Source: Bacilli bacterium
Lineage (GTDB): Bacteria > Bacillota_I > Bacilli_A > RF39 > UBA660
Assembly (NCBI GenBank): GCA_017513865.1
Contig: JAFWMN010000011.1
Span: forward strand, 1-64,000
Length of the DNA stretch: 64,000 nt
Direction: 5' to 3'
Below, in pieces: positions 1 to 64,000 of the stretch; within the stretch, counting starts at the first letter, position 1; each line of letters starts with the position of its first letter. The position numbers and the translations under genes were made by a program. The notes below the pieces were generated by a model. That model made no database searches, was not told the DNA's origin, and saw only the letters and a list, made by a program, of their open reading frames with translations.

Positions 1-264
1 AATTTAATTTTTCTATATAAAATAGATAAAATTAATTATTAAAATTTATTATAATATAAATAGAATAAATTTATTTTATAAAACTTATTATATAAAATAA
101 TAAATTTTATTTAAGATTAGCTATTAAAAAACAGGTAATCTTATTTTTTTTATAAATACTATTATTTTAATATACCCAGCTTAAGAATACATATATATTC
201 TTACAGTTTGTAAAACTAAAATAATATGATGTATTTATACCTCCTTATCCTATTAAGCAATTTT

Positions 265-293
265 AATATAACATACATTATGACAAATTGCAA
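265..293 (-). promoter_or_regulatory. Candidate sigma-A promoter with no gene in view
   Basis: On the minus strand TTGCAA (293-288) is followed after exactly 17 bases by TATATT (270-265). The transcript would start near 258 and run out of the window on the left. It passes an AAGGAGG motif at 246-240 but no standard start codon in range. Confidence 0.5.
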
Positions 294-320
294 CACTTTT
301 TTTAAAAATTTTTTTATTTT

Positions 321-349
321 TTTACATTTTACACTTTTACATGTAAAAG
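321..349. repeat. Repeated TTTACA half-sites ending in a perfect palindrome
   Basis: TTTACA occurs at 321, 328 and 336, and 334-349 is a perfect 16-bp palindrome (CTTTTACATGTAAAAG). It lies about 30 bp upstream of the -35 box of the promoter at 265-293, where a regulator could bind. The regulator is unknown. Confidence 0.4.
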
Positions 350-431
350 ACAAAATTGTTTTCTAAATTTAAAACACCTAAAACATTATAATAAAACATA
401 ATTTTTTTCACTATAATTAATCTAAAATTAT

Positions 432-459
432 AAAAACAGTTCTTTCTAGAACTGTTTTT
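432..459 (-). terminator. Intrinsic terminator after tRNA-Leu
   Basis: A 12-bp perfect stem (432-443 with 448-459) with a 4-base loop ends in T runs on both strands. It lies 11 bases past the CCA end of tRNA-Leu and would close the rseP-tRNA-Leu transcript. Confidence 0.8.
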
Positions 460-470
460 CACTAATAAAA

Positions 471-554
471 TGGTGCGTGGAATGAGATTTGAACTCACAC
501 GGATCTCTCCACTACCCCCTCAAAGTAGCGCGTCTACCATTCCGCCACCCACGC
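471..554 (-). tRNA. tRNA-Leu (anticodon GAG)
   Basis: The minus strand folds into a complete type II tRNA. The acceptor stem GCGTGGG pairs with TCCACGC, the 7-base anticodon loop TTGAGGG gives anticodon GAG, and there is a long variable arm typical of leucine tRNAs. The discriminator is A and CCA is encoded at 473-471. Its 5' end is only 19 bases past the rseP stop, so it is probably processed from the rseP transcript. Confidence 0.93.
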
Positions 555-573
555 ATAAAAGAAACTAATAGTT

Positions 574-1629
574 TCATTTTATAAGTCTTATAATATCATT
601 ATAAGTAATTAATATCATAAGAGCCATCAGTAAGAAAAAGCCTACTGCATGGATTGTATTTTCTAATTTTGGATCAACTTTCTTACCAGAAATCTTTTCA
701 ATAAGTATAAATAGTATTCTACCACCATCAAAAGCTGGAAGTGGAAGTAAGTTTATAAAACCAACATTTATACTAAGTAAAGCCGTCAAGCTAACTAAAG
801 ACCAAAAACCAGAAGATGCTGCTTGACCTACTATATTATAAATGCCAACTGGACCTGAAAAAGATTTTAAACCTAAAATACCAGTTACCAAATAAAAAAT
901 CGTTAAAACCATTTGATAAAGTAAACTAAAAGTTTTAGTAAATGCATATTTTAAAGAAGCAAAAAATCCTGTTTTAACTTCATCATTTATCGCAAAACCA
1001 TATCTGTATACTTCATTACCCTCTTCAATTACCTTTTTAGGTTTTATAGTTATTTCTTTAGTTTCCCCATTACGGTCAACTTCCAAAGTAATTGTTTTTT
1101 CAGAAACTTCTGTTTTTCCAGAAGTAACAGCTAATTCTAAAGTAAAAATATCATAACTAGCGGCTTTTTTATTATTTATTTTTAATATCCTATCACCTTT
1201 CATAAGACCAGATGAATAAGCCGGCATATCTTTACTTACTTCTCCAACTATTGCCTTATTTTGTGGAGCTCCGTTGAATAAAGCAAGCAAAAATAATAGA
1301 ATAATAGCTAAAATAAAGTTATTCATTATTCCAGCTATAACAGTCATAAATTTTTGTCCAAATGTTTTAGTCATAAATTTTTTGTTTTTAGGAACATCCG
1401 GATCATCTTCAACTTCTTCACCAGCCATTTGAACAAAACCACCAATTGGAATTAACCTAATTGAATATTCCGTTTCATCATTCTTACGAGTCCATTTAAA
1501 TATTCTAGGGCCCATTCCTATTGAAAATTCATAAACATAAATTCCCGCTCTTTTTGCAAAGAAATAATGCCCAAATTCATGTATTAGAATAATAATTCCT
1601 AAAATTAATATAAAGTAAATTAAGGTCAT
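574..1629 (-). CDS. rseP: Site-2 intramembrane metalloprotease RseP/RasP
   Basis: M50-family zinc protease that cuts substrates inside the membrane during regulated intramembrane proteolysis (anti-sigma factors, remnant signal peptides). The zinc motif HEFGH is at residues 17-21 in the first membrane segment, a PDZ domain spans about 125-205, and the second metal-ligand motif (LPAFDGGR) is near residue 300 before a last membrane helix. The length of 351 residues is slightly short for the family. The start has AAAGGAG 10 bases upstream. It follows cdsA by 16 bases, as in Bacillus, but dxr, which usually lies between them, is absent. Confidence 0.93.
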   Translation of the reverse strand: MTLIYFILILGIIILIHEFGHYFFAKRAGIYVYEFSIGMGPRIFKWTRKNDETEYSIRLIPIGGFVQMAGEEVEDDPDVPKNKKFMTKTFGQKFMTVIAGIMNNFILAIILLFLLALFNGAPQNKAIVGEVSKDMPAYSSGLMKGDRILKINNKKAASYDIFTLELAVTSGKTEVSEKTITLEVDRNGETKEITIKPKKVIEEGNEVYRYGFAINDEVKTGFFASLKYAFTKTFSLLYQMVLTIFYLVTGILGLKSFSGPVGIYNIVGQAASSGFWSLVSLTALLSINVGFINLLPLPAFDGGRILFILIEKISGKKVDPKLENTIHAVGFFLLMALMILITYNDIIRLIK

Positions 1630-1645
1630 AAATAATGCTCCTTTC

Positions 1646-2443
1646 TTACATTAAACCTATAAAAAACATAAATCCTAAAATAACAAATATAATACTATCT
1701 AATCTATCTAATATTCCACCATGCCCTGGCATTAAATTAGAAAAATCCTTTTTGCCAAAATGTCTTTTAATTGCTGAAAAAACTAAATCACCTAATTGCC
1801 CTAACACACTAAGGAAAGTACATATTACAAGTAGCCAAAATTTAGAAAATTCAACATCGATTACAGTATGATAATACATTGCACTAACAAAAACTCCCAT
1901 CAATGTTCCAACTACCATACCCTCGATCGTTTTTTTAGGAGAAATCTCTTCTAAAAGTTTATGTTTTCCAATAAGCATACCACCAACATATGCAAATATA
2001 TCAGTAATCATTGGAATTAATAACAAAAACACTAATAGTTCTAAACTAATATCTCTTATTATAATTAATAAAGACATAGATATACTTAAAAACAATAGAC
2101 CCCCAATAGTATAAAATGAATCATTAATACTATATTTTGTTCTTTCGTGGTAAAAAATTGTCGGAAGTAAAAATGCCATAAACAAAGATGTTAAAATCCT
2201 GTAATCTAAAGTAAAAAACATTTCAACTTTCTTATCAACTAAAATAATAAGTGTCATAAAAATATATGCGATTAATTGAATAAAAATTGGCAAAGGTTTT
2301 TTTACTGCTTTCATATCTAAAAATTCTTTCAAAGCTATCATACTAATAGCATAAACACCAATATTAAAAGGCACACCTCCAATACAAATAAGAGGAATAA
2401 CAATTGCTAGTGCAATTACCGCACTAATTACTCTTTTCTTCAT
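1646..2443 (-). CDS. cdsA: Phosphatidate cytidylyltransferase (CDP-diacylglycerol synthase)
   Basis: Converts phosphatidic acid and CTP to CDP-diacylglycerol, the precursor of phosphatidylglycerol and cardiolipin. It is a polytopic membrane protein with the family signature at about residues 226-250 (SAIKRHFGKKDF...GHGGILDRLDS). I use the second in-frame ATG, which has GGAGG 8 bases upstream; the ATG at 2458 contains that ribosome binding site. The start overlaps the end of uppS by 20 bases, suggesting translational coupling. The product is 265 residues. Confidence 0.93.
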   Translation of the reverse strand: MKKRVISAVIALAIVIPLICIGGVPFNIGVYAISMIALKEFLDMKAVKKPLPIFIQLIAYIFMTLIILVDKKVEMFFTLDYRILTSLFMAFLLPTIFYHERTKYSINDSFYTIGGLLFLSISMSLLIIIRDISLELLVFLLLIPMITDIFAYVGGMLIGKHKLLEEISPKKTIEGMVVGTLMGVFVSAMYYHTVIDVEFSKFWLLVICTFLSVLGQLGDLVFSAIKRHFGKKDFSNLMPGHGGILDRLDSIIFVILGFMFFIGLM

Positions 2444-3155
2444 AATCAATACCTCCAAATCTCCTATCTCTTTTAGTATACTCTAATATAGCTTTATCAA
2501 ACTCTTCTTCATTAAAATCCGGAAAATAAACTTTTGGAAAATAAAATTCTGCATAAGAGCATTGCCATAACATAAAATTACTAAGTCTTTGTTCACCACT
2601 AGTCCTAATCATTAAATCAACAGGGGGTAAATCCTGATATAAATATTTACTAAATTTCTCTTCATCCAACTCATTTATATCTAAAACTCCTTCGACAGAA
2701 TCCAAAACTATTTTTTTAGTGGCATCAATTATTTCTAAATGACCGCCATAATTAAAACATATATTAAATATTCTATCTTTATAATCATTAGTTTCACTTT
2801 CAATTTTTTCAATAGCCTTTATTATCTTTGAAGACAAATTATCTCTTCTCCCGGAAAAAACAGCCTTTATTTTTTCATCATGACAAAATTTTAAAATATC
2901 TTTTAATTTTCCAGTAAGAAGCCCCATAATAAAATCTACTTCTTTTTTACTTCTTTTAAAGTTTTCTGTTGAAAATAGATAAGCACTTACACATTTTACT
3001 TTCTTAGAATAACTATACTTAAGTAAACGCATAACATTCATAAAGCCTTCTTTATGGCCTTCACTTCTGGATAATCCTCTTTCCATTCCCCATCTACCAT
3101 TTCCATCAACAATAATGCCTATATGCGTAGGAATTTTTAATTTCGAATAGTCCAT
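2424..3155 (-). CDS. uppS: Undecaprenyl diphosphate synthase (cis-prenyltransferase)
   Basis: Makes the C55 lipid carrier for wall and teichoic acid synthesis from farnesyl and isopentenyl diphosphates. The catalytic Asp is in DGNGRW (17-22), and the substrate-binding motif RTSGEQRLSNF is at about 184-194, followed by the usual FPDF. An upstream in-frame Met at 3209 exists, but the AGAGAGG site 7 bases before 3155 and the family N-terminus favour this 243-residue start. It sits at the head of uppS-cdsA-rseP and works with uppP elsewhere in the window. Confidence 0.95.
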   Translation of the reverse strand: MDYSKLKIPTHIGIIVDGNGRWGMERGLSRSEGHKEGFMNVMRLLKYSYSKKVKCVSAYLFSTENFKRSKKEVDFIMGLLTGKLKDILKFCHDEKIKAVFSGRRDNLSSKIIKAIEKIESETNDYKDRIFNICFNYGGHLEIIDATKKIVLDSVEGVLDINELDEEKFSKYLYQDLPPVDLMIRTSGEQRLSNFMLWQCSYAEFYFPKVYFPDFNEEEFDKAILEYTKRDRRFGGIDYEEKSN

Positions 3156-3243
3156 TACACTACCTCTCTTACCTATATACATTATAATATATTTTAATAT
3201 TAAAAACAATGTATAAAAAATAAAATACTAGATTTATAGTATT

Positions 3244-3828
3244 TTATTTTATTAATATTTTAGGATTTTTCCTTCTATCAATATAATTTATAATCCAAAA
3301 CATATCTTCTTTATTTATAGCTACACAACCACCAGTATAGCCTTTATTGCCATGACAATGCAAAAATATTGCCGAACCTTTATTATTACCTATGCCTTCT
3401 TCATTTATTTGATTAGATGTATTATACTCTATAAAAATAGCATATTCATATTGCTGCTTATAATCCATTAAATGTTCTGCCGAAGAAAAATCTTTTTTTT
3501 CTAAACTGACAATATAAGGATATCCAAAATCTTCGATATTCTTTCCAATTTCAACAAAATAATTATAATGTCTAGACTTATAATCATCAACCCAATAACT
3601 ATTTTCATCAATTTTAATATAAGGATAATTAATATTTAAATCATGGATGCCAAAAGAAACACCTAAATTAAAAGTTCCAAGTGGCGTTTTTTCATCAAAA
3701 TCTATAGCGTCTTCAAAAGTTGTCACACCATTTCTACCAATCCATACATCAGCAATAGATTTAACAAGTTTATCGTCATCATAAACTTCCATCATTTTGT
3801 TTTCAATATCAACGACAAATAATTGCAT
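3244..3828 (-). CDS. L,D-transpeptidase (YkuD-type) without a signal peptide
   Basis: The C-terminal half carries the YkuD catalytic motif: His157, His159, then GNKGYTGGC with the nucleophile Cys168. This fits the family form HxxxGxxxxxGC. Such enzymes form 3-3 peptidoglycan cross-links or attach wall proteins. The N-terminus starts directly with beta-strand sequence, with no signal peptide or membrane segment, which is odd for a wall enzyme; it may be exported otherwise or act in the cytoplasm. AAAGGAG lies 7 bases before the ATG. It occupies the place that pyrH and frr take in Bacillus, between tsf and uppS. Confidence 0.8.
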   Translation of the reverse strand: MQLFVVDIENKMMEVYDDDKLVKSIADVWIGRNGVTTFEDAIDFDEKTPLGTFNLGVSFGIHDLNINYPYIKIDENSYWVDDYKSRHYNYFVEIGKNIEDFGYPYIVSLEKKDFSSAEHLMDYKQQYEYAIFIEYNTSNQINEEGIGNNKGSAIFLHCHGNKGYTGGCVAINKEDMFWIINYIDRRKNPKILIK

Positions 3829-3842
3829 AAAAGCTCCTTTCT

Positions 3843-3872
3843 AAAAAATAAGCATCATAAAGATACTTATTT
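3843..3872 (-). terminator. Intrinsic terminator overlapping the tsf stop codon
   Basis: An 11-bp stem (3846-3856 with 3862-3872, one G-U) is followed on the minus strand by six T. The tsf stop codon is inside the stem. It separates tsf from the L,D-transpeptidase gene, perhaps only partly. Confidence 0.75.
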
Positions 3873-4736
3873 CATTTGTTTCATAACTTCTTCAGCAAAG
3901 TTATCTTCTCTTTTTTGCATTCCTTCGCCTACTTCATAACGGTACATTTCTTTAATTACACCACCATTATTTTTAACGAATGTTTTAACATCAATATCGC
4001 CATCTTTAACAAATTGTTGTTCCTCAAGACAAATTTCTTTAAAGAATTTTTTGACTCTTCCTTGTACCATTTTTTCAGCTATTTCTGCAGGTTTTCCTTC
4101 GTTAATTGCTTGCTCTTTTAAAACAGCTTTTTCTTTTTCAACTTCTTCTTCTGGAACATCGTCTGGTCTAACATATGAAGGTCTCATTGCTGCAGCATGC
4201 ATTGCAACATCTTTAGCAACTTCAGCGCTAGTTCCTTCCGTTACGATAAGTACAGCAATTTTTCCACCCATGTGAATATATTCACCAAATGTTTCATCGT
4301 CTTTCTTAACTACTCTAGCAAATCTTCTCAAAGAAAGTTTTTCCCCAATAGTTGCTGTTTTAGCAACTATTAAATCATTGACTGTCCCTTCTTCACAAGG
4401 AAGTTCTAACGCTTCCTCTAAGGTGTTAGCTTCACTTTTAATAATAGTTTCTAAAATAGTTTTAACTAAATTTTGAAATTTTTCGTTTTTAGCAACAAAA
4501 TCTGTCTCAGCGTTCATTTCTAATATAACAGCATTATTTCCTTCTACTAAAATTGCTGCAACCCCTTCAGCTGCAATTCTATCAGCTTTTTTAGCAGCTT
4601 TTGAAATTCCTTTTTCCCTTAACCAATCGATAGCTTTATCAATATCGCCACTATTTTCTTCTAAAGCTTTCTTACAATCAAGCATTCCAGCTCCAGTTTT
4701 TTCACGCAAATCTTTTATTAAACTTGCACTAATCAT
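3867..4736 (-). CDS. tsf: Translation elongation factor Ts
   Basis: Nucleotide exchange factor that reloads EF-Tu with GTP. It has the N-terminal UBA-like domain (LIKDLREKTGAGMLDCKKAL, about 6-25), the EF-Tu contact motif TDFVAKNE at 78-85, and two dimerisation-type subdomains. At 289 residues it has normal length. AAAGGAGGG lies a few bases before the ATG. It is downstream of rpsB, the usual bacterial order, with a hairpin between the two genes. Confidence 0.97.
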   Translation of the reverse strand: MISASLIKDLREKTGAGMLDCKKALEENSGDIDKAIDWLREKGISKAAKKADRIAAEGVAAILVEGNNAVILEMNAETDFVAKNEKFQNLVKTILETIIKSEANTLEEALELPCEEGTVNDLIVAKTATIGEKLSLRRFARVVKKDDETFGEYIHMGGKIAVLIVTEGTSAEVAKDVAMHAAAMRPSYVRPDDVPEEEVEKEKAVLKEQAINEGKPAEIAEKMVQGRVKKFFKEICLEEQQFVKDGDIDVKTFVKNNGGVIKEMYRYEVGEGMQKREDNFAEEVMKQMK

Positions 4737-4754
4737 ATTTTTCCCTCCTTTTAT

Positions 4755-4780
4755 TTAAAAAGATGACTTATAGTCATCTT
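4755..4780 (-). terminator. Hairpin between rpsB and tsf
   Basis: A perfect 8-bp stem (AAGATGAC with GTCATCTT, 4760-4780) is followed by a short T run on the minus strand. The T run is interrupted, so it probably attenuates rather than stops transcription into tsf. Confidence 0.55.
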
Positions 4781-4786
4781 AATTTA

Positions 4787-5839
4787 TTAACTTAAAGCTT
4801 CAATAAGCTCAGCTTTTTTCATTGTAGAAATTCCTTTTATTCCTTTAGCTTTTGCCATTTCACGAAGTTCAACTACAGTTTTTGTAGATAAATCTACATC
4901 GGCTTTTTTAGTTTTAGTTTTTACTTCTTTTTTAGGAGCTTCTTTAACTTCTTCGTTAGAAACCTTTTTAGTTTCTTTGGTCTCCTCTTTTGGCTTTGCT
5001 TCTTTTGTTTCTACTTTTTCAGATGATCTATTTTTATCAGATTTAATTTCAGTTTTAGGTTTTCTATCTTCTTTTTTCTTAACCGTTTCTAAAGCTTTTT
5101 GCATAATATCTTCGCCTTTTTCTTCTTTACGGCCATCACTTACATAATCAACAAGTTTACCACCATTAGCCTCAACAATTGCATTATTCATAACTCCTGT
5201 GATTAATTTAACTGCTCTAATTGCATCATCATTACCAGGAATCACATAATCAACCATATCTGGATCACAGTTTGTATCTACAATACCAAATACTGGAATA
5301 TTTAGTTTTCTAGCTTCTCTAATTGCAATTTCTTCTTTAGATGGATCAACAATAAACATAGCTTGTGGTAATTTATACATATCTCTAATACCACATAATA
5401 ATTTATCTAATTTAGCATATTCTTTTTTAATATGAATAACTTCTTTTTTAGGAAGCAATTCAAACACACCATCTTTTTCCATCTTTTCGATTTGTTCTAA
5501 TCTTTTAACTCTTCTTCTAATAGTTTTAAAATTTGTAAGTGTTCCACCTAACCATCTTTCATTAACATAGTATGATTCACTTCTTAAAGCTTCTTCTTTA
5601 ACTGCTTCTGATGCTTGTTTTCTTGTTCCAACAAATAAAACTTTACCACCATTAGCTGCGATTTCTTTTAAAGCCTCATAAGCTTCCTCAATTTTCTTTG
5701 CTGTTTTTTGTAAATCGATAATATAAATATCATCTCTAGCTGTAAAGATGTATTCCTTCATTTTAGGATTCCATCTTTTTGTTTGATGTCCAAAATGAAC
5801 ACCAGCTTCTAATAAATAACTCATTGACACAACTGCCAT
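4787..5839 (-). CDS. rpsB: Ribosomal protein S2 with an added C-terminal Rho_N/SAP-like domain
   Basis: Small-subunit protein S2; the N-terminal 235 or so residues match the family well ([22 protein letters not shown], then FVGTRKQA, then [16 protein letters not shown]). S2 is usually 230-260 residues, but this one has 350. Residues about 240-313 are a Lys/Glu-rich linker, and 315-350 form a compact domain ([18 protein letters not shown]...[12 protein letters not shown]) that looks like the Rho_N/SAP helix-extended-helix fold. Nearly the same module ends ribosomal protein L20 in this window. AAAGGAGG precedes the ATG. The gene has its own promoter and a leader of about 100 bases. Confidence 0.95.
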
Positions 5840-5975
5840 TTTTCATCCTCCTTTTGTTAAATCTTCTGAATATTTCGAGTTTACACCACCATTAAAGGCA
5901 CTAGGCATAAAAATCCATATCCATGTCTTTTAAAAAAGCCATCAATATTATAACATAATTATATGATTTTGCACC
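5840..5975 (-). promoter_or_regulatory. rpsB promoter and 5' leader
   Basis: The minus strand shows an extended -10 (TGTTATAAT, TATAAT at 5952-5947) with a weak -35. Transcription would start near 5940, leaving a leader of about 100 bases. S2 leaders in some bacteria are autoregulatory, but I cannot assign this one to a known class. Confidence 0.6.
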
Positions 5976-5985
5976 ATTTTTTTAA

Positions 5986-6011
5986 CAAAAAAATCTACTA
6001 ATGTAGATTTT
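5986..6011 (-). terminator. Intrinsic terminator overlapping a stop codon
   Basis: A 9-bp perfect stem (AAAATCTAC with GTAGATTTT, 5990-6011) with a 4-base loop is followed by T7 on the minus strand. The TGA stop of the upstream gene overlaps the stem. Confidence 0.8.
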
Positions 6012-6919
6012 CAAATAACTTCTAGTTTTACTAACTTATAATTATCGTCCGTTTTATTAAAACTATATTTCATATTAGTAAGTAAATTCTTATACTTTTC
6101 TAAAGAATCTTTAGAAACATACTTTTTTACTTGTTCGCCTGAAACAATGTTATATAACCTTCCATCATCTAATAATCCCTCAACTGTTGTAATTAAAACT
6201 CCATTCTCTTTTTCTTCAATATTAATAATTTCCTTTACAATGTCAGAGTTTTCTTTTTCAAATTTTCCATCGGCAAAAAACAATTCTTTCGAAGACAAAT
6301 AATGTAAATTTAAATCTCCGTGTTTAAATGATTTAGGTTTAAATTCTCCATCAAACATATTCACAAATATATTTTTTAAATCTTTCTCATCAACATATAC
6401 TGTATCATCTTCAGAAATAATTTTAGTTTCATCCAAATTATTTAAAGAAAAATAAAGTTTTATCTCATCAGTAAGATTGCCCTTATAAAATTCTTTTAAA
6501 TAATTACTATCCTCATCAATTACAATATTTTTTAATAAATAACCATATTTTTCAGTTAAGCTTTGCAAAGAAGGAGTCTCTTCCTTAACTTCCGTTTCTT
6601 TTACTTCTTCACTTTTATTTTCTTTAACATTGTTTTTACCTCTTGTAACATCAATATTTATATTTGAGTTTTTATACAAATTGTATCCTAAAAATAAACA
6701 AATAATGAGTAATATTATTATTAAAATATCTCTTTTAATAATAACTGCATTTTTATGCCTCACTAATTTTTTTGAAGCCTTTTCAACTGCAATAGATACT
6801 TCTTTATCTATTTTCTCTTTCATATAATTAGTAAGATCATCTTTAACCTCTTCCAAATCTAGCTCTTCAACTTTATTATCTATAACCTCTTCTTTTTCTT
6901 CTACCTTTTTTCTCGCCAT
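6011..6919 (-). CDS. Single-pass membrane protein of unknown function
   Basis: I do not recognise this 302-residue protein. A charged, Lys/Glu-rich cytoplasmic N-terminus (1-60) is followed by one membrane segment (about 65-83, DILIIILLIICLFLGY), a Lys/Glu linker and an extracellular domain of about 190 residues with alternating hydrophobic pattern. The topology is N-in, C-out. AGGAGGG lies about 9 bases before the ATG. It is a monocistronic gene between rpsB and a divergent gene that also encodes a membrane-anchored extracellular protein. Confidence 0.7.
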   Translation of the reverse strand: MARKKVEEKEEVIDNKVEELDLEEVKDDLTNYMKEKIDKEVSIAVEKASKKLVRHKNAVIIKRDILIIILLIICLFLGYNLYKNSNINIDVTRGKNNVKENKSEEVKETEVKEETPSLQSLTEKYGYLLKNIVIDEDSNYLKEFYKGNLTDEIKLYFSLNNLDETKIISEDDTVYVDEKDLKNIFVNMFDGEFKPKSFKHGDLNLHYLSSKELFFADGKFEKENSDIVKEIINIEEKENGVLITTVEGLLDDGRLYNIVSGEQVKKYVSKDSLEKYKNLLTNMKYSFNKTDDNYKLVKLEVI

Positions 6920-7014
6920 AACTAAACCCTCCTATACATTCATTATAGCAAAACTTTAAAAATAATAAAATACCCTTTCTTAACACAATTATACACTTAA
7001 AATAAAAGTTCTTA

Positions 7015-7042
7015 TTCACTTATAAAAAAAGTTTGCTAAAAT
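7015..7042 (+). promoter_or_regulatory. Extended -10 promoter for the gene at 7065
   Basis: TGCTAAAAT gives an extended -10 (TAAAAT at 7037-7042), with TTCACT 16 bases upstream as a weak -35. It is one of few plus-strand promoters here. Confidence 0.5.
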
Positions 7043-7064
7043 AAAAATATAGGATGTGAGTAAA

Positions 7065-8348
7065 ATGAAAAATAAAAAAATATTTATAATAGTTGGAACC
7101 TTAATTTTTATGGCACTTTATACTTTTGTAGTCTACAATATTATGTTTTCACCAAAAGAAATATTTAGTAAAGGGATCAATAAAGCTGTTAAAAAAATAA
7201 ATGAAAATATTGAAGAAATAAATTTTAAAAACACCATGACTGATATCAATGTTAAATTTAATACTAGTTTGCAAGATTTAAAAGCCTTTGCGAATTATAC
7301 ATATGGTGTTAAATTTGGAACAGATTCTAAAAATAAAACTGCTGAAACCAAAGTATATATGGTAGATCAAAATAATAAAGAGTATAGTTATACTGGATAT
7401 ATTAAAAATTCAAATCTATATCACAAATTATCATCATTAGATACATTAATACTTTATAATATAGAAAATCAAGATCTCACATCAGTATTTGAAACAACCG
7501 GTGATATAAGCAGCGAAGAATTAAAATATTTAATCAAAGTAGCATCCAAATCTATAATTAAGAATTTTAATAAGAAAAATTTTTCAAAAAAATCAAATAC
7601 TATAACAATTGGAAAAAATAAAATTAAAGTAACAAAGAATACCTATGAAATCAATAGTAAAGAATATGTTAGAATGACAAAAGCTGTATATAATGATATA
7701 TATAACGACTCAAAAGCTATAAAAATCATCACTTCATTAACAGGAAAAACAAAAGAAGAATTAAAAAAGGAAATAGATGAAATAAAAGAATATGTTAATC
7801 AAGAAACCATTAGAATTAATGTATATAATAAATTTAATAAAATATTAGGGTTTGATATAGATGAAAATGAAAAAGTTATAATTTCATATTATAAAAATAA
7901 TGATGATTTTATTATTAATTATGATAACTATAATATTGAAGGAATTAAAAAGAATAAAAACCTCGTAGTTACCGTAAAGGAAGGAATAAATACACATGCA
8001 ACCTTAACATTTAATAAATATAAGAGAAATGACTTTGCATTCGATTTTATAACCGATAGTTATACCGGTAACATAAGTTGTAATAGAGAAAAGAATAAAA
8101 ATGTTTATAAAACAAAATTAGATATAATGATAAATGATGGTAAAAATACTTATTCATTCAACATAAAAGAAAACCAAGAAAAAAATGCGAAAATAGCTAA
8201 TATTGATACTAATAATGCGGTTAAATATACCGAAGAAGAATTTGCTGAAGCTCTAACAACTTTTGTAAATTCTTTGAAAGATACACCTCTTAGTTTTGTA
8301 AGTGAAATGTTCATGCCATCTAATAACACACAGTATTATGAATACTAA
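7065..8348 (+). CDS. Membrane-anchored extracellular protein of unknown function
   Basis: I do not recognise it. It has an N-terminal membrane anchor (about 5-26, IFIIVGTLIFMALYTFVVYNIM) and about 400 residues outside, rich in Asn, Lys, Asp and Tyr with long alternating beta-strand-like stretches. The anchor lacks a lipobox or clear signal peptidase site. I use the ATG at 7065 because AGGA lies 10 bases upstream; the GTG at 7056 has no room for one. It is one of only four complete plus-strand protein genes in the window. Confidence 0.7.
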   Translation: MKNKKIFIIVGTLIFMALYTFVVYNIMFSPKEIFSKGINKAVKKINENIEEINFKNTMTDINVKFNTSLQDLKAFANYTYGVKFGTDSKNKTAETKVYMVDQNNKEYSYTGYIKNSNLYHKLSSLDTLILYNIENQDLTSVFETTGDISSEELKYLIKVASKSIIKNFNKKNFSKKSNTITIGKNKIKVTKNTYEINSKEYVRMTKAVYNDIYNDSKAIKIITSLTGKTKEELKKEIDEIKEYVNQETIRINVYNKFNKILGFDIDENEKVIISYYKNNDDFIINYDNYNIEGIKKNKNLVVTVKEGINTHATLTFNKYKRNDFAFDFITDSYTGNISCNREKNKNVYKTKLDIMINDGKNTYSFNIKENQEKNAKIANIDTNNAVKYTEEEFAEALTTFVNSLKDTPLSFVSEMFMPSNNTQYYEY

Positions 8349-8375
8349 AAAAATAGGATATTACCTATTTTTTTT
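8347..8375. terminator. Bidirectional terminator between convergent genes
   Basis: A 10-bp stem (AAAAAATAGG at 8348-8357 with its complement at 8364-8373) has T runs on both strands. It sits between the plus-strand gene ending at 8348 and the minus-strand gene ending at 8374. Confidence 0.8.
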
Positions 8376-8811
8376 AATTTAATTTTTCTCTTATAATACT
8401 ACTAACTTTACCCATATCAGCTTTTCCTTTAACTAAAGGAGTAACTTCCTTCATAATCTTACCCATATCTTTACTTGATTCTGGTTTGATTTTTTCAAAA
8501 ACTTTTTCAATTATTTCTATAACTTCTTCATCAGTTAACTGTTTAGGTAAATAAGCTGTTAAGATATCTATTTCTTTAGAAGTAGCTTCTATTAAATCTT
8601 CTCTTGCTCCTTTTTCAAATTCTTTAATAGATTCTTTTCTTGTTTTTATCTGTTTAGAAATAACATCAATAACCTCTTCATCAGTAAGTTCTCTTTTTTT
8701 ATTAAGTTCTTCCATCTGCATAGCAGACTTAACCATTCTAATAACAGCAAGCTTTGGTTTATCTTGAGCCTTCATTGCATTTTTTAAATCCTCTAAAATT
8801 TGATTTCTCAT
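8374..8811 (-). CDS. yqeY: GatB/YqeY domain protein
   Basis: A 145-residue all-helical protein with the YqeY pattern: MRNQILEDLKNAMKAQDKPKLAVIRMVKSAM at the start and a C-terminal half like the tail domain of GatB (YLPKQLTDEEVIEII, then DMGKIMKEVTPLVKGKADMGKVSSIIREKL). A role in tRNA or amidotransferase biology is suspected from the GatB likeness but unproven. The ATG at 8811 has GGGAGA upstream; the one at 8826 contains that site. It follows rpsU, the order seen in many Bacillota. Confidence 0.88.
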   Translation of the reverse strand: MRNQILEDLKNAMKAQDKPKLAVIRMVKSAMQMEELNKKRELTDEEVIDVISKQIKTRKESIKEFEKGAREDLIEATSKEIDILTAYLPKQLTDEEVIEIIEKVFEKIKPESSKDMGKIMKEVTPLVKGKADMGKVSSIIREKLN

Positions 8812-8828
8812 AATATCTCCCTTCATTA

Positions 8829-8852
8829 TTCAAAAAGACCAATAATGGTCTT
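8829..8852 (-). terminator. Terminator hairpin between rpsU and yqeY
   Basis: Stem AAGACC with GGTCTT (8835-8852) is followed by a short T run on the minus strand and overlaps the rpsU stop codon. It likely lowers but does not abolish yqeY expression. Confidence 0.6.
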
Positions 8853-9051
8853 AATAACTATTTCTATTTTCTCTATATGCTCTTTTTCTAGTATTTCTAA
8901 TACCTTGTTCTTTTTTTAGTCTACGTCTAACGCCAGGTTTCAAATAACCTTCCATATTTTCTCTAAGTTTCCTGCGGGAGCCATCTTTGTCGACTTTGAG
9001 TGTTCTAAGTGCACCATCGACATTACCATTTCTAACTACTACTTTGGTCAT
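8851..9051 (-). CDS. rpsU: Ribosomal protein S21
   Basis: Small-subunit protein S21 with 66 residues, close to the usual length: MTKVVVRNGNVDGALRTLK at the start and an Arg/Lys-rich helical rest (PGVRRRLKKEQGIRNTRKRAYRE). The longer frame upstream lacks S21 likeness, and GGAGGG lies six bases before this ATG. It precedes yqeY and follows the bacteriocin locus, from which it is separated by a terminator. Confidence 0.95.
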   Translation of the reverse strand: MTKVVVRNGNVDGALRTLKVDKDGSRRKLRENMEGYLKPGVRRRLKKEQGIRNTRKRAYRENRNSY

Positions 9052-9079
9052 AAAAATCCCTCCCTTCTCGGCTAAACAT

Positions 9080-9108
9080 ATTATAACACGAATTTCCTTT
9101 ATTTTAAA
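9080..9108 (-). promoter_or_regulatory. rpsU promoter
   Basis: TTTAAA (9108-9103), 17 bases, then TATAAT (9085-9080) with a TG extension. It is about 30 bases upstream of the rpsU start. Confidence 0.6.
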
Positions 9109-9124
9109 GCATTTTTTCAAAAAA

Positions 9125-9152
9125 ATAAAAAAAGTGAGAAATTTTCTCACTT
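9125..9152 (-). terminator. Strong terminator of the bacteriocin operon
   Basis: Stem AAGTGAGA with TCTCACTT (9132-9152) followed by T7 on the minus strand. It overlaps the stop codon of the second peptide gene. Confidence 0.85.
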
Positions 9153-9312
9153 ATATTCCGCAAGGTTTATTAGATGTTACTCTTCTAATAGTAGATCCTA
9201 AACTTTTTCCGAGTTCCATAAGCATAGTAACACCCTTAACAATCGCGTTTATTAAAGTAGCCGAAATATATCCTCCACTTATTTTTAAAAGGCTTTCTTT
9301 ATCTAATATCAT
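9151..9312 (-). CDS. Double-glycine-leader peptide 2 (putative two-peptide bacteriocin)
   Basis: A 53-residue precursor. Residues 1-14 (MILDKESLLKISGG) form a typical double-glycine leader, cut after GG by C39 peptidases. The predicted mature peptide has 39 residues (15-53), beginning YISATLINAIVKG and ending SNKPCGI. It is cationic and amphipathic, with a GxxxG motif (GKSLG, 35-39) and one Cys at 51. GAGGTG lies 7 bases before the ATG, and the start overlaps the end of peptide 1 by 14 bases, so the two are made together. Family naming is from the leader and context; no known bacteriocin was recognised. Confidence 0.8.
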   Translation of the reverse strand: MILDKESLLKISGGYISATLINAIVKGVTMLMELGKSLGSTIRRVTSNKPCGI

Positions 9313-9442
9313 TAATACACCTCACTGGATTTAAAAAGCCATCAATCATGCTGATTAAAAAAGCGATTGCCGCTCCTATAGAAGTAGCTAAACCAAAACC
9401 ACCACCAGATAAATTCATAAGTTCTTTTTCATCTAATTTCAT
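9299..9442 (-). CDS. Double-glycine-leader peptide 1 (putative two-peptide bacteriocin)
   Basis: A 47-residue precursor. The leader MKLDEKELMNLSGG (1-14) closely resembles that of peptide 2 and ends in GG. The predicted mature peptide has 33 residues: a Gly/Ala/Ile-rich, membrane-seeking helix (GFGLATSIGAAIAFLISMI) with GAAIA as a GxxxG-like motif, then DGFLNPVRC and a charged end; one Cys at 42. AAAGGA lies 5 bases before the ATG. It begins 11 bases past the exporter stop. The pairing with peptide 2 fits class IIb bacteriocins, though quorum-sensing peptides are an alternative. Confidence 0.8.
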   Translation of the reverse strand: MKLDEKELMNLSGGGFGLATSIGAAIAFLISMIDGFLNPVRCINDIR

Positions 9443-9453
9443 AAAAATCCTTT

Positions 9454-11448
9454 CTAACTGCGCACTTCATCTAAAACAACTTTTCCCTTATCTAATTTTA
9501 AAAATCTATCAAACAAATCTAAATTATCAAATCGGTGTGAAATATAAATAATTGTTTTATTCGTATACTCTTTAAATAGCCTTTTTAATATTCTCCTTTC
9601 CATATTAATATCAACTTGACTTAACCCTTCATCGATAATTAAAACATTAAAATTAGTAAGCGCTCTAGCTAAAACAATTCTTTGTCTTTGACCATCTGAA
9701 ATATTAAAACCATCTTCTTCTATTAACATATTATAATCATCAACAAATTCGTCTAGTTCACATATTTCGTTATTTTTAAAATTAAATAAATTATCAATAA
9801 TTCGCCCAGTAAATAATATTTCTCTAGGTGAAACATATAAAACATTTTTAAAACTAAACTTATTGCTTTCTTTTCCATCAACACAAACATTACCATCATA
9901 ATCATCATAATAGCCTTTAACAATTTTAAATAAAGTACTTTTACCTGAGCCACTTTGACCACTTACCATTAATTTAGTGCCGTTTTTAATATTTAAATTA
10001 ATATTATTTAAAACTTTATCTACTTTATTAAAACTATAATTTAGATTTTTAATACATATATCACCATTAACTAATATATTTTCTTTTCTGTTTTCCTTAA
10101 TAAAAAGTTCTCCAATATGCTCAATAGAACTTTTAACTTCATTAATTTCAAAATCAAATTCCAAAATACTTTTAAAAGAACTATTAAATAAATTTGAAAG
10201 CAAAAATATAGTTATAAACATTTCTATAGGAAAACCATTTCTTATACTAATAGTCCCATAAAATATAATTAATATAATGTTTAAATTACTTATTATTTCC
10301 CTAAACAAATACTCAGTATTCTTAATTTTATCAAATTTTTTACTAATATCTAAATACTTTATATACTCATTTTCAAAATCAAAAATTCTTTTTTCCATAA
10401 TACCTATATTTCTAATAGTTTCATAACCTTTAATGCTTTCCACAATATATGAATTAATAAAAGCCTTCTTTCTTAAAAGTGAATCTGTTAAATAATAATT
10501 CTTATTTTTAAAATATAAATACAAAATAAGATACAAACTAACGGTAAACATATTAATAATAAAAAATTGATAACTAATAAAAAATAAAAATATAGCTAAC
10601 AAAATTATTAAAGGAATGTTTATAAAGATAGTAATAGACAAATTGTTAATAACATTTTTAATCAAAAACAAATCACTAAAATAACTAGAAATTTCCCCAG
10701 TTGTTTTATTTTTGCAGTAACAATAAGGAAGATAAATAATATGACTAAAAGTATTTATAGAAAGATTTCGGTCAATATTTTGATTAATTTTAATTATTAT
10801 TAAATTTCTAACATAACCAGCAATTATTATAAATAAAAGTAAAAATGAAAAAAGTAAAATGATTTTCATTAGAAAAAAACTATGAATATTCATAATCACT
10901 GCTTGAATAAAAAATGAAGAAAAAATAGAAGCAATAGAAATAATTAATGAAAGAAAACTAATAATAATTAAATATTTAATATTTGGCTTTATAAGCTTAA
11001 ACAAAAACTTAAAAACACTAACCTCCTTTTCCTTAATAAGTTTTCTTTTTAGAGTCATAGAAATAATAACACCAGTAAATATAGATAAAAATTCATCAAA
11101 ATTCATTTTTATTATTCCTTTTGAAGGATCTCCTATAATAAGATATTTCTTTTTAAAATTAATCTCATATATCACCACATAATGGTTGTAGGAGTCTATA
11201 TTTATAAGGGCAATACATGGGCATTTTATTAAAGAAAAATCTTTATATTTATATCCTTCACTATCAAAACCTAATGACTTTAAAACTTCAACCATATGAT
11301 AAGCTGTTGTTCCTTTATTATTAGTACAAAGCATATCACTTAATTTATCTAAACTTATATAACCACCGTAATACTTTAAAATCATTAAAATACATGCCGG
11401 TCCACAATCTTTCAAACCCCTTTGTTTAACAAAAGGATACTTTTTCAT
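9454..11448 (-). CDS. Peptidase-containing ABC exporter (C39, bacteriocin processing and secretion)
   Basis: Cleaves double-glycine leaders and exports the peptide. The N-terminal C39 protease has Gln9, Cys15 (QRGLKDCGPAC), His89 (YNHYVV) and Asp107 (GDPSKG). A six-helix ABC membrane domain spans about 150-430. The ATPase domain has Walker A (GQSGSGKST, 497-505), signature ISDGQRQR (583-590; the usual SGGQ has Asp here), Walker B with Glu607 and H-loop His638. Length 664 is slightly short for the family. GGAGGTGA precedes the ATG. It heads an operon with the two peptide genes; no immunity protein or accessory protein gene was seen. Confidence 0.92.
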   Translation of the reverse strand: MKKYPFVKQRGLKDCGPACILMILKYYGGYISLDKLSDMLCTNNKGTTAYHMVEVLKSLGFDSEGYKYKDFSLIKCPCIALINIDSYNHYVVIYEINFKKKYLIIGDPSKGIIKMNFDEFLSIFTGVIISMTLKRKLIKEKEVSVFKFLFKLIKPNIKYLIIISFLSLIISIASIFSSFFIQAVIMNIHSFFLMKIILLFSFLLLFIIIAGYVRNLIIIKINQNIDRNLSINTFSHIIYLPYCYCKNKTTGEISSYFSDLFLIKNVINNLSITIFINIPLIILLAIFLFFISYQFFIINMFTVSLYLILYLYFKNKNYYLTDSLLRKKAFINSYIVESIKGYETIRNIGIMEKRIFDFENEYIKYLDISKKFDKIKNTEYLFREIISNLNIILIIFYGTISIRNGFPIEMFITIFLLSNLFNSSFKSILEFDFEINEVKSSIEHIGELFIKENRKENILVNGDICIKNLNYSFNKVDKVLNNINLNIKNGTKLMVSGQSGSGKSTLFKIVKGYYDDYDGNVCVDGKESNKFSFKNVLYVSPREILFTGRIIDNLFNFKNNEICELDEFVDDYNMLIEEDGFNISDGQRQRIVLARALTNFNVLIIDEGLSQVDINMERRILKRLFKEYTNKTIIYISHRFDNLDLFDRFLKLDKGKVVLDEVRS

Positions 11449-11516
11449 ATTATCACCTCCTCATTTATTAATATACTGAAGGTTTTTATGATTTCCTTTT
11501 TATAAGCAAGTTTATA

Positions 11517-11547
11517 AACAAAAAACTTTAGAAAAATTCTAAAGTTT
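11517..11547 (-). terminator. Terminator after rsmD
   Basis: An 11-bp perfect stem (11523-11533 with 11537-11547) followed by TTTTTTGTTT on the minus strand. It isolates the bacteriocin operon, which must start inside 11449-11520. Confidence 0.8.
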
Positions 11548-11555
11548 AATAATAG

Positions 11556-12077
11556 TTATGACCTATATATTTGAATAGTTTTAGGCCCATAACTTTTTTC
11601 TTTTATAAGCTCTAAATTTGTTTCGATTTTAATGTTTTCAAATTCACAAACCACAATACCACCTTTATTAAGTATTTCTCTTTCTTCAATAATTCTTAAA
11701 GCTTTATTCATAAGATCTGCTCTATAAGGTGGATCTAAAAATATAATATCAAATTTTTCATTAGTCTCTTTTAAATACTTTTTATAATCTATATTTAAAA
11801 TCAAAATATCATCATTGAATGATTTTGTAGTATCTTTTAATATATCAGTAATTTTTTTATTATTATCAGTAAGTACTAATCTTTTAGCCCCATTACTAAT
11901 AGCTTCTATTCCTAAAGAACCACTACCTGCAAATAAATCTAAAACTACTGCATCAGGCACATAACTTTGAATCATCCCAAATAATGATTCTTTAACTCTA
12001 TTCATCGTTGGTCTAGTGCCTTCTATATCATATGCATTTAATTTTTTACCTTTATATTTTCCACTAATAATTCGCAT
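11556..12077 (-). CDS. rsmD: 16S rRNA (guanine966-N2)-methyltransferase
   Basis: SAM-dependent enzyme that methylates G966 of 16S rRNA during small-subunit assembly. Seen: MRIISGKYKGKKL at the N-terminus, the SAM-binding motif DLFAGSGSLGIEA at about 47-59, and the catalytic LDPPY near residue 117. At 173 residues it has typical length. GGTGA precedes the ATG. The order ylbD-ylbE-rsmD matches the Bacillus ylb region; coaD, its usual partner, is not present here. Confidence 0.95.
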   Translation of the reverse strand: MRIISGKYKGKKLNAYDIEGTRPTMNRVKESLFGMIQSYVPDAVVLDLFAGSGSLGIEAISNGAKRLVLTDNNKKITDILKDTTKSFNDDILILNIDYKKYLKETNEKFDIIFLDPPYRADLMNKALRIIEEREILNKGGIVVCEFENIKIETNLELIKEKSYGPKTIQIYRS

Positions 12078-12103
12078 AAAATCACCACTATTATTTTAAC
12101 ACA

Positions 12104-12325
12104 CTATTTTAACGCCTGCATAATTTTTTCCATCATTTCGAAAGTATTAAAAATATTTTCTATTTTATCAATTTTATTAAGGCGATATTCCTTCTTAATT
12201 TCCTCTTCAAAAGCTTTAAAATTATTAAAATCTCTATTTAATAATTTATACCAATAAGAATGTGATCTTAAATAACGTAAATAATAAGGATTTTCCCTTA
12301 TTTTAAACTGAATAGGTAAAATCAA
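12104..12325 (-). CDS. ylbE: YlbE-like protein
   Basis: A 73-residue protein that fits the YlbE family: RENPYYLRYLRSHSYWYKLLNRDFNNFKAFEEEIKKEYR aligns with the family pattern of a short HPxWYR-like core followed by helices. Function is unknown in Bacillus. It overlaps ylbD by 4 bases (ATGA), so the two are translationally coupled, and lies 26 bases upstream of rsmD. Confidence 0.75.
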   Translation of the reverse strand: MILPIQFKIRENPYYLRYLRSHSYWYKLLNRDFNNFKAFEEEIKKEYRLNKIDKIENIFNTFEMMEKIMQALK

Positions 12326-12663
12326 TCTTCAAAATGTTTATAAACTGGCCTTGGTTTATACTCTTCATTATTGGTATTTTTACCGTCATTTTTAGATGAC
12401 ATTTCTTGAAATAAACTTATCACTCTTTGCACACTATTAACCCCTGATTGAATACTATCTAAATCTAAATTTTTAATATAATCAAATAAACCAGTACTAC
12501 TGTTAACAGACTTATTTAAATACTCTTTCCAAACACTATCATCCTCACCATACATATCATATATTTCATAAAATTTTTGCCAAGTCATTGTTCCATCTTG
12601 AACATGTTTAATTAAACTAGGATTTTTTTTTACAAAAACTTTAAAACTATCTTTAGTATTCAT
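12322..12663 (-). CDS. ylbD: YlbD-like protein (spore-coat-protein family)
   Basis: A 113-residue protein with the YlbD pattern FKVFVKKNPSLIKHVQDGTMTWQKFYEIYDMYGEDDSVW. Bacillus YlbD is annotated as a putative coat protein, but nothing else here implies sporulation. The ATG at 12663 has AGGTGA upstream; the GTG at 12672 lies inside that site. Paired with ylbE, it is good evidence for a Bacilli relative. Confidence 0.75.
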   Translation of the reverse strand: MNTKDSFKVFVKKNPSLIKHVQDGTMTWQKFYEIYDMYGEDDSVWKEYLNKSVNSSTGLFDYIKNLDLDSIQSGVNSVQRVISLFQEMSSKNDGKNTNNEEYKPRPVYKHFED

Positions 12664-12706
12664 TATAATCACCTACACTAATATATGCCTTTAAATAAAA
12701 AAAAGA

Positions 12707-13201
12707 CTATGAATTTTGAACATAATCTAATTTGACTGTAAGTGAAGCATTTAACACACTAGGTTGCATCGTAACCGCATTATTATAAGAAACTATCACT
12801 GTAAATACATCGGAAGATCCTGCAGTTAAAACATCACCTTCAGCTATTCCACTAGTTTGAAATATAATAGCTGGATTATTAGAATCAGTAAGTGTTATTT
12901 TATCTACTTTAGCGTCAACTGTTCCACTATTTTTTACTGTAACATCATAAGTCATACTATCGCCAGGAGAAACTAAAGTAGTTTTAAAAGTAGCTGATGT
13001 TTTAGTATAAACTGGAGGATTAGTATCTGATGCATCTCCTATTTTATTTTTACTTTCAATATTTATTATTTCAACATCCCAACTAGTATCAATGCTTGCT
13101 GTACCATTTATTTTAAGATTAGTACTAAAAGCTGCAAATCCAATAGCTAATAAACATACAATACCAATCAAAACAAAAATAATTACATAACTTTTTTTCA
13201 T
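12707..13201 (-). CDS. TasA/camelysin-like secreted protein (copy A)
   Basis: A 164-residue secreted protein. The signal segment (3-25) ends in GFAAF, the SipW-type site in which cleavage leaves a mature N-terminal Phe. Then comes STNLKINGTASIDTSWDVEI, shared by four proteins in the window. The rest is an all-beta domain containing VSPGDSMTYDVTVKNSGTVDAKV and ending LDYVQNS. It groups with the protein at 22618 rather than with the two longer ones. It has its own promoter and lies about 8 kb from the SipW-like gene. A structural, fibre-forming role is inferred. Confidence 0.72.
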   Translation of the reverse strand: MKKSYVIIFVLIGIVCLLAIGFAAFSTNLKINGTASIDTSWDVEIINIESKNKIGDASDTNPPVYTKTSATFKTTLVSPGDSMTYDVTVKNSGTVDAKVDKITLTDSNNPAIIFQTSGIAEGDVLTAGSSDVFTVIVSYNNAVTMQPSVLNASLTVKLDYVQNS

Positions 13202-13225
13202 ATCATCAACTTACTTTCTATTTAT

Positions 13226-13254
13226 ATTTTATCATTTGTTAAAACTTTTGTAAA
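13226..13254 (-). promoter_or_regulatory. Promoter of TasA-like copy A
   Basis: TTTACA (13254-13249), 17 bases, TAAAAT (13231-13226), ending about 25 bases before the ATG. Confidence 0.6.
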
Positions 13255-13256
13255 TA

Positions 13257-13285
13257 TACAAAAAGTCTCAGTTTAACTAAGACTC
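13257..13285 (-). terminator. Terminator overlapping a stop codon
   Basis: A 10-bp stem with one mismatch (13264-13273 with 13275-13284) is followed by TTTTTG on the minus strand. It closes the LtaS-like transcript. Confidence 0.7.
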
Positions 13286-13923
13286 TTATCATTCATTGAA
13301 GCCACTTCAATTTTCTTATCATTATGAATTAATACTAAGGTGCCAGAAGTTTGATAGTCCATATCAGATTTATATGTAATTTCAAAATTAACCACATAAG
13401 CACCTTCATCGGTAGAATCACCATATTTAAATGACTCCGTTTTAACTTTTTCAACTTCTACATTAGTAACTATAGGCAAATCTTGTTTTCTATTACCATA
13501 TACATTACTTTCAACACTTTTATACATTGTATCAATCGCATATTTAGAAAAATCATCACGATATTTTTCATATACAAATTGTTTGCCTCCAACATCACTT
13601 TTATTTACTTTATTATCTAGATTAAAGAAATCAGCAACAAACATTTTACTAACTTGTAACATATACTCTTCTTCATTAACTTCATCTTTATTTAAAATTT
13701 TTTCAAGTTCTTTAAATAATTTTTTAAAATAAGGTGATGAAGTTTCTTTTAAAGTGTACCCATACTTATCGATACTAGAAATATTTTTGATTTCTTTAGT
13801 AGGTGTTTTTTTAACATTCATTTTTTGATAAGCATAGTAACCTCCACCAGCGATTACGCCAAGTAAAATAAGTAAAATAAATATTCTACCAAATTTTATT
13901 TTCCTTTTTCTTTTTTTTGCCAT
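13273..13923 (-). CDS. Membrane-anchored protein of unknown function next to the LtaS-like gene
   Basis: I do not recognise this 216-residue protein. A highly basic N-terminus (MAKKRKRKIKFGR) precedes one membrane helix (about 13-30), followed by an extracellular domain of about 180 residues that looks alpha/beta, ending with VNFEITYKSDMDYQTSGTLVLIHNDKKIEVASM. It starts 3 bases after the stop of the LtaS-like gene, so it is co-transcribed with it and may assist in polymer synthesis or anchoring. Confidence 0.7.
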   Translation of the reverse strand: MAKKRKRKIKFGRIFILLILLGVIAGGGYYAYQKMNVKKTPTKEIKNISSIDKYGYTLKETSSPYFKKLFKELEKILNKDEVNEEEYMLQVSKMFVADFFNLDNKVNKSDVGGKQFVYEKYRDDFSKYAIDTMYKSVESNVYGNRKQDLPIVTNVEVEKVKTESFKYGDSTDEGAYVVNFEITYKSDMDYQTSGTLVLIHNDKKIEVASMNDKSLS

Positions 13924-13926
13924 ACT

Positions 13927-15957
13927 CTACTCTCCTTTAAGAACCTTATCGGATTCTGCTATCTTCTTAATTAAATCATGAACAATAATATCATTTGAAA
14001 CAGCAATTTCTTGTTCCGCACGCTTGCTATATTTATCAATATAACCAGCCTCGATAACCGCCTTATCATCTAATACTACAGCCTCATCATTTTGGCTATC
14101 ATAATATAACTTATCGGTTAAAAAATTACTATTTGGGAAAATAATAAAATGATTATCTGTATTAAATACATCGTGTCCCAATGAATATTTACTATTTTCT
14201 ACCCCAAACATATTTGCTAAAGTTGGAAAAACATCATACATTCCAACTGGATATGTTATCTCTTTATTAATCTTTTTAGAAAGTTTTTTATCCTTAGTCC
14301 AAATTATAAATGGTACCTTTCTATTTAGTTCATAATCATATTTTGTATACTCTTTATATTCTGGATCATCAGATTTTCTTATAGAATCTGTTTCTGGATT
14401 ATAGTTATAATAATAATCATATTCAGCCCTTTTAATCTTAGAATCATGATCGCCATATATAACAATAACTAAATCATCAAGCAACCCTTCTTCTTCAAGT
14501 TCATTTATAAATTCACCTAAAGCTTCGTCTGCATAATGAGATGTCGTAAAATATTTACCAAGCGTTGTATCTTTTAAATAACTATTGACAACCTCAGTAC
14601 CATCAGTCTTCGTATACTTGTATGTTAAATCTAAATCAGTATTATCTCCTAGTCCCTCAAAAGGTGTGTGATTAGTAAGCATTAATAAAGTACCATAATA
14701 TTTTCCCTTTTTATCTTTAATCTTTTTAATTATTTTGCTTGATTGCTTAAAGAAAGATTTATCTGAAAGACCAAGCCCAACAATATCATCGAGTTTATAA
14801 TCTTTATCATAATAATAGAAATTATCATATCCTAATGTTTTATGCATTGCTTCCCTATTCCAATAATTTCCTTTATTAGCATGCATACTAAACACATAAT
14901 AATTAGAATTTTTAAAACTCTTTTGGATAGAAGGATAATATCTATCATAATAACTTACAAATACTGTTCCGCTACTAGCTGGAAGGAGAGAAGTACTTAA
15001 AGTAAATTCCGTATCACTACTAGTTCCAACACTTTCTTGCGCATAAAAATTAGAAAAATACATACCTTCTGATGCTAATCTTTTTAAATTAGGTGCGATT
15101 TGTTTACCGTTAATTTCCGTATCTAATAAATAATTCATTATACTTTCAGCATGAATAACTAAAACATTTTTATCTTTAAAAATATCCGTGTACTCATTAT
15201 CAGATTTTTCCATTTTATTTTCTTCATAATACTCTCTAAACTCTTTAGCTGCCTTATCATAACCGAAAAGTGGGCTAATCTGTGGTTTTAAACTAGCTAT
15301 TAAATCATTGCCTTGATAAATGTAAATACCAAATTTCATAACTACATATTCTCTATTCCACTGTTTATAAAGTCTACTTATATCAGTTCCCGTTAAAGTA
15401 GAAGCAAAGAAAGCAGCCGAAATAGCCGCAGCAACTAAAACTTTTAAAAAATTTACTCTAGCTTTATTTTTTTCTCTTAATCTAGAATAATAACCACTTT
15501 TTTTTAGTTTGTGATGGACAAAGATAAGCATTAATGGAGCCCAAATATAACTAAAATCCTGCAAATCCATAATTGTTTGTAAAGCATCACTCACACCAAT
15601 TATTTGAAAACTTGTTGCCAGTAAAGAAAATGATGTAAATGAAATATAATTAGTATAATAAATTGAATTTATTAAACAAACCATCATTAAAACAATTGAC
15701 AAAGTAATATAATATTTAAACCTATGTTTAGGTTTAAAAAAATAGCCAAAAGATCCCACTAATAAAATAAATGTCATATCAGCAAAAATAGGACTAATAC
15801 TAGTGACATTTTTAACCGTAAATAATCTTAATAAAATTCCATTTATTAAAGATGAAATAACAAAAGCTGTAAATAAAACATTACTCTTAAAAAATATTAC
15901 AACTTCTTTTCTTACTTTAGAAAGTAAATCAAAAAATTTATGTCCAAAGTTTTTCAT
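13927..15957 (-). CDS. LtaS-like sulfatase-family membrane transferase
   Basis: Five or so N-terminal membrane helices (about 20-205) are followed by an extracellular alkaline-phosphatase/sulfatase domain. Key features: VIHAESIMNYLLD, the likely catalytic Thr in SVGTSSDTEF, a metal-type HANKGNYWNR and the distal VIYGDHDSK. These fit lipoteichoic acid synthases and related phosphoglycerol transferases, which polymerise glycerol phosphate from phosphatidylglycerol. At 676 residues it is a little longer than typical LtaS. The ATG at 15957 has GGGGTG upstream. An extended -10 (TGTTATAAT) lies just before it. Confidence 0.85.
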   Translation of the reverse strand: MKNFGHKFFDLLSKVRKEVVIFFKSNVLFTAFVISSLINGILLRLFTVKNVTSISPIFADMTFILLVGSFGYFFKPKHRFKYYITLSIVLMMVCLINSIYYTNYISFTSFSLLATSFQIIGVSDALQTIMDLQDFSYIWAPLMLIFVHHKLKKSGYYSRLREKNKARVNFLKVLVAAAISAAFFASTLTGTDISRLYKQWNREYVVMKFGIYIYQGNDLIASLKPQISPLFGYDKAAKEFREYYEENKMEKSDNEYTDIFKDKNVLVIHAESIMNYLLDTEINGKQIAPNLKRLASEGMYFSNFYAQESVGTSSDTEFTLSTSLLPASSGTVFVSYYDRYYPSIQKSFKNSNYYVFSMHANKGNYWNREAMHKTLGYDNFYYYDKDYKLDDIVGLGLSDKSFFKQSSKIIKKIKDKKGKYYGTLLMLTNHTPFEGLGDNTDLDLTYKYTKTDGTEVVNSYLKDTTLGKYFTTSHYADEALGEFINELEEEGLLDDLVIVIYGDHDSKIKRAEYDYYYNYNPETDSIRKSDDPEYKEYTKYDYELNRKVPFIIWTKDKKLSKKINKEITYPVGMYDVFPTLANMFGVENSKYSLGHDVFNTDNHFIIFPNSNFLTDKLYYDSQNDEAVVLDDKAVIEAGYIDKYSKRAEQEIAVSNDIIVHDLIKKIAESDKVLKGE

Positions 15958-16041
15958 ATTACACCCCATACTTCTAACATTATAACACTTTTTTACATGA
16001 AAAAAAAGTAGATAAACTCACTTATTTTTAAACAAATGTAA

Positions 16042-16068
16042 AATTAAAAAGTGGTGAAAAACCACTTT
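16042..16068 (-). terminator. Terminator downstream of the YihY gene
   Basis: Perfect 8-bp stem AAAGTGGT with ACCACTTT around a GAAAA loop (16048-16068), followed by TTTTTAATTTT on the minus strand. It lies about 100 bases past the YihY-family stop. Confidence 0.75.
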
Positions 16069-16122
16069 CAAATACCTTATAATACTTCTTAGAATTCTTA
16101 TAAAAGAAAACATCAAGTACTA

Positions 16123-16168
16123 GTAGTCTGGGGTAAGTACATACCAGGTATAAATATGTACCCACTAC
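16123..16168. other. Strong nested hairpin spanning the YihY stop codon
   Basis: A 5-bp outer stem (16123-16127 with 16164-16168) and an inner stem of 2+7 bp (16132-16133 and 16137-16143 with 16155-16163), interrupted by a 3-base bulge, enclose an 11-base loop. The paired arms are unusually GC-rich for this window. There is no T run, so it is not a simple terminator. It could be a 3'-end stability element or part of a small RNA. Confidence 0.5.
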
Positions 16169-16995
16169 CTATTTTTACCACTTTTTTTATTTTTATACGC
16201 TAAATATCCTTCAGCATTTATCGCAATACCCATAACAAATATAAATGAAAGTAAATAAACCCACATCATCATAACTATAATCCCGGATAAACTTCCATAA
16301 AATAATGAGTAATTAGCAAAATGAGAAACATAATAAGAATATACAAATGTTGTAATTATCCAACCAATTGTTGTAAAAAGTGCCCCTTTATTCATGAAAC
16401 TACTGGATATTTGCTCATCTGGCGCCATTGTATATAAAAGCTTTAATATCCAAAAGAATAACACGAAAGATATAGGCCATTTCACTAATACAAATATAAT
16501 ATATATTTTGTCGCGAAATTTTGCTAAAAAACTAAGTCCTGTTAAATAATTTAAAATTACATTACCATAAGCTAAAACAATTAAAACAAATAAAAATAAG
16601 AACAGTAATATAAAAATCATAAAAAAGGCTTTAATTCTTCGTTTAAGATAATCATCATACTTAATCCCAAATAATTCATCAGAAGTAACGATAATAGAAT
16701 GGGTTCCATTAGAAACTAAAACAAATCCCACTATCATTACTAATGTAACATTACCTGAAATATTACTACCATCTAAAAATGGAAGCAATATTTTTGTGAA
16801 ATTACTTGGAATAATTCGTTCAATAACACTTACAAATGGGAGTGATAAAAGAGTTATCTTAGAAACAATATAACCAAGTAATGTAAGTAATGGAAAGATA
16901 GAAAGAATAAGAAAATACGCTAGTTGTCCTGGTAATATCTTCATTTCCGGTCTCATAATAATATCATAAATTCTTTTAAAATAACTCTTTAACAT
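16165..16995 (-). CDS. YihY/BrkB-family membrane protein
   Basis: A 276-residue protein with six predicted membrane helices and the family N-terminus (PGQLAYFLILSIFPLLTLLGYIVS). Later segments include the conserved LFYGSLSGIIVMMMWVYLLSFIFVMGIAINAE. The family was once called ribonuclease BN in error; its true role is unknown and may be lipid or solute transport. GGAAGAGG precedes the ATG. It follows the GGDEF-receptor gene by 17 bases, so it is likely in the same operon. Confidence 0.9.
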   Translation of the reverse strand: MLKSYFKRIYDIIMRPEMKILPGQLAYFLILSIFPLLTLLGYIVSKITLLSLPFVSVIERIIPSNFTKILLPFLDGSNISGNVTLVMIVGFVLVSNGTHSIIVTSDELFGIKYDDYLKRRIKAFFMIFILLFLFLFVLIVLAYGNVILNYLTGLSFLAKFRDKIYIIFVLVKWPISFVLFFWILKLLYTMAPDEQISSSFMNKGALFTTIGWIITTFVYSYYVSHFANYSLFYGSLSGIIVMMMWVYLLSFIFVMGIAINAEGYLAYKNKKSGKNR

Positions 16996-17012
16996 AAGCC
17001 TCTTCCTTAATA

Positions 17013-19037
17013 TTAATTATTTACTTCTTCTTTGTTATTACGCATATCAATAGTCGCTTCGTTAATTGCATCGTCAATTGTTTTTATCTCATCATGAATC
17101 ATACTATAACCTATAGCTGCTCCAAATCCATGAGAAAGTTCTTTAAATTCTTTATTAAGTTTACGAATATAAGTGACAATAGTTTTTTCATCATGACCTA
17201 CAGTAAACACTAAGAATTCATTACCATCGGTTCTAACTAATTCACTATCACTTAATTGATTATTAATAAGAATACTTGCTCCTTCAATAATAACTTTATC
17301 ACCCTCTCGATGCCCAAAATTATCATTAATATAAGCAACATTATTTAAATCAACTATAATAACAGCTTGCGGATATACTGCGCTAGTATCCCATTTTGAA
17401 ATATTATCATTTAAATAATCTCTATTCTTAAGTGATGTCATTGAATCAATATAACGCAATTTATCAGCTTTAGATAACTTAAAATCATATGTCTTGCGGC
17501 TCTTAAATATTTTTACAGCCAAGAACATTGTAAATCCAATTAAAATAATAACTAAACCACTAAGTATTGTTTGTAATAGCGCTATATGATTATTCGAATC
17601 AAGGATGTCATTATAACTCTCATTAACTATATTATTAGTATCAACAAATGATAAATAAAAATCAAAAAAATTATTAAATACTTCATTTTCACTAATATCT
17701 CTTAAAATAAAACCATTATCTAATTCAAAATCTAAAGATCCTATTTTTTTAATACTCTTAGTTGATCTTACATAATAATCATAATTTAATTCATCAATAA
17801 TACCAATTGCATCTTTATTTAAACTATTAATAAGAGCATCAACTGTATTAAAAGTTTTAACACTAATATTATTTTTAGCCAAATAACCATTTATTTTACT
17901 ATTTTTAATAGTAAATACTGTTTGCCCATTTAAAGAGCTAACATTATTTATAACAGAAATATTATTCTTAGAAATAACCGCCGCTCTATTATCATAAACA
18001 CTAACCGTATTTAAAGTATCCATTTTAAAATTATCAATATTAACATCGTTTGAAATAATATCCAAATCATTTTTATTAAAATCATCTACCATTTTTCTAA
18101 TTGAAGAATATCTTTTAAAATCAATTTCTGTATTAGTCATCTTTGTAAAATTCTTAATAAAAGCATGATTAATACCTTTTAATGAACCATTTATACTCAT
18201 TTCAAAAGGTGCATTATATACAAGTCCATATTTATATCTTTTGCTTCTAAAACTCGTCTGTTCTTTTTCATCTACACTATTAAATGTAAAATAACTATCC
18301 ATTAAATATTTGTTATATGATTTTTGATATTTGTTTTTTTTATAATTTTCATAATACTTAGTTAATATTCTATTTAATTTTTTGTTATTTCCCAAAGTAA
18401 TAACATAATTTATTTTATATTCATCAATATTATAAGCAATATATAAATCATTTTCTAAAGTATATTTTAAATATTCAAGCTTAGGTACAACCATTCCATC
18501 AATATTAGCACCCTTTATATCTGTAAGCATATCATTTTCATTTTTATAATCTTTATAAGAAAGATTATAAGCACCACCTAAATAACTAGTAACTTTAGAT
18601 AAATTATTACTTAAAACACCTATGCGCAAATTTTTAAGTTCTGTAACAGCATTATAATGTAATTTTTCTTTAGTAACTATCACATAATTATCTTGATATA
18701 ATAAAATACTATTTTTAATATCATCTTTAACCGCTAATGCATATTCAGCATTAATTTTAGAACTACGGTTATATGGAAGCTTATTTATCGCAAGACCAGT
18801 ATCTTTCTCAAGTGAATCAAAAAAATCATAAAATATTCCACTACCACTATAACTAACAATCGGAATATCATTTAAAACCGCTACATCAACAACTTTACTT
18901 TTATTATTTTCAATCCATTGTTTTTCAAGAACAGTTAAAGAAGTTTTTTTATCTTCATTTGTAAAAAAATAGAAAATACCAAATAATAAAACTAAAACTA
19001 TTGTGACTAAAATTGTTAATTTCGCTTTTTTATTCAC
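17013..19037 (-). CDS. Two solute-binding domains fused to a degenerate GGDEF domain
   Basis: A 674-residue membrane receptor. A signal-anchor (5-25) precedes two extracellular solute-binding-protein-like lobes (about 40-245 and 270-470, SBP_3-like), a membrane helix (about 487-512) and a cytoplasmic GGDEF domain (about 525-674). That domain keeps DSMTSLKNR and the metal/nucleotide segment VDLNNVAYINDNFGHREGD. The signature, however, is DGNEF (604-608) instead of GGDEF, so cyclic di-GMP synthesis is doubtful. It starts at GTG with AGGTGG upstream, directly after the preceding stop. It may sense amino acids or peptides and control surface genes. Confidence 0.85.
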   Translation of the reverse strand: MNKKAKLTILVTIVLVLLFGIFYFFTNEDKKTSLTVLEKQWIENNKSKVVDVAVLNDIPIVSYSGSGIFYDFFDSLEKDTGLAINKLPYNRSSKINAEYALAVKDDIKNSILLYQDNYVIVTKEKLHYNAVTELKNLRIGVLSNNLSKVTSYLGGAYNLSYKDYKNENDMLTDIKGANIDGMVVPKLEYLKYTLENDLYIAYNIDEYKINYVITLGNNKKLNRILTKYYENYKKNKYQKSYNKYLMDSYFTFNSVDEKEQTSFRSKRYKYGLVYNAPFEMSINGSLKGINHAFIKNFTKMTNTEIDFKRYSSIRKMVDDFNKNDLDIISNDVNIDNFKMDTLNTVSVYDNRAAVISKNNISVINNVSSLNGQTVFTIKNSKINGYLAKNNISVKTFNTVDALINSLNKDAIGIIDELNYDYYVRSTKSIKKIGSLDFELDNGFILRDISENEVFNNFFDFYLSFVDTNNIVNESYNDILDSNNHIALLQTILSGLVIILIGFTMFLAVKIFKSRKTYDFKLSKADKLRYIDSMTSLKNRDYLNDNISKWDTSAVYPQAVIIVDLNNVAYINDNFGHREGDKVIIEGASILINNQLSDSELVRTDGNEFLVFTVGHDEKTIVTYIRKLNKEFKELSHGFGAAIGYSMIHDEIKTIDDAINEATIDMRNNKEEVNN

Positions 19038-19039
19038 TA

Positions 19040-19486
19040 CTATCCACCTACATTTCCATAGTTTATGCCTTCACTATTTTTACTCTTGTATCCAATAATC
19101 GGATAATCGCCATTCTCACCTTTAGAATCAATAAAAAATTGAATGTCATAGTATTTTAAACTTTCTTCACCTATTTCACTAAGTAAACTATTAGCAAAGT
19201 CTTTAGCTTGGTTTATTCCAAAATCATCAGCCGTAGTAATTGCAAAATTCAAAACTCTACCTTCTTTATGATATTCTATATCAACAATACCATCAGTTTT
19301 CTTAGCTTTATCTTTAATACTAGAAATAGCTTTTTCACTTATTTTATATTTTTTTTCATCTCTTAATCTATCACCATATTTGTTACCATTAAAACTAGGT
19401 ACAACAAATAACCATATAGATAAAATAAATAAGATAATAACCAAACAAAGAACCCCTAATTTAATTTGCTTTCTATATTTTTTCAT
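19040..19486 (-). CDS. Small membrane-anchored protein of unknown function
   Basis: I do not recognise it. The 148-residue product has a basic start, one membrane helix (about 10-32) and a small extracellular domain ending in SKNSEGINYGNVGG. I chose the ATG at 19486, preceded by GTGGTGA; upstream in-frame ATGs exist (19501, 19531). It lies between the pilin-like gene and the GGDEF-receptor gene, two bases before the latter, so it is part of that operon. Confidence 0.65.
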   Translation of the reverse strand: MKKYRKQIKLGVLCLVIILFILSIWLFVVPSFNGNKYGDRLRDEKKYKISEKAISSIKDKAKKTDGIVDIEYHKEGRVLNFAITTADDFGINQAKDFANSLLSEIGEESLKYYDIQFFIDSKGENGDYPIIGYKSKNSEGINYGNVGG

Positions 19487-19515
19487 TTTTTTCACCACTT
19501 TCATTATACTATAAT

Positions 19516-20127
19516 TTAACTTCCTAAACAAGAATTAGTAGGTGCATCATTCTCTAAATAATTAATTACATAATTACCGTTTTTTAATTCAATTTCAATA
19601 TTACCACCAATTTGTAGATTAATTACATCGTCATCAGTTATATAACCATCACTTATTAATTTAAATACTGATATTTTACAGCTGTCAGTAGTAGGATTAG
19701 GATGATCATTTAGCCACCTTCCAGCTGAAGACTTAATAATTTGGATGTGTCTTTCATAAACACCACCACAAGTATCTATAATTTCATCATCATCTCTGTA
19801 AGTATAACTATATTGATTATTTTCATATTTAATTTCTATATTACCATTAAACACTCCACCTTTAGGATTGATAACCTCGTCATTTTCAATATAACCTTCC
19901 TTTATTAGTCTAGCTACAGATATTTTACAGCTTTCCTCAGGAAGATGAGCAGAATTTTTTACTCCCCATTCTTTAGCGGCTTTAACAATAAGTACTTTTT
20001 GACTTTTATAAGCTTTTTCTTTTGAACTGTTAATTATACTAACAATAGAAGGATAAACAATAGTTGCGATAAGACCTAAAATAACAATTACAGCAATAAG
20101 TTCAACTAAAGTAAAACCTTTTTTCAT
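19516..20127 (-). CDS. Type IV pilin-like protein with a duplicated head domain
   Basis: The first residues MKKGFTLVELIAVIVILGL match a prepilin: a short basic leader, cleavage at Gly-Phe, Glu at +5 and a hydrophobic spine. The head has two copies of one unit: about residues 45-120 (AKEWGVKN...SCKISVARLIKEGYIENDEVINP...TC) and about 130-203 (AGRWLNDH...SCKISVFKLISDGYITDDDVIN...SC). Each has a Cys pair likely to form a disulphide. No prepilin peptidase, pilus ATPase or platform gene is in the window, so it is an orphan or minor pilin. AGGGTGA precedes the ATG. Confidence 0.8.
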   Translation of the reverse strand: MKKGFTLVELIAVIVILGLIATIVYPSIVSIINSSKEKAYKSQKVLIVKAAKEWGVKNSAHLPEESCKISVARLIKEGYIENDEVINPKGGVFNGNIEIKYENNQYSYTYRDDDEIIDTCGGVYERHIQIIKSSAGRWLNDHPNPTTDSCKISVFKLISDGYITDDDVINLQIGGNIEIELKNGNYVINYLENDAPTNSCLGS

Positions 20128-20185
20128 ATCATCACCCTATAATAAATTATAAAATAAATAACTGCATAAGTCAATTAACTATAAA

Positions 20186-20219
20186 AACAAAAAAAATCAA
20201 GAAACAAAGTTCTTGATTT
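20186..20219 (-). terminator. Strong terminator after the DUF5305-like gene
   Basis: Perfect 10-bp stem (20194-20203 with 20210-20219) followed by TTTTTTTTGTTTTT on the minus strand. It separates the SipW/DUF5305 unit from the pilin operon. Confidence 0.85.
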
Positions 20220-21339
20220 AAATAAACGTCTGCTCTTTTTCACTGTAATCATAATTATTAAAGTGATCAAAATCTGATTCTCTAAGTAAAAATCTATACG
20301 CTGTTTTGTCATTTAATATTAAGAATACACATTTAGCATTTTCCTCTATTTCATAGTAGATTATTGGTGAATGAAGTTCTTCTTCAATATCAACCATATC
20401 AACAAAACTCTTAATATTAACAATATCATATTTAGCTAAATCAGGCATATTATGAGTTTCGGCAATTATATCACCATATTCTTTCATAATCTTATTGATA
20501 GCTAATACATATTCAGATTTTCTAGTAATAACAAGTAAACTCTTACCTAATTTTATAAATACTACTAAAGCTCCGATTAACACTATAAACCAAGCAGCAA
20601 TTACAGGAACATTAACTTTTACATTAGGATCCACTTTACTATAAACTGTATTTCCGCCAGTATTAACATAATCAGCTTTAATTCTTAACATTTGTACAAG
20701 TAAAGGCATTTGTAAACTCATCTCATAAGCCTCTTGTAAAGTTTTTTCTGCTTGACCTTTAAGTCCAGCATTAATAGTAATCTTCATGGTTAAATCAACT
20801 CTCGCATCAACTGAAATACCAAATTGATTGCGAAAATCACTAAGTACTTGATTAAAAGCATTATAATCTATATTAACTGTCTTACTAATTGTAAAATCTT
20901 TTCCTGACCCACTTTGAGTTTGTATAGTAGAAATTGGATATTCTTTAGACCAGACATCAACTTTTCTACCATCGGAATCTTCCCCAAGACCTCTAGCTGT
21001 TGCGACAATTGAATAATTATAAATATAATCTAAATCTTCAGTACTTTGAAAAACATATTTAGGTGTTACTTCAATGTGATCAATAATTGTGGCAATATAT
21101 TGTTTATTCATATCCATATATGGCACATTGAAAAAATCGTTAGTTTTTAAATAAACTTTATAATCCATACCAGAATTATAACTATAAGAATAAAGTTTTT
21201 TCTTATCAGCAGTTTTTGGATTGGCTGCTTTAAATATTGAAACAATCGAGAAAACGGCTACAGCAATTACTATGATAAGTAAAAATACTCTAACCCATTG
21301 TTTTAAGATTATTTTATTTTCATCTTTATACTTTTTCAC
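20218..21339 (-). CDS. DUF5305-like membrane protein linked to the SipW-type peptidase
   Basis: A 373-residue protein with an N-terminal membrane helix (about 14-35), an extracellular beta-rich domain (about 45-235) and a second helix (about 243-264) followed by a cytoplasmic tail. The start of the outer domain (YSYNSGMDYKVYLKTNDFFN) and its strand pattern resemble DUF5305 proteins, which from memory occur beside SipW-like peptidases and TasA-like proteins in archaea and Bacillota. It starts at GTG with AAAGGGG upstream, 12 bases after the peptidase stop. A role in fibre assembly or anchoring is inferred. The family call is from pattern only. Confidence 0.6.
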   Translation of the reverse strand: MKKYKDENKIILKQWVRVFLLIIVIAVAVFSIVSIFKAANPKTADKKKLYSYSYNSGMDYKVYLKTNDFFNVPYMDMNKQYIATIIDHIEVTPKYVFQSTEDLDYIYNYSIVATARGLGEDSDGRKVDVWSKEYPISTIQTQSGSGKDFTISKTVNIDYNAFNQVLSDFRNQFGISVDARVDLTMKITINAGLKGQAEKTLQEAYEMSLQMPLLVQMLRIKADYVNTGGNTVYSKVDPNVKVNVPVIAAWFIVLIGALVVFIKLGKSLLVITRKSEYVLAINKIMKEYGDIIAETHNMPDLAKYDIVNIKSFVDMVDIEEELHSPIIYYEIEENAKCVFLILNDKTAYRFLLRESDFDHFNNYDYSEKEQTFI

Positions 21340-21351
21340 ATTATCGCCCCT

Positions 21352-22494
21352 TTATGAAATAGCACCACTAAGCCATACAGATGGATATCCAATAAATGGA
21401 ATTGTAAATGATACTTTCCCTTTAACATCTTCTATGTGAACTTTATCAACATCAATCGTATTATTATGGTCACCTTTTGTAATAAAAACCACACTACCAT
21501 AATCATCATTAGTTACTTCAACAATTCGATGAACAACATATTTACTGCCACTAACAAATTGAATTATATCACCATTTTTAAGCAACTGTTTTTCTTGCTC
21601 ATTAAGTTTTTTAACGACAACAGCATCGCCTCTATTAAATGTTGGTGACATACTTCCAGATATAACAGCAATAGGTTGATATTTAAAAAGTCCTATTACA
21701 AATCCAGCAATCAAACCAATAAATACAAATACAGGGATATAAACAGCCGGATTATATTTGCGTTTTTCTCTTTTTGAAAGTCTTTCAGTTCTATTAATAT
21801 GTACATAATTTAAATACACATAAACAGATAGTGGTAAAGCAATACCAACAAGTGCCGTCCCAAACCAATCTAAATCAGGGAGGATTGGAACAATAAATGG
21901 TGGAACTTCGACAAAAGTACGATAAATTAAACCAAATTTTACACCACCAATATATACCAAATAGGTAAGTAATGCACTTTCTAAAATTGTCGGTAATAAC
22001 ACCGAAGACACATAAGTAAAACTTGTCTGTAAATCACTAAAATGATTAAAAAAATTAGAAAAATTTATGTTTAATAAAGAAAACAAAATTATAATTAAAA
22101 AATAATTTATAATTTTCTTTTTCTCATTTTTTATGAGTGCCTCTCTAATAAATTCTTGGAAAAAGATAATTCCAACAAATGACCACAAGTTTTTTAATAT
22201 ACTAAATATTTCTTTAGAATAAGGTGTCCTCTCAAAGCCAAATACTAAACCCAACAAGAAATAAACAATGATATAAATAATAAGTGCGATTAATAAACTT
22301 TGGGTCTTGTCTCTCTCTCCTTTTATTCTCAAATTTGAATCATGACTCAAATAAACAGCTATACCACACATAATAATCCAAAGAATTGGATTTATTAATT
22401 CATTATAAAAAGTCAAATTCATTGGAATCAAGACAAAAGTGTTAAGAAAGAAATATACAATCAGAAGACCATAAATTACAAAATTATTTCTCAT
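21352..22494 (-). CDS. SipW-type signal peptidase I with an N-terminal multi-helix domain
   Basis: The last 110 residues are an S26 peptidase: Ser281 in ISGSMSP, His322 in KYVVHRI where most bacterial enzymes have Lys, and GDHN with Asp342. The Ser-His pair is the ER/SipW type, which in Bacillus processes TasA and TapA. Before it lie about eight membrane helices (1-270), far more than the one or two of classic SipW, with no match that I recognise. GAGGGG precedes the ATG. Four proteins with SipW-type signals are encoded nearby. Confidence 0.85.
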   Translation of the reverse strand: MRNNFVIYGLLIVYFFLNTFVLIPMNLTFYNELINPILWIIMCGIAVYLSHDSNLRIKGERDKTQSLLIALIIYIIVYFLLGLVFGFERTPYSKEIFSILKNLWSFVGIIFFQEFIREALIKNEKKKIINYFLIIILFSLLNINFSNFFNHFSDLQTSFTYVSSVLLPTILESALLTYLVYIGGVKFGLIYRTFVEVPPFIVPILPDLDWFGTALVGIALPLSVYVYLNYVHINRTERLSKREKRKYNPAVYIPVFVFIGLIAGFVIGLFKYQPIAVISGSMSPTFNRGDAVVVKKLNEQEKQLLKNGDIIQFVSGSKYVVHRIVEVTNDDYGSVVFITKGDHNNTIDVDKVHIEDVKGKVSFTIPFIGYPSVWLSGAIS

Positions 22495-22547
22495 TTTATG
22501 ACCCCTCTTATAAGTAGCCTTTTGTCATACTACCACTACTATAATAG

Positions 22548-22576
22548 ATTATAACACATTTGAAAATATATAGCAA
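22548..22576 (-). promoter_or_regulatory. Promoter of the SipW-type peptidase gene
   Basis: TTGCTA (22576-22571), 17 bases, TATAAT (22553-22548). The leader that follows has an AGTAG...CTACT inverted repeat before the ribosome binding site. Confidence 0.65.
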
Positions 22577-22617
22577 CACAAAATCTAAATTTTTAACACA
22601 AAAATCAAAAAAGCTTT

Positions 22618-23178
22618 TTAAGCTTTTTGTACATAGTTTAATACCATTGTAACATCTTTTGTAAGTTGCGCTAAAGTTGGCTGTGTTGTAATTGCTGGAT
22701 TATAAGTTGCTATTACTGTAAAACTATCTGTGCCACCATTAGCTAAAAGATCATCACCAATTGCAATTCCTGAATAAGTATATAAAATAGCATCGGTAGG
22801 ATTGTTTTGCCCCATCGTTGAATCACTAAAAGTAATACCATTAAGTGTAGCGTCAATCGTACCTGTATTTTCAACTACAACCGTATAAGTAACAGATTCT
22901 GATGGCGAAAGTAAAATAGCACTAAACTCAGCAGTATATGCATCGATTACCTCATGCTTTATACTACCAGCTGAAGTATAAGTTGTTTCATTATTTGCAT
23001 ATGTTCCTGAGGCAATTGCCGAAGGTGTAATAGTTTTAATATGCACATTCCAACTTGTCGAAATATTTGAAGTACCATTAATAGTTAAATTAGATGCAAA
23101 TGCTGCATAACCTACCGCCATAATTAAAACTAATCCGAGAAGTACCCCTATTAATATATTTTTATGTCTTGCTTCCAT
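22618..23178 (-). CDS. TasA/camelysin-like secreted protein (copy B)
   Basis: A 186-residue secreted protein. The signal segment ends in GYAAF; the mature form would begin FASNLTINGTSNISTSWNVHI. The beta-rich body includes LSPSESVTYTVVVENTGTIDATLNGI and ends LNYVQKA, close to copy A. The ATG at 23178 has AGGAGGG 7 bases upstream; the ATG at 23184 overlaps it. It lies just upstream of the SipW-type gene and has its own promoter. Polymerisation by N-terminal strand exchange, as in TasA, is an inference. Confidence 0.75.
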   Translation of the reverse strand: MEARHKNILIGVLLGLVLIMAVGYAAFASNLTINGTSNISTSWNVHIKTITPSAIASGTYANNETTYTSAGSIKHEVIDAYTAEFSAILLSPSESVTYTVVVENTGTIDATLNGITFSDSTMGQNNPTDAILYTYSGIAIGDDLLANGGTDSFTVIATYNPAITTQPTLAQLTKDVTMVLNYVQKA

Positions 23179-23212
23179 AAACATCCCTCCTATTATAAAT
23201 TACTCTAATAAA

Positions 23213-23241
23213 ACTATACCACGAATCTAAAACTTAATCAA
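23213..23241 (-). promoter_or_regulatory. Promoter of TasA-like copy B
   Basis: TTGATT (23241-23236), 17 bases, TATAGT (23218-23213). The -10 TATAGT is shared with copies C and D. Confidence 0.65.
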
Positions 23242-23251
23242 TATATTTTAC

Positions 23252-23276
23252 AAATAAAAAACCGCTTATTGCGGTT
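23252..23276 (-). terminator. Terminator after TasA-like copy C
   Basis: Stem AACCGC with GCGGTT (23260-23276) followed by TTTTTATTTG on the minus strand, 13 bases past the stop. Confidence 0.8.
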
Positions 23277-23289
23277 AATTATATTATTA

Positions 23290-23895
23290 CTAAGCTTGTA
23301 CATAAGGAATAGTAACGTGAATTGCAGCATACTCTGTTCCAGTTGTAGTAGCAGCACTATCAAAAGTTACAGTTACTGTAATATCATTATCATCTGCAGT
23401 ACCAGCAACAGAAGCTTTTGGATTAAATGATACTTGATAAATAATGTTACCAACTTGTTTGCTACCTGAACCAGAAGTTATAGTCATTTGATCACCGGCA
23501 CTTTGTGCATTTGCTGAAGCTTGAGCATTTGAAGTACTTGATCCTGCAGACACATATGCTACAGCACCAGTAGTTTTAGCAGCAATAGAACCATAGTTAT
23601 GTGGAGTTAACACATAAACAAGGCTATCACCAGGTTGAATCAAATTAGCTGTTAAAGTAGCAGTTAAATTATCACTTGAATAAGAAATAGTTCCAGATGG
23701 TGCAGTTGTTCCACCAGTACCAGTAGTTGGTGTAACAGTTGTTTTAGTATTATCAAAGTGTACATCCCAACTTGAACTAATCGAAGCTGTACCATTGATT
23801 GTAAGTGTAGTTGCGAAAGCCGCATAACCTACTGCCATAACAAATACTACTGCAAGTAACGCTCCTATCAACGCATTTTTGTGTTTAGATTCCAT
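23290..23895 (-). CDS. TasA/camelysin-like secreted protein (copy C)
   Basis: A 201-residue secreted protein whose signal ends GYAAF and whose mature start is FATTLTINGTASISSSWDVHF. A Thr/Gly-rich linker (VTPTTGTGGTTAPSG) leads into a beta domain (LTATLTANLIQPGDSLVYVLTPHNYGSIAAKTTG) and a Ser/Ala/Gln-rich loop; it ends HVTIPYVQA. It is clearly paralogous to copy D over its whole length. The leader is about 50 bases with a strong AAGGAGG site. It probably is an abundant surface structural protein. Confidence 0.75.
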   Translation of the reverse strand: MESKHKNALIGALLAVVFVMAVGYAAFATTLTINGTASISSSWDVHFDNTKTTVTPTTGTGGTTAPSGTISYSSDNLTATLTANLIQPGDSLVYVLTPHNYGSIAAKTTGAVAYVSAGSSTSNAQASANAQSAGDQMTITSGSGSKQVGNIIYQVSFNPKASVAGTADDNDITVTVTFDSAATTTGTEYAAIHVTIPYVQA

Positions 23896-23953
23896 ATCTT
23901 TCTTCCTCCTTATATATTTTTTTTCCGAAGTAGCCTATCTCTACTCTGATACT

Positions 23954-23982
23954 ACTATAACATTTTTTAAGCACAAGTTCAA
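23954..23982 (-). promoter_or_regulatory. Promoter of TasA-like copy C
   Basis: TTGAAC (23982-23977), 17 bases, TATAGT (23959-23954). The leader contains an AGTAG...CTACT inverted repeat similar to that before the SipW-type gene. Confidence 0.7.
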
Positions 23983-24025
23983 GAAAAAAAATAAAAAAAA
24001 GAAAATTTTTTCATTTTTTTCTTTT

Positions 24026-25711
24026 TTACATTGCTTTAGGTATTTCGATTCCTAAAAGTTCAAGTAATGTTTTTAGTACAAAATTATTATAAGAAAGTAT
24101 AATATTATAATCATTCTTTTCATTTTCACTAGCTTCAGACATTTTATTTACTTCATAAAAATTATTAGCTGTAACAGCAAGTTCGTATAAATAACCAGCG
24201 ATATAATGTGGTTTTCTTTCCTTTGCTGCTTGATCTATCACCATACTAACTTCTAATAGTTTTAATCTTAAGCTTCTATCCGCCTCATTATAAATATTTT
24301 CAGATAGTTTACTATCACTTTCAAAAAGTAATTTATTAATTCTTAAATAGCTATATAAAATATATGATCCAGTTTTACCATTTACTTCACTGAATTTTTT
24401 AATATCAAAAATATAATTTTTAGTTAAATCATTTTGTAAATCAGCAAATTTAATAATTGCATTAACTATTTTATCAAGATCTTCTTTAGCCATATTTTTG
24501 TTTTCTTCTCTTAAACTGATAAATTCGTTTTTAACATCTTCAATTAAACTTTCTAATTTTAAGGCTCCGCCATCACGAGTTTTATATGGTTTGTTATCTG
24601 GTCCATTAACTGTACCATTGCCATAATGTTCTAAAGATCCTTCATAAATATGAGCTTTTTTAGCAGCTCTAAACACTTGAACAAAATGCATACTTTGACG
24701 AGCATCTACAACATATATAATATTATCAGGATGAAAATCTTTTTCCCTTTGCCAAATTGTTCCTAAATCCGAAGTTGCATATAAATAAGCTCCATCACTT
24801 TTTTGTAAAATAAGTGGTGGGATTTGAACTTTATCATCTTTTTCACTAACATCAATTATTTTAGCCCCATCATCTTCTTTAATAATTCCTTGTTTTTCAA
24901 TAAAAGGCATCATTTCGGGGAATTGTTTATAAGCAATAGCCTCACCATACCATAAATCAAAATGAACATTTAAATAATCATAAAGTCTTTTAATATCTTT
25001 TATTGAAATGTCACATATTTTTTGCCATAAAATTTTATAATTAGGGTCACCGTCTTGAAGTTCTTTTGTTATTTCAAGACATTTAGCTTTAACTTCTTCA
25101 TCTTCTTTACATAGAGCGCTTATTTCTGGATAAACCTTATTTAAATAATCTAAATCAAAATTAATAGTTTCAAAATCATGGTTAGGAAAATCTCTAAGAA
25201 TAGCATAAATGACTTGTCCCATTTGAGTACCTATATCACCTAAATGAACATCACCTATTACTTTATTTCCCTTAAATTTAAGTATATTGTAAATAGCTTG
25301 TCCAATAATTGCTGTTCTTAAATGACCAACATGAAGTGGTTTAGCAACATTAGGTCCGCCGTAATCAACAACAATAGTTTTATCCTCTAAAGTAGCCCCA
25401 AGCATGTCTTTATCCATAAGATTTCTTAAACTATCATTTATAAATCTATCACTTACACACATATTTATAAACCCAGGTTTAGCAACTTCTACACTTTTAA
25501 AATATAAAGAAAAATCATCCATCTTCTTTATTTCGTCAACTACTTCTTCCCCTATCATAAAAGGAGCTTTATGATATTCTTTGGCTAAACCAAATAAATT
25601 ATCACACTGAAAATCTACATTGTTTTCTTTAGATTTAATAACCTTAGCCTCTATTTCATAATCTAATTTTTTAAATGCTTTCGTTAATATTTCTTCTAAT
25701 TTGCTATGCAT
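24026..25711 (-). CDS. argS: Arginyl-tRNA synthetase
   Basis: Class I synthetase charging tRNA-Arg. The N-terminal tRNA-recognition domain (1-110) leads to the catalytic core with HVGH (127-130) as the HIGH motif, and KPYKTRDGG in the place of KMSKS as in many bacterial ArgRS. A helical anticodon-binding domain ends with the typical hydrophobic LLELLGIEIPKAM. At 561 residues it has normal length. AGGAGGG precedes the ATG. Its T-box leader has the Arg codon CGT as specifier. It sits as an island between TasA-like genes with its own promoter. Confidence 0.97.
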   Translation of the reverse strand: MHSKLEEILTKAFKKLDYEIEAKVIKSKENNVDFQCDNLFGLAKEYHKAPFMIGEEVVDEIKKMDDFSLYFKSVEVAKPGFINMCVSDRFINDSLRNLMDKDMLGATLEDKTIVVDYGGPNVAKPLHVGHLRTAIIGQAIYNILKFKGNKVIGDVHLGDIGTQMGQVIYAILRDFPNHDFETINFDLDYLNKVYPEISALCKEDEEVKAKCLEITKELQDGDPNYKILWQKICDISIKDIKRLYDYLNVHFDLWYGEAIAYKQFPEMMPFIEKQGIIKEDDGAKIIDVSEKDDKVQIPPLILQKSDGAYLYATSDLGTIWQREKDFHPDNIIYVVDARQSMHFVQVFRAAKKAHIYEGSLEHYGNGTVNGPDNKPYKTRDGGALKLESLIEDVKNEFISLREENKNMAKEDLDKIVNAIIKFADLQNDLTKNYIFDIKKFSEVNGKTGSYILYSYLRINKLLFESDSKLSENIYNEADRSLRLKLLEVSMVIDQAAKERKPHYIAGYLYELAVTANNFYEVNKMSEASENEKNDYNIILSYNNFVLKTLLELLGIEIPKAM

Positions 25712-25734
25712 TTTATCCCTCCTAAAAATAATAA

Positions 25735-25929
25735 AAAAATTCTATAAAATAAGGACGAACAAAGCCGCGGTGCCACCTTACTTCATAGAATTTCTATGCT
25801 CTCTAATCGATAATGCTGATCAGCAAGTAAGCTCTAAAGGTACGTTCATAAGTAACTATTATTAGTTCACACCATCCACTAACTCTCTTTAAATAGTAAT
25901 TCTTACTACTATTCCTTCGTCATCGCTTT
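25735..25929 (-). promoter_or_regulatory. T-box riboswitch, specifier CGT (Arg)
   Basis: The minus-strand leader of argS contains the T-box core AAGGTGGCACCGCGG (25781-25767), a stem I with AGAGAG and GGTG elements, and the specifier context GAA-CGT-ACC, where CGT codes for Arg. The same GAA-NNN-ACC context gives TTC in the pheS leader. A competing terminator (TCTATGAAGTAAGG with CCTTATTTTATAGA, then T7) lies at about 25735-25787. Uncharged tRNA-Arg should promote read-through. Confidence 0.92.
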
Positions 25930-25935
25930 GAAACA

Positions 25936-25964
25936 ATTATAAATAAATATTGTTTTTTTGTCAA
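25936..25964 (-). promoter_or_regulatory. Consensus promoter of argS
   Basis: TTGACA (25964-25959), 17 bases, TATAAT (25941-25936): a perfect sigma-A consensus. The -35 box abuts the terminator of the preceding gene. Confidence 0.9.
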
Positions 25965-25965
25965 G

Positions 25966-25991
25966 AAAAAAGATTATCAAAAGATAATCTT
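25966..25991 (-). terminator. Terminator after TasA-like copy D
   Basis: Perfect 9-bp stem AAGATTATC with GATAATCTT (25970-25991), followed by TTTTTTC on the minus strand. It overlaps the stop codon. Confidence 0.85.
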
Positions 25992-26592
25992 AAGCTTGTG
26001 TATATGGAACAGTAATGTGAATTGCTGCATACTGTTGCGTTGTTGTAGTTGCTGATGAAAGGAATTCTACAGTTACTGTAATATTATTATCTGCCGTATT
26101 TGATCCTATAGAAGTTTTTGGTGAAAATGATACAGTATATTTAATATTTCCTACAGTATAATTTCCTGAACCATTAATCGCTCCTCCACTTGTACTACTG
26201 TTAGCATTACTTTGTGCTGCTGCAGTAGATGCACCTGATGCAACATAAGCTACAGAACCTGTTGTTTTAGCTGTAATATTACCAAAGTTTTTAGGTTGCA
26301 AAACATATTGAACTTGGTCTCCTGGTTGATTTAAAGTCGCTGTTAAAGTAGCTGTTAAATTATCGCTTGAAAGAGTAATATTTCCACTTGGAGCTGTTCC
26401 ACCAGAAAAACCAGTCGTTGGTGTAACTGTTTTAATACTTGGGTTAAAATGTACATCCCAAGTCGTGTTAATTGCCGCTGTACCATTAATAGTAAGTGTT
26501 GTACTAAATGCAGCATAACCAACAGCCATAACAACTAAAATTCCAAGTAACAATGCAATCATCACATTTTTATGATTATTTCTAATATTCAT
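25990..26592 (-). CDS. TasA/camelysin-like secreted protein (copy D)
   Basis: A 200-residue secreted protein, signal ending GYAAF, mature start FSTTLTINGTAAINTTWDVHF, then VTPTTGFSGGTAPSG and a beta domain (LTATLTATLNQPGDQVQYVLQPKNFGNITAKTTG) ending HITVPYTQA. By eye more than half of its residues match copy C. Mature forms of all four copies begin with Phe and a TINGT-type strand and end Y-x-Q, which suggests conserved end-to-end contacts. GGAGG lies about 10 bases before the ATG. Confidence 0.75.
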   Translation of the reverse strand: MNIRNNHKNVMIALLLGILVVMAVGYAAFSTTLTINGTAAINTTWDVHFNPSIKTVTPTTGFSGGTAPSGNITLSSDNLTATLTATLNQPGDQVQYVLQPKNFGNITAKTTGSVAYVASGASTAAAQSNANSSTSGGAINGSGNYTVGNIKYTVSFSPKTSIGSNTADNNITVTVEFLSSATTTTQQYAAIHITVPYTQA

Positions 26593-26620
26593 ATAATAAA
26601 TCCTCCCTTACCATAATTAA

Positions 26621-26649
26621 ACTATATCATACTTAAAAATTAAACTCAA
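26621..26649 (-). promoter_or_regulatory. Promoter of TasA-like copy D
   Basis: TTGAGT (26649-26644), 17 bases, TATAGT (26626-26621). Confidence 0.65.
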
Positions 26650-26676
26650 TACTAAATATCAGACTTTTACAAAATA

Positions 26677-27486
26677 TTACAGAAAAAAGTAAAGTAAAAC
26701 AATAATCCCAAGCACTATTCTATAATAACCAAAAACTTTAAAATCATGTTTCTTAATATAATTCATCAAAAATTTAATTACAAACATTGAAGTAATAAAA
26801 GCTACAAACATTCCTGTAAGTAAAATAGCAAGTTCAAGCCCGGTAAAAGCGAATGAAAATTTAACTAATTTTAAAAGACTAGCCCCAAACATAACAGGCA
26901 CGGCCAAAAAGAAAGTAAATTCAGCTGCGACTGTTCTAGACACTCCAATCATTAAAGCTCCAAGAATTGTTGCTCCAGATCTAGACGTTCCTGGGAAAAT
27001 AGCAGCTATAAGCTGAAATATGCCAATAAGTAAAGCTATATTATAAGTAATCTCTTCCAAAGAATTAATTTTAGCTTTTTTATTCTTATTTTCAATCACA
27101 ATAAATAAAATACCAAAAACAATTAAAGCAATCGAAACACATACTGGATTATAGAATAATTTTTCAAATACTTCATCAAATAGTATTCCAATAATCGCCG
27201 CTGGAATGCAGGCCACTATTATTTTTCCCCATAAATTAATTATTTTCTTATCTATCTTAATATTTCCTTTATTTTTATAAAAAGGAAATAATTGCTTAAA
27301 AAATAAAACTACTACGGCAAGTATTGCCCCAAGCTGAATAACTACCTCAAACATATTATAAAAATCTTTAGAAACATCTAATTTTATAAATTCATTAAGT
27401 AAAATCATATGTCCAGTACTACTAATTGGTAACCATTCAGTAACTCCTTCAACAATACCAAAAATAATTGACTTAATAATTTCCAT
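26677..27486 (-). CDS. uppP: Undecaprenyl-diphosphatase UppP (BacA family)
   Basis: Integral membrane enzyme that recycles undecaprenyl diphosphate to the monophosphate for wall synthesis; overproduction gives bacitracin resistance in other species. Both signature motifs are present: EGVTEWLPISSTGHM (13-27) and FPGTSRSGATI near residue 165. About eight membrane helices, 269 residues. The ATG at 27486 has GAGGGA upstream; the GTG at 27498 lies in that region. It follows the small lipoprotein gene at once. Confidence 0.95.
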   Translation of the reverse strand: MEIIKSIIFGIVEGVTEWLPISSTGHMILLNEFIKLDVSKDFYNMFEVVIQLGAILAVVVLFFKQLFPFYKNKGNIKIDKKIINLWGKIIVACIPAAIIGILFDEVFEKLFYNPVCVSIALIVFGILFIVIENKNKKAKINSLEEITYNIALLIGIFQLIAAIFPGTSRSGATILGALMIGVSRTVAAEFTFFLAVPVMFGASLLKLVKFSFAFTGLELAILLTGMFVAFITSMFVIKFLMNYIKKHDFKVFGYYRIVLGIIVLLYFFL

Positions 27487-27487
27487 A

Positions 27488-27916
27488 TCATCCCTCACAT
27501 TCTATATTTGCTTCTCGCATTTTATTAAAAAATTTAATTGAATTTTTCCTTAATTTAAAATCTTTCAAAACATCGTTATCTAACTTTTGAACATCTAATT
27601 TATATTTTACTATAAACTCTTCATCACTATCTTTATAAACATAATACTCGATATCCATATCACTATATTTAGTATTATATGATTCAATCGACAACTTTAT
27701 ATTTTTTAAAGTATTAATGCCATCTTTATCTAGTGCTTTATATGTTTTAATAACAACAGCCTCATTAATTAAATCATCACTATTATAAGTGACATCTATA
27801 GATGTTTTATCATTTAAATGAGTTGTTTTAGTCTCATAAGTACATACTTTATTAAAGTCAGTATTAACCGCACATCCAGTTAAAAACAAGATTAAAATTA
27901 AAAATAATTTTTTCAT
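27488..27916 (-). CDS. Small lipoprotein, possibly DUF1307/YehR-like
   Basis: A 142-residue protein with a lipoprotein signal (MKKLFLILILFLTGC; Cys15 would be lipidated). The mature part starts AVNTDFNKVCTYETKTTHLNDKTSIDVTYN, with a strand pattern like DUF1307 (YehR) lipoproteins, and has two more Cys. The family call is weak. It starts at the last base of tex and ends just before uppP, so the three form an operon. Confidence 0.65.
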   Translation of the reverse strand: MKKLFLILILFLTGCAVNTDFNKVCTYETKTTHLNDKTSIDVTYNSDDLINEAVVIKTYKALDKDGINTLKNIKLSIESYNTKYSDMDIEYYVYKDSDEEFIVKYKLDVQKLDNDVLKDFKLRKNSIKFFNKMREANIECEG

Positions 27917-30054
27917 TAAACCTCCTTAGGATCTAACAAAGAAAGAGAAACTTTTTCTTTATCATATAAAATATCATCGACATAACAATCAACTATATCA
28001 CCAACACTCACAACTTCTATAGGATGCTTAATAAACTTATTTGTTAGTTTTGAAATATGCGCTAAACCATCATTATGAAGGCCTATATCTATAAAAGCCC
28101 CAAAAGGCGTAACATTCCTAACTGTTCCTTGAAGTTTCATGCCTATTTTTAAATCTTTTAAATCTAAAACATCACTTTTTAAAATAGGTTTTGGCATATC
28201 ATCACGAGGATCTCTATTAGGTTTTTTTAAAGCTTTAATAATATCCTCTAAAGTGTATTTATCAGTTTCTAAAATTGCTGCATATTTATCTACATCAATA
28301 TCTAATTTTTGACCAAACTCTTCTTTTCCAATATCCTTTATATCTAAATTTAAAATATCTAAAAGCTTTATAACTTTATCATAACTTTCCGGATGAATAG
28401 CAGTTCTATCTAAAACATTGCTACCAATTATTCTAAGAAAACCAACTGCTTGCGTATAAACTTTATCAGATAACAATTTTTTAATATCTAATCTATCTTT
28501 TATTTTTCCATTACTATCTCTAAAATTAACTATTTTATCAATTGTACTTTTCGTAAGACCAGATACATACTTTAAAAGTGATTTACTAGCGGTATTTACA
28601 TTTACTCCTACATTGTTTACTGATTTTTCCACAACAAAATCAAGCGATTCTCTAAGTTCTTTAGAAGGTACATCGTGCTGATACATTCCAACCCCAATAC
28701 TTTCAGGATCAATTTTAACAAGCTCTGAAAGTGGATCTTGTAGTCTCCTAGCAATACTAATTGCACTTCGCTCTTCAACGTGTAAATCTGGGAATTCAGA
28801 AATAGCAAGCTTACTTGCTGAATAAACTGAAGCCCCGGCTTCACTAACAATTACATATTCTACTTTTCTTTTTGACTCTTTAATAACCGAAGCGACAAAA
28901 GCTTCACTTTCACGAGAAGCCGTTCCATTACCGATAGCAATAATGTCAATACTGTATTTGTCAATTAAATCAAGCAAAACATTTTTACTTTTTTCTTTTT
29001 CATTTTTAGGTTCGTGAGGATATATAACTTTGATATCAAGCATTTTCCCAGTAGAATCAACTACTGCCAGCTTACAACCTGTTCGATAAGCCGGATCAAA
29101 ACCTAAAACTTTCTTTTCTTTCATTGGTGGCTGCATAAGTAATTTTTCTAAATTAATACTAAAATTATGAATTGCTGAAACATTAGCCTTCTCCGTAAGC
29201 TCACTTCTTATTTCTCTTTCAATTGAAGGAAAAATAAGTCTTTTATAACTATCTTTAATTGCTTCTTCAATTATATAATTAAATGGGCCTTCTTTTTTGA
29301 CTACTTTTTCTTTTAAATAAGATATTATTTTTTCGTTATCGATATTAATATTAACCGAAATAACTTTTTCTTTTTCGGCTCTATTAATAGCTAAAATTCT
29401 ATATTCTTTTGCATATTTAACTTTTTCATTAAAATCATAGTACATCTCGTATAGTTTATTAGGGTCTTCAGCATTTTTCTTTTTCGCACACACTATTATT
29501 CCTTCATTAAAAACAAATTTTCTAATCCACTTTCTATAAAAAGCATTATCACTTATCCATTCAGCTATTATATACCCTGCCCCCTCTATAGCTTCATCTT
29601 TCGTTTTGACATTTTCATTCAAAAATGGACTAACCAAAGAATCTATATCTTTAGTTGTATAACTCATTATTTGTTTGGCAAGACCTTCTAAACCATTTTT
29701 AATAGCTTCCGTTGCTTTAGTCTTTTTCTTTTCTTTAAATGGTCTATATAAATCTTCAACTTCAACTAATTTAGAAGCTTTCATAATTTCTTCTTTAAGT
29801 TCATCCGTAAGAAGTCCTTTCTCATCTATTAACCTAATTACATCTTCTTTTCTTTTAAGTAAGTTTTCTTGATATAAATATACTTCACTTATACTTCTTA
29901 TTTGTTCTTCATCCAAGGCTCCCGTAACTTCTTTACGATAACGAGCAATAAAAGGAATCGTATTTCCTTCTTCAAGTAATTTAAGTACAGCTTCTACTTG
30001 ACTATTCTTAATATTTAAATTTTTTGCAATTTCATTAATAATTTCTATATTCAT
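27916..30054 (-). CDS. tex: Tex-family RNA-binding transcription accessory protein
   Basis: Cytoplasmic nucleic-acid-binding protein of the Tex/YdcI family, linked in other species to transcription and toxin expression control. The order of domains is standard: N-terminal Tex domain (NIPFIARYRKEVTGALDEEQIR), RNase H-like YqgF domain (VLGFDPAYRTGCKLAVVD, about 315), helix-hairpin-helix repeats (VNTASKSLLKYVSGL) and a C-terminal S1 domain (about 638-705, GTVRNVTPFGAFIDIGLHNDG). It has 712 residues. Confidence 0.95.
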   Translation of the reverse strand: MNIEIINEIAKNLNIKNSQVEAVLKLLEEGNTIPFIARYRKEVTGALDEEQIRSISEVYLYQENLLKRKEDVIRLIDEKGLLTDELKEEIMKASKLVEVEDLYRPFKEKKKTKATEAIKNGLEGLAKQIMSYTTKDIDSLVSPFLNENVKTKDEAIEGAGYIIAEWISDNAFYRKWIRKFVFNEGIIVCAKKKNAEDPNKLYEMYYDFNEKVKYAKEYRILAINRAEKEKVISVNINIDNEKIISYLKEKVVKKEGPFNYIIEEAIKDSYKRLIFPSIEREIRSELTEKANVSAIHNFSINLEKLLMQPPMKEKKVLGFDPAYRTGCKLAVVDSTGKMLDIKVIYPHEPKNEKEKSKNVLLDLIDKYSIDIIAIGNGTASRESEAFVASVIKESKRKVEYVIVSEAGASVYSASKLAISEFPDLHVEERSAISIARRLQDPLSELVKIDPESIGVGMYQHDVPSKELRESLDFVVEKSVNNVGVNVNTASKSLLKYVSGLTKSTIDKIVNFRDSNGKIKDRLDIKKLLSDKVYTQAVGFLRIIGSNVLDRTAIHPESYDKVIKLLDILNLDIKDIGKEEFGQKLDIDVDKYAAILETDKYTLEDIIKALKKPNRDPRDDMPKPILKSDVLDLKDLKIGMKLQGTVRNVTPFGAFIDIGLHNDGLAHISKLTNKFIKHPIEVVSVGDIVDCYVDDILYDKEKVSLSLLDPKEV

Positions 30055-30102
30055 ATTTATTACCTTCCATAAATCATTATACCTATTTTAAACATAAAAG
30101 AA

Positions 30103-30136
30103 AAGGAAAAATCATAGTATTTGACACTATGATTTT
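30103..30136 (-). terminator. Terminator after dinB
   Basis: An 11-bp stem (30107-30118 with 30126-30136) followed by a T run on the minus strand, overlapping the dinB stop codon. Confidence 0.75.
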
Positions 30137-31349
30137 ATTTATTTAAATATTTGTTCCCTACACTTTTATTAACTAAAGAAGCTTTTTTAATAGCTTTAAA
30201 ACCGTATTTCTCTTTAATATTATCCACAGCTTCCTCTAAATTTTTATTATCATCTCTAACCTCTAAGTTCTCAAACAAAGACGTTTGATGATTGGAACTA
30301 TTAGTTAAATTATCAAGTCTAACCCCAATTAATCTAATTCCTTCATCAGTATCCATTTCATTTAAAATATCTTTAGCAACCTTATAAACCTCTTCCGTAA
30401 TGTTAGTCGCGTTAACTAATTTTTTTTGATGGCTTTTCCTTCTAAAAAATTTATCTTTTAAAGTAACTACTATCACATAAGCATATTTTTTTTGCTTTCT
30501 AAGTCTTAAAGTAACATTTTCTGATAAAGAAAGTAAATAACCATATAATTCTTCTTTGGAAGAAATATTGTGATCTAAAGTAGTCTCATTACCAATTCCT
30601 TTAGGATCAAAAGCTACTGGATTTACAAAATCACTTGCTATACCGTTTGCTGATCTAATCATATCATAAGCCATATTTTTAAAATGCTTATAAAGCTTTT
30701 TATCATCAGCATGGGCCAAATCATAAACTGTATGAATACCTAAATTATGAAGTTTTATAGCTGTTTTTTTACCTATTCCAAAAAGTTCATCAACATCTAA
30801 AGGCCACATCTTTTTTTCAATTTCATTACTAAATAATGTATGAACTTTATCAGGTTTTGAAAAATCAGAAGCCATTTTAGCACATAATTTGTTATTAGCA
30901 ACACCAACATTAACGGTAAAACCTAAAGTATTATAAATCTCTTTTTTTAACTTATAAGCAAATTTAACCTCATCACCATATAAATGTTTTACTGGTGTAT
31001 AATCCAAAAAACATTCATCAATACTCATCTGTTCAATATCTGGGGTATATTTTTTTATAAGTTCAAATAAATTATCACTCATTTTTTTATAAAAATAGTA
31101 ATTGGGTGGATAAGCTTTTAAATTAGGGCATTTTTTTCTAGCTGAATATAGTGGTTCACCGGTAACAACCCCTTTTTTCTTAGCCGGCATTGACTTAGCC
31201 AAAACTATTCCTCGCCTAGAAGCCTCATCTCCACCAATTACAGCATAACTATTTCTAATATCATATTTATATCCTTCTTTAAGCATATAAATAGCCGACC
31301 ATGATAAAAAAGCATTATTAACATCAATATGCATTATAATCCTTTTCAT
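30135..31349 (-). CDS. dinB: DNA polymerase IV (Y-family)
   Basis: Error-prone translesion polymerase. The N-terminal catalytic part has HIDVNNAFLSW (first metal site), PLYSARKKCPNLKAYPPNY, and SIDECFLDYT with the catalytic Asp-Glu pair; the middle has the HhH segment VDELFGIGKKTAIKLHNLGI; a little-finger domain closes the protein. It has 404 residues. The promoter region carries a LexA-like box in the same position as upstream of ruvA, which implies SOS control. Confidence 0.94.
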   Translation of the reverse strand: MKRIIMHIDVNNAFLSWSAIYMLKEGYKYDIRNSYAVIGGDEASRRGIVLAKSMPAKKKGVVTGEPLYSARKKCPNLKAYPPNYYFYKKMSDNLFELIKKYTPDIEQMSIDECFLDYTPVKHLYGDEVKFAYKLKKEIYNTLGFTVNVGVANNKLCAKMASDFSKPDKVHTLFSNEIEKKMWPLDVDELFGIGKKTAIKLHNLGIHTVYDLAHADDKKLYKHFKNMAYDMIRSANGIASDFVNPVAFDPKGIGNETTLDHNISSKEELYGYLLSLSENVTLRLRKQKKYAYVIVVTLKDKFFRRKSHQKKLVNATNITEEVYKVAKDILNEMDTDEGIRLIGVRLDNLTNSSNHQTSLFENLEVRDDNKNLEEAVDNIKEKYGFKAIKKASLVNKSVGNKYLNK

Positions 31350-31366
31350 ATAACCACCTTAATTTA

Positions 31367-31389
31367 ATTATAACACGAACAACTGTTTT
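31367..31389 (-). promoter_or_regulatory. dinB promoter with LexA-like box
   Basis: CGAACAACTGTTTT (31376-31389) matches the Bacillus LexA consensus CGAACRNRYGTTYC at 12 of 14 positions. It directly adjoins the -10 TATAAT (31372-31367), so a bound repressor would block transcription. Confidence 0.55.
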
Positions 31390-31395
31390 AGTAAA

Positions 31396-31420
31396 TTAAA
31401 AAAGATAATTTCTTATCTTT
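31396..31420 (-). terminator. Terminator overlapping the yqeG-like stop
   Basis: Perfect stem AAAGATAA with TTATCTTT (31401-31420) followed by a T run on the minus strand. Confidence 0.75.
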
Positions 31421-31964
31421 CTATTGATCCTCTATAATATTTCTTTTGCTCAAAACCATATTTCTTTAAAGCTAAATACATAGTACTTTGAATAACATCG
31501 TTTATTCTGACTGTTAAATTAACATTATCTCTAATCATATCTACTAAGATTTTAGGCATATCATTTCTGCCAGCCAAAAACATATCTAAAAAAAGTGAAT
31601 CGCCAATCATTATTGTATTATAAGGAACACTTTTTTCACTAAAAAGCTTTTTAATTTCGTGAAAAGATACAAACGGTTTTGGAGCTCTTGAAAAATAATT
31701 AACATTTAAAATATCCGCCACTGGCTTAACTCTTTTTTCAGAACCACTAGAACAAAGGGCAGCCTCTATACCAATATTATTTAAATATCTAAAAAGTATT
31801 TCATTATCTTCAGTAACTTTTGTATCATCAAATGGGAGCAAAGTACAATCCACATCAAAAACAGCACACCTAATACCATTTTCATAAAGTTTAGGATAAT
31901 TTATATCATAAATACATGGTAAATAAGAGTCGGGCTTAATAACGTGCGCCAAATCTAATGCCAT
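31413..31964 (-). CDS. yqeG: YqeG-family HAD IIIA phosphatase
   Basis: Cytoplasmic HAD hydrolase of 183 residues with the catalytic motif DVDCTLLPF (Asp nucleophile), CSSGSEKR as motif II, the Lys motif in RAPKPF and GDSLFLDMFLAGR as motif IV. This is the YqeG pattern; one studied relative is a phosphatidylglycerophosphatase, so a lipid role is possible. A second, more divergent YqeG-like protein lies at 37427. It follows the ADP-ribosylglycohydrolase gene by 21 bases. Confidence 0.85.
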   Translation of the reverse strand: MALDLAHVIKPDSYLPCIYDINYPKLYENGIRCAVFDVDCTLLPFDDTKVTEDNEILFRYLNNIGIEAALCSSGSEKRVKPVADILNVNYFSRAPKPFVSFHEIKKLFSEKSVPYNTIMIGDSLFLDMFLAGRNDMPKILVDMIRDNVNLTVRINDVIQSTMYLALKKYGFEQKKYYRGSIER

Positions 31965-31985
31965 ATCTAATCTTTCCTTTCAATA

Positions 31986-32918
31986 TTATGACAATACTTC
32001 TTCAAATTCTAAAACAAGTTTTTCGATATAATCAATTCTTTTTAAACTTGAAAGCCATTTTTTAGGAATATCATCATATCCATATAAAATACCAGCTATT
32101 GAACCAGTAATTGCCCCAATTGTATCCGTATCATCACCAAGATTAATTGCCCCTACTATCGATTCAGCATAAGAATTTGTGTTTAATATAATCCATATAA
32201 CTGCTTCTAAAGTATAAACAATATAACTGGTAGATTTTAAATCTTCTATTCGTAAATTACCAATATTAGTTTTTAAAAGACGGTTATAATAAGCAACAGT
32301 GTCTTCATCAAAATCAGAATAGTCTAAACACTTAACCATATTATAACTTGCATATTTATCTTTACCATTTAATATGAATAGTAAATAATTAACATAAATA
32401 TAACATCCTAATATACTAACCTCATTAGCATGAGTAATTGAAGAAGTATTTTTTACAACATTAAACACTTCATAATCTTTTAATTTATTAAAGTGACAAT
32501 ATAAAGCGATAGGAAGCATTCTTGTAAGTGAACCATTACCATTTGAATTAATTTCATAAGAGCCACACTTAACAGCCGTCTCTCCTTCTTTTAAAAATTT
32601 AACTAACGCTTTCTTAGTAGTATTATCAATATCAAAAACTTCTCCTGTAGCTGTATATTCTTTCTTGCCGGCCCAACTACAAAATCTTTTAGCTATATCA
32701 TTATAACTAATTTCTTTAAAATTAATAATCGAATCCATAGTAGCTAAAACTAATGAAGTATCATCTGACCACGTACCGGCTGGCACATTATAAGTACCAT
32801 TACCAATCATTGAAGTTACTGGTTTTTTAAGTAATTCTTCACGCGGAACAGCAGAAATAGGAACACCCATCGCATCCCCGATCGCAAATCCGACAACACT
32901 ATCTTTGATTAAACTCAT
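31986..32918 (-). CDS. ADP-ribosylglycohydrolase family protein
   Basis: A 310-residue all-helical protein with the metal-binding motifs of the DraG/ARH family: GDAMGVPIS near the start, WSDDTSLVLATMDS (about 50-63) and NLGDDTDTIGAITGSIAGILYG near residue 265. It removes ADP-ribose from proteins or hydrolyses related conjugates; the substrate is unknown. I use the ATG at 32918 with GGTGATGG upstream rather than the frame start at 32948. No ADP-ribosyltransferase gene is in the window. Confidence 0.9.
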   Translation of the reverse strand: MSLIKDSVVGFAIGDAMGVPISAVPREELLKKPVTSMIGNGTYNVPAGTWSDDTSLVLATMDSIINFKEISYNDIAKRFCSWAGKKEYTATGEVFDIDNTTKKALVKFLKEGETAVKCGSYEINSNGNGSLTRMLPIALYCHFNKLKDYEVFNVVKNTSSITHANEVSILGCYIYVNYLLFILNGKDKYASYNMVKCLDYSDFDEDTVAYYNRLLKTNIGNLRIEDLKSTSYIVYTLEAVIWIILNTNSYAESIVGAINLGDDTDTIGAITGSIAGILYGYDDIPKKWLSSLKRIDYIEKLVLEFEEVLS

Positions 32919-33000
32919 ACCATCACCAATTAAATTATAACATAACAATATGATTTTCTAAGGATTTATTTAAATATTTTACATTACCTTTTCATATATA

Positions 33001-33516
33001 TTAAAATCTTCGATCATTTTTTTTAGTTATAATTAATTCAAAATATTTATCATTTTTTCTATCATAAAAATGATCATAATCCAAATCATATTTATCAAGA
33101 TAAGAAACAAATTCATTCAAACTTTCACTATTTTTTTTATGTTGATAAACAAATTTGCTTGATCCATAAGCACCAAAAACCGCAACTGAAGGCGTAAGAA
33201 TTGGTACTAAAGCCATCTTTTTAATAAGATTATCTGGTTTTTTAAAAGGCATTTGTGAATAAACAATATTAACATTTGGAAAAATCATATAATCACCTAA
33301 ATATCTATCCAAAACATTTTCTGTAACTGTTCTTAATATTAACTCCCTGTTTCGCTCATCACTTTCATTAACACGACCTAAATAATCAGACGTTGCATTA
33401 AAACTAGAATCAATTACCTCCATAATTTCATTATTATTAATATCATACCCTAAACCCTCTAAAGTTCTTTCCAAAAAAGCTGCATAATTAAATAACATTA
33501 TTTTATCTTCTTTCAT
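33001..33516 (-). CDS. Cytoplasmic protein of unknown function
   Basis: I do not recognise this 171-residue protein. The N-terminal half is helical (FLERTLEGLGYDINNNEIMEVIDSSF), the middle has a hydrophobic stretch (NLIKKMALVPILTPSVAVFGAYGSSKFVY) that may be amphipathic or membrane-associated, and the end is a beta segment (DKYFELIITKK). AGGAGA lies just before the ATG. It lies between the GH25-like gene and the ADP-ribosylglycohydrolase gene. Confidence 0.6.
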   Translation of the reverse strand: MKEDKIMLFNYAAFLERTLEGLGYDINNNEIMEVIDSSFNATSDYLGRVNESDERNRELILRTVTENVLDRYLGDYMIFPNVNIVYSQMPFKKPDNLIKKMALVPILTPSVAVFGAYGSSKFVYQHKKNSESLNEFVSYLDKYDLDYDHFYDRKNDKYFELIITKKNDRRF

Positions 33517-33581
33517 ACTATCTCCTCTTTCCAGCAATCTCAATTTTATCAAAAAAAACAAATAAAATCAACAAAAAAAGC

Positions 33582-34787
33582 TTAGGCTGCTTTTACTAAG
33601 CTTTTAGAAGAATCACTTAATTCATCTAATATACGTCTGTTTTTTATATTAACAACATCATAGTCATTTCCAGGATCGATAATAATTAAAGATAAATTTT
33701 TATTTATTTCATCAACATCACGAACAATTGCCATATAAATAACATCATGCTCATTTTGCATATGATATCTATTATTAATATCGCCAATTACTTTAGCACT
33801 TGTAACATCCATCGAAAGCATTACATTATATCCCATTTTTTTTAATGTTGAAGCAATCTTATTATAAACATTGATAAAATCAAGCAATTTAATATCACTA
33901 TCTTTATTTTTCATTATGTAATCATTATCTACAGCGTATATTACAAATGAAGAAAAATTATTATTAAAATTTCTAGTTAAACATTTACATATTCTCTTAA
34001 GTTCAATATTTCCCATATGTTCATCGGTTGCTTTACCATAAATAAAAACTCCTGTTCTTAAGCCAGCATTACGGCACATTGTTGCATTATTTACAAAAAG
34101 ATCTTCATCATGAGCATTATTAATATTCTGACAAGTAAGAATAACTAAATCAGTATTCTGCTTTTTAAGAGAGGTTATATCTCTTGCGTCAATTAAAGCT
34201 CCATCAGAAATCTTTTGTATTTTTAATTGTTTAGGTTCCTCTTGAGTTATTATTGGTTCTGCTTTCACAGAAGAAACTACAGGTGCTGTAACTTGTTCTT
34301 TATTAACAGGATTAAGCATAACACTACTTTTAGTAAATAAAACCCTACTATCAGCTTTCATCTTAGCTTGTAAATAACTGTTTTTAATATAATTATATTC
34401 AGATAAAATACCATCTAATATTTTAGCATATTCAGCATCTTCTGCATTAAATCTTGGCCAAACAATCGGTTTACCATTTAAAACCCAATTATTACCTTCT
34501 CTTCTAATAATTCTATTTTCTAAACAAGCAGCATTAATTGAACCCTCTAAATAATCAAGTCCATAATTATAAACTTTAACCCATGCTTCTATATATCCAG
34601 GATCATCTTTAGAAGGAATATTAACAATACGTTTTAAATGCGTTTTTGGAACATCAATTAAAACTTCTCTACCTCTTGTCTGTATAAACTGTCTTTTTTT
34701 AAACTGTGATTTTATCCACATAATGTGATCAGGTAAAACCATATTAATTCTATTAAGTAATGTTGCCCCTTGACTTTCTTGATTCAT
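33582..34787 (-). CDS. Leaderless protein with a divergent GH25-like C-terminal domain
   Basis: A 401-residue protein with no signal peptide. Residues 1-160 are a novel-looking helical and mixed region (DHIMWIKSQFKKRQFIQTRGREVLIDVPKTHLKRIVNIP). A Pro/Glu linker follows (160-195). From about 200 the pattern DGALIDARDITSLKKQNTDLVILTCQNIN...RNAGLRTGVFIYGKATD...FVIYAVDND resembles the GH25 lysozyme barrel, including the late acidic strand. Without an export signal a lysozyme role is doubtful. GGGTGATGG precedes the ATG, and a strong promoter drives it. Confidence 0.55.
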   Translation of the reverse strand: MNQESQGATLLNRINMVLPDHIMWIKSQFKKRQFIQTRGREVLIDVPKTHLKRIVNIPSKDDPGYIEAWVKVYNYGLDYLEGSINAACLENRIIRREGNNWVLNGKPIVWPRFNAEDAEYAKILDGILSEYNYIKNSYLQAKMKADSRVLFTKSSVMLNPVNKEQVTAPVVSSVKAEPIITQEEPKQLKIQKISDGALIDARDITSLKKQNTDLVILTCQNINNAHDEDLFVNNATMCRNAGLRTGVFIYGKATDEHMGNIELKRICKCLTRNFNNNFSSFVIYAVDNDYIMKNKDSDIKLLDFINVYNKIASTLKKMGYNVMLSMDVTSAKVIGDINNRYHMQNEHDVIYMAIVRDVDEINKNLSLIIIDPGNDYDVVNIKNRRILDELSDSSKSLVKAA

Positions 34788-34817
34788 GTTCCATCACCCG
34801 TTTCATATGCTAAATAA

Positions 34818-34847
34818 ATTATACATCTGCTTTACACCTAGTGTCAA
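34818..34847 (-). promoter_or_regulatory. Promoter of the GH25-like gene
   Basis: TTGACA (34847-34842), 18 bases, TATAAT (34823-34818). Confidence 0.8.
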
Positions 34848-34865
34848 CAATTATAAGGAAAAATC

Positions 34866-34890
34866 AAAAAAAATAGCTTTAAGCTATCTT
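34866..34890 (-). terminator. Terminator after the P-type ATPase gene
   Basis: Stem ATAGC with GCTAT (34873-34887) followed by T8 on the minus strand, just past the stop. Confidence 0.65.
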
Positions 34891-34891
34891 T

Positions 34892-37177
34892 TTACCACCT
34901 GATTTTTTTGGCAACTTTATAAAATAATTCTGTGAAAAAGTTAAATACCATAATGGCAATTAAAAATAATCCACCTAAAACTACTATTAATTTAGGTGTA
35001 AGAATAACTAATGAGAAAAATTCTCTCATAAAAATTATTCCTATTAAGAACATAGTAATTAAAGTAAAAAACAACAAACCTCTTATTCTATTAAATGGAA
35101 CGCTTATTCGGTAAAGAAGCATAAATCCCGTAATTCCTGTCATAATAACACATAATGTTGATACCTCATCATGTGAAAATTTTATAAATACTGAAATAAA
35201 CATTATAAATAAAATATTAAAACAAGTTGTAAGAGCTGTCGGTAAAGACTTTTTAAGAACATTAACAATAATTCGTCCATTAATTCGCTCATTATTTGGT
35301 TCTAAAGCTAAAACAAACGAAGGAATACCAATTGTAACCATACTAGTTAAAGTAAGTTGCACTGGAATAAAAGGATATGACATATTTAAAAACATAAATA
35401 CTATTGCTAGTATTGTTGCATATGTTGTTTTACATAAAAATAAACTAGATGATCTTTGAATGTTATTTATACACCTTCTTCCTTCAGAGACAACCTTTGG
35501 CATTGAAGAAAAATTAGAATCAAGTAAAACTAACTGTGAAACATTTCTTGCAGCATCACTACCACTATTCATTGCCACACTACAGTCAGCTTCCTTTAAG
35601 GCTAAAACATCATTAACACCATCACCAATCATCGCTACTGTATGTCCTTTAGCCTTTAAAGCTAAAATAATTTCTTTTTTCTGATCAGGCTTAACCCTTC
35701 CAAAAATATTATATTCATCAACTAAATCAATAATAGGTGTTTTGGCTTTACTAATATCAATATATTTTAAGTTTTCAAGACCGACAGCATTAGCTACATT
35801 TGCGACTGTTTTAGGATTATCACCTGATATTAACTTAATATCTACACCTTCATCTTTAAAGTAATTTAAAGTTACTCTAGCTTCCCTTCTTACTTTATCA
35901 CTAATTATAATTAATCCCATCGGTTTTAAATCAGAGGGTAGCACTCCATTTAATTTTTTATCACTTTTTCCCAGAAGTAATACCCTATAACCTAAATAAT
36001 CATCTATTTCTTTTAAATTGTGATTGTAAATAATATCTGGAGCTCCTATAACATAACTGCCATTTTTAAATGAAATTCCTGACCATTTGTTTTTAGAAGA
36101 AAATGAAACTTTTTCTAACACCTCATAATCATTTTTTCTAGCATATTTTTTATTTATAGCTTCCATTGTTTGATTATCATTACCCATATGATAGCTAATT
36201 AATCCTAAAGCATCTGTAATATCACTCATAATAGTCCCATTTAAAGAAACCAATTTAGAAACAACCATTTCACCTTCTGTAATTGTTCCAGTCTTATCAA
36301 GACACATTGTGTCAACTCTAGCTAGTGTTTCAATACAATAAAGTTCTTGAACTAAAACATTATATTTAGCAAGCCTTATTATACTAATTGCAAGAACCGT
36401 ACTTGTAAGTAGTACCAATCCTTCAGGAATCATTCCTATTAAAGCTGCAACTGTTGAAACTATTGCCTCTGATAAAGTTGATTCATTAAGTTGATTCAAG
36501 AAAAGTACTATTCCTATTGGAATTATCGCAAGTGAGATATACTTAATTATTTTCTTTATAAAGTTCATTATTTCTGAATTAACTTTTTTAATATATTTAG
36601 CTTCTAAAGAAATTTGTGAAGCGTAGTTATCTTTTCCAACATGAATAGCCTCAGCTAAACAAGAACCGCTCATAATAAAACTTCCTGAAAGCAAATCGTC
36701 TCCTTTTTTCTTACTTATAGCTTCTTCTTCACCTGTAAGTAATGATTCATTTACTAAAACTTCACCTGATAAAACTTTACTATCAGTAGGTATTTGATTA
36801 CCAGATTTAAGTTTTAAAATATCACCTAAAACTATTTCATATATACCTATTTCTTTAATAATTCCATTTCTAATAACTTTTGCTTTATTTTCATTTAATA
36901 AAGATAACTTATCAACAGTTATTTTACTTCTTATTTCTTGAAACGTGCTGATTAGAGTATTACATATAACCACACCGAGAAAAAGGAGGTTTTTATATGA
37001 GCCAGCATAAAATATCGCCAAAGCTAATCCAAAGTTTAAAAAATTAAAAAGAGTAAAAAAATTGCCGGCAACAATTTGCCCTATAGTTTTTGTTTTAACA
37101 TCTGATTTATAATTTATTAAGCCTTTTTCTTCAAGCTTTATTACTTCTTCATCTGAAAGTCCCTTTACCTTATCCAT
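34892..37177 (-). CDS. P-type cation-transporting ATPase (CtpE-like)
   Basis: A 761-residue membrane pump. Seen: actuator motif LTGE (147-150), PEGL in M4 (251-254), phosphorylation site DKTGT (Asp294), nucleotide-binding KNKWSGISF and the hinge MIGDGVNDVLALKEADCSVAM. About ten helices; no N-terminal metal-binding domain. The PEG(L) motif and lack of CPx argue against heavy-metal transport and fit Ca2+/Mg2+-type or CtpE-like pumps. The ion is not certain. A TTTAAA-17-TAAAAT promoter lies upstream. Confidence 0.88.
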   Translation of the reverse strand: MDKVKGLSDEEVIKLEEKGLINYKSDVKTKTIGQIVAGNFFTLFNFLNFGLALAIFYAGSYKNLLFLGVVICNTLISTFQEIRSKITVDKLSLLNENKAKVIRNGIIKEIGIYEIVLGDILKLKSGNQIPTDSKVLSGEVLVNESLLTGEEEAISKKKGDDLLSGSFIMSGSCLAEAIHVGKDNYASQISLEAKYIKKVNSEIMNFIKKIIKYISLAIIPIGIVLFLNQLNESTLSEAIVSTVAALIGMIPEGLVLLTSTVLAISIIRLAKYNVLVQELYCIETLARVDTMCLDKTGTITEGEMVVSKLVSLNGTIMSDITDALGLISYHMGNDNQTMEAINKKYARKNDYEVLEKVSFSSKNKWSGISFKNGSYVIGAPDIIYNHNLKEIDDYLGYRVLLLGKSDKKLNGVLPSDLKPMGLIIISDKVRREARVTLNYFKDEGVDIKLISGDNPKTVANVANAVGLENLKYIDISKAKTPIIDLVDEYNIFGRVKPDQKKEIILALKAKGHTVAMIGDGVNDVLALKEADCSVAMNSGSDAARNVSQLVLLDSNFSSMPKVVSEGRRCINNIQRSSSLFLCKTTYATILAIVFMFLNMSYPFIPVQLTLTSMVTIGIPSFVLALEPNNERINGRIIVNVLKKSLPTALTTCFNILFIMFISVFIKFSHDEVSTLCVIMTGITGFMLLYRISVPFNRIRGLLFFTLITMFLIGIIFMREFFSLVILTPKLIVVLGGLFLIAIMVFNFFTELFYKVAKKIRW

Positions 37178-37254
37178 AATATCACGCCTTTAACATATTT
37201 TATCACAAATAAAAATTTCTTTAAACATAATATTAAAGTTAGACAAATTTTTAC

Positions 37255-37283
37255 TTTACAATATAAGGAAAATATTATATAAT
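37255..37283 (+). promoter_or_regulatory. Promoter of tRNA-Gly
   Basis: TTTACA (37255-37260), 17 bases, TATAAT (37278-37283), ending nine bases before the mature tRNA. Confidence 0.85.
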
Positions 37284-37291
37284 GTATATGC

Positions 37292-37366
37292 GCAGGTGTA
37301 GTACAACGGTTAGTATATGGCCTTGCCAAGGCTAAGATGCCGGTTCGATTCCGGTCACTTGCTCCA
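37292..37366 (+). tRNA. tRNA-Gly (anticodon GCC)
   Basis: Complete cloverleaf: acceptor GCAGGTG with CACTTGC, anticodon loop TTGCCAA (GCC), T-loop TTCGATT, discriminator T and encoded CCA. It is a single plus-strand gene with its own promoter and terminator between two minus-strand genes. Confidence 0.95.
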
Positions 37367-37370
37367 GTTA

Positions 37371-37408
37371 AAAATAACTTACGACAATAGTTCGTAAGTT
37401 TTTATTTT
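37371..37408 (+). terminator. Terminator of tRNA-Gly
   Basis: Perfect 9-bp stem AACTTACGA with TCGTAAGTT (37376-37400), followed by TTTTATTTTAT on the plus strand. Confidence 0.85.
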
Positions 37409-37426
37409 ATTATAAATACAATTAAG

Positions 37427-37924
37427 TTATTTTTTTAATAATTTTTTACATTTTGAAACTTTAATGGTTGTCATATTATTTCTGTTACCGCCATATATAT
37501 CATCAAACAAATCATCACCAATAACTGCAACTTCCTCTGGTTTTAATCCGAGAATATCTAAAGATTTATTAAAATTATATTTAAATGGTTTTAAAGCAAA
37601 TTCTATATATGGTATACCCATATCATCAAATTTTTCTCGAAGTTTCTTATCCATACCATTACTTAATATTACTATTTTTAGTTTTGAATTTACCATATTA
37701 AGCCATCGTTCATTTTCTTGAGGAATATCATTACTATCGAATCTAAGTGTTTCATCAACATCAATTATTAAACCACTTATATCACTAGCAATTAATTCAT
37801 CAATTTTTTCTAAAGAAAGATCAGTAACTTCAGAAATTTCCATATCCGGCTTTACAAAAATACTTATAATATAATTAGAAGCATTGCATATTAAATCATA
37901 TAGTATATCTTCTGGTTTTTTCAT
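37427..37924 (-). CDS. Second YqeG-like HAD phosphatase
   Basis: A 165-residue HAD IIIA protein with an N-terminal extension of about 50 residues. The catalytic loop IIDVDETLRFD, the LSNGMDKKLREKFDDMGI segment, the Lys in LKPFKYNF and GDDLFDDIYGGNR correspond to motifs I to IV. It is a distant paralogue of the protein at 31413. The ATG at 37924 has GAGGGATG upstream. Its 3' end lies close to the convergent tRNA-Gly terminator. Confidence 0.8.
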   Translation of the reverse strand: MKKPEDILYDLICNASNYIISIFVKPDMEISEVTDLSLEKIDELIASDISGLIIDVDETLRFDSNDIPQENERWLNMVNSKLKIVILSNGMDKKLREKFDDMGIPYIEFALKPFKYNFNKSLDILGLKPEEVAVIGDDLFDDIYGGNRNNMTTIKVSKCKKLLKK

Positions 37925-37976
37925 AAACATCCCTCAAACACCAAATATTTTACCACTAATTATTATTTTTTCAAAC

Positions 37977-38003
37977 TTAAAAAGAAAACCTAACAGTTTT
38001 CTT
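37977..38003 (-). terminator. Terminator overlapping the trxB stop
   Basis: Perfect stem AAGAAAAC with GTTTTCTT (37982-38003), followed by TTTAAG on the minus strand. Confidence 0.65.
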
Positions 38004-38877
38004 GATTTATATATCTTATAGCCTCTGTAGCAGCTACTGCTCCATCTGAAACTGCTGTTACAAGTTGTCTTACATCTTTTTTTCTATTATCACCAGCCGA
38101 AAATATAAAAGGAATATTAGTATGACAATTTTCTGATGAAATTATATAGCCATCATTATCCAATTTAATAACTTCTTTAAATTCTTCATTACCTGGAATC
38201 ATTCCTATAGCTACAAATAAACCTTCAACCATAATTTGTCTATTATTGACCTCTATTGATTCAAGTTTATCCTTTCCATTTAACTTAGTAACATTACTAT
38301 TATACATAAACTCAACATTGTTTTTAGTTTTAAGTTTATTAACAAAAACCTCTTCACCTTTAAACTTATCTTTTCGGTGAATTAAATACACTTTACTAGC
38401 GACATCAGATAAATATAAAGCATCCTCCAAAGCAGTATTACCACCACCAACAACAGCAACAACTTTGTTTTTATAAAAAGCTCCATCACAAGACGCGCAA
38501 TAAGAAATACCTTTACCGATAAATTCATCCTCATGATCTAAACCAAGCTTTCGATTATAAGCTCCTGTCGCTAAAATAATAGCTTGTGCTTTATACTTAT
38601 TTTTAGAGGTTATAACTTCTTTATTATCATTAATTTCCAACACTTTTTCAAATATAATTTCAGCACCTAAATCTTTAGCTTGATTATAAAGGTTTGTTGC
38701 AAAATCAAAACCAGAAATTTTAGGATTAGCCGGATAATTTTCAATACATAAAGTGTTTATAATCTGTCCACCATAGCTTAAAGCTTCCAAAACTAAAACC
38801 TTTTTCATAGCTCTCCTAGCATAAATTGCACTAGTAAGTCCCGCTGGTCCAGCTCCAACCACAATTATATCGTACAT
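37990..38877 (-). CDS. trxB: Thioredoxin reductase
   Basis: FAD- and NADPH-dependent enzyme that reduces thioredoxin. FAD-binding GAGPAGLTSAIYA (8-20), redox-active CASC (127-130), NADPH-binding VVGGGNTALEDALYL and a second FAD motif (IPFIFSAGDNR). At 295 residues it is slightly short of the usual 305-320. It begins one base after the thioredoxin gene, so the reductase and its substrate form a tight operon. Confidence 0.95.
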   Translation of the reverse strand: MYDIIVVGAGPAGLTSAIYARRAMKKVLVLEALSYGGQIINTLCIENYPANPKISGFDFATNLYNQAKDLGAEIIFEKVLEINDNKEVITSKNKYKAQAIILATGAYNRKLGLDHEDEFIGKGISYCASCDGAFYKNKVVAVVGGGNTALEDALYLSDVASKVYLIHRKDKFKGEEVFVNKLKTKNNVEFMYNSNVTKLNGKDKLESIEVNNRQIMVEGLFVAIGMIPGNEEFKEVIKLDNDGYIISSENCHTNIPFIFSAGDNRKKDVRQLVTAVSDGAVAATEAIRYINQENC

Positions 38878-39192
38878 TTAATTTTCTCCAAGCATTTCTT
38901 CGATTTCACTTTTTGATAATAAACCGACATTTTTAGAAACTTCTTTACCATCTTTAAATAAAACTAAAGAAGGAATTGATAATATCCCATATTCTTTAGC
39001 TAGTTCGCTTTCTTCATCGATGTCAACAGCTACAATTTTATATTCATCGTGTTCATTTGCTACAGCCTCTAAAACTGGTTTTAACATTCGGCATGGGCCA
39101 CACCAACTTGCATTAAAATCTACAAGAACTAATCCCTTATGATTTAAAACTTCTTTATCAAAATTATTTTTATTAACACTTAATACTCTCAT
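38878..39192 (-). CDS. trxA: Thioredoxin
   Basis: A 104-residue thioredoxin with the active site WCGPC (Cys31, Cys34), cis-Pro in SIPSLVLFKDGKEV, and normal length. It reduces disulphides in cytoplasmic proteins with electrons from TrxB, which follows at once. Confidence 0.96.
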   Translation of the reverse strand: MRVLSVNKNNFDKEVLNHKGLVLVDFNASWCGPCRMLKPVLEAVANEHDEYKIVAVDIDEESELAKEYGILSIPSLVLFKDGKEVSKNVGLLSKSEIEEMLGEN

Positions 39193-39261
39193 AATTTTCT
39201 CCCTTTCTAAATATCCAACATAATCGTAGCATATAAAAAAATAAAAAACAATAAGTTAAAC

Positions 39262-39285
39262 AAAAAAACCGTTTATAAACGGTTT
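39262..39285 (-). terminator. Terminator of hsp20
   Basis: A palindromic AAACCGTTTATAAACGGTTT (39266-39285) followed by TTTTTG on the minus strand, at the hsp20 stop. Confidence 0.8.
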
Positions 39286-39667
39286 AATTAATTTCAATTG
39301 TTTTTTTTGTTTTTTTAACAGTTTCTTTCGGTACTTTAACTTTTAAAACGCCATCTTTAAAATTAGCTGAAATTGCTCCCTCATCTATTTCACCAACATA
39401 AAATTTACGCTCCATAAAGCCTGAAAATCTTTCCTGTCTTATAAAGTCTTTTTCTTTTTCCTCTTTTGAAGAACTAGTTTCGGCACTAATAGATAAATAA
39501 CCATTATCAAAGCTAACTTTTACATCTTTCTTATCCATACCAGGCATATCTGCTTCAATGTAATAGTTCCCATCCTTTTCATAAATATCACATTTCATAT
39601 TTTCACTAGGAGTAAGTAAAGTATCAAACACACTATCTAAGTCATATCTTTTTGGTAACATACGCAT
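39284..39667 (-). CDS. hsp20: Small heat shock protein (Hsp20/alpha-crystallin)
   Basis: A 127-residue ATP-independent holdase. The alpha-crystallin domain spans about 25-115 (KCDIYEKDGNYYIEADMPGMDKKDVKVSFDNGYLSISAE) with the conserved A-x-x-x-x-G-x-L motif (ANFKDGVLKVKVPK); the C-terminal IEIN is the IxI oligomerisation motif. AAGGA precedes the ATG. A CIRCE operator overlaps the promoter, so HrcA should repress it until heat stress. Confidence 0.94.
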   Translation of the reverse strand: MRMLPKRYDLDSVFDTLLTPSENMKCDIYEKDGNYYIEADMPGMDKKDVKVSFDNGYLSISAETSSSKEEKEKDFIRQERFSGFMERKFYVGEIDEGAISANFKDGVLKVKVPKETVKKTKKTIEIN

Positions 39668-39695
39668 ATTTATTCCTTCTTTCTATTACATATTA

Positions 39696-39737
39696 ATAAT
39701 ATCACTTTTTTTAGCACTTGTCAATAGTGAGTGCTAA
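39696..39737 (-). promoter_or_regulatory. hsp20 promoter with CIRCE operator (HrcA site)
   Basis: TTAGCACTT (39711-39719), nine bases, GAGTGCTAA (39729-39737) is CIRCE with one mismatch to TTAGCACTC-N9-GAGTGCTAA. The promoter TTGACA (39724-39719), 17 bases, TATTAT (39701-39696) has its -35 inside the CIRCE loop, so HrcA would block it directly. Confidence 0.93.
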
Positions 39738-39744
39738 AAAAGTC

Positions 39745-39780
39745 GAAAAAATTAGAAATGACTATTTAATCATTTCTAAT
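39745..39780 (-). terminator. Terminator overlapping the gltX stop
   Basis: Perfect 11-bp stem (39751-39761 with 39770-39780) followed by TTTTTTCG on the minus strand, seven bases before CIRCE. Confidence 0.85.
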
Positions 39781-41399
39781 CTTTCCTTCATTCTTTCTTT
39801 TCCTAACAATTTCATAATATCATATAAATCTGGAGTCATACTTTTAGAAGTTATTGCCACTCTAATAACTGTACTAAAGTCAGCAATACTACCTTTATAA
39901 TTATCAGGTTTTTCTTTATATTCCTTCATTTCAGAGGCAAACCCCAAACTACTTGCGACCTCTTTCATCTTATTAAACCATGTTTCTTTATCATCATTTT
40001 CATCATACTTTTCTAAATAAGTATTAACAATATTTTTTATATCATCTAAATCAGTAATTTTTTGCCATTCATAACTTTCAGGTCTAAAAAGTTCATCAAA
40101 CATATACCATATTTGATTTTTAACATCACTAAAAGCCCCAATATCTTTACGCGGTTTTTTTTGCTCTCTTTCAATATTGAATATAGCCATGGAATAATCT
40201 TTATATTTAACAAGTAAATTTAATAATTCTTCATCATATTCTTTAGCATATTCCAAAGCTCTATCATATACTTCTTTAGCGGTTAAAGTACTTATAAAAT
40301 TCTTAGAAATATTGATTATTTTATCATAATCATACATTGTTCCACCTTTAGGCATTTTAGTAAAACTAAATTCGAAATCTTTATAACTTTTATCTTTATT
40401 TTGGTTTAACCACATTTCAAAATTAGAATTAGTAATTGTTGCCATATATAAAACTAAAGACTCATTAGGAATGCCTGCTTGATGAAAATAATTGATGTCA
40501 GCCCAAGGATCTTTTCTTTTTGAAATCTTTCTTCTTATCCCATTATCATCAATCATTAATGTTGAAATATGGGCATATTTAGGAAGTTCAAACCCCAAAT
40601 TATTAAATAAATCAATATGCTTATCTAAGCTGGCAAGCCATTCTTCCCCACGTATTACATGCGTTGTTCCCATTAAATGGTCATCAACTGCATGCGCAAA
40701 ATGATAAGTAGGTAGTCCATCAGATTTAATAATTGGAATATCTAAATTATTTTCTGGGATTTCCATTTTGCCGATTATTTCATCCTTAAATTTTATCCTA
40801 TGATTAGGATTACCTCTTGACTTTAATCTAATAATATATTTTTCCCCATTGCCCACTTTTTTTAAAACATCTTCCATATTAAGTTTTCGGCATGTTGCCC
40901 ATCTACCATAATATCCTATTTGTTCCTTATTCCTAGCTTGAACTTCTTTTATGTGTTCTTCATCTTCTTTATTACAAAAACATGGATAAGCTTTATCTTC
41001 AATAATTAATTTTTTAGCAAAAGCTTTATAAATATCTCCTCTTTGACTTTGAATATAAGGTCCATAATCGCCAACTTCACCATTCTTAGTAACTCCCTCA
41101 TCAAAAGTTATATCAAACTTATTTAAACTATCGATAATCATGCCAATTCCATTATCAACAGTTCGTTTCGTATCAGTATCTTCTATTCTAAGATAGCATA
41201 TACCTCCACTTTGTGAAGCCATAATTCTATCAATGAAACCACAATCTAAGGACCCCAAATGAACAAAACCTGTAGGACTAGGTGCAAGTCTTGTAACCAT
41301 AGCACCTTCTTTCAATTTTCTTTTAGGATATTTGTTTTCATAATATTCATAATCATGATCAGTTTTTAAAAGTAAATCTGCATATTCTTTTCTATCCAT
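39762..41399 (-). CDS. gltX: Glutamyl-tRNA synthetase (long, clostridial-type)
   Basis: Class I synthetase for glutamate. TRLAPSPTGFVHLGS (36-50) holds the HIGH-type motif, RIEDTD follows, and ISKRKDP is the KMSKS equivalent near residue 300. An N-terminal extension of about 35 residues (YYENKYPKRKLKEGA) before the catalytic core and the length of 545 match the variant known from Clostridia, rather than the 480-residue Bacillus form. The ATG at 41399 has AAGGTGA upstream. No glnS was seen; Gln-tRNA is probably made by GatCAB. Confidence 0.92.
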   Translation of the reverse strand: MDRKEYADLLLKTDHDYEYYENKYPKRKLKEGAMVTRLAPSPTGFVHLGSLDCGFIDRIMASQSGGICYLRIEDTDTKRTVDNGIGMIIDSLNKFDITFDEGVTKNGEVGDYGPYIQSQRGDIYKAFAKKLIIEDKAYPCFCNKEDEEHIKEVQARNKEQIGYYGRWATCRKLNMEDVLKKVGNGEKYIIRLKSRGNPNHRIKFKDEIIGKMEIPENNLDIPIIKSDGLPTYHFAHAVDDHLMGTTHVIRGEEWLASLDKHIDLFNNLGFELPKYAHISTLMIDDNGIRRKISKRKDPWADINYFHQAGIPNESLVLYMATITNSNFEMWLNQNKDKSYKDFEFSFTKMPKGGTMYDYDKIINISKNFISTLTAKEVYDRALEYAKEYDEELLNLLVKYKDYSMAIFNIEREQKKPRKDIGAFSDVKNQIWYMFDELFRPESYEWQKITDLDDIKNIVNTYLEKYDENDDKETWFNKMKEVASSLGFASEMKEYKEKPDNYKGSIADFSTVIRVAITSKSMTPDLYDIMKLLGKERMKERLEMIK

Positions 41400-41403
41400 A
41401 ATA

Positions 41404-41646
41404 TCACCTTCCGACAATGTCTCGCTTAACCCCTATTTTTTTGACTTTCACATCACTTCTAGGAACAACGTTAAAATCAATATAAGAAATAACTGACCAA
41501 TTAATAGCGTCTATTATATTGGCCGAAATATAATCACTATCACGTTCTATATCTTCATAATGACTTTTAACTTCTTCTAAATTATCATCTTCATAAACTA
41601 AAATATTTCCTGTATTTGCTTTATAACCAAATAATTTATATCTCAT
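41404..41646 (-). CDS. Small protein of unknown function upstream of gltX
   Basis: An 80-residue soluble protein: MRYKLFGYKANTGNILVYEDDNLEEVKSHYEDIERDSDYISANIIDAINWSVI and a basic tail. I do not recognise it. GGTGAGGGG lies just before the ATG, and its end is within five bases of the gltX start, so it is co-translated with gltX. Confidence 0.65.
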   Translation of the reverse strand: MRYKLFGYKANTGNILVYEDDNLEEVKSHYEDIERDSDYISANIIDAINWSVISYIDFNVVPRSDVKVKKIGVKRDIVGR

Positions 41647-41697
41647 AGCCCCTCACCTTTTTTATTTTATCATTTTATTAAAATATATGCAAAAAAA

Positions 41698-41728
41698 ATT
41701 AAAAAAAAGATTCAAATAAATGAATCTT
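41698..41728 (-). terminator. Terminator overlapping the LCP gene stop
   Basis: Stem AAAGATTC with GAATCTTT (41705-41728) followed by T8 on the minus strand. Confidence 0.8.
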
Positions 41729-43782
41729 TATTCAGAATTTTCCGGAGTTTCCGGTTGCGCTGGCGTAGTAGGTTCTGGTTCTGAAGCTTTTTCTACACAT
41801 TTTCCTGAAGAATTTTCTTCATATCCACTATCACAAACACATTTTTTAGCTGACTCACTATATGTAGCATTAGCTCCACAAGTCTTTTCATCATCTTTCT
41901 TATTATCTTTTTTATCATTAGAACTTGTCCCACCTGCTGTTAAAGTAATAGATCTTACATCTTCAATATTTGCTCCTGCTGGAACGCTTTGTGAAAGTAC
42001 ATAACCATTGCCACCATTAACACTAACTTTAATCCCATGACTTGAACACCAAGACTGCGCATAACTTAAAGTTTGTCCAACAAAACTAGGTAGTAAGGTT
42101 AAATTTTTCTTGCCAGTCGCTTTTTGTCCAATAACTGTTTTTTCATAAGGTTTATTTACATCAAAACTAAAGGATTTAATAACCTTAGCTTTTTTAATAC
42201 CTAAATTTTCTTTCATTGCATTAGAAACTTCTTTTATACTATCATCATATAAAACATAGTTGTATAAATTTAAATTAGATCCGCCGTAGTCAACTATCAT
42301 TGCACTATAACCATTTAAATATAATCTTTGAATTCCCAAAACATCTGAAATATCAGAATTATTATCTGCCTTAACCGCAATATCCTTAAATACATTATAA
42401 AGTGAAAGTATTTGATCAGTACTCATATTAGTAACCATATTATTACTAATTGTATCAAGTAATTTATAAACTGTATTTAAATCATTTATCGTTTTAAATT
42501 TATTTAATAAAGCTGTTACAACTTCTTGTTGATGTTGTCCTCTAATAAAATCATTACTATTGTAACTTGTCCATTTTTTAGAACACTTATCAGGATTAGA
42601 ATGTCTATTACGTGAAAAAGCTAAAGCTTGCTCTCCATTTAAAACTTGACGACCTTTTTCAATATAAACAGTCCCAGGTCCCCACATTCTATTACTATTT
42701 TGTTCACACATATTATAAGGAACATCAATTTCTACACCACCCAAAGCATCCACTAATTGAACTGCTCCTTTAAAATTAATTTTGACATAATAATCAATAT
42801 TAACATCAAGGAAATTTTGAATAGTCTTAATCATACACCCTTCGCCCTGCCAAGCAGCATGAGTTATTTTATTTTTCTTCTTATTCGCAAAACAAGAAAT
42901 AGGAACATATGAATCACGAGGAATACTTAAAATTGTTGCTCCTAAAGTTTTTGGGTTAAAAGTAATTAGCATTAAAGAATCTCCATTGAAAGAGCTATTT
43001 CTTATTCCTTCTTTTTCTGAATCAACACCCATAATAAGAACCGTAAATGGTGAATCAACTTTCTTCCCTTTACTACTAATAATAGATTCCTTATCTTTAG
43101 TTTTTTTAGTATCAGTAAATATTATTTTTGTTTTATCTTTGATATCTTCATATCCTTCCATACTACCAAACATTACTGAATAATTTGTAGGCAAAAAGAT
43201 ATATTTAATATCACCTTTATATAAAGAATCAATCATTTCAATATAATTACTATATTCTTTTATTTCATTAGTTAGGCCTTTCTTTTCAATAATTTCTTTT
43301 GGAAGTTTATAACCATCAATACTAGATTCATCATTTATCATTCCAACATTTTCTTTACCAATGCCAGTAATTGAAGAAATATCATTAGTACTTAAAGTAA
43401 CTAAACTAGATGAATAGGTCTTGTAACCAGACGTATCACTAACAACATCCAATGTCGTATATACTTTATCTATATTATAACCTATAAATCCAGCACCGCC
43501 ACCAATTAACAACATGACTAATATAGTAAATATAAGTTTCCCAGTTTTATGTTTCTTATACTTTCTTATTGAAGAAATTAATAAAAAAAGACAAATAACA
43601 CATAAAACAATAGAACCAATTAATCTTAAATTGTTTTCTATATTATTTAAACGTGATACTGTGTATATTAAATATCCAGCACCACCGATAAGAACTAAAT
43701 TACTAATAAAAGTAAAAAACAAAGCAATTTTACTTTTTTTTCTTCTTTTCGCTTCCATTCTTTGAGTTCTTTTACCCATCAT
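41728..43782 (-). CDS. LytR-CpsA-Psr protein with PASTA and Cys-rich C-terminal tails
   Basis: Membrane phosphotransferase that attaches teichoic acid or other glycopolymers to peptidoglycan. After a basic N-terminus come three membrane helices (about 20-120), an accessory domain, and the LCP catalytic domain (about 255-450: VLIMGVDSE, GDSLMLITFNPKTLGATILSIPRDSYV, ITHAAWQGE, GEQALAFSRNRHSNPD). Then a PASTA-like unit (GQTLSYAQSWCSSHGIKVSV...VPAGANI) and a Cys-rich, EGF-like segment (CGANATYSESAKKCVCDSGYEENSSGKC) before a Pro/Glu tail. The last module is unusual. GAGGAGTGAT precedes the ATG. Confidence 0.88.
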   Translation of the reverse strand: MMGKRTQRMEAKRRKKSKIALFFTFISNLVLIGGAGYLIYTVSRLNNIENNLRLIGSIVLCVICLFLLISSIRKYKKHKTGKLIFTILVMLLIGGGAGFIGYNIDKVYTTLDVVSDTSGYKTYSSSLVTLSTNDISSITGIGKENVGMINDESSIDGYKLPKEIIEKKGLTNEIKEYSNYIEMIDSLYKGDIKYIFLPTNYSVMFGSMEGYEDIKDKTKIIFTDTKKTKDKESIISSKGKKVDSPFTVLIMGVDSEKEGIRNSSFNGDSLMLITFNPKTLGATILSIPRDSYVPISCFANKKKNKITHAAWQGEGCMIKTIQNFLDVNIDYYVKINFKGAVQLVDALGGVEIDVPYNMCEQNSNRMWGPGTVYIEKGRQVLNGEQALAFSRNRHSNPDKCSKKWTSYNSNDFIRGQHQQEVVTALLNKFKTINDLNTVYKLLDTISNNMVTNMSTDQILSLYNVFKDIAVKADNNSDISDVLGIQRLYLNGYSAMIVDYGGSNLNLYNYVLYDDSIKEVSNAMKENLGIKKAKVIKSFSFDVNKPYEKTVIGQKATGKKNLTLLPSFVGQTLSYAQSWCSSHGIKVSVNGGNGYVLSQSVPAGANIEDVRSITLTAGGTSSNDKKDNKKDDEKTCGANATYSESAKKCVCDSGYEENSSGKCVEKASEPEPTTPAQPETPENSE

Positions 43783-43850
43783 ATCACTCCTCAAATACTA
43801 TAAATAAGTATAGCCTAAATTTTAGATTTTAACAAGTCCATATTCTAATT

Positions 43851-44504
43851 TCATTTTTTTAATAATGCTTTTATTATTTTAAAGGAATCTATAAACACAC
43901 TATAATGTGATTTATTATCATTATAAATTGTTTTAATGTTTATCATATTAATATTATATTTATTTTTAACCAAATATTTTAAAACATTCATTTCATATTC
44001 AAATCTATCACCTGAAATAGAAATAAGTTCATCAAACAAACTTTTTGGAAAACATCTAAGTCCTGTTTGTGTATCACAAATATCGAATTTATAGAGTAAT
44101 TTAAATAATTTAGAAACAAATTTGTTGGCTGTTTTTCTAATAAAAGGTGCTCCATCAAAATCTCTAACTCCAAAATAAATGCCATTTTCTTTTATAAAAC
44201 TATCCGCCATTTTTTTAATATCTACTATATCTTGTTGGAGATCGTCATCAACCGTAATTACTCCATCAAAATTAAGTTTTTTCAAATATTCAAATCCTGT
44301 TTTTAAAGAAACACCTTTACCTTTATTTGTTTTAATTTTTAAAACCCTATCAACTTCTATTTCATTAAAAACTTCATTATTTATGCTGCCATCATTAACA
44401 ACTATAATATGATTAAAACCACTATCTTTTAAAACTTCAATTGTCTTAATAAGCTTTTCACTAGGATTATAAGTTGGTATTAATATAACTAATTTATCAT
44501 ACAT
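43851..44504 (-). CDS. Family 2 glycosyltransferase (dolichyl-phosphate-mannose-synthase-like)
   Basis: A 217-residue GT-A fold enzyme: ILIPTYNPSEKLIKTIEVL at the start, VVNDGS for the nucleotide, DGVITVDDDLQQDIVDI with the metal DxD, and TGLRCFPKSLF as the acceptor-site segment. It lacks the C-terminal membrane helices of many relatives. It probably transfers a sugar to a lipid carrier or polymer; the neighbouring LCP gene suggests wall glycopolymers. No clear ribosome binding site: it begins right after the stop of the preceding small gene, suggesting coupling. Confidence 0.88.
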   Translation of the reverse strand: MYDKLVILIPTYNPSEKLIKTIEVLKDSGFNHIIVVNDGSINNEVFNEIEVDRVLKIKTNKGKGVSLKTGFEYLKKLNFDGVITVDDDLQQDIVDIKKMADSFIKENGIYFGVRDFDGAPFIRKTANKFVSKLFKLLYKFDICDTQTGLRCFPKSLFDELISISGDRFEYEMNVLKYLVKNKYNINMINIKTIYNDNKSHYSVFIDSFKIIKALLKK

Positions 44505-44506
44505 AC

Positions 44507-44692
44507 TTATTTTGCTTTATTATTTTCCTTATCATATTTTGGATTACGCATAAACCAGCCTTCACGTTCACCAATTAATTCCATCTCTTCTAAAGTCATA
44601 TTGCCACTTCTAATAGCACGCATAAATACTTCTATTATTTTATCCACTTCTTCTTGACTTAAATATCCAATTGCAATATATTCTTTTTTCAT
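44507..44692 (-). CDS. Small protein of unknown function
   Basis: A 61-residue helical, charged protein (SQEEVDKIIEVFMRAIRSGNMTLEEMELIGEREGWFMRNPKYD). I do not recognise it. AAGGGAGTG precedes the ATG with normal spacing, and the glycosyltransferase gene starts three bases after its stop. Confidence 0.65.
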   Translation of the reverse strand: MKKEYIAIGYLSQEEVDKIIEVFMRAIRSGNMTLEEMELIGEREGWFMRNPKYDKENNKAK

Positions 44693-44726
44693 CTAAATCA
44701 CTCCCTTATAATTATAACACATAAAT

Positions 44727-44754
44727 AAAAAAATGAACTTATATGTTCATTTTT
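44727..44754 (-). terminator. Terminator after tRNA-Cys
   Basis: Perfect stem AAAAATGAAC with GTTCATTTTT (44729-44754), followed by TTTATTTA on the minus strand. Confidence 0.85.
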
Positions 44755-44763
44755 AATTAACAT

Positions 44764-44837
44764 TGGAGGGCCCGACCGGATTTGAACCAGCGATCAGGGA
44801 GTTGCAGTCCCGTGCCTTACCACTTGGCTACGGACCC
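44764..44837 (-). tRNA. tRNA-Cys (anticodon GCA)
   Basis: The minus strand folds into a full cloverleaf: acceptor GGGTCCG with CGGGCCC, anticodon loop CTGCAAC (GCA), T-loop TTCAAAT, discriminator T (U73, the cysteine identity base) and encoded CCA. It follows pheT by 79 bases with a strong hairpin in between. Confidence 0.95.
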
Positions 44838-44843
44838 AGACAC

Positions 44844-44872
44844 TGAAGAGATGTAAACCTCACATCTCTTCA
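44844..44872 (-). other. Perfect 11-bp hairpin between pheT and tRNA-Cys
   Basis: TGAAGAGATGT and ACATCTCTTCA form a perfect stem around a 7-base loop. No T run follows, so it is not a normal terminator. Only six bases separate it from the tRNA 5' end, which suggests a processing or stability signal. Confidence 0.6.
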
Positions 44873-44916
44873 ATAACATGATATTATATTTTATGTATTT
44901 TGTCAATAATTGTTCA

Positions 44917-47289
44917 CTATTTATCTCGAAGTTTAGCTCCGATTTCTTTTTCACACTTAGAAATAATTTTATTAAATATTTCCATAACTTCTTCTTCGCT
45001 AAGTGTTCTTTCATCCGAAGAAAAGGTAAGTGAATAAGCAATAGATTTTTCATTATTTAAAACATTTTCACCAGTATAAACATCAAATACATTTATATCA
45101 GTTAAAAGCTTACCACCAGCTTTTTTAATAACGTTTTCAATTTCTAAAGAATTTGTTTTTTTATCAACAATAAATGCTAAATCTTTTTTGATTAAAGGAT
45201 ATTTAGACGCTGGTTTAAATTTAATAGGTTTTACGTTTTCCATAAGAGCATTTAAAGATATTTCAGCCACATAAACATCATCTTTCTCAATAGATGGATG
45301 AACTCTTCCAATTACCCCTATACGTTTTTCATCTAATGAAATAGATGCACATATTCCAGGATGCATATTAGAAATAGATTCTTTTTCAAAAGAATATCGA
45401 TTTTTAAAACCAAAATAATCTAAAATGTTTTCTATAATTCCTTTTACAAGATAAAAATCTACTTTTACTTTAGTATTATTCCACTCATTAATTATATAAT
45501 TTCCTTCCATAAGAAGAGAAATTTTACTTTCTTCTTTATAATCCTTATCATATGTTTTACTAATTTCATAAAGCATAATATTGTTAACTTTACGAGCTTT
45601 ATTATAATTATAAACATTTAAAAGTGAAGGGATTAAGGTTGTTCTAATAACTGATTTATCAACACTAAGTGGATTTGGCAAAATAGCATTCTCTTTATTT
45701 TCATATTTAAATAGTTTTGCCATTTCCGGAGAAACCAAAGTATACGTTTTACATTCATTAAGCCCCAAAGATCTAAGTCTTTTAGATGCAAGCTTACGAT
45801 ACTTAACATCACCTATATATCTACCTTTTCTAACTACTGTATTTGGCAAAGTAGAAGCCAAATTGTTATAGCCATAAAGTCTTCCTACCTCTTCAGCAAT
45901 ATCATTTACATTAGGATCAATATCAAGTCTTCTAGAAGGAACAGTTACTTTAAACTTTCCGTTTTTAAATTCATAAGGAAAATCTAAACGACCAAGTTCC
46001 ACCTTAACATCATTATCTGTTAAAACTATTCCAAGCATATCATTTATTTCATTAGTTTCAAATTCTAAAATTTTAGGAGTTTTATCTACTTTATCATGAC
46101 AAATAGTTCCCGTTAAAACTTTAGCCCCAGCATATTTTTCAAGCAAATGACAAGCTCTTTCGATTGCTTTATTAGTATATTCATAACTAAGACCTTTACC
46201 ATAACGAATTGAAGCTTCACTTCTTAAATCTAAATTAGCTGCTGTATATCTAATACTCACTGCATCAAATATAGCACTTTCAATTAAAATATCCTTAGTT
46301 TTTTCAGTTACTTCAGTATTTTCACCACCCATAACTCCTGCAATACATACTGGTTTTTCACCGTCAGTAATAACTATATCAGATGATTTCAGTTTTCTTT
46401 TAACACCATCTAAAGTAACAATTTCTTCCCCTTCTTTAGCATCTCTAACTAAAATATTATCCCCTAAAGTATCTTTATCAAAGAAATGTAGTGGCTGACC
46501 ATACTCAAGCATTACGTAATTAGAGATATCAACAACATTATTAATACTTCTCATCCCATAAGCACTAAGTCTTCTTTTAATAAATTCTGGACTTTCACCA
46601 ATTTTAACATCTTTAACCATTTTAGCTAAATAATATGGACATTTTTTAGTATCAACTTTTAAACTAAAATAATCTTTTATATTTTCTTTAATAGGGCTTG
46701 TTTTATCTTCTGGCAAAGTAACTTTATGATTTAAAATAGCTGCAATTTCATAAGCAAATCCTATGTGATAATAACAATCATTATTACGATGTTTATGAAT
46801 ATCAAGCTCATATAAAGTATCATCTAATCCTAAATACTTTAAAGGATCTTCTCCTACTTTAGCTTTACTATCTAATTCTGTTATTCCTTTATTATAAACT
46901 TCTTCTGTTTTTTCTTCTAATCCAAGTTCAAATAAAGCACAAAGCATTCCATTAGATTCAACCCCTCTAATTTTACTTTTTTTAATTTCAAAATTACCAG
47001 GAAGAATAGCTCCAGGAAGAGCAACTATAACCTTTATTCCTTTTCGAACATTTGAAGCTCCGCACACTATTTGTAAAATTTCACTTCCCACATTAACTTT
47101 ACAAATATGTAAATGATCAGAATCAGGATGAGAAGCACATTCTATAACTTCACCAATTACTAAATTATCTATATGATTTGAAATAACTTTTTCAATATTA
47201 ATTCCCGCTTTAGTAATTTTAGTTGCAAGTTCTTTTAGATTCTCATCTTCAATATCTATATAATCTTTTACCCACTCTAAATCTATCAT
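44917..47289 (-). CDS. pheT: Phenylalanyl-tRNA synthetase beta subunit
   Basis: The 790-residue beta subunit of the (alpha-beta)2 class II synthetase. Domains in order: N-terminal domain, EMAP-type tRNA-binding domain (about 40-150; VIGEVIECASHPDSDHLHICKVNVG), B3/B4 editing region (MLEYGQPLHFFDKDTL), B5 domain (about 395-470), catalytic-like core and the C-terminal anticodon-binding FDX-ACB domain (FKPASKYPLIKKDLAFIVDKK, about 700-790). It starts at the last base of pheS. Confidence 0.97.
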   Translation of the reverse strand: MIDLEWVKDYIDIEDENLKELATKITKAGINIEKVISNHIDNLVIGEVIECASHPDSDHLHICKVNVGSEILQIVCGASNVRKGIKVIVALPGAILPGNFEIKKSKIRGVESNGMLCALFELGLEEKTEEVYNKGITELDSKAKVGEDPLKYLGLDDTLYELDIHKHRNNDCYYHIGFAYEIAAILNHKVTLPEDKTSPIKENIKDYFSLKVDTKKCPYYLAKMVKDVKIGESPEFIKRRLSAYGMRSINNVVDISNYVMLEYGQPLHFFDKDTLGDNILVRDAKEGEEIVTLDGVKRKLKSSDIVITDGEKPVCIAGVMGGENTEVTEKTKDILIESAIFDAVSIRYTAANLDLRSEASIRYGKGLSYEYTNKAIERACHLLEKYAGAKVLTGTICHDKVDKTPKILEFETNEINDMLGIVLTDNDVKVELGRLDFPYEFKNGKFKVTVPSRRLDIDPNVNDIAEEVGRLYGYNNLASTLPNTVVRKGRYIGDVKYRKLASKRLRSLGLNECKTYTLVSPEMAKLFKYENKENAILPNPLSVDKSVIRTTLIPSLLNVYNYNKARKVNNIMLYEISKTYDKDYKEESKISLLMEGNYIINEWNNTKVKVDFYLVKGIIENILDYFGFKNRYSFEKESISNMHPGICASISLDEKRIGVIGRVHPSIEKDDVYVAEISLNALMENVKPIKFKPASKYPLIKKDLAFIVDKKTNSLEIENVIKKAGGKLLTDINVFDVYTGENVLNNEKSIAYSLTFSSDERTLSEEEVMEIFNKIISKCEKEIGAKLRDK

Positions 47290-48323
47290 TACTCTGCCTC
47301 CTTCCTATCAAACGACCTCATTTCTCTTATATCATTTGTATAAAATACTCGTAAATCATCTATATTATATTTAACCATAGCTAGGCGTTCAGCTCCAAAA
47401 CCAAAAGCAAAACCTTGCCATTCTTTTGGATCATAGCCACAGTTTTTTAAAACATTAGGGTGAACCATTCCAGCACCAGATACAGTAATCCAACCAGTAT
47501 TTTTACATATACTGCATCCCTTGCCATCACAATGATGACAACTTATATCCATCTCTACTGAAGGCTCTGTAAATTGATAATAACTTGGTCTAAATCTCGT
47601 TTCTGTATCTTCTCCAAATAGTTTTTTAGCTATAACATCAAAAGTTCCTTTTAAATCAGATAAACTAACCTTTCTATCAATTAAAAGTCCTTCTATTTGC
47701 ATAAATTGATGAGAATGAGTTGCATCATCATTGTCTCTTCTATATGTTTTTCCTGGGCAAATAATTCTAATTGGCTTTTTACCTTTTCCTTCAAGCATCA
47801 CCCTTACTTGAACAGGTGAAGTTTGACTACGTAATAATATTTCTTCATTTTTTAAATAAAATGTATCTTGCGCATCTCTGGCCGGATGACCTTTCGGAAT
47901 ATTAAGCATCTCGAAATTATATTTGTCTTCTTCAATCTCTGGACCGTCAATAACATCATAACCCATGCTGATTAAAAGTTCTTCAACTTCTTCAACAACC
48001 TTTTCTAAAATACTAGGACTTCCTGCCGGAATTTTAGTACTTGGTAAGGTTATATCAATACTTTCATTTTCTAATTTTTTATTTAAATTCTCTTCTTCTA
48101 TTTTACTTCTAGCTTCATCTAATAAATTAGTCGCATCTGTTTTTATTTTATTTAAAACACTTCCAAAAGTTTTCTTTTCTTCAGCAGCCATGTCTTTTAA
48201 CTTAGAAGAAAGCTCACTTATACTTCCCTTTTTTCCCAAGTATTTAGCCTTAAGTTCATTAAGTTTTGATAAATCCTTAATTTCCTTTAATTCCTTTTTT
48301 AATTCATCTAATATTTTATCCAT
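47289..48323 (-). CDS. pheS: Phenylalanyl-tRNA synthetase alpha subunit
   Basis: The catalytic alpha subunit, 344 residues. An N-terminal coiled coil (1-90) leads to the class II core: FEMLNIPKGHPARD (motif 1 region), YRRDNDDATHSHQFMQIEG (motif 2) and GFAFGFGAERLAMVKYNIDDLR (motif 3). A Cys-rich insert (CHHCDGKGCSICKNTGW) could bind zinc, as in some relatives. The ATG at 48323 has GGAGGGA upstream. Transcription is controlled by a T-box leader. Confidence 0.97.
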   Translation of the reverse strand: MDKILDELKKELKEIKDLSKLNELKAKYLGKKGSISELSSKLKDMAAEEKKTFGSVLNKIKTDATNLLDEARSKIEEENLNKKLENESIDITLPSTKIPAGSPSILEKVVEEVEELLISMGYDVIDGPEIEEDKYNFEMLNIPKGHPARDAQDTFYLKNEEILLRSQTSPVQVRVMLEGKGKKPIRIICPGKTYRRDNDDATHSHQFMQIEGLLIDRKVSLSDLKGTFDVIAKKLFGEDTETRFRPSYYQFTEPSVEMDISCHHCDGKGCSICKNTGWITVSGAGMVHPNVLKNCGYDPKEWQGFAFGFGAERLAMVKYNIDDLRVFYTNDIREMRSFDRKEAE

Positions 48324-48339
48324 ATTATCCCTCCTTATT

Positions 48340-48547
48340 AAAAAAATCACATCCTAAACATAAGGACGTGATTTACGTGGTACCACCTTAATTTGTAAGT
48401 AATACTTACCTCTAAAACTATAACGCGTTACCGATAAAAGCTCCTAAGGTGAATTCATAAAAGATTATTACTAGTTTACATCTACCACTAGCTTTCTATA
48501 AATAATTACTTTTATTACTACTTCTTAATCAAAGCCTTTAAAAACTC
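48340..48547 (-). promoter_or_regulatory. T-box riboswitch, specifier TTC (Phe)
   Basis: The leader of pheST has the T-box core AAGGTGGTACCACG (48389-48376), a stem I with GGAGC-type pairing and the specifier context GAA-TTC-ACC, where TTC codes for Phe. A perfect 12-bp terminator stem (AAATCACGTCCT with AGGATGTGATTT, one G-U) and T7 lie at about 48340-48374. The extended -10 promoter (TGTTATAAT, TATAAT 48559-48554) overlaps the end of miaA. Confidence 0.92.
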
Positions 48548-48566
48548 ATGTCAATTATAACATAAT

Positions 48567-49448
48567 TTAATTAAATTTACTATTACTTTTTATATATTCT
48601 AAAACTTCATCGCAAGTTTTATCAAAATTATCATAATCTACATTAAACCAAACAAGGGGCATCTGATGATTAAACCAAGTATATTGTCTTTTCGCATATT
48701 TTCTACTTCTGGTTTTAATTTCTTCTATAGCTTCTTCTAAAGTTACCTTGCCATCAAAGTATTCAAATAACTCTTTAGGCCCTATTGGTGTCATTACTGC
48801 TTTAGTTTTTATATTTAAATCATATAAGTTTCTAGCTTCTTTTTCTAAACCTTCTTCAATCATTTTATCTACTCTTTTATTTATTCTATCATATAAAATA
48901 TCTCTATCGGTAGTTAAACCAATAAATAAAGTATCATAAAGTAAAACATCATCTTTAGCCTTTTCACTATATGGTTTCCCATTAGCTTTATAATAATTTA
49001 AAGCACTTATTACTCTAACTCTGTTATTTAAATGAATACTAGTATTAGGATCAACCACTAATAACATTTTATAAAGTTCATCATTACTAAGACCATCATA
49101 TTCTTCATTTAATTTATCTTCAAATTTATAATCAAATAAAGCGGCATTTATATAAAGACCCGTTCCTCCAACTAAAATAGGAACTTTTCCTCTTTCTAAA
49201 ATATCAGCAATTATCATTCGTGCATCTTTTTGATAATCAAAAACTGAATATTCATCAAGAAGACTCTTTTCATCAAGTAAATGATGAACAATACCACAAG
49301 TGTCTTTTACTTTATTAGTAGCAATTTCCATACCTTTATATATTTGGGTACTATCGGCATTAATAATCTCACCATTTAACCTCTGAGCCAAAAAAATACC
49401 TAAATCAGATTTGCCTGTTGCCGTGGGTCCAGTAACTACAATTACCAT
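48567..49448 (-). CDS. miaA: tRNA dimethylallyltransferase
   Basis: Adds a dimethylallyl group to A37 of tRNAs that read UNN codons. P-loop GPTATGKS (6-13), DSTQIYKGMEIATNK, GGTGLYINAALF and the C-terminal SRKYAKRQYTWFNHQ are all present. At 293 residues it has usual length. GGGGATGA lies upstream of the ATG. Confidence 0.96.
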   Translation of the reverse strand: MVIVVTGPTATGKSDLGIFLAQRLNGEIINADSTQIYKGMEIATNKVKDTCGIVHHLLDEKSLLDEYSVFDYQKDARMIIADILERGKVPILVGGTGLYINAALFDYKFEDKLNEEYDGLSNDELYKMLLVVDPNTSIHLNNRVRVISALNYYKANGKPYSEKAKDDVLLYDTLFIGLTTDRDILYDRINKRVDKMIEEGLEKEARNLYDLNIKTKAVMTPIGPKELFEYFDGKVTLEEAIEEIKTRSRKYAKRQYTWFNHQMPLVWFNVDYDNFDKTCDEVLEYIKSNSKFN

Positions 49449-49507
49449 TTTATCATCCCCTTATTATACTTAACATAAGTATAACATAAACTCAAAAATT
49501 AGTATTT

Positions 49508-49535
49508 ATTTTATAGAAAATAAAAATAATGTCAA
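49508..49535 (-). promoter_or_regulatory. Promoter of miaA
   Basis: TTGACA (49535-49530), 16 bases, TAAAAT (49513-49508). Confidence 0.65.
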
Positions 49536-49588
49536 CTCTTAACAAAAAAATATATAATTTTAAAATAACTTGGGCAATAATCGCACAC

Positions 49589-50611
49589 TTATTTTATAAA
49601 CATTGCATCGCCAAAAGAAAAGAATCTATATTTTTCTTTTATCGCTTCATTATAAGCATTTAAAATATTTTCTCTTCCGGCAAGTGCGCTAACTAACATA
49701 ACTAAAGTTGATTTTGGTAAATGAAAATTAGTAATTAATTTATCAACTGCTTTAAATTTATATCCAGGATAAATAAATATATCCGTAAAACCAGAACATT
49801 CTTTAAATTTCCCATATAAATTCATAACAGTTTCTAAAACTCTAGTTGATGTTGTTCCAACACTTATTATTTTATTTCCTTTTTTCTTAGTCTCATTAAG
49901 TAAATTAGCTACTTCCTCACTCATTATATAAAACTCACTATGCATTTTATGGTCCTTAACATCATCTACTGAAACAGGTCTAAAAGTGCCTAGTCCAACA
50001 TGCAAAGTTACACAAGCAATATTAACGCCTTTATCTTTTATTTTTTGAAGTAATTCTTCAGTAAAATGAAGTCCAGCTGTTGGCGCTGCACTACTTCCAA
50101 TATTTTTTGCATAAACTGTTTGATAACGATCTTTATCAGTTAATTTTTCATGAATATAAGGTGGGAGTGGCATTTCTCCAAGTTCATCTAATATTTCATA
50201 TAAAATACCCTCATAAATTAATTTAAACTTTCTTATACCTTCTTCACCTATATACGTACATTCTGCTTTTAATTTATTACCAAATTTAACTATAGTGCCA
50301 ATCTTAATTCTTTTTGCTGGTTTACACAAACATTCCCATATATCTTCGCCTTCATCTTTAAGCATTAATATTTCAATAACTGCCCCAGTATCTTCTTTTT
50401 CACCAATAAGTCTAGCTGGAATCACTTTAGTATCGTTTAAAACTAACGTATCACCTTTATTTAAATAATCAAAAACATCTGTAAACTGTTTGTGTTCTAC
50501 TAAACCTGTTTTTTTATCCAAAACTAAAAGACGTGATGAATCACGTTTTAAAAGTGGTGTTTGCGCAATTAAATTCTTAGGTAAATCAAAATCAAAATCT
50601 TCTACCTTCAT
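49589..50611 (-). CDS. queA: S-adenosylmethionine:tRNA ribosyltransferase-isomerase
   Basis: Makes epoxyqueuosine in the wobble base of GUN tRNAs. Seen: [67 protein letters not shown] and [16 protein letters not shown]. It has 340 residues. It is third in ruvA-ruvB-queA, a common arrangement in bacteria, 11 bases after ruvB. No other queuosine gene and no preQ1 riboswitch was seen. Confidence 0.96.
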
Positions 50612-50622
50612 ATAATCATTCC

Positions 50623-51630
50623 TTAAAATAAAGTATCATTAACCTTTTTATTCAAATATTTATAAGTTTTGTCAGTAACCATTCTACCCCTACTTGTTCT
50701 TTTCATAAAACCATTTTGCAGTAAATATGGTTCATATACATCTTCTATTGTTGAAGCTTCTTCGCCTATACTAGAAGCTAAAGCATCAATACCAACTGGA
50801 CCACCATTAAATTTATCAATAATTGCATTAAGTAAATTATAGTCGGTCGCATCTAATCCATATTCATCAACTTTCATTTTTTCTAAAGCTTTTTTTGTAA
50901 TTTCTAAATCTATTTCAGGCTTACCTTCAACTAAAGCAAAATCTCGAACTCTTTTAAATAATCTATTAGCTATTCTAGGTGTTCCTCTACTTCTTCTTGC
51001 AAGTTCATGAGCAGCTTTTTCATTTATTGGCGACTTTAAAACTCTACTTGTTCTAAGTACAATTTGCGTAAGTTCTTCTTCCGTATAAAAATTAAGTCTA
51101 TCGACAATTCCAAATCTATCACGAAGTGGCCCTGTTAAATCACCAACTCTAGTTGTTGCGCCCACTAAAGTAAAAGAAGGTAAATCAATACTAATACTTC
51201 TACTTGAACTATCAGAGCCAACGATTATATCTAATTTAAAGTCCTCCATAGCCGAATAAAGAATTTCTTCTATAAATCTCGGAATTCTATGAATTTCATC
51301 AATAAACAAAACATCACCTGGTTCTAAAGTTGATAAAACAGCAGCTAAATCACCGCTTTTTTCGATAGCTGGACCACTTGTGGTTTTAATATTAGTTCCC
51401 ATTTCATTAGCTATAATATAAGCAAGAGTTGTTTTTCCAAGACCAGGAGGACCATATAATAACACATGATCTAAAGCTTCCCCTCTCATTTTAGCTGCCT
51501 TCATAAAAATGTTTAAATTTTCTTTAACTTCTGTTTGACCTATGTACTCATCAATTGAATCAGGCCTAATTGAAGTTTCAAAACCATCTTCTTCAAACTT
51601 CTTACCACTAACTAATCTATCATCTTTCAT
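50623..51630 (-). CDS. ruvB: Holliday junction branch migration ATPase RuvB
   Basis: AAA+ motor, 335 residues. Walker [10 protein letters not shown] (60-68), Walker B FIDEIHR, the beta-hairpin that contacts RuvA, sensor 1 LVGATTR, the Arg finger in GPLRDRFG, and the C-terminal winged helix ([30 protein letters not shown]). It is 9 bases after ruvA. Confidence 0.97.
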
Positions 51631-51639
51631 AAGTTCCTC

Positions 51640-52191
51640 CTATTTTAATAAAAGTTTAAGAGCGCATTTAATTTGTTCACCAATCTCTAAAGAAGAATCA
51701 ACTTGCTTAACAACTTTATTTATATCTCCAGTTTTATAACCTAAGCTTTTTAAAGCATCCACAAGTTCATCATTAACAGGTTCTTTTTCACTATGTGTTG
51801 AAGCCAATTTTCCTTTTAAATCTAAGATTATTTGTCTAGCAACCTTGTCACCAATTTTAGGGAATTTCTTTAAATATAAAATATTTTCTCTTTCGATCGC
51901 ATCAATTATTCCTTCTGGCGATCCTAAAGCAATCATTGGTAAAGCCATTTTAGGCCCTAATCCCTTAACCCCAATTAATTTTAAAAATAATTTTTTTTCT
52001 TCTATAGTTTTAAATCCATATAAAGATATTTCATCTTCTCTAACATTCTGATATAAATAAACTATATATTCTTTATTCATTTCAAAAGAATAAGGGCTAG
52101 CCGTATATACTAAATATCCAATACCATCATTATCAACAACAATATAATCACTCTCTATATCTTTAATAAATCCCTTAATATAAGCATACAT
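51640..52191 (-). CDS. ruvA: Holliday junction DNA-binding protein RuvA
   Basis: Binds four-way junctions and loads RuvB. Domain I (1-62) is an OB fold (MYAYIKGFIKDIESDYIVVDNDGIGYLVYT), domain II has two HhH motifs (LIGVKGLGPKMALPMIA and FPKIGDKVARQIILDLKGKL), and a short domain III (about 140-183) contacts RuvB. GGTGG precedes the ATG. The promoter carries a LexA-like box. Confidence 0.96.
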   Translation of the reverse strand: MYAYIKGFIKDIESDYIVVDNDGIGYLVYTASPYSFEMNKEYIVYLYQNVREDEISLYGFKTIEEKKLFLKLIGVKGLGPKMALPMIALGSPEGIIDAIERENILYLKKFPKIGDKVARQIILDLKGKLASTHSEKEPVNDELVDALKSLGYKTGDINKVVKQVDSSLEIGEQIKCALKLLLK

Positions 52192-52206
52192 ATTACCACC
52201 ATCCTC

Positions 52207-52229
52207 ATTATAACACGAACAAGTGTTTT
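52207..52229 (-). promoter_or_regulatory. ruvAB promoter with LexA-like box
   Basis: CGAACAAGTGTTTT (52216-52229) matches CGAACRNRYGTTYC at 13 of 14 positions and adjoins the extended -10 TGTTATAAT (52212-52207). The arrangement is the same as upstream of dinB. Confidence 0.6.
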
Positions 52230-52280
52230 TTCATAGATAAAAATAATAAAGTTTACAATATAAAATTATTTCAATTTCTT

Positions 52281-52310
52281 TTGACTTTCACACTTAATAA
52301 ATGATAAAAT
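52281..52310 (+). promoter_or_regulatory. Promoter of the sortase operon
   Basis: TTGACT (52281-52286), 18 bases, TAAAAT (52305-52310), about 25 bases before the sortase start. Confidence 0.65.
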
Positions 52311-52334
52311 AATAAATGAAAGTAGGAAAGTCAT

Positions 52335-52997
52335 ATGGATGATATTGAAAAGAAAATTAATAGAAATAAAGTATTAATAATTACCATGGTTATCTTTGCT
52401 TTAATAGGCATTAGCCTTTTATCTTATGACTTTATTATGTCTAAAATAAGACTTACTTTCGAAACTGTCAACTTAGAGTTTTATGGTAATAATGAACCAA
52501 AAGAAATAAATAAAGAGCCAACACAAGAAAAAAATAAGGAGCCTGAAACTAACAATTCTGAAAAAAAAGAACCAACTTTAATAAATGGTAAATATTTCGG
52601 ATATATTCAAATTCCTAAAATAAATCTAAATCAAGGATTAGTTCCACTAAATTCTGCTAACAATGACGTAGATAGGAATATTCAAACTATTTATCCATCT
52701 GATATGCCAGACGTTAAAAATGGTAACTTAATACTAGCTGCACATTCAGGGACTAGTTCAATAAGTTATTTTAAACATCTATATCAACTAACAAACAACG
52801 ATGAAATATATATTCTTTATGACAGTATAAAATACATATATAAAATTGTTAATATATACACAGTGCCAAAAACCGGACAAGTAGAAATTAAAAGGAGTTC
52901 TACAAAAACTGTTGTAACATTAATTACATGTACAAAAAACGATAATACAACGCAAACGGTTTACATAGGAGAGTTAATAAGAAAAGAAGGGGTATAA
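52335..52997 (+). CDS. Sortase-family transpeptidase lacking the usual Arg
   Basis: A 220-residue membrane-anchored sortase. One N-terminal helix (about 14-33), a Lys/Glu/Pro/Asn linker (50-82) and the beta-barrel catalytic domain with His in LAAHSGT and Cys in VTLITCTKND. The Arg expected in the next strand is missing (TTQTVYIGEL), so the triad is Cys-His plus another residue or the enzyme is altered. No LPxTG protein is encoded in the window. AGGAAAG precedes the ATG. Its stop overlaps the next start (TAATG). Confidence 0.85.
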   Translation: MDDIEKKINRNKVLIITMVIFALIGISLLSYDFIMSKIRLTFETVNLEFYGNNEPKEINKEPTQEKNKEPETNNSEKKEPTLINGKYFGYIQIPKINLNQGLVPLNSANNDVDRNIQTIYPSDMPDVKNGNLILAAHSGTSSISYFKHLYQLTNNDEIYILYDSIKYIYKIVNIYTVPKTGQVEIKRSSTKTVVTLITCTKNDNTTQTVYIGELIRKEGV

Positions 52998-54214
52998 TGA
53001 TTGAGTTTTCTGCAAATAACTTTATTACTACTCTAATCAATATAATAACTGGTTCGCCTACATCTTTTTTGTTTATAATCTTTGGTATAATCTTTACTAT
53101 AGCCATGATTATAAATATTAAAAAGAAAAAAACAATAGGAAAATCTTTATTTATAATTGGTTGGATTTTTATAATAGGTTTTATCATTGTTAAATATAAT
53201 AGTTATTTAACAAAAATATTTGATAATATGATTAATACTATATTTGTTCAAATATTTTTTCCAAATCTAGCTACATACATAATTATTGTTATTCTAACTA
53301 ATATTATATTTTTATACACAATTTTAAATAAAAAAACCACAAATATATCAAAAATCAATAATTATATTTTCTTTTCTATAATAATGGTATTAATGATATT
53401 TACTTTAGAACAAATTATTGAAAACAAAATTAATATTTATGAAAAAACAGAATTATATACAAATAAAAAAATTTTAACATTAATTGAAGCAACAACTATA
53501 GTTTTCACTATTTGGATAATAATAATAACAAGCAAACTATTAATAAAAAAATTAATCAGTAAGAGCACCGAAAAAATATTAAACGAGGCAAAAGAGAAAG
53601 CTAATGTAGACCAAAATTCTCAACCGAAAACACCTGAACCTATTACAGCACCAACCCCTATTCAAGTACAAAAACTTGTTGAACCTCAAGCTCCTACCCA
53701 AGTTCAAGAACCTATTCAAAATAAGTCTGTTATAACTCCTGCTCCTATCCAAGTTCAAGAACCTATTCAAAATGAACCGGTTATAACTCCAGTTACTACC
53801 CAAGTTCAAGAACCTATTCAAAGTGAGCCTGTTATAACTCCTGCTCCTATTCAACCTATTCAAAGTGAGCCTGTTATAACTCCAGTTACTACCCAAGTTC
53901 AAGAACCTATTCAAAGTGAGCCTGTTATAACTTCTGCTCCTATTCAACCTATTCAAAGTGAGCCTGTTATAACTCCAGTTACTACCCAAGTTCAAGAACC
54001 TATTCAAAGTGAGCCTGTTATAACTTCTGCTCCTATTCAACCTATTCAAAGTGAGCCTGTTATAACTCCTGCTCCTATTCAAGTTCAAGAACCTATTCAA
54101 AGTGAGCCTGTTATAATAAATGGACCAAAGCAAATAAATAATCCAAGTATTTTTGATCAAACAATAGATAATACAAATCAAAATAATGAAATAGAAACTT
54201 TAACAATAAAATAA
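52997..54214 (+). CDS. Membrane protein with a Pro/Gln/Val repeat tail
   Basis: A 405-residue protein. Residues 1-185 hold about five membrane helices with no match that I recognise. Residues 210-375 are a repetitive tail built from PIQxQEPIQSEPVITPAP-type units, and the end is Asn-rich (NPSIFDQTIDNTNQNNEIETLTIK) without an LPxTG motif. The tail resembles wall-spanning or periplasm-like Pro-rich stalks. It overlaps the sortase gene by one base, so the two are coupled, but the sortase link is by context only. Confidence 0.7.
   Translation: MIEFSANNFITTLINIITGSPTSFLFIIFGIIFTIAMIINIKKKKTIGKSLFIIGWIFIIGFIIVKYNSYLTKIFDNMINTIFVQIFFPNLATYIIIVILTNIIFLYTILNKKTTNISKINNYIFFSIIMVLMIFTLEQIIENKINIYEKTELYTNKKILTLIEATTIVFTIWIIIITSKLLIKKLISKSTEKILNEAKEKANVDQNSQPKTPEPITAPTPIQVQKLVEPQAPTQVQEPIQNKSVITPAPIQVQEPIQNEPVITPVTTQVQEPIQSEPVITPAPIQPIQSEPVITPVTTQVQEPIQSEPVITSAPIQPIQSEPVITPVTTQVQEPIQSEPVITSAPIQPIQSEPVITPAPIQVQEPIQSEPVIINGPKQINNPSIFDQTIDNTNQNNEIETLTIK
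53795..54073 (+). repeat. Three tandem 93-bp repeats inside the membrane-protein tail
   Basis: Copies start at 53795, 53888 and 53981 (ACTACCCAAGTTC...), near-identical, each coding 31 residues (TTQVQEPIQSEPVIT, then PIQPIQSEPVITPV). Partial, more divergent copies extend from about 53690 to 54111. Copy number could change by slippage or recombination while keeping the frame. Confidence 0.9.
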
Positions 54215-54249
54215 AGCAATTCATTTAATATGAACCGCTTTATTTTTTT
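54208..54249. terminator. Bidirectional terminator between convergent genes
   Basis: AAAATAAAGC pairs with GCTTTATTTT and an inner TTCAT with ATGAA. T7 follows on the plus strand and a shorter T run on the minus strand. Confidence 0.8.
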
Positions 54250-54809
54250 CTCGAATAAACCCTTGTTTTTACAATTGGAATTGCTTCATGTAATGATAAA
54301 ATATTGTTATCACTATCAAAAACATTAGTTTCTACTGTAATATATCTTTCTTGATTATTTATCCTATGTTTTGAAAACATTTTCGATAACTTAATATTAC
54401 CATTTAAAGCTTTTTTATTTATTTCATCAATTAAAATACAATTACAAATTGTTTTTTTTAATTGAAAAGGTGTTATTCTTTTTGGAAACCAAGCAAGTGA
54501 AAAACTACCTAAATTAAATTGAAATAAAATACTGTTTTTCAAACAAATTTCTTCTTGCCATATATCACTAGTAAAACCATCTTTCTCTTTATATAAAACT
54601 TTATAAACATTTTCTGCAGCCAATCTATGACTATCATTAGCAAAAAAAGATATTTCATGATTAGGCATTATTATTTGAATAGCGCCACTACATAGAGATT
54701 CTTTTATATTTTCAGACGAATAAAACTTGTTTAAATTAAAAATCATATTCTGTTGCTTTAACTCATAAAGCAATTTATCACAATTTTCTATAGTTTCTAT
54801 ATTTTTCAT
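54240..54809 (-). CDS. Cytoplasmic protein of unknown function
   Basis: A 189-residue soluble protein with no signal or membrane segment. It has several aromatic-rich strands (MPNHEISFFANDSHRLAAENVYKVLYKEKDGFT; FQFNLGSFSLAWFPKRITPFQLKKTICNCILIDEINKKALNG). The central FPKRITPFQLKKTI region is basic. I do not recognise the family. GGGGGGAG precedes the ATG. Confidence 0.6.
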   Translation of the reverse strand: MKNIETIENCDKLLYELKQQNMIFNLNKFYSSENIKESLCSGAIQIIMPNHEISFFANDSHRLAAENVYKVLYKEKDGFTSDIWQEEICLKNSILFQFNLGSFSLAWFPKRITPFQLKKTICNCILIDEINKKALNGNIKLSKMFSKHRINNQERYITVETNVFDSDNNILSLHEAIPIVKTRVYSRKK

Positions 54810-54880
54810 ATTATCTCCCCCCCTAAATTAGAATATAAAAGGATGATTTTCATCATCCAAATACATCAGCATTTAAACAA

Positions 54881-55189
54881 TCAAAATTTTTTCTTGATGA
54901 AATTTCTTATCATAAATGATTCGAAAATTATATATATTGCAATATACAAAAACATTAATATTTCTGTAAAAACACCCAAATCAAAAGATTTAATAATCTC
55001 TGGCACATTAGCTGGAACAGCATTTAAAAAAGCAAATGCAGAATCTTTAATAATATTAGCTTTTAAATATGTTACAAGTCTAAGAAATATATCTGCCGAA
55101 ACCACAAAATAAATAAAAGCATGAAAATTTTTAAAAAATACTATAACCAATACTAATAAAATTATAAATATAAGTAAAGATATACTCAT
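54881..55189 (-). CDS. Small membrane protein of unknown function
   Basis: A 102-residue protein with three hydrophobic segments (about 3-25, 26-40 and 72-92). I do not recognise it; the topology resembles small YggT-like or DUF membrane proteins, but no motif supports that. It overlaps the upstream gene by one base, so the pair is coupled. Confidence 0.6.
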   Translation of the reverse strand: MSISLLIFIILLVLVIVFFKNFHAFIYFVVSADIFLRLVTYLKANIIKDSAFAFLNAVPANVPEIIKSFDLGVFTEILMFLYIAIYIIFESFMIRNFIKKKF

Positions 55190-55878
55190 TATTTCACCCC
55201 TATCAACTTATCATATTCTAAAGTAAAATTATTAACTTTATTTACATCATATAAATAAATACTTAATTTCCCACTATTTTTGATGTTATTTATATTATAG
55301 TAATTACTTAAATCAATAACTATTTTATATAAATTATAATTTTTAAAAAACTTCTGGATAATTATATTATAATTACTAGCTACACTTAAGTCGATAGCTG
55401 TGTCTACATCATATAAATTTATAAAATTAACAAGCGGCACTAAATATTGCTTAGATCCATCTACTTCGGTATAATCTAAATTACTTGTTAACTCTTCTAC
55501 AAACGAAGGTGTTATTTTTAAAATATTTAGATCAAAATCCTGAGCAATGCTTATCTCTTCACCATTTATAATATAAACATTTTCACCATTATAATAATAC
55601 TTATTATTTAATATAGTAAATACTTGTTTTTTATTGTAATACTTACCAAAAACAGTAATATCATCATTTTTATAAGTGTATTCATAATTATTAAATTTAC
55701 TACTAATATTAACTTCTTTAACACTCGAATTATTAGAGTTAATCCCCCGTGTAAAAACAATAATAATTATAAATAATAACAACCATACTCCTAAAGACAT
55801 AGCCGCACTAATCTGGGGATTTTCCTTTAATTCTTTATATTTATTATAAGCCTCTGATTCTTTTATTTTTTTAAACAT
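55189..55878 (-). CDS. Membrane-anchored extracellular protein of unknown function
   Basis: A 229-residue protein: cytoplasmic helix (FKKIKESEAYNKYKELKENP), one membrane segment (about 25-44), and an extracellular domain of about 180 residues rich in Tyr, Asn and Ile with beta pattern (YEYTYKNDDITVFGKYYNKKQVFTILNNKYYYNGENVYIING). Unrecognised. It starts two bases after the fmt stop and is followed by the small membrane protein, so both ride on the priA-fmt transcript. Confidence 0.65.
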   Translation of the reverse strand: MFKKIKESEAYNKYKELKENPQISAAMSLGVWLLLFIIIIVFTRGINSNNSSVKEVNISSKFNNYEYTYKNDDITVFGKYYNKKQVFTILNNKYYYNGENVYIINGEEISIAQDFDLNILKITPSFVEELTSNLDYTEVDGSKQYLVPLVNFINLYDVDTAIDLSVASNYNIIIQKFFKNYNLYKIVIDLSNYYNINNIKNSGKLSIYLYDVNKVNNFTLEYDKLIGVK

Positions 55879-55879
55879 A

Positions 55880-56839
55880 TTACATCAATATCTTTCCTAT
55901 TAAATTTTCATTATATCCATTGATAAAATCTATAGCACGCATTTTCTTCTTACCTTCCGGTTGAATAACTGTAAACACAACTTCACCATTAGAAACTTTA
56001 ACGCCAAAACCATCACTATAAATATTAGTTATTTCTCCAGGTAATTTTTGATCATAATATTCATCTGTTCTATAACATTCCCACACTTTCATAATTTTTC
56101 CATCAAGCGTGCAGTAAGCGCCTGGCCAAGAATTAAGTCCTCTAACTTGATTTACAATTTTCTTTCCTGTTTTATTAAAATCTATTTTTTCATCTTCCCT
56201 TTTAATATTAAAGCCATATGTCACTTCTGATTCATCTTGAACTATTCTACTATTAGTTCCATCTAAAATACTAGGTAATGTTTCTAATAACAAATCTCTA
56301 CCGACAAGAGATAATTTATCATGCAGTGTTGAAGCTGTATCACTTTCCAATATGTCTATCTTTTTTTGACTAATAATGTCACCACTATCCATACCCTCAG
56401 CCATATACATGATAGTTACTCCAGTTTCAGTATAACCATCAATTATTGCATGATGGATAGGCGCTCCACCTCTAAGCTTTGGAAGAAGCGACGCATGAAC
56501 ATTTATACACCCCATCTTAGGAATTAATAATAGTTCAAGTGGAAGAATTTGACCATATGCGCAAGTTACAATTAAATCAGGTTCTAATTCATTTATCTCT
56601 TGCAAAGAACTTTTAATCTTTTCCGGTTGCAAACATAAAATATTATTTTTTAAAGCAACTTCTTTAATTGGTGAATATCTAATTTCCCCATTTCTTCCTA
56701 CCGGTCTATCAGGTTGGGTAACAACAGCTCTTATTTTATATTTACTTATTAAACCTTCAAGAACTGGCTTACTGAACTCTGGTGTTCCCATAAAAATAAT
56801 TACAGGATCTTTTTTTATCTCAATGTCCTCTAAATTCAT
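55880..56839 (-). CDS. fmt: Methionyl-tRNA formyltransferase
   Basis: Formylates initiator Met-tRNA. N-terminal Rossmann domain (VIIFMGTPEFSKPVLEGL), the 10-formyl-THF site with INVHASLLPKLRGGAPIHHAI (catalytic Asn-His), and the C-terminal OB-like tRNA-binding domain (RGLNSWPGAYCTLDGKIMKVW). It has 319 residues from the ATG at 56839, which has GTGGGTGA upstream; the frame start at 56857 adds six residues that precede that site. It follows priA, as in Bacillus. Confidence 0.96.
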   Translation of the reverse strand: MNLEDIEIKKDPVIIFMGTPEFSKPVLEGLISKYKIRAVVTQPDRPVGRNGEIRYSPIKEVALKNNILCLQPEKIKSSLQEINELEPDLIVTCAYGQILPLELLLIPKMGCINVHASLLPKLRGGAPIHHAIIDGYTETGVTIMYMAEGMDSGDIISQKKIDILESDTASTLHDKLSLVGRDLLLETLPSILDGTNSRIVQDESEVTYGFNIKREDEKIDFNKTGKKIVNQVRGLNSWPGAYCTLDGKIMKVWECYRTDEYYDQKLPGEITNIYSDGFGVKVSNGEVVFTVIQPEGKKKMRAIDFINGYNENLIGKILM

Positions 56840-56881
56840 ATTATCACCCACTAACATTTTATCACATTTATATTAAATTAA

Positions 56882-59029
56882 CTACATTTTTATAGGATTT
56901 AAATCAATTAAAACTTTTACTTTATTCTTTTTATATCGATCTTTAATAAATAAAAGATTATCTAATATATCTTTTGTCTTTTTAAACTTAATAATAATTT
57001 GTATATAATAAATATTATTTAATTTAGGAATATTAGCAGAACTTGGGCCTAAAACAATCCCTTTAACATTATTTTTTAAATAAACAGAAATCTTATTAGC
57101 TTCTTCTAAAACTTGATCATAATCACGACCACTAATTTTAATTAAACAAAGATTATAATATGGTGGATATTTCAAAACCTTCCTAATTTTCATCTCTTCA
57201 TTATAAAAACTAGTATAATCATTATTTTTAGCGGAAGTAATACTGTAATGATTCATATTAAAGCCTTGTATAATAACTTCACCAGGAATATTAGCTCTTC
57301 CAGCTCTTCCAGCAACCTGACTAAGCAAAGAGTATGTTCTTTCCGCACTTCTGAAATCAGGAACATTAAGTGAAGAATCACCATTTATAACAACAACCAA
57401 AGTAACTTTGGGAAAATCAAGACCTTTAGAAATCATTTGTGTGCCCACTAAAATATTATATTTTTCCTTTTTAAAATCATCAATAATATTTTTATGAGAA
57501 TTTTTTCGCCTAGTTGTATCAATATCCATTCTAACTACTTTAGCTAAAGAAAAAGTTTTATTAATAAGTTCCTCTAGTTTTTCCGTTCCCATACCAAAAG
57601 AATTAATATTTTTACTATGACAAATAGGACATTCTAAAAGTCTTGGAACCATATAATCACAATAATGACATTTCATAATATTACCGCTTTTATGATAAGT
57701 AAGTGGAATATCACAATTAGGGCATTTGTGTGTAAAACCACAATCTTTACAAGTAATTATTGTCGAAAACCCTCTTCTATTTAAAAAAACTATTACTTGT
57801 TCATTTTTATTAAGCCTATCATTTATTTTAGAAATAACTATTTCTGAAAGAATTCTATTTCCCTTTTTAAATTCATCTTTCATATCTACTAAAGTAACGT
57901 TCGGCATATTTTTGTTAACCCTATTTTTCATTTCTAAAAGTTTATATACCCCAAGTTTAGCTCTTGTGTAACTTTCAATACTAGGAGTTGCACTTCCAAG
58001 TATTACTGGACATTTATAAGTCTTTCCTCTATGAAGAGCAATATCAACAGCACTATACATCGGCATATTTTCCTGTTTATAGGTTGAGGAATGTTCTTCA
58101 TCAACAATAATTATTCCAATATTAGTAAATGGAGCAAATATCGCACTGCGAGCCCCTATTACAATAGATACTTCTCCTCTTTCAATTTTTCGCCATTCAT
58201 CATATTTTTCACCGTCAGAAAGTCCACTATGTAAAATAGCGACCACTTTTCCAAAATGACTTTTAAAAATATTTACTACTTGCGGGGTTAAACTTATTTC
58301 TGGAACTAAAAGAATAGCTTCTTTTCCTTCCTTAAGAACTTTTTCAATAAGTTTTATATAAACTAATGTTTTACCACTACCCGTTACTCCATGAATTAAG
58401 TAAGGGGTGAAACTGTTTAAAGAAATACTTTCTAAAACATATTTCTGTTCGCCAGTTAATTTATAATCTAAAGATTTCTGTACAATATCTTCATCCAACC
58501 TATAAACTTCTTCTTTAAATTCTTTTAAATTACCATTAGCAAGCAAAACTTTTAAAATAGACTTAGAGGAAATCTCGCTTTTTAAAACTAAACCTTTATC
58601 TTTAACAAAATCATATACTTCTTTTTGCTTACTAGTTTTTATATTTTTATCATTAACGGCTTTTACATAAGTGTTGTATTTTTTGTTAATGATAACCTTA
58701 TTTTTAGCTTTCAAAGCTTTTGGAAGCATTGTTTGATATGCTGAAATCAAAGTAGATAAATACTTATTACTAATATATTTACCAAGCTCCAACATTTCTT
58801 TATTAATAACCGGATAATCATCAATTAAAGAAATAATCTCTTTAACCTCATAATCAAATCCATCAGCTTCATAAATACGCATGATAAAACCTTCTACTTT
58901 TCTATTTCCAAAAGATACTAGTGCTCTCATTCCAACTAAGGCATTCATTTCTAAAGGAATTTTATAAGTAAAAGTTTTTTCAAGTAAATTAACCTCAACT
59001 AATATATCAGCATACTTATTTTTCTTCAT
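56882..59029 (-). CDS. priA: Primosomal replication restart helicase PriA
   Basis: A 715-residue superfamily 2 helicase that reloads the replisome at stalled forks. N-terminal 3'-DNA-binding domain (1-105), Walker A HGVTGSGKT near residue 215, DEEH motif II, helicase motifs to VAGRAGR (motif VI). Between the lobes is the zinc module (CKDCGFTHKCPNCDIPLTYH...CHYCDYM...CPICHS) with eight Cys. The gene starts its operon with fmt. Confidence 0.96.
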   Translation of the reverse strand: MKKNKYADILVEVNLLEKTFTYKIPLEMNALVGMRALVSFGNRKVEGFIMRIYEADGFDYEVKEIISLIDDYPVINKEMLELGKYISNKYLSTLISAYQTMLPKALKAKNKVIINKKYNTYVKAVNDKNIKTSKQKEVYDFVKDKGLVLKSEISSKSILKVLLANGNLKEFKEEVYRLDEDIVQKSLDYKLTGEQKYVLESISLNSFTPYLIHGVTGSGKTLVYIKLIEKVLKEGKEAILLVPEISLTPQVVNIFKSHFGKVVAILHSGLSDGEKYDEWRKIERGEVSIVIGARSAIFAPFTNIGIIIVDEEHSSTYKQENMPMYSAVDIALHRGKTYKCPVILGSATPSIESYTRAKLGVYKLLEMKNRVNKNMPNVTLVDMKDEFKKGNRILSEIVISKINDRLNKNEQVIVFLNRRGFSTIITCKDCGFTHKCPNCDIPLTYHKSGNIMKCHYCDYMVPRLLECPICHSKNINSFGMGTEKLEELINKTFSLAKVVRMDIDTTRRKNSHKNIIDDFKKEKYNILVGTQMISKGLDFPKVTLVVVINGDSSLNVPDFRSAERTYSLLSQVAGRAGRANIPGEVIIQGFNMNHYSITSAKNNDYTSFYNEEMKIRKVLKYPPYYNLCLIKISGRDYDQVLEEANKISVYLKNNVKGIVLGPSSANIPKLNNIYYIQIIIKFKKTKDILDNLLFIKDRYKKNKVKVLIDLNPIKM

Positions 59030-59049
59030 ATATCAATTATATCACTTAT

Positions 59050-59073
59050 TAAAAAAAAGTGAATAAATCACTT
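59050..59073 (-). terminator. Terminator after the serine hydrolase gene
   Basis: Stem AAGTGA with TCACTT (59057-59073), followed by T8 on the minus strand. Confidence 0.65.
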
Positions 59074-59110
59074 AAAAAATCTACTTTATACATACTAGTT
59101 AATAGTATTA

Positions 59111-60082
59111 TTAATAAACTTTTTGAATACAATATTCACTTTTCTCTTTATAATACTCATCATTAAACTCTAAAGCAAGCTTGTGGGCCTTTAAAAAATA
59201 GTTTTTTGTACTATTATTAAATCCTTTAGTACTAGTGATTGTTAAAATATAAGGGTGATTACTCATAACAATCGAAATATCATTATAATATGATTCATAC
59301 CACCCATATTTATGTGGCATATCATAAGTAATCCCTTCATTTTTAATAAAATCCAAGTTGTCAGAAACTTTCATATTATTATATAATTTTTTCGCATTAT
59401 CCTTATTAGTCAAAAAATATTTATAAGCTTCTTTCAAATAACCAGCACCTAAATTAGTTGATAAATTACCAAATTTATCCGTATAAGTTATTTTAACACC
59501 TAAATTTTCCCAGTATTTCTTAACATTACTAGTTCCACCTATTTGATCTAATATCATAAAATAAGCAATATTATCACTATATTTTATTGCATATTCCAAA
59601 AGCTTATCAATTGTATATTTAGAACCAACTTTATCTTTTTGAATTACCCCACTACCACCATGCGAATAATTAGAAGTATACTTAAGCTCTTTATTTAAAT
59701 CTATTTTACCTTCATCAGCCAAATGATAAGTGTAAATTACAGCTGGAAGCTTACTAACCGAAGCTGCATAACTTTCACTATCACCACTTTTATCAAAGGT
59801 ATAATCCGTTTTTAAATCAACATAAGTAAAATTAGCATTTGAATTAAAATGCCTTTTTAAATCAGTTTCCTTGTTTTTAAGTTCCTCTTTGAAATTGTCA
59901 ACTGTAAACTCTTTAGGATCATTCACACATTCCTTGTATTTTTTAGTATTTTTAATTACCTCATCAAACACTTTATGAACAGTTACTTTAAAATTAGTAG
60001 ATTCACTTCTAAAAAACAAAAAAACTACACCACATATTAAAATGAATAAAAACACAAATAATCTTTTTACACTTTTTTTCAT
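59111..60082 (-). CDS. Membrane-anchored serine hydrolase (class A beta-lactamase-like)
   Basis: A 323-residue protein with an N-terminal membrane helix (8-25) and an extracellular beta-lactamase-fold domain. SVSK (108-111) is the SxxK motif and YSDN (168-171) the SDN motif; a clear KTG triad was not found. The likely role is a carboxypeptidase- or esterase-like wall enzyme rather than antibiotic resistance. The ribosome binding site is weak, since A-rich sequence precedes the ATG. Confidence 0.8.
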   Translation of the reverse strand: MKKSVKRLFVFLFILICGVVFLFFRSESTNFKVTVHKVFDEVIKNTKKYKECVNDPKEFTVDNFKEELKNKETDLKRHFNSNANFTYVDLKTDYTFDKSGDSESYAASVSKLPAVIYTYHLADEGKIDLNKELKYTSNYSHGGSGVIQKDKVGSKYTIDKLLEYAIKYSDNIAYFMILDQIGGTSNVKKYWENLGVKITYTDKFGNLSTNLGAGYLKEAYKYFLTNKDNAKKLYNNMKVSDNLDFIKNEGITYDMPHKYGWYESYYNDISIVMSNHPYILTITSTKGFNNSTKNYFLKAHKLALEFNDEYYKEKSEYCIQKVY

Positions 60083-60142
60083 TTTTCTTTTTTACCATAA
60101 CATCACCAACTACTATATAAATTATAACACAATAATCCATAC

Positions 60143-60171
60143 AAAAAAAGATTAGACAACAATCTAACCTT
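60143..60171 (-). terminator. Terminator overlapping the tig stop
   Basis: A 9-bp stem with one G-U (60148-60156 with 60163-60171), followed by T7 on the minus strand. Confidence 0.8.
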
Positions 60172-61417
60172 TTAAAACATCCATTGCTTTTCGCATTTTA
60201 AGATCATACTTAACTAAATCAAGTCCACCAAAATTCATTAAGAATTCATCTTCCTTCATTTGATATTTTTCAGAAAGTTTTTTAACTTCTTCTTTTGCTT
60301 CTTTATCAGTTATTTCAATCTTTTCTTCTTTAGCAATTTCTTCAAGCATTAATCTATAGGTAACTCTTTTAGTAGCCTCTTCTCTCATTTGATCTTTTAA
60401 AGCTTCCTCATTAGAATTTGTAAATTGATAAAATTGTTCTAGACTAATTCCTTGCATTTTTAAATTTTGTTCATATTCTTTAAGCATTCTATCAAGTTCA
60501 TCGTTTATCATAGCATCAGGAATATCAATCTTAGTATTTTTAGCAGCTGCCTCTAATAAATCATCAAAATACTTGTTTTCACTTTCCATTTCTTTACGAG
60601 CCATAATATTTTCAGAAATTTGAGCTTTTAACTCTTCTTCGTTAGTAATACCTTCCATTCCTAAATCAGCAAAGAAATTATCGTCAAGTTCTGGAATATT
60701 TACTTCTTTAACTTCTAAAACTTCGACTTTAAATGTTGCTTCCTTACCTTTTAAATCTTTAGCATGATAATCCTTAGGGAAGGTAACTACTACATCTTTT
60801 TTATCTCCTTTAGATAAACCAATTAATTGTTCCTCAAATCCTGGAATAAAAGTTCCACTACCGATTTTAAGTGAATAATTTTCACCTTTTCCACCATCAA
60901 ATGGCTTACCAGAAACAAATCCCTCAAAATTAATAACTGCTATATCTCCAGATTCAATTTTATCCTCTTTAATAACATCTTCAGCATATCTTTGACGCAT
61001 ATGATTTATTGAATCTTCAATTTCCTCTTTAGATACTTTAGCTTTTTCTTTTTTAACACCTAAATCTTTATATTTACCTAATTTAACTTCAGGTCTTAAA
61101 GTTAAAGTAAACTTAAAGCTAATCCCTTTATCATCAATAGATTCAACAACCATGTCAGGTCTAGCCACTAATTGTGCCACAACATCTTTATTCTCTTCAA
61201 GCATTTTCATATAAGCTTTATCAGCAGCCAAATCAGCTGCATCCATATATAAAGACTCTTTACCATATTTCTTTAAAAAGATATCTTTTGGTGCTTTCCC
61301 TGGTCTAAAACCATCAATTTTAACTTTTTTGTTTCTTTTTTCAAAAGCTTTATCCAATAATTCTTCCCATTCTTTACCTTCAATTTTAATTTTAATTTCT
61401 TTTTCATTTTTACTCAT
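60164..61417 (-). CDS. tig: Trigger factor (ribosome-associated chaperone)
   Basis: Prolyl isomerase and chaperone at the ribosome exit. The N-terminal ribosome-binding domain holds the signature KVDGFRPGKAPKDIFLKKYG (residues 33-53). The FKBP domain spans about 150-235 (GDIAVINFEGFVSGKPFDGGKGENYSLKIGSGTFIPGFEEQLIG) and the helical C-terminal arms follow. It has 417 residues. It ends a group running infC-rpmI-rplT-HAD-tig, each close to the next. Confidence 0.96.
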   Translation of the reverse strand: MSKNEKEIKIKIEGKEWEELLDKAFEKRNKKVKIDGFRPGKAPKDIFLKKYGKESLYMDAADLAADKAYMKMLEENKDVVAQLVARPDMVVESIDDKGISFKFTLTLRPEVKLGKYKDLGVKKEKAKVSKEEIEDSINHMRQRYAEDVIKEDKIESGDIAVINFEGFVSGKPFDGGKGENYSLKIGSGTFIPGFEEQLIGLSKGDKKDVVVTFPKDYHAKDLKGKEATFKVEVLEVKEVNIPELDDNFFADLGMEGITNEEELKAQISENIMARKEMESENKYFDDLLEAAAKNTKIDIPDAMINDELDRMLKEYEQNLKMQGISLEQFYQFTNSNEEALKDQMREEATKRVTYRLMLEEIAKEEKIEITDKEAKEEVKKLSEKYQMKEDEFLMNFGGLDLVKYDLKMRKAMDVLKG

Positions 61418-61438
61418 AAACTTTCCTCCTATATACCT

Positions 61439-61933
61439 TTAAAAAAGATTTAATAGTTCGTCTAAATGATCTATTACTAAAAATCCTTTACCATCCATAT
61501 CTAAATCAAATCTTACTCCAATTCCCCCGGCTTCTTTCCATTCATTTAAGTTTTCTGGATAATCATCAACTAGAATAGAAAATCTAGCATTTATCATATT
61601 AGTTTTAGAAATAGCTTTAGGAACTGGAATAATTGTCACATCTTTTAAATATTTTCTAATATACTTTACTTTCGCAACAACTTCATTGATTGAACTCACA
61701 TGAGTTAAAATAGCAACATTAAATTTCTCACTTTTCATAATTTTTTTAATGTTGTCCATTCCATCATTAATAATTTCACAAATATTTAAAACACTTTCCC
61801 AATCTAAATTTTTATAAAATTCTGCAACTTTATCTTGTTCTTTTTTATCAATTCCTAAATCATCAAGCATTTTATATGTGACTTCAATAGTATTACAAAT
61901 AACTCCATCAAAATCGATATATAAATTTTTCAT
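61439..61933 (-). CDS. 5'(3')-deoxyribonucleotidase-like HAD phosphatase
   Basis: A 164-residue HAD protein: catalytic DFDGVICNT (8-16), ILTHVSSINE as motif II, the Lys in PVPKAISKTNM and ILVDDYPENLNEWKEAGGIGVRFD as motif IV. This fits the NT5C deoxynucleotidase family, which dephosphorylates nucleotides; the exact substrate is unknown. It sits between rplT and tig. Confidence 0.75.
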   Translation of the reverse strand: MKNLYIDFDGVICNTIEVTYKMLDDLGIDKKEQDKVAEFYKNLDWESVLNICEIINDGMDNIKKIMKSEKFNVAILTHVSSINEVVAKVKYIRKYLKDVTIIPVPKAISKTNMINARFSILVDDYPENLNEWKEAGGIGVRFDLDMDGKGFLVIDHLDELLNLF

Positions 61934-61949
61934 AAACTCACTCCAATCA

Positions 61950-61977
61950 CAAAAAATAAGGAATAGTCCTTATTTTA
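61950..61977 (-). terminator. Terminator overlapping the rplT stop
   Basis: Perfect 10-bp stem AAAATAAGGA with TCCTTATTTT (61953-61976), followed by TTGTG on the minus strand. Confidence 0.7.
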
Positions 61978-62530
61978 AAGCGTCAATAAGTTCTGCTTTT
62001 TTCATGGTTGAATAACCTGCGATTTCTTTTTCTTTTGCAAGTTTTTTAAGTTCTGCAACAGTTAATTTAGTAAAATCTTCTTTAACTTCAGCTTTTTTAG
62101 GTTCTTTTACTTCTTTTTTAGCGGTTTCTTTTTTCTCGCTTTTAACTTCTTTAGTAGCTTTTGTTTCATAAGTTTTACCTTCTAAAGCAGCTTTAGCTGC
62201 TTTTACTAATTCTGCAAAAGCTTTTTCATCATCAATAGCTATTTCAGCAAGCATCTTTCTATTTATTTCAATACCAGCCTTATTTAAACCATCGATAAAT
62301 TTAGAATAACTAATTTCATTTAATCTACAAGCAGCATTAATTCTTGTAATCCATAGTTTTCTAAAATCTCTTTTTCTATTTTTTCTATCTCTATAAGCAT
62401 ATGCACCTGAATGCATAACTTGTTCTTTAGCAGTTTTATAAAGTCGATGTTTACTACCAAAATAACCTTTTGCTTGTTTTAATGCTTTTTTTCTTCTAGC
62501 ACGATGTATTGTTCCACCTTTAACTCTCAT
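61970..62530 (-). CDS. rplT: Ribosomal protein L20 with an added C-terminal Rho_N/SAP-like domain
   Basis: Large-subunit assembly protein L20: residues 1-118 match the family ([61 protein letters not shown]). L20 is normally about 118 residues; here it has 186. The extra part is a Lys/Glu/Thr linker (120-150) and a domain at 152-186 ([17 protein letters not shown]...[12 protein letters not shown]) that closely matches the end of S2 in this window. L20 is also the expected repressor of this operon. Confidence 0.95.
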
Positions 62531-62543
62531 TTTTCTTCCTCCT

Positions 62544-62747
62544 TTAATTATTTATAATAGTTTTTAATCTTTTGTTATCAGCACTACTTAATTCTGATTC
62601 ATGATGTCTTCTTCTTCTAGAAGCGTTACTCTTGTGTGTTAATTTATGATTTTTATTAGCTGGTTGAAATTTAACAGAACCACCTTTTCTAACTTTTAAA
62701 ACTTTTGAAAGCCCCTTATGAGTTTTAGCTTTTATCTTTTTTGACAT
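62544..62747 (-). CDS. rpmI: Ribosomal protein L35
   Basis: A 67-residue basic protein: [46 protein letters not shown]. The ATG at 62747 has AGGAGGATG upstream; the extra residues from 62780 do not fit L35. It lies between infC and rplT as in nearly all bacteria. Its length is normal, without the tail seen on S2 and L20. Confidence 0.94.
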
Positions 62748-62757
62748 AGTCATCCTC

Positions 62758-63285
62758 CTATTTTTCTTTATTTGGTGCAAGTATCATTGCCATAATACGC
62801 CCATCAATTTTAGGTTGCTGTTCTATACTAGCAATGTCAGCACACGCATCAGCAAAACGCATAATAACATCTTTACCTAAATTACTATGAGCAATTTCAC
62901 GTCCTTTAAATCTAATACTAACTTTAACTTTATGTCCTTTTTCTAAATATTTTCTGGCATTTTTAAGTTTTGTATTAAAATCATGAACATCAATAGTTAC
63001 AGAAAGTTTATATTCTTTCATTTCTAAATTAGCTTCTCTTTGCCTTTTCATATTTTCTTTCTGTTTCTTTTTGTTTTCATACTTATAACGGTTATAATCC
63101 ATTATTTTACAAACTGGTGGTTTGCCCCCTGGATTCATTAAAACTAAATCAAATCCAGCATATGAAGCTAGTGTTAGTGCATCTTTAATTGGTTTAACCC
63201 CTAATTGTTCACCATTAGGCCCAATAACCATTACTTCACTAGCGCGTATTTGCTCATTAATAAATAGATCTTTTTCTTTTGCGAT
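62758..63285 (-). CDS. infC: Translation initiation factor IF-3, probable AUC start
   Basis: Binds the small subunit and checks the start codon. N-terminal domain (INEQIRASEVMVIGPNGEQLGVKPI, and YNRYKYENKKKQKE linker) and C-terminal domain (YKLSVTIDVHDFNTKLKNARKYLEKGHKVKVSIRFKGRE). No ATG, GTG or TTG lies at proper distance from the GGAGG (63298-63294); eight bases after it is ATC (63285-63283), which begins the protein at the expected place (AKEKDLFINEQIRA). IF-3 genes commonly use rare AUU or AUC starts for autoregulation. The product has 176 residues. Confidence 0.92.
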   Translation of the reverse strand: MAKEKDLFINEQIRASEVMVIGPNGEQLGVKPIKDALTLASYAGFDLVLMNPGGKPPVCKIMDYNRYKYENKKKQKENMKRQREANLEMKEYKLSVTIDVHDFNTKLKNARKYLEKGHKVKVSIRFKGREIAHSNLGKDVIMRFADACADIASIEQQPKIDGRIMAMILAPNKEK

Positions 63286-63431
63286 ACAAGACACCTCCAA
63301 ATAATTCAATTAAAAAAGTAAGCGCAATGCGCCCACTTCACCTATCAGTTATTAACTATTCGGCATTTACCCATCACTTTAGTGCAATCGGGTGAGAAGT
63401 GGACACTTCTTCTTTCCTTTTTTAAATTACA
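63286..63431 (-). promoter_or_regulatory. L20-type leader with attenuator (infC-rpmI-rplT)
   Basis: A leader of about 145 bases. GTCCACTTCTCACC (63405-63392 region) can pair with GGTGAAGTGGGC further down, and that pairing excludes a terminator hairpin (AGTGGGCGC with GCGCTTACT, then T6, at about 63313-63339). This is the arrangement of the Bacillota L20 leader, in which L20 binding causes termination upstream of infC. Confidence 0.85.
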
Positions 63432-63437
63432 GAAATG

Positions 63438-63466
63438 ATTATACACATAAATTATATGCATGTCAA
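63438..63466 (-). promoter_or_regulatory. Consensus promoter of infC-rpmI-rplT
   Basis: TTGACA (63466-63461), 17 bases, TATAAT (63443-63438): perfect sigma-A consensus at the start of the L20 leader. Confidence 0.92.
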
Positions 63467-63591
63467 GTTTTTATATTAAATATAAAGAAAAAAACACATT
63501 TTTTTACTTATTTCACTTGTTTCGTTCTTAAGTAAAGACAAAGTATGAAAAATAATAATAAATGAGTTATAATTAACTTAAAGGTGATAAA

Positions 63592-63825
63592 ATGATTGGT
63601 AAGGCTCTTAAATTCATGAGGACAAAGTGCAAAATGAGCCAAAAAGAAGTAGGAGATAAAGTTTTGCTTGCTAGAAATACTATTTCTCAATATGAAACAG
63701 AAACTATCCAACCTACTTTCGCTACTATAGAAAAAATAGCCAACATTTGCGGATTTAATATTTATTTTGAAGACATAAAGACCAAAAAAAGATTTGATTT
63801 AAAAACCTTGCAAAGAAAAGAATAA
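63592..63825 (+). CDS. Small XRE-family transcription regulator
   Basis: A 77-residue protein made of one helix-turn-helix domain (about 5-60: LKFMRTKCKMSQKEVGDKVLLARNTISQYETETIQPTFATIEKIANICGF) and a basic tail. AGGTGATA precedes the ATG, and TATAAT (63568-63573) lies upstream without a good -35. It is transcribed away from infC and toward rbfA. Its targets are unknown. Confidence 0.88.
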   Translation: MIGKALKFMRTKCKMSQKEVGDKVLLARNTISQYETETIQPTFATIEKIANICGFNIYFEDIKTKKRFDLKTLQRKE

Positions 63826-63843
63826 CTATTTAGTTATTCTTTT
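63816..63843. terminator. Bidirectional terminator between the XRE gene and rbfA
   Basis: A 13-base perfect inverted repeat (AAAAGAATAACTA with TAGTTATTCTTTT), T runs on both strands, overlapping both stop regions. Confidence 0.85.
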
Positions 63844-64000
63844 TTGTGTATTTTATCAATAATATTTTCTATTTTTTGAGCTTCTTTTATAGTATCATCA
63901 TAAACAAAACTAAGCTCAGGAATTTGTCTTATTTCAACTCTATCACGAAGTTCATGTCTTATAAATCCAGAAGCTTCTTTTAAAGCCTTTAAAGTAACTT
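63834..64000 (-). CDS. rbfA: Ribosome-binding factor A, C-terminal part (cut by the window edge)
   Basis: The last 55 codons are visible: VTLKALKEASGFIRHELRDRVEIRQIPELSFVYDDTIKEAQKIENIIDKIHKKE. The ASGFIRHELRxRVxIRxIPELxFxYDxxI pattern is the C-terminal half of RbfA, a KH-type factor for 30S maturation. The start lies beyond the right edge. Confidence 0.92.
   Translation of the reverse strand, partial: VTLKALKEASGFIRHELRDRVEIRQIPELSFVYDDTIKEAQKIENIIDKIHKKE

Follow-up and report, generated by a model that had tools for sequence, protein, structure and literature searches.

A family-wide locus for two GG-leader peptides and a C39-peptidase ABC exporter in the order RF39: a class IIb-like candidate

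A C39-peptidase ABC exporter and the two small genes directly behind it, here called pepA and pepB, most probably provide (probability about 0.68) a two-peptide, class IIb-like membrane-active agent together with its export, and the system would be kept by its carriers as a core trait. This reading is drawn from comparative sequence analysis. Judged by the genomes sampled, the locus is family-restricted, near-universal, single-copy and syntenic. The starting point was the window, a stretch of 64,000 nucleotides (positions 1 to 64,000 of contig JAFWMN010000011.1, assembly GCA_017513865.1; a Bacilli bacterium of the order RF39, family UBA660), and the lineage is represented here by metagenome-assembled genomes only. 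The original prediction, made from the letters of the window, had pointed to a C39-exported peptide pair, and this part of it stands; what it did not capture is that the locus, rather than being an isolated accessory one, is near-universal and syntenic across the family.

Results

Layout of the locus in the window

The genes lie on the minus strand in the order rsmD, C39 exporter, pepA, pepB, terminator, rpsU and yqeY, with the following features:

11556-12077, minus strand: rsmD, flank outside the system (Pfam Cons_hypoth95, 1e-51)
about 11525-11548, minus strand: A+T-rich hairpin and T-run between rsmD and the exporter (by eye)
9454-11448, minus strand: C39-peptidase ABC exporter, 664 aa (Pfam PF03412, PF00664, PF00005)
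9299-9442, minus strand: pepA, 47-aa precursor with a 14-aa GG leader and a 33-aa core (sequence; orthologues)
9151-9312, minus strand: pepB, 53-aa precursor with a 14-aa GG leader and a 39-aa core (sequence; family profile)
9132-9152 (read 9152-9132), minus strand: intrinsic terminator directly 3' of pepB (9-pair stem and T-tail)
8851-9051, minus strand: rpsU, downstream flank (TIGR00030)
8374-8826, minus strand: yqeY, after rpsU

The positions originally given for the exporter and both small reading frames proved correct, all three being on the minus strand. The pepA gene starts 11 nt past the exporter stop and has a good Shine-Dalgarno sequence (AGAAAGGA), and the start of pepB lies within the end of pepA, the two reading frames overlapping by 14 nt. 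The short gap, the Shine-Dalgarno sequence and the overlap suggest a single operon from which exporter, pepA and pepB are probably translated together. For rpsU, the start listed at 9150 reflects a GTG read-in, and the gene proper begins with the ATG at about 9051.

Terminators had been proposed on both sides of the locus. The terminator scan found two terminator-like sites in the region vs. 0.4 expected and supports the one after pepB. The upstream hairpin was recognized by eye; the scan did not call it, its G-C pairs being below the threshold, and we regard it as the probable terminator of rsmD, which is the upstream neighbour in most genomes of the genus. Further upstream of rsmD, the window encodes a 164-aa secreted protein (12707-13201) with weak matches of the camelysin/DUF11 type.

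The exporter matches Peptidase_C39 (PF03412; 110 bits, 7e-32), ABC_membrane (PF00664) and ABC_tran (PF00005). It has the architecture of TIGR01193, scoring 286 bits against that model, under the cut-off of 524, and it scores 225 bits against NF045998 (NCBIfam). In the host genome, it is the sole match whose alignment begins at the C39 end of the query; all others are ABC-only. At E <= 1e-60 the exporter was found in 42 of the 44 genus genomes, with a partial copy also in G009.

Sequences and motifs of the two peptides

The pepA precursor consists of the leader MKLDEKELMNLSGG and the 33-aa core GFGLATSIGAAIAFLISMIDGFLNPVRCINDIR, and the pepB precursor of the leader MILDKESLLKISGG and the 39-aa core YISATLINAIVKGVTMLMELGKSLGSTIRRVTSNKPCGI, just as predicted. 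By their sequence, both leaders are typical C39 substrates. The monoisotopic masses calculated for the cores are 3464.83 (pepA) and 4134.27 (pepB), which would give about 7597.1 for an oxidised 1:1 heterodimer. Within the genus, pepA leaders not ending in Gly-Gly were seen only in L014 (G037), where the end is KAS (MELTTNELKMVKAS), and in L024 (GD).

The cores had been described as hydrophobic and cationic, which holds for pepB (pI 10.0, GRAVY 0.47, clearly cationic) but not for the charge of pepA (pI 6.0, net charge about zero, GRAVY 1.03); across the whole set, the mean core charge is +3.2 for pepB and +0.5 for pepA. The expected small-residue motifs are present, a true GxxxG in the window pepB and a GxxxA-type motif in its pepA. 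When genus and family are taken together, GxxxG occurs in 120/120 pepB cores vs. about 31 expected in shuffles, and in 100/119 pepA cores vs. 58 expected, with a small-xxx-small motif in all 119 of the latter.

Each window core carries one Cys close to its end, and this feature, too, turned out to be conserved across genus and family. Every one of the 119 pepA and 120 pepB cores contains Cys, in 112 of each a single one, and the pepA residue stands in a P-x-x-C context in 112/119. Two exceptions lie outside these counts, a divergent Cys-less peptide in G194 and a pepB devoid of the terminal Cys in G219 (L177). Across 39 pepB sequences aligned from the whole family, the sole invariant positions are the leader GG, G35-xxx-G39 and Cys51. 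AlphaFold2 predicted the cores, 33-39 aa in length, as a single continuous helix each, with moderate confidence (pLDDT 69 and 65).

Since each partner has a lone Cys, no intramolecular bond is possible, and a heterodimer would therefore be the natural product upon oxidation, homodimers being possible as well. The two Cys residues may form an inter-peptide disulphide. The case for an enzyme-made bond is weakened in that no DsbB or DsbA-type (Thioredoxin_4) enzyme was found in 12 genus genomes, although the same searches were positive in control genomes.

Conservation and selection in the genus

The trio of exporter, pepA and pepB was found in 41/41 testable genus genomes, far more than chance would give, and the peptides are thus conserved together with the exporter. 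Forty of them have the exporter and readable downstream DNA, and all 40 carry both peptides; the remaining one is G009, whose contig begins inside the exporter and which also has both. Two genomes were untestable because of a contig end about 110 bp past the exporter, and G036 (81% complete) has neither exporter nor peptides.

The dN/dS values of 0.32/0.28 for the cores vs. 0.55/0.53 for the leaders, rough figures with dS near saturation, indicate that the pepA and pepB frames are under purifying selection. Mean identity to the window is 0.51 for the pepA core, 0.55 for the pepB core and 0.47 for the exporter. On average, the cores are thus better conserved than the exporter; an arms race acting on the core would be expected to give the reverse. 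Neither of the outcomes named beforehand as speaking against the prediction, an exporter kept with the frames lost or frames free of purifying selection, did occur, the dN/dS of the cores being about 0.3.

Distribution across the family and class

In related genomes, the pepB profile matched 356/386 family genomes, 144/150 genera and 242/252 high-quality genomes. It also matched 110/117 genomes in an order-level sample consisting wholly of this family, and 29 of the 31 family members in a class-level sample. In the other sampled families of the class, no genuine pepB was found with profiles A1 and A3. G433 was rejected as a carrier from outside the family, its match being confined to the leader, and the few weak non-family matches to A3, eight of them in family f4, were set aside as leader-type or partial.

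Where examined, the f4 matches are longer GG-leader proteins encoded near greA or rplU, with no adjoining C39 exporter. They include proteins of 73-130 aa (L249-L254, e.g., G433:C1:578341-578424), often with an [AS]GALLNG-type start; several adjoin rplU or greA, and they form a separate GG-leader family in mycoplasma-like genomes.

About 8% of the family genomes are devoid of the locus, some via assembly gaps. Where pepB was missing, the C39 exporter was mostly missing too, incomplete assemblies accounting for part of these cases. We searched again for the exporter in 15 genomes having no pepB match or no full exporter. Most had no C39 exporter. In G283 and G108 the locus runs into a contig end, both peptides are in fact present in G009, and G194 has kept the exporter along with its divergent Cys-less GG peptide. 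Among the genomes examined, we found no relative with the exporter but clearly without the peptides. Divergent versions of the locus were seen in genus g8 (L184 in G194 and L179 in G050) and in L180 (G088), where several GG peptides follow in a row, possibly as a duplicated pair.

Gene order, accessory protein and orfC

In the survey of the family we read another 80 loci, for the most part one or two from each genus; 76 of them have a recognisable exporter. In 76/76 of these, the order is exporter-(accessory)-pepA-pepB on the same strand. The downstream neighbours are rpsU in 41/76 and yqeY in 34/76, with ybeY and dgkA further downstream in the loci whose flank reaches them. Prepilin-like N-terminus proteins (e.g., MKNNKGFIAISLIYSFFLVFL...) are encoded directly downstream of pepB in L109, L113, L129, L134 and L144-L146, and a reading frame with collagen-like GPV/GPA repeats lies beyond yqeY in L055 (G013).

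The accessory gene is present between exporter and pepA in 51/76 loci, and its product, about 140 aa long, has a single membrane helix at the N-terminus. In 31/76 loci (about 40%), a further frame, orfC (38-70 aa), begins within pepB, 6-25 nt ahead of the pepB end; its product has no GG leader and a single hydrophobic stretch, as in a small membrane protein. GxxxG occurs in 30/31 orfC products vs. 3.9 expected in shuffles, and the pepB tail can recur in the orfC tail (e.g., LGNYVGTKIRYIADGKIC). The accessory gene is present in 28 of the 31 orfC loci (Fisher p = 4e-4, uncorrected for kinship).

On these sequence features, orfC is the best candidate for an immunity gene. The earlier remark that no immunity gene is visible holds for the window and its genus, from which both the accessory gene and orfC are absent; it may not extend to the many relatives carrying orfC, though none was recognized in 45/76 family loci. 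The genus groups with accessory-bearing clades on a quick exporter tree with many forks open, which suggests that it has lost the accessory gene.

A related exporter locus in mycoplasmas

In a family (f15) called mycoplasma from its gene content and TGA codons, a C39-ABC exporter and a MAG1140-family protein are encoded directly upstream of ybeY-cdd-era. Seven such loci were examined (L233-L239: G741, G573, G579, G746, G679, G476, G526), and none has a pepA/pepB or any other GG-peptide gene nearby. The Mbov_0121/MAG1140 locus (NF045998/NF045999) thus combines a C39-ABC exporter with the same accessory protein as in the family of the window, some of whose accessory proteins match the MAG1140 family along its length (best E 1e-4); from the genus of the window, by contrast, the accessory gene is absent. 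As to placement, the mycoplasma locus is upstream of ybeY-cdd-era and the family system upstream of rpsU-yqeY and, where reached, ybeY-dgkA. The shared location and the shared pair of proteins suggest that the exporter has a common origin and that mycoplasmas have since lost the peptides, a conclusion based on synteny and weak similarity. In the literature, Mbov_0121 was found named merely as a database match.

Discussion

How the system may work

The close spacing and overlap observed in the locus make it likely that exporter, pepA and pepB are expressed together, presumably by co-transcription. From what is known of the exporter family and from the invariant GG, the C39 domain would cleave each precursor behind Gly-Gly, leaving the ABC exporter to release the cores, each of which is predicted to form one membrane-spanning helix. 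The two peptides would pair via their small-xxx-small faces, above all the pepB GxxxG. Their C-terminal ends would meet, the two lone Cys might become linked, and the paired peptides would permeabilise target membranes. In many relatives, orfC, which carries the GxxxG motif of pepB, would protect the producer. The genus of the window has no orfC and therefore must resist otherwise, e.g., by lacking a receptor.

The pair is probably retained because these gut bacteria, auxotrophic for fatty acids and amino acids, would rely on outcompeting their neighbours or on making them leak nutrients. FabF was found in none of the 12 genus genomes searched (0/12), and these genomes appear to have lost fatty-acid synthesis. 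This agrees with a report that the order RF39 has lost its pathways for fatty acids and for several amino acids (PMC6784871). To a cell in need of the lipids and metabolites of others, a membrane-active agent of universal occurrence might be of use.

Alternative explanations

As a rule, loci for bacteriocins are patchily distributed, move between genomes and change fast. The near-universality, conserved cores and fixed synteny of the present locus are unlike those of ordinary bacteriocins and count against the best explanation. They would fit an exported pair that sits in the producer's own membrane or surface, as disulphide-linked helices with a housekeeping role, which would explain why the locus is a core one and has no immunity gene. 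Pointing the same way are the purifying selection seen in the cores, the single C39 exporter in the genome and the 45/76 loci with no recognized immunity gene. Still, we consider such an envelope component unlikely, as GxxxG helix pairs fit toxins better, orfC resembles an immunity gene, and about 8% of the family genomes do without the locus, assembly gaps included; to our knowledge, there is no precedent for a GG-leader, C39-processed pair as a part of the envelope. Somewhat less probable again is a two-component pheromone that would leave the cell in the manner of ComC or BlpC and be perceived by family members nearby. GG-leader pheromones do share the export route, the conservation would favour a shared signal, and single weak matches to pheromone models were obtained, but no conserved sensor kinase or regulator adjoins the family loci, the cores take the form of long, hydrophobic membrane helices in which GxxxG is invariant, and an obligate signal pair would be unusual. 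The short and unannotated frames might even be taken for chance reading frames or non-coding remnants behind a housekeeping exporter; this is ruled out by about 116 loci in which the frames are conserved along with their leaders, motifs and order, and by the purifying selection.

We thus prefer the membrane-active two-peptide agent. Its most far-reaching version would be an ancestral, vertically inherited, disulphide-joined two-peptide pore needed by the whole auxotrophic, genome-reduced gut family, neutralised in many species by orfC, a membrane protein resembling pepB, and serving a core life-style trait, such as making neighbours release lipids and other nutrients, instead of being an optional weapon, with the exporter shared by descent with mycoplasmas and the peptides lost there. 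Taken as a whole, this version is tentative and rather doubtful.

The system is near-universal in at least 150 genera, mostly uncultured and with genomes of about 1 Mb, where it often stands beside rpsU, and such retention implies a function that the cells can hardly do without. It offers a concrete handle on the gut life of auxotrophic lineages, many naturally matched peptide pairs with which to study two-peptide pores, and a testable idea for the orphan mycoplasma exporter.

Comparison with known bacteriocins

We found no paper linking RF39 to this locus and no text describing a family-wide locus of this kind. Some of the peptides may already be listed in the IIBacFinder atlas of gut class II bacteriocins; as far as the commentary describing it is concerned (PMC12648078), the family-wide core, the synteny, the invariance of Cys and GxxxG, and orfC are not described there.

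With class IIb bacteriocins such as lactococcin G, enterocin 1071, plantaricin EF/JK and carnobacteriocin XY, which have one helix per peptide, the locus has in common two adjacent differing genes, GG leaders, a C39-ABC exporter, cores predicted as helical and GxxxG-type motifs; the core lengths of 33-39 aa lie within the roughly 25-60 aa of the class. The well-known members of the class (as defined in PMC6957408) have a dedicated immunity protein, and most of its well-studied peptides have no Cys (PMC10100652), whereas in the window system each peptide bears a single invariant Cys, the genus has no immunity gene, and the locus is a near-universal core of the family. Its peptides are also under the cut-off of every class IIb model. 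The window pepA scores 17.3 bits against TIGR03949 (lactobin A/cerein 7B; cut-off 21.5), the match being mainly to the leader, and 16.8 bits against NF038034 (lactococcin G-beta/enterocin 1071B; cut-off 37). At E up to 0.1, lactococcin G-beta was matched by 22/25 and cerein 7B by 20/25 members of the pepA alignment, and the resemblance to the lactobin A/cerein 7B family lies in the pepA leader and the start of the core. Profile searches against the PDB gave weak matches only, the best being a C39 leader peptide. The class IIb assignment of the original prediction is thus upheld as to the C39-exported two-peptide design and not as to model cut-offs, immunity gene and pepA charge. Because of the sub-threshold scores and the operon having no immunity gene, the system is best described as one that would work like class IIb rather than as a proven member.

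Gallocin A of Streptococcus gallolyticus is likewise a Cys-bearing pair, with two Cys per peptide, intramolecular disulphides and a hairpin fold (PMC10100652). The two-Cys, hairpin features of its subclass are absent from pepA and pepB, which have one Cys each and a single predicted helix, so that any disulphide here would be an inter-peptide one; nor was a thioredoxin-like helper such as BlpT of the gallocin locus seen in the window system. The gallocin immunity peptide GIP resembles the toxin peptides and has been proposed to protect via competition (PMC10100652), and it is the nearest precedent for the role proposed here for orfC.
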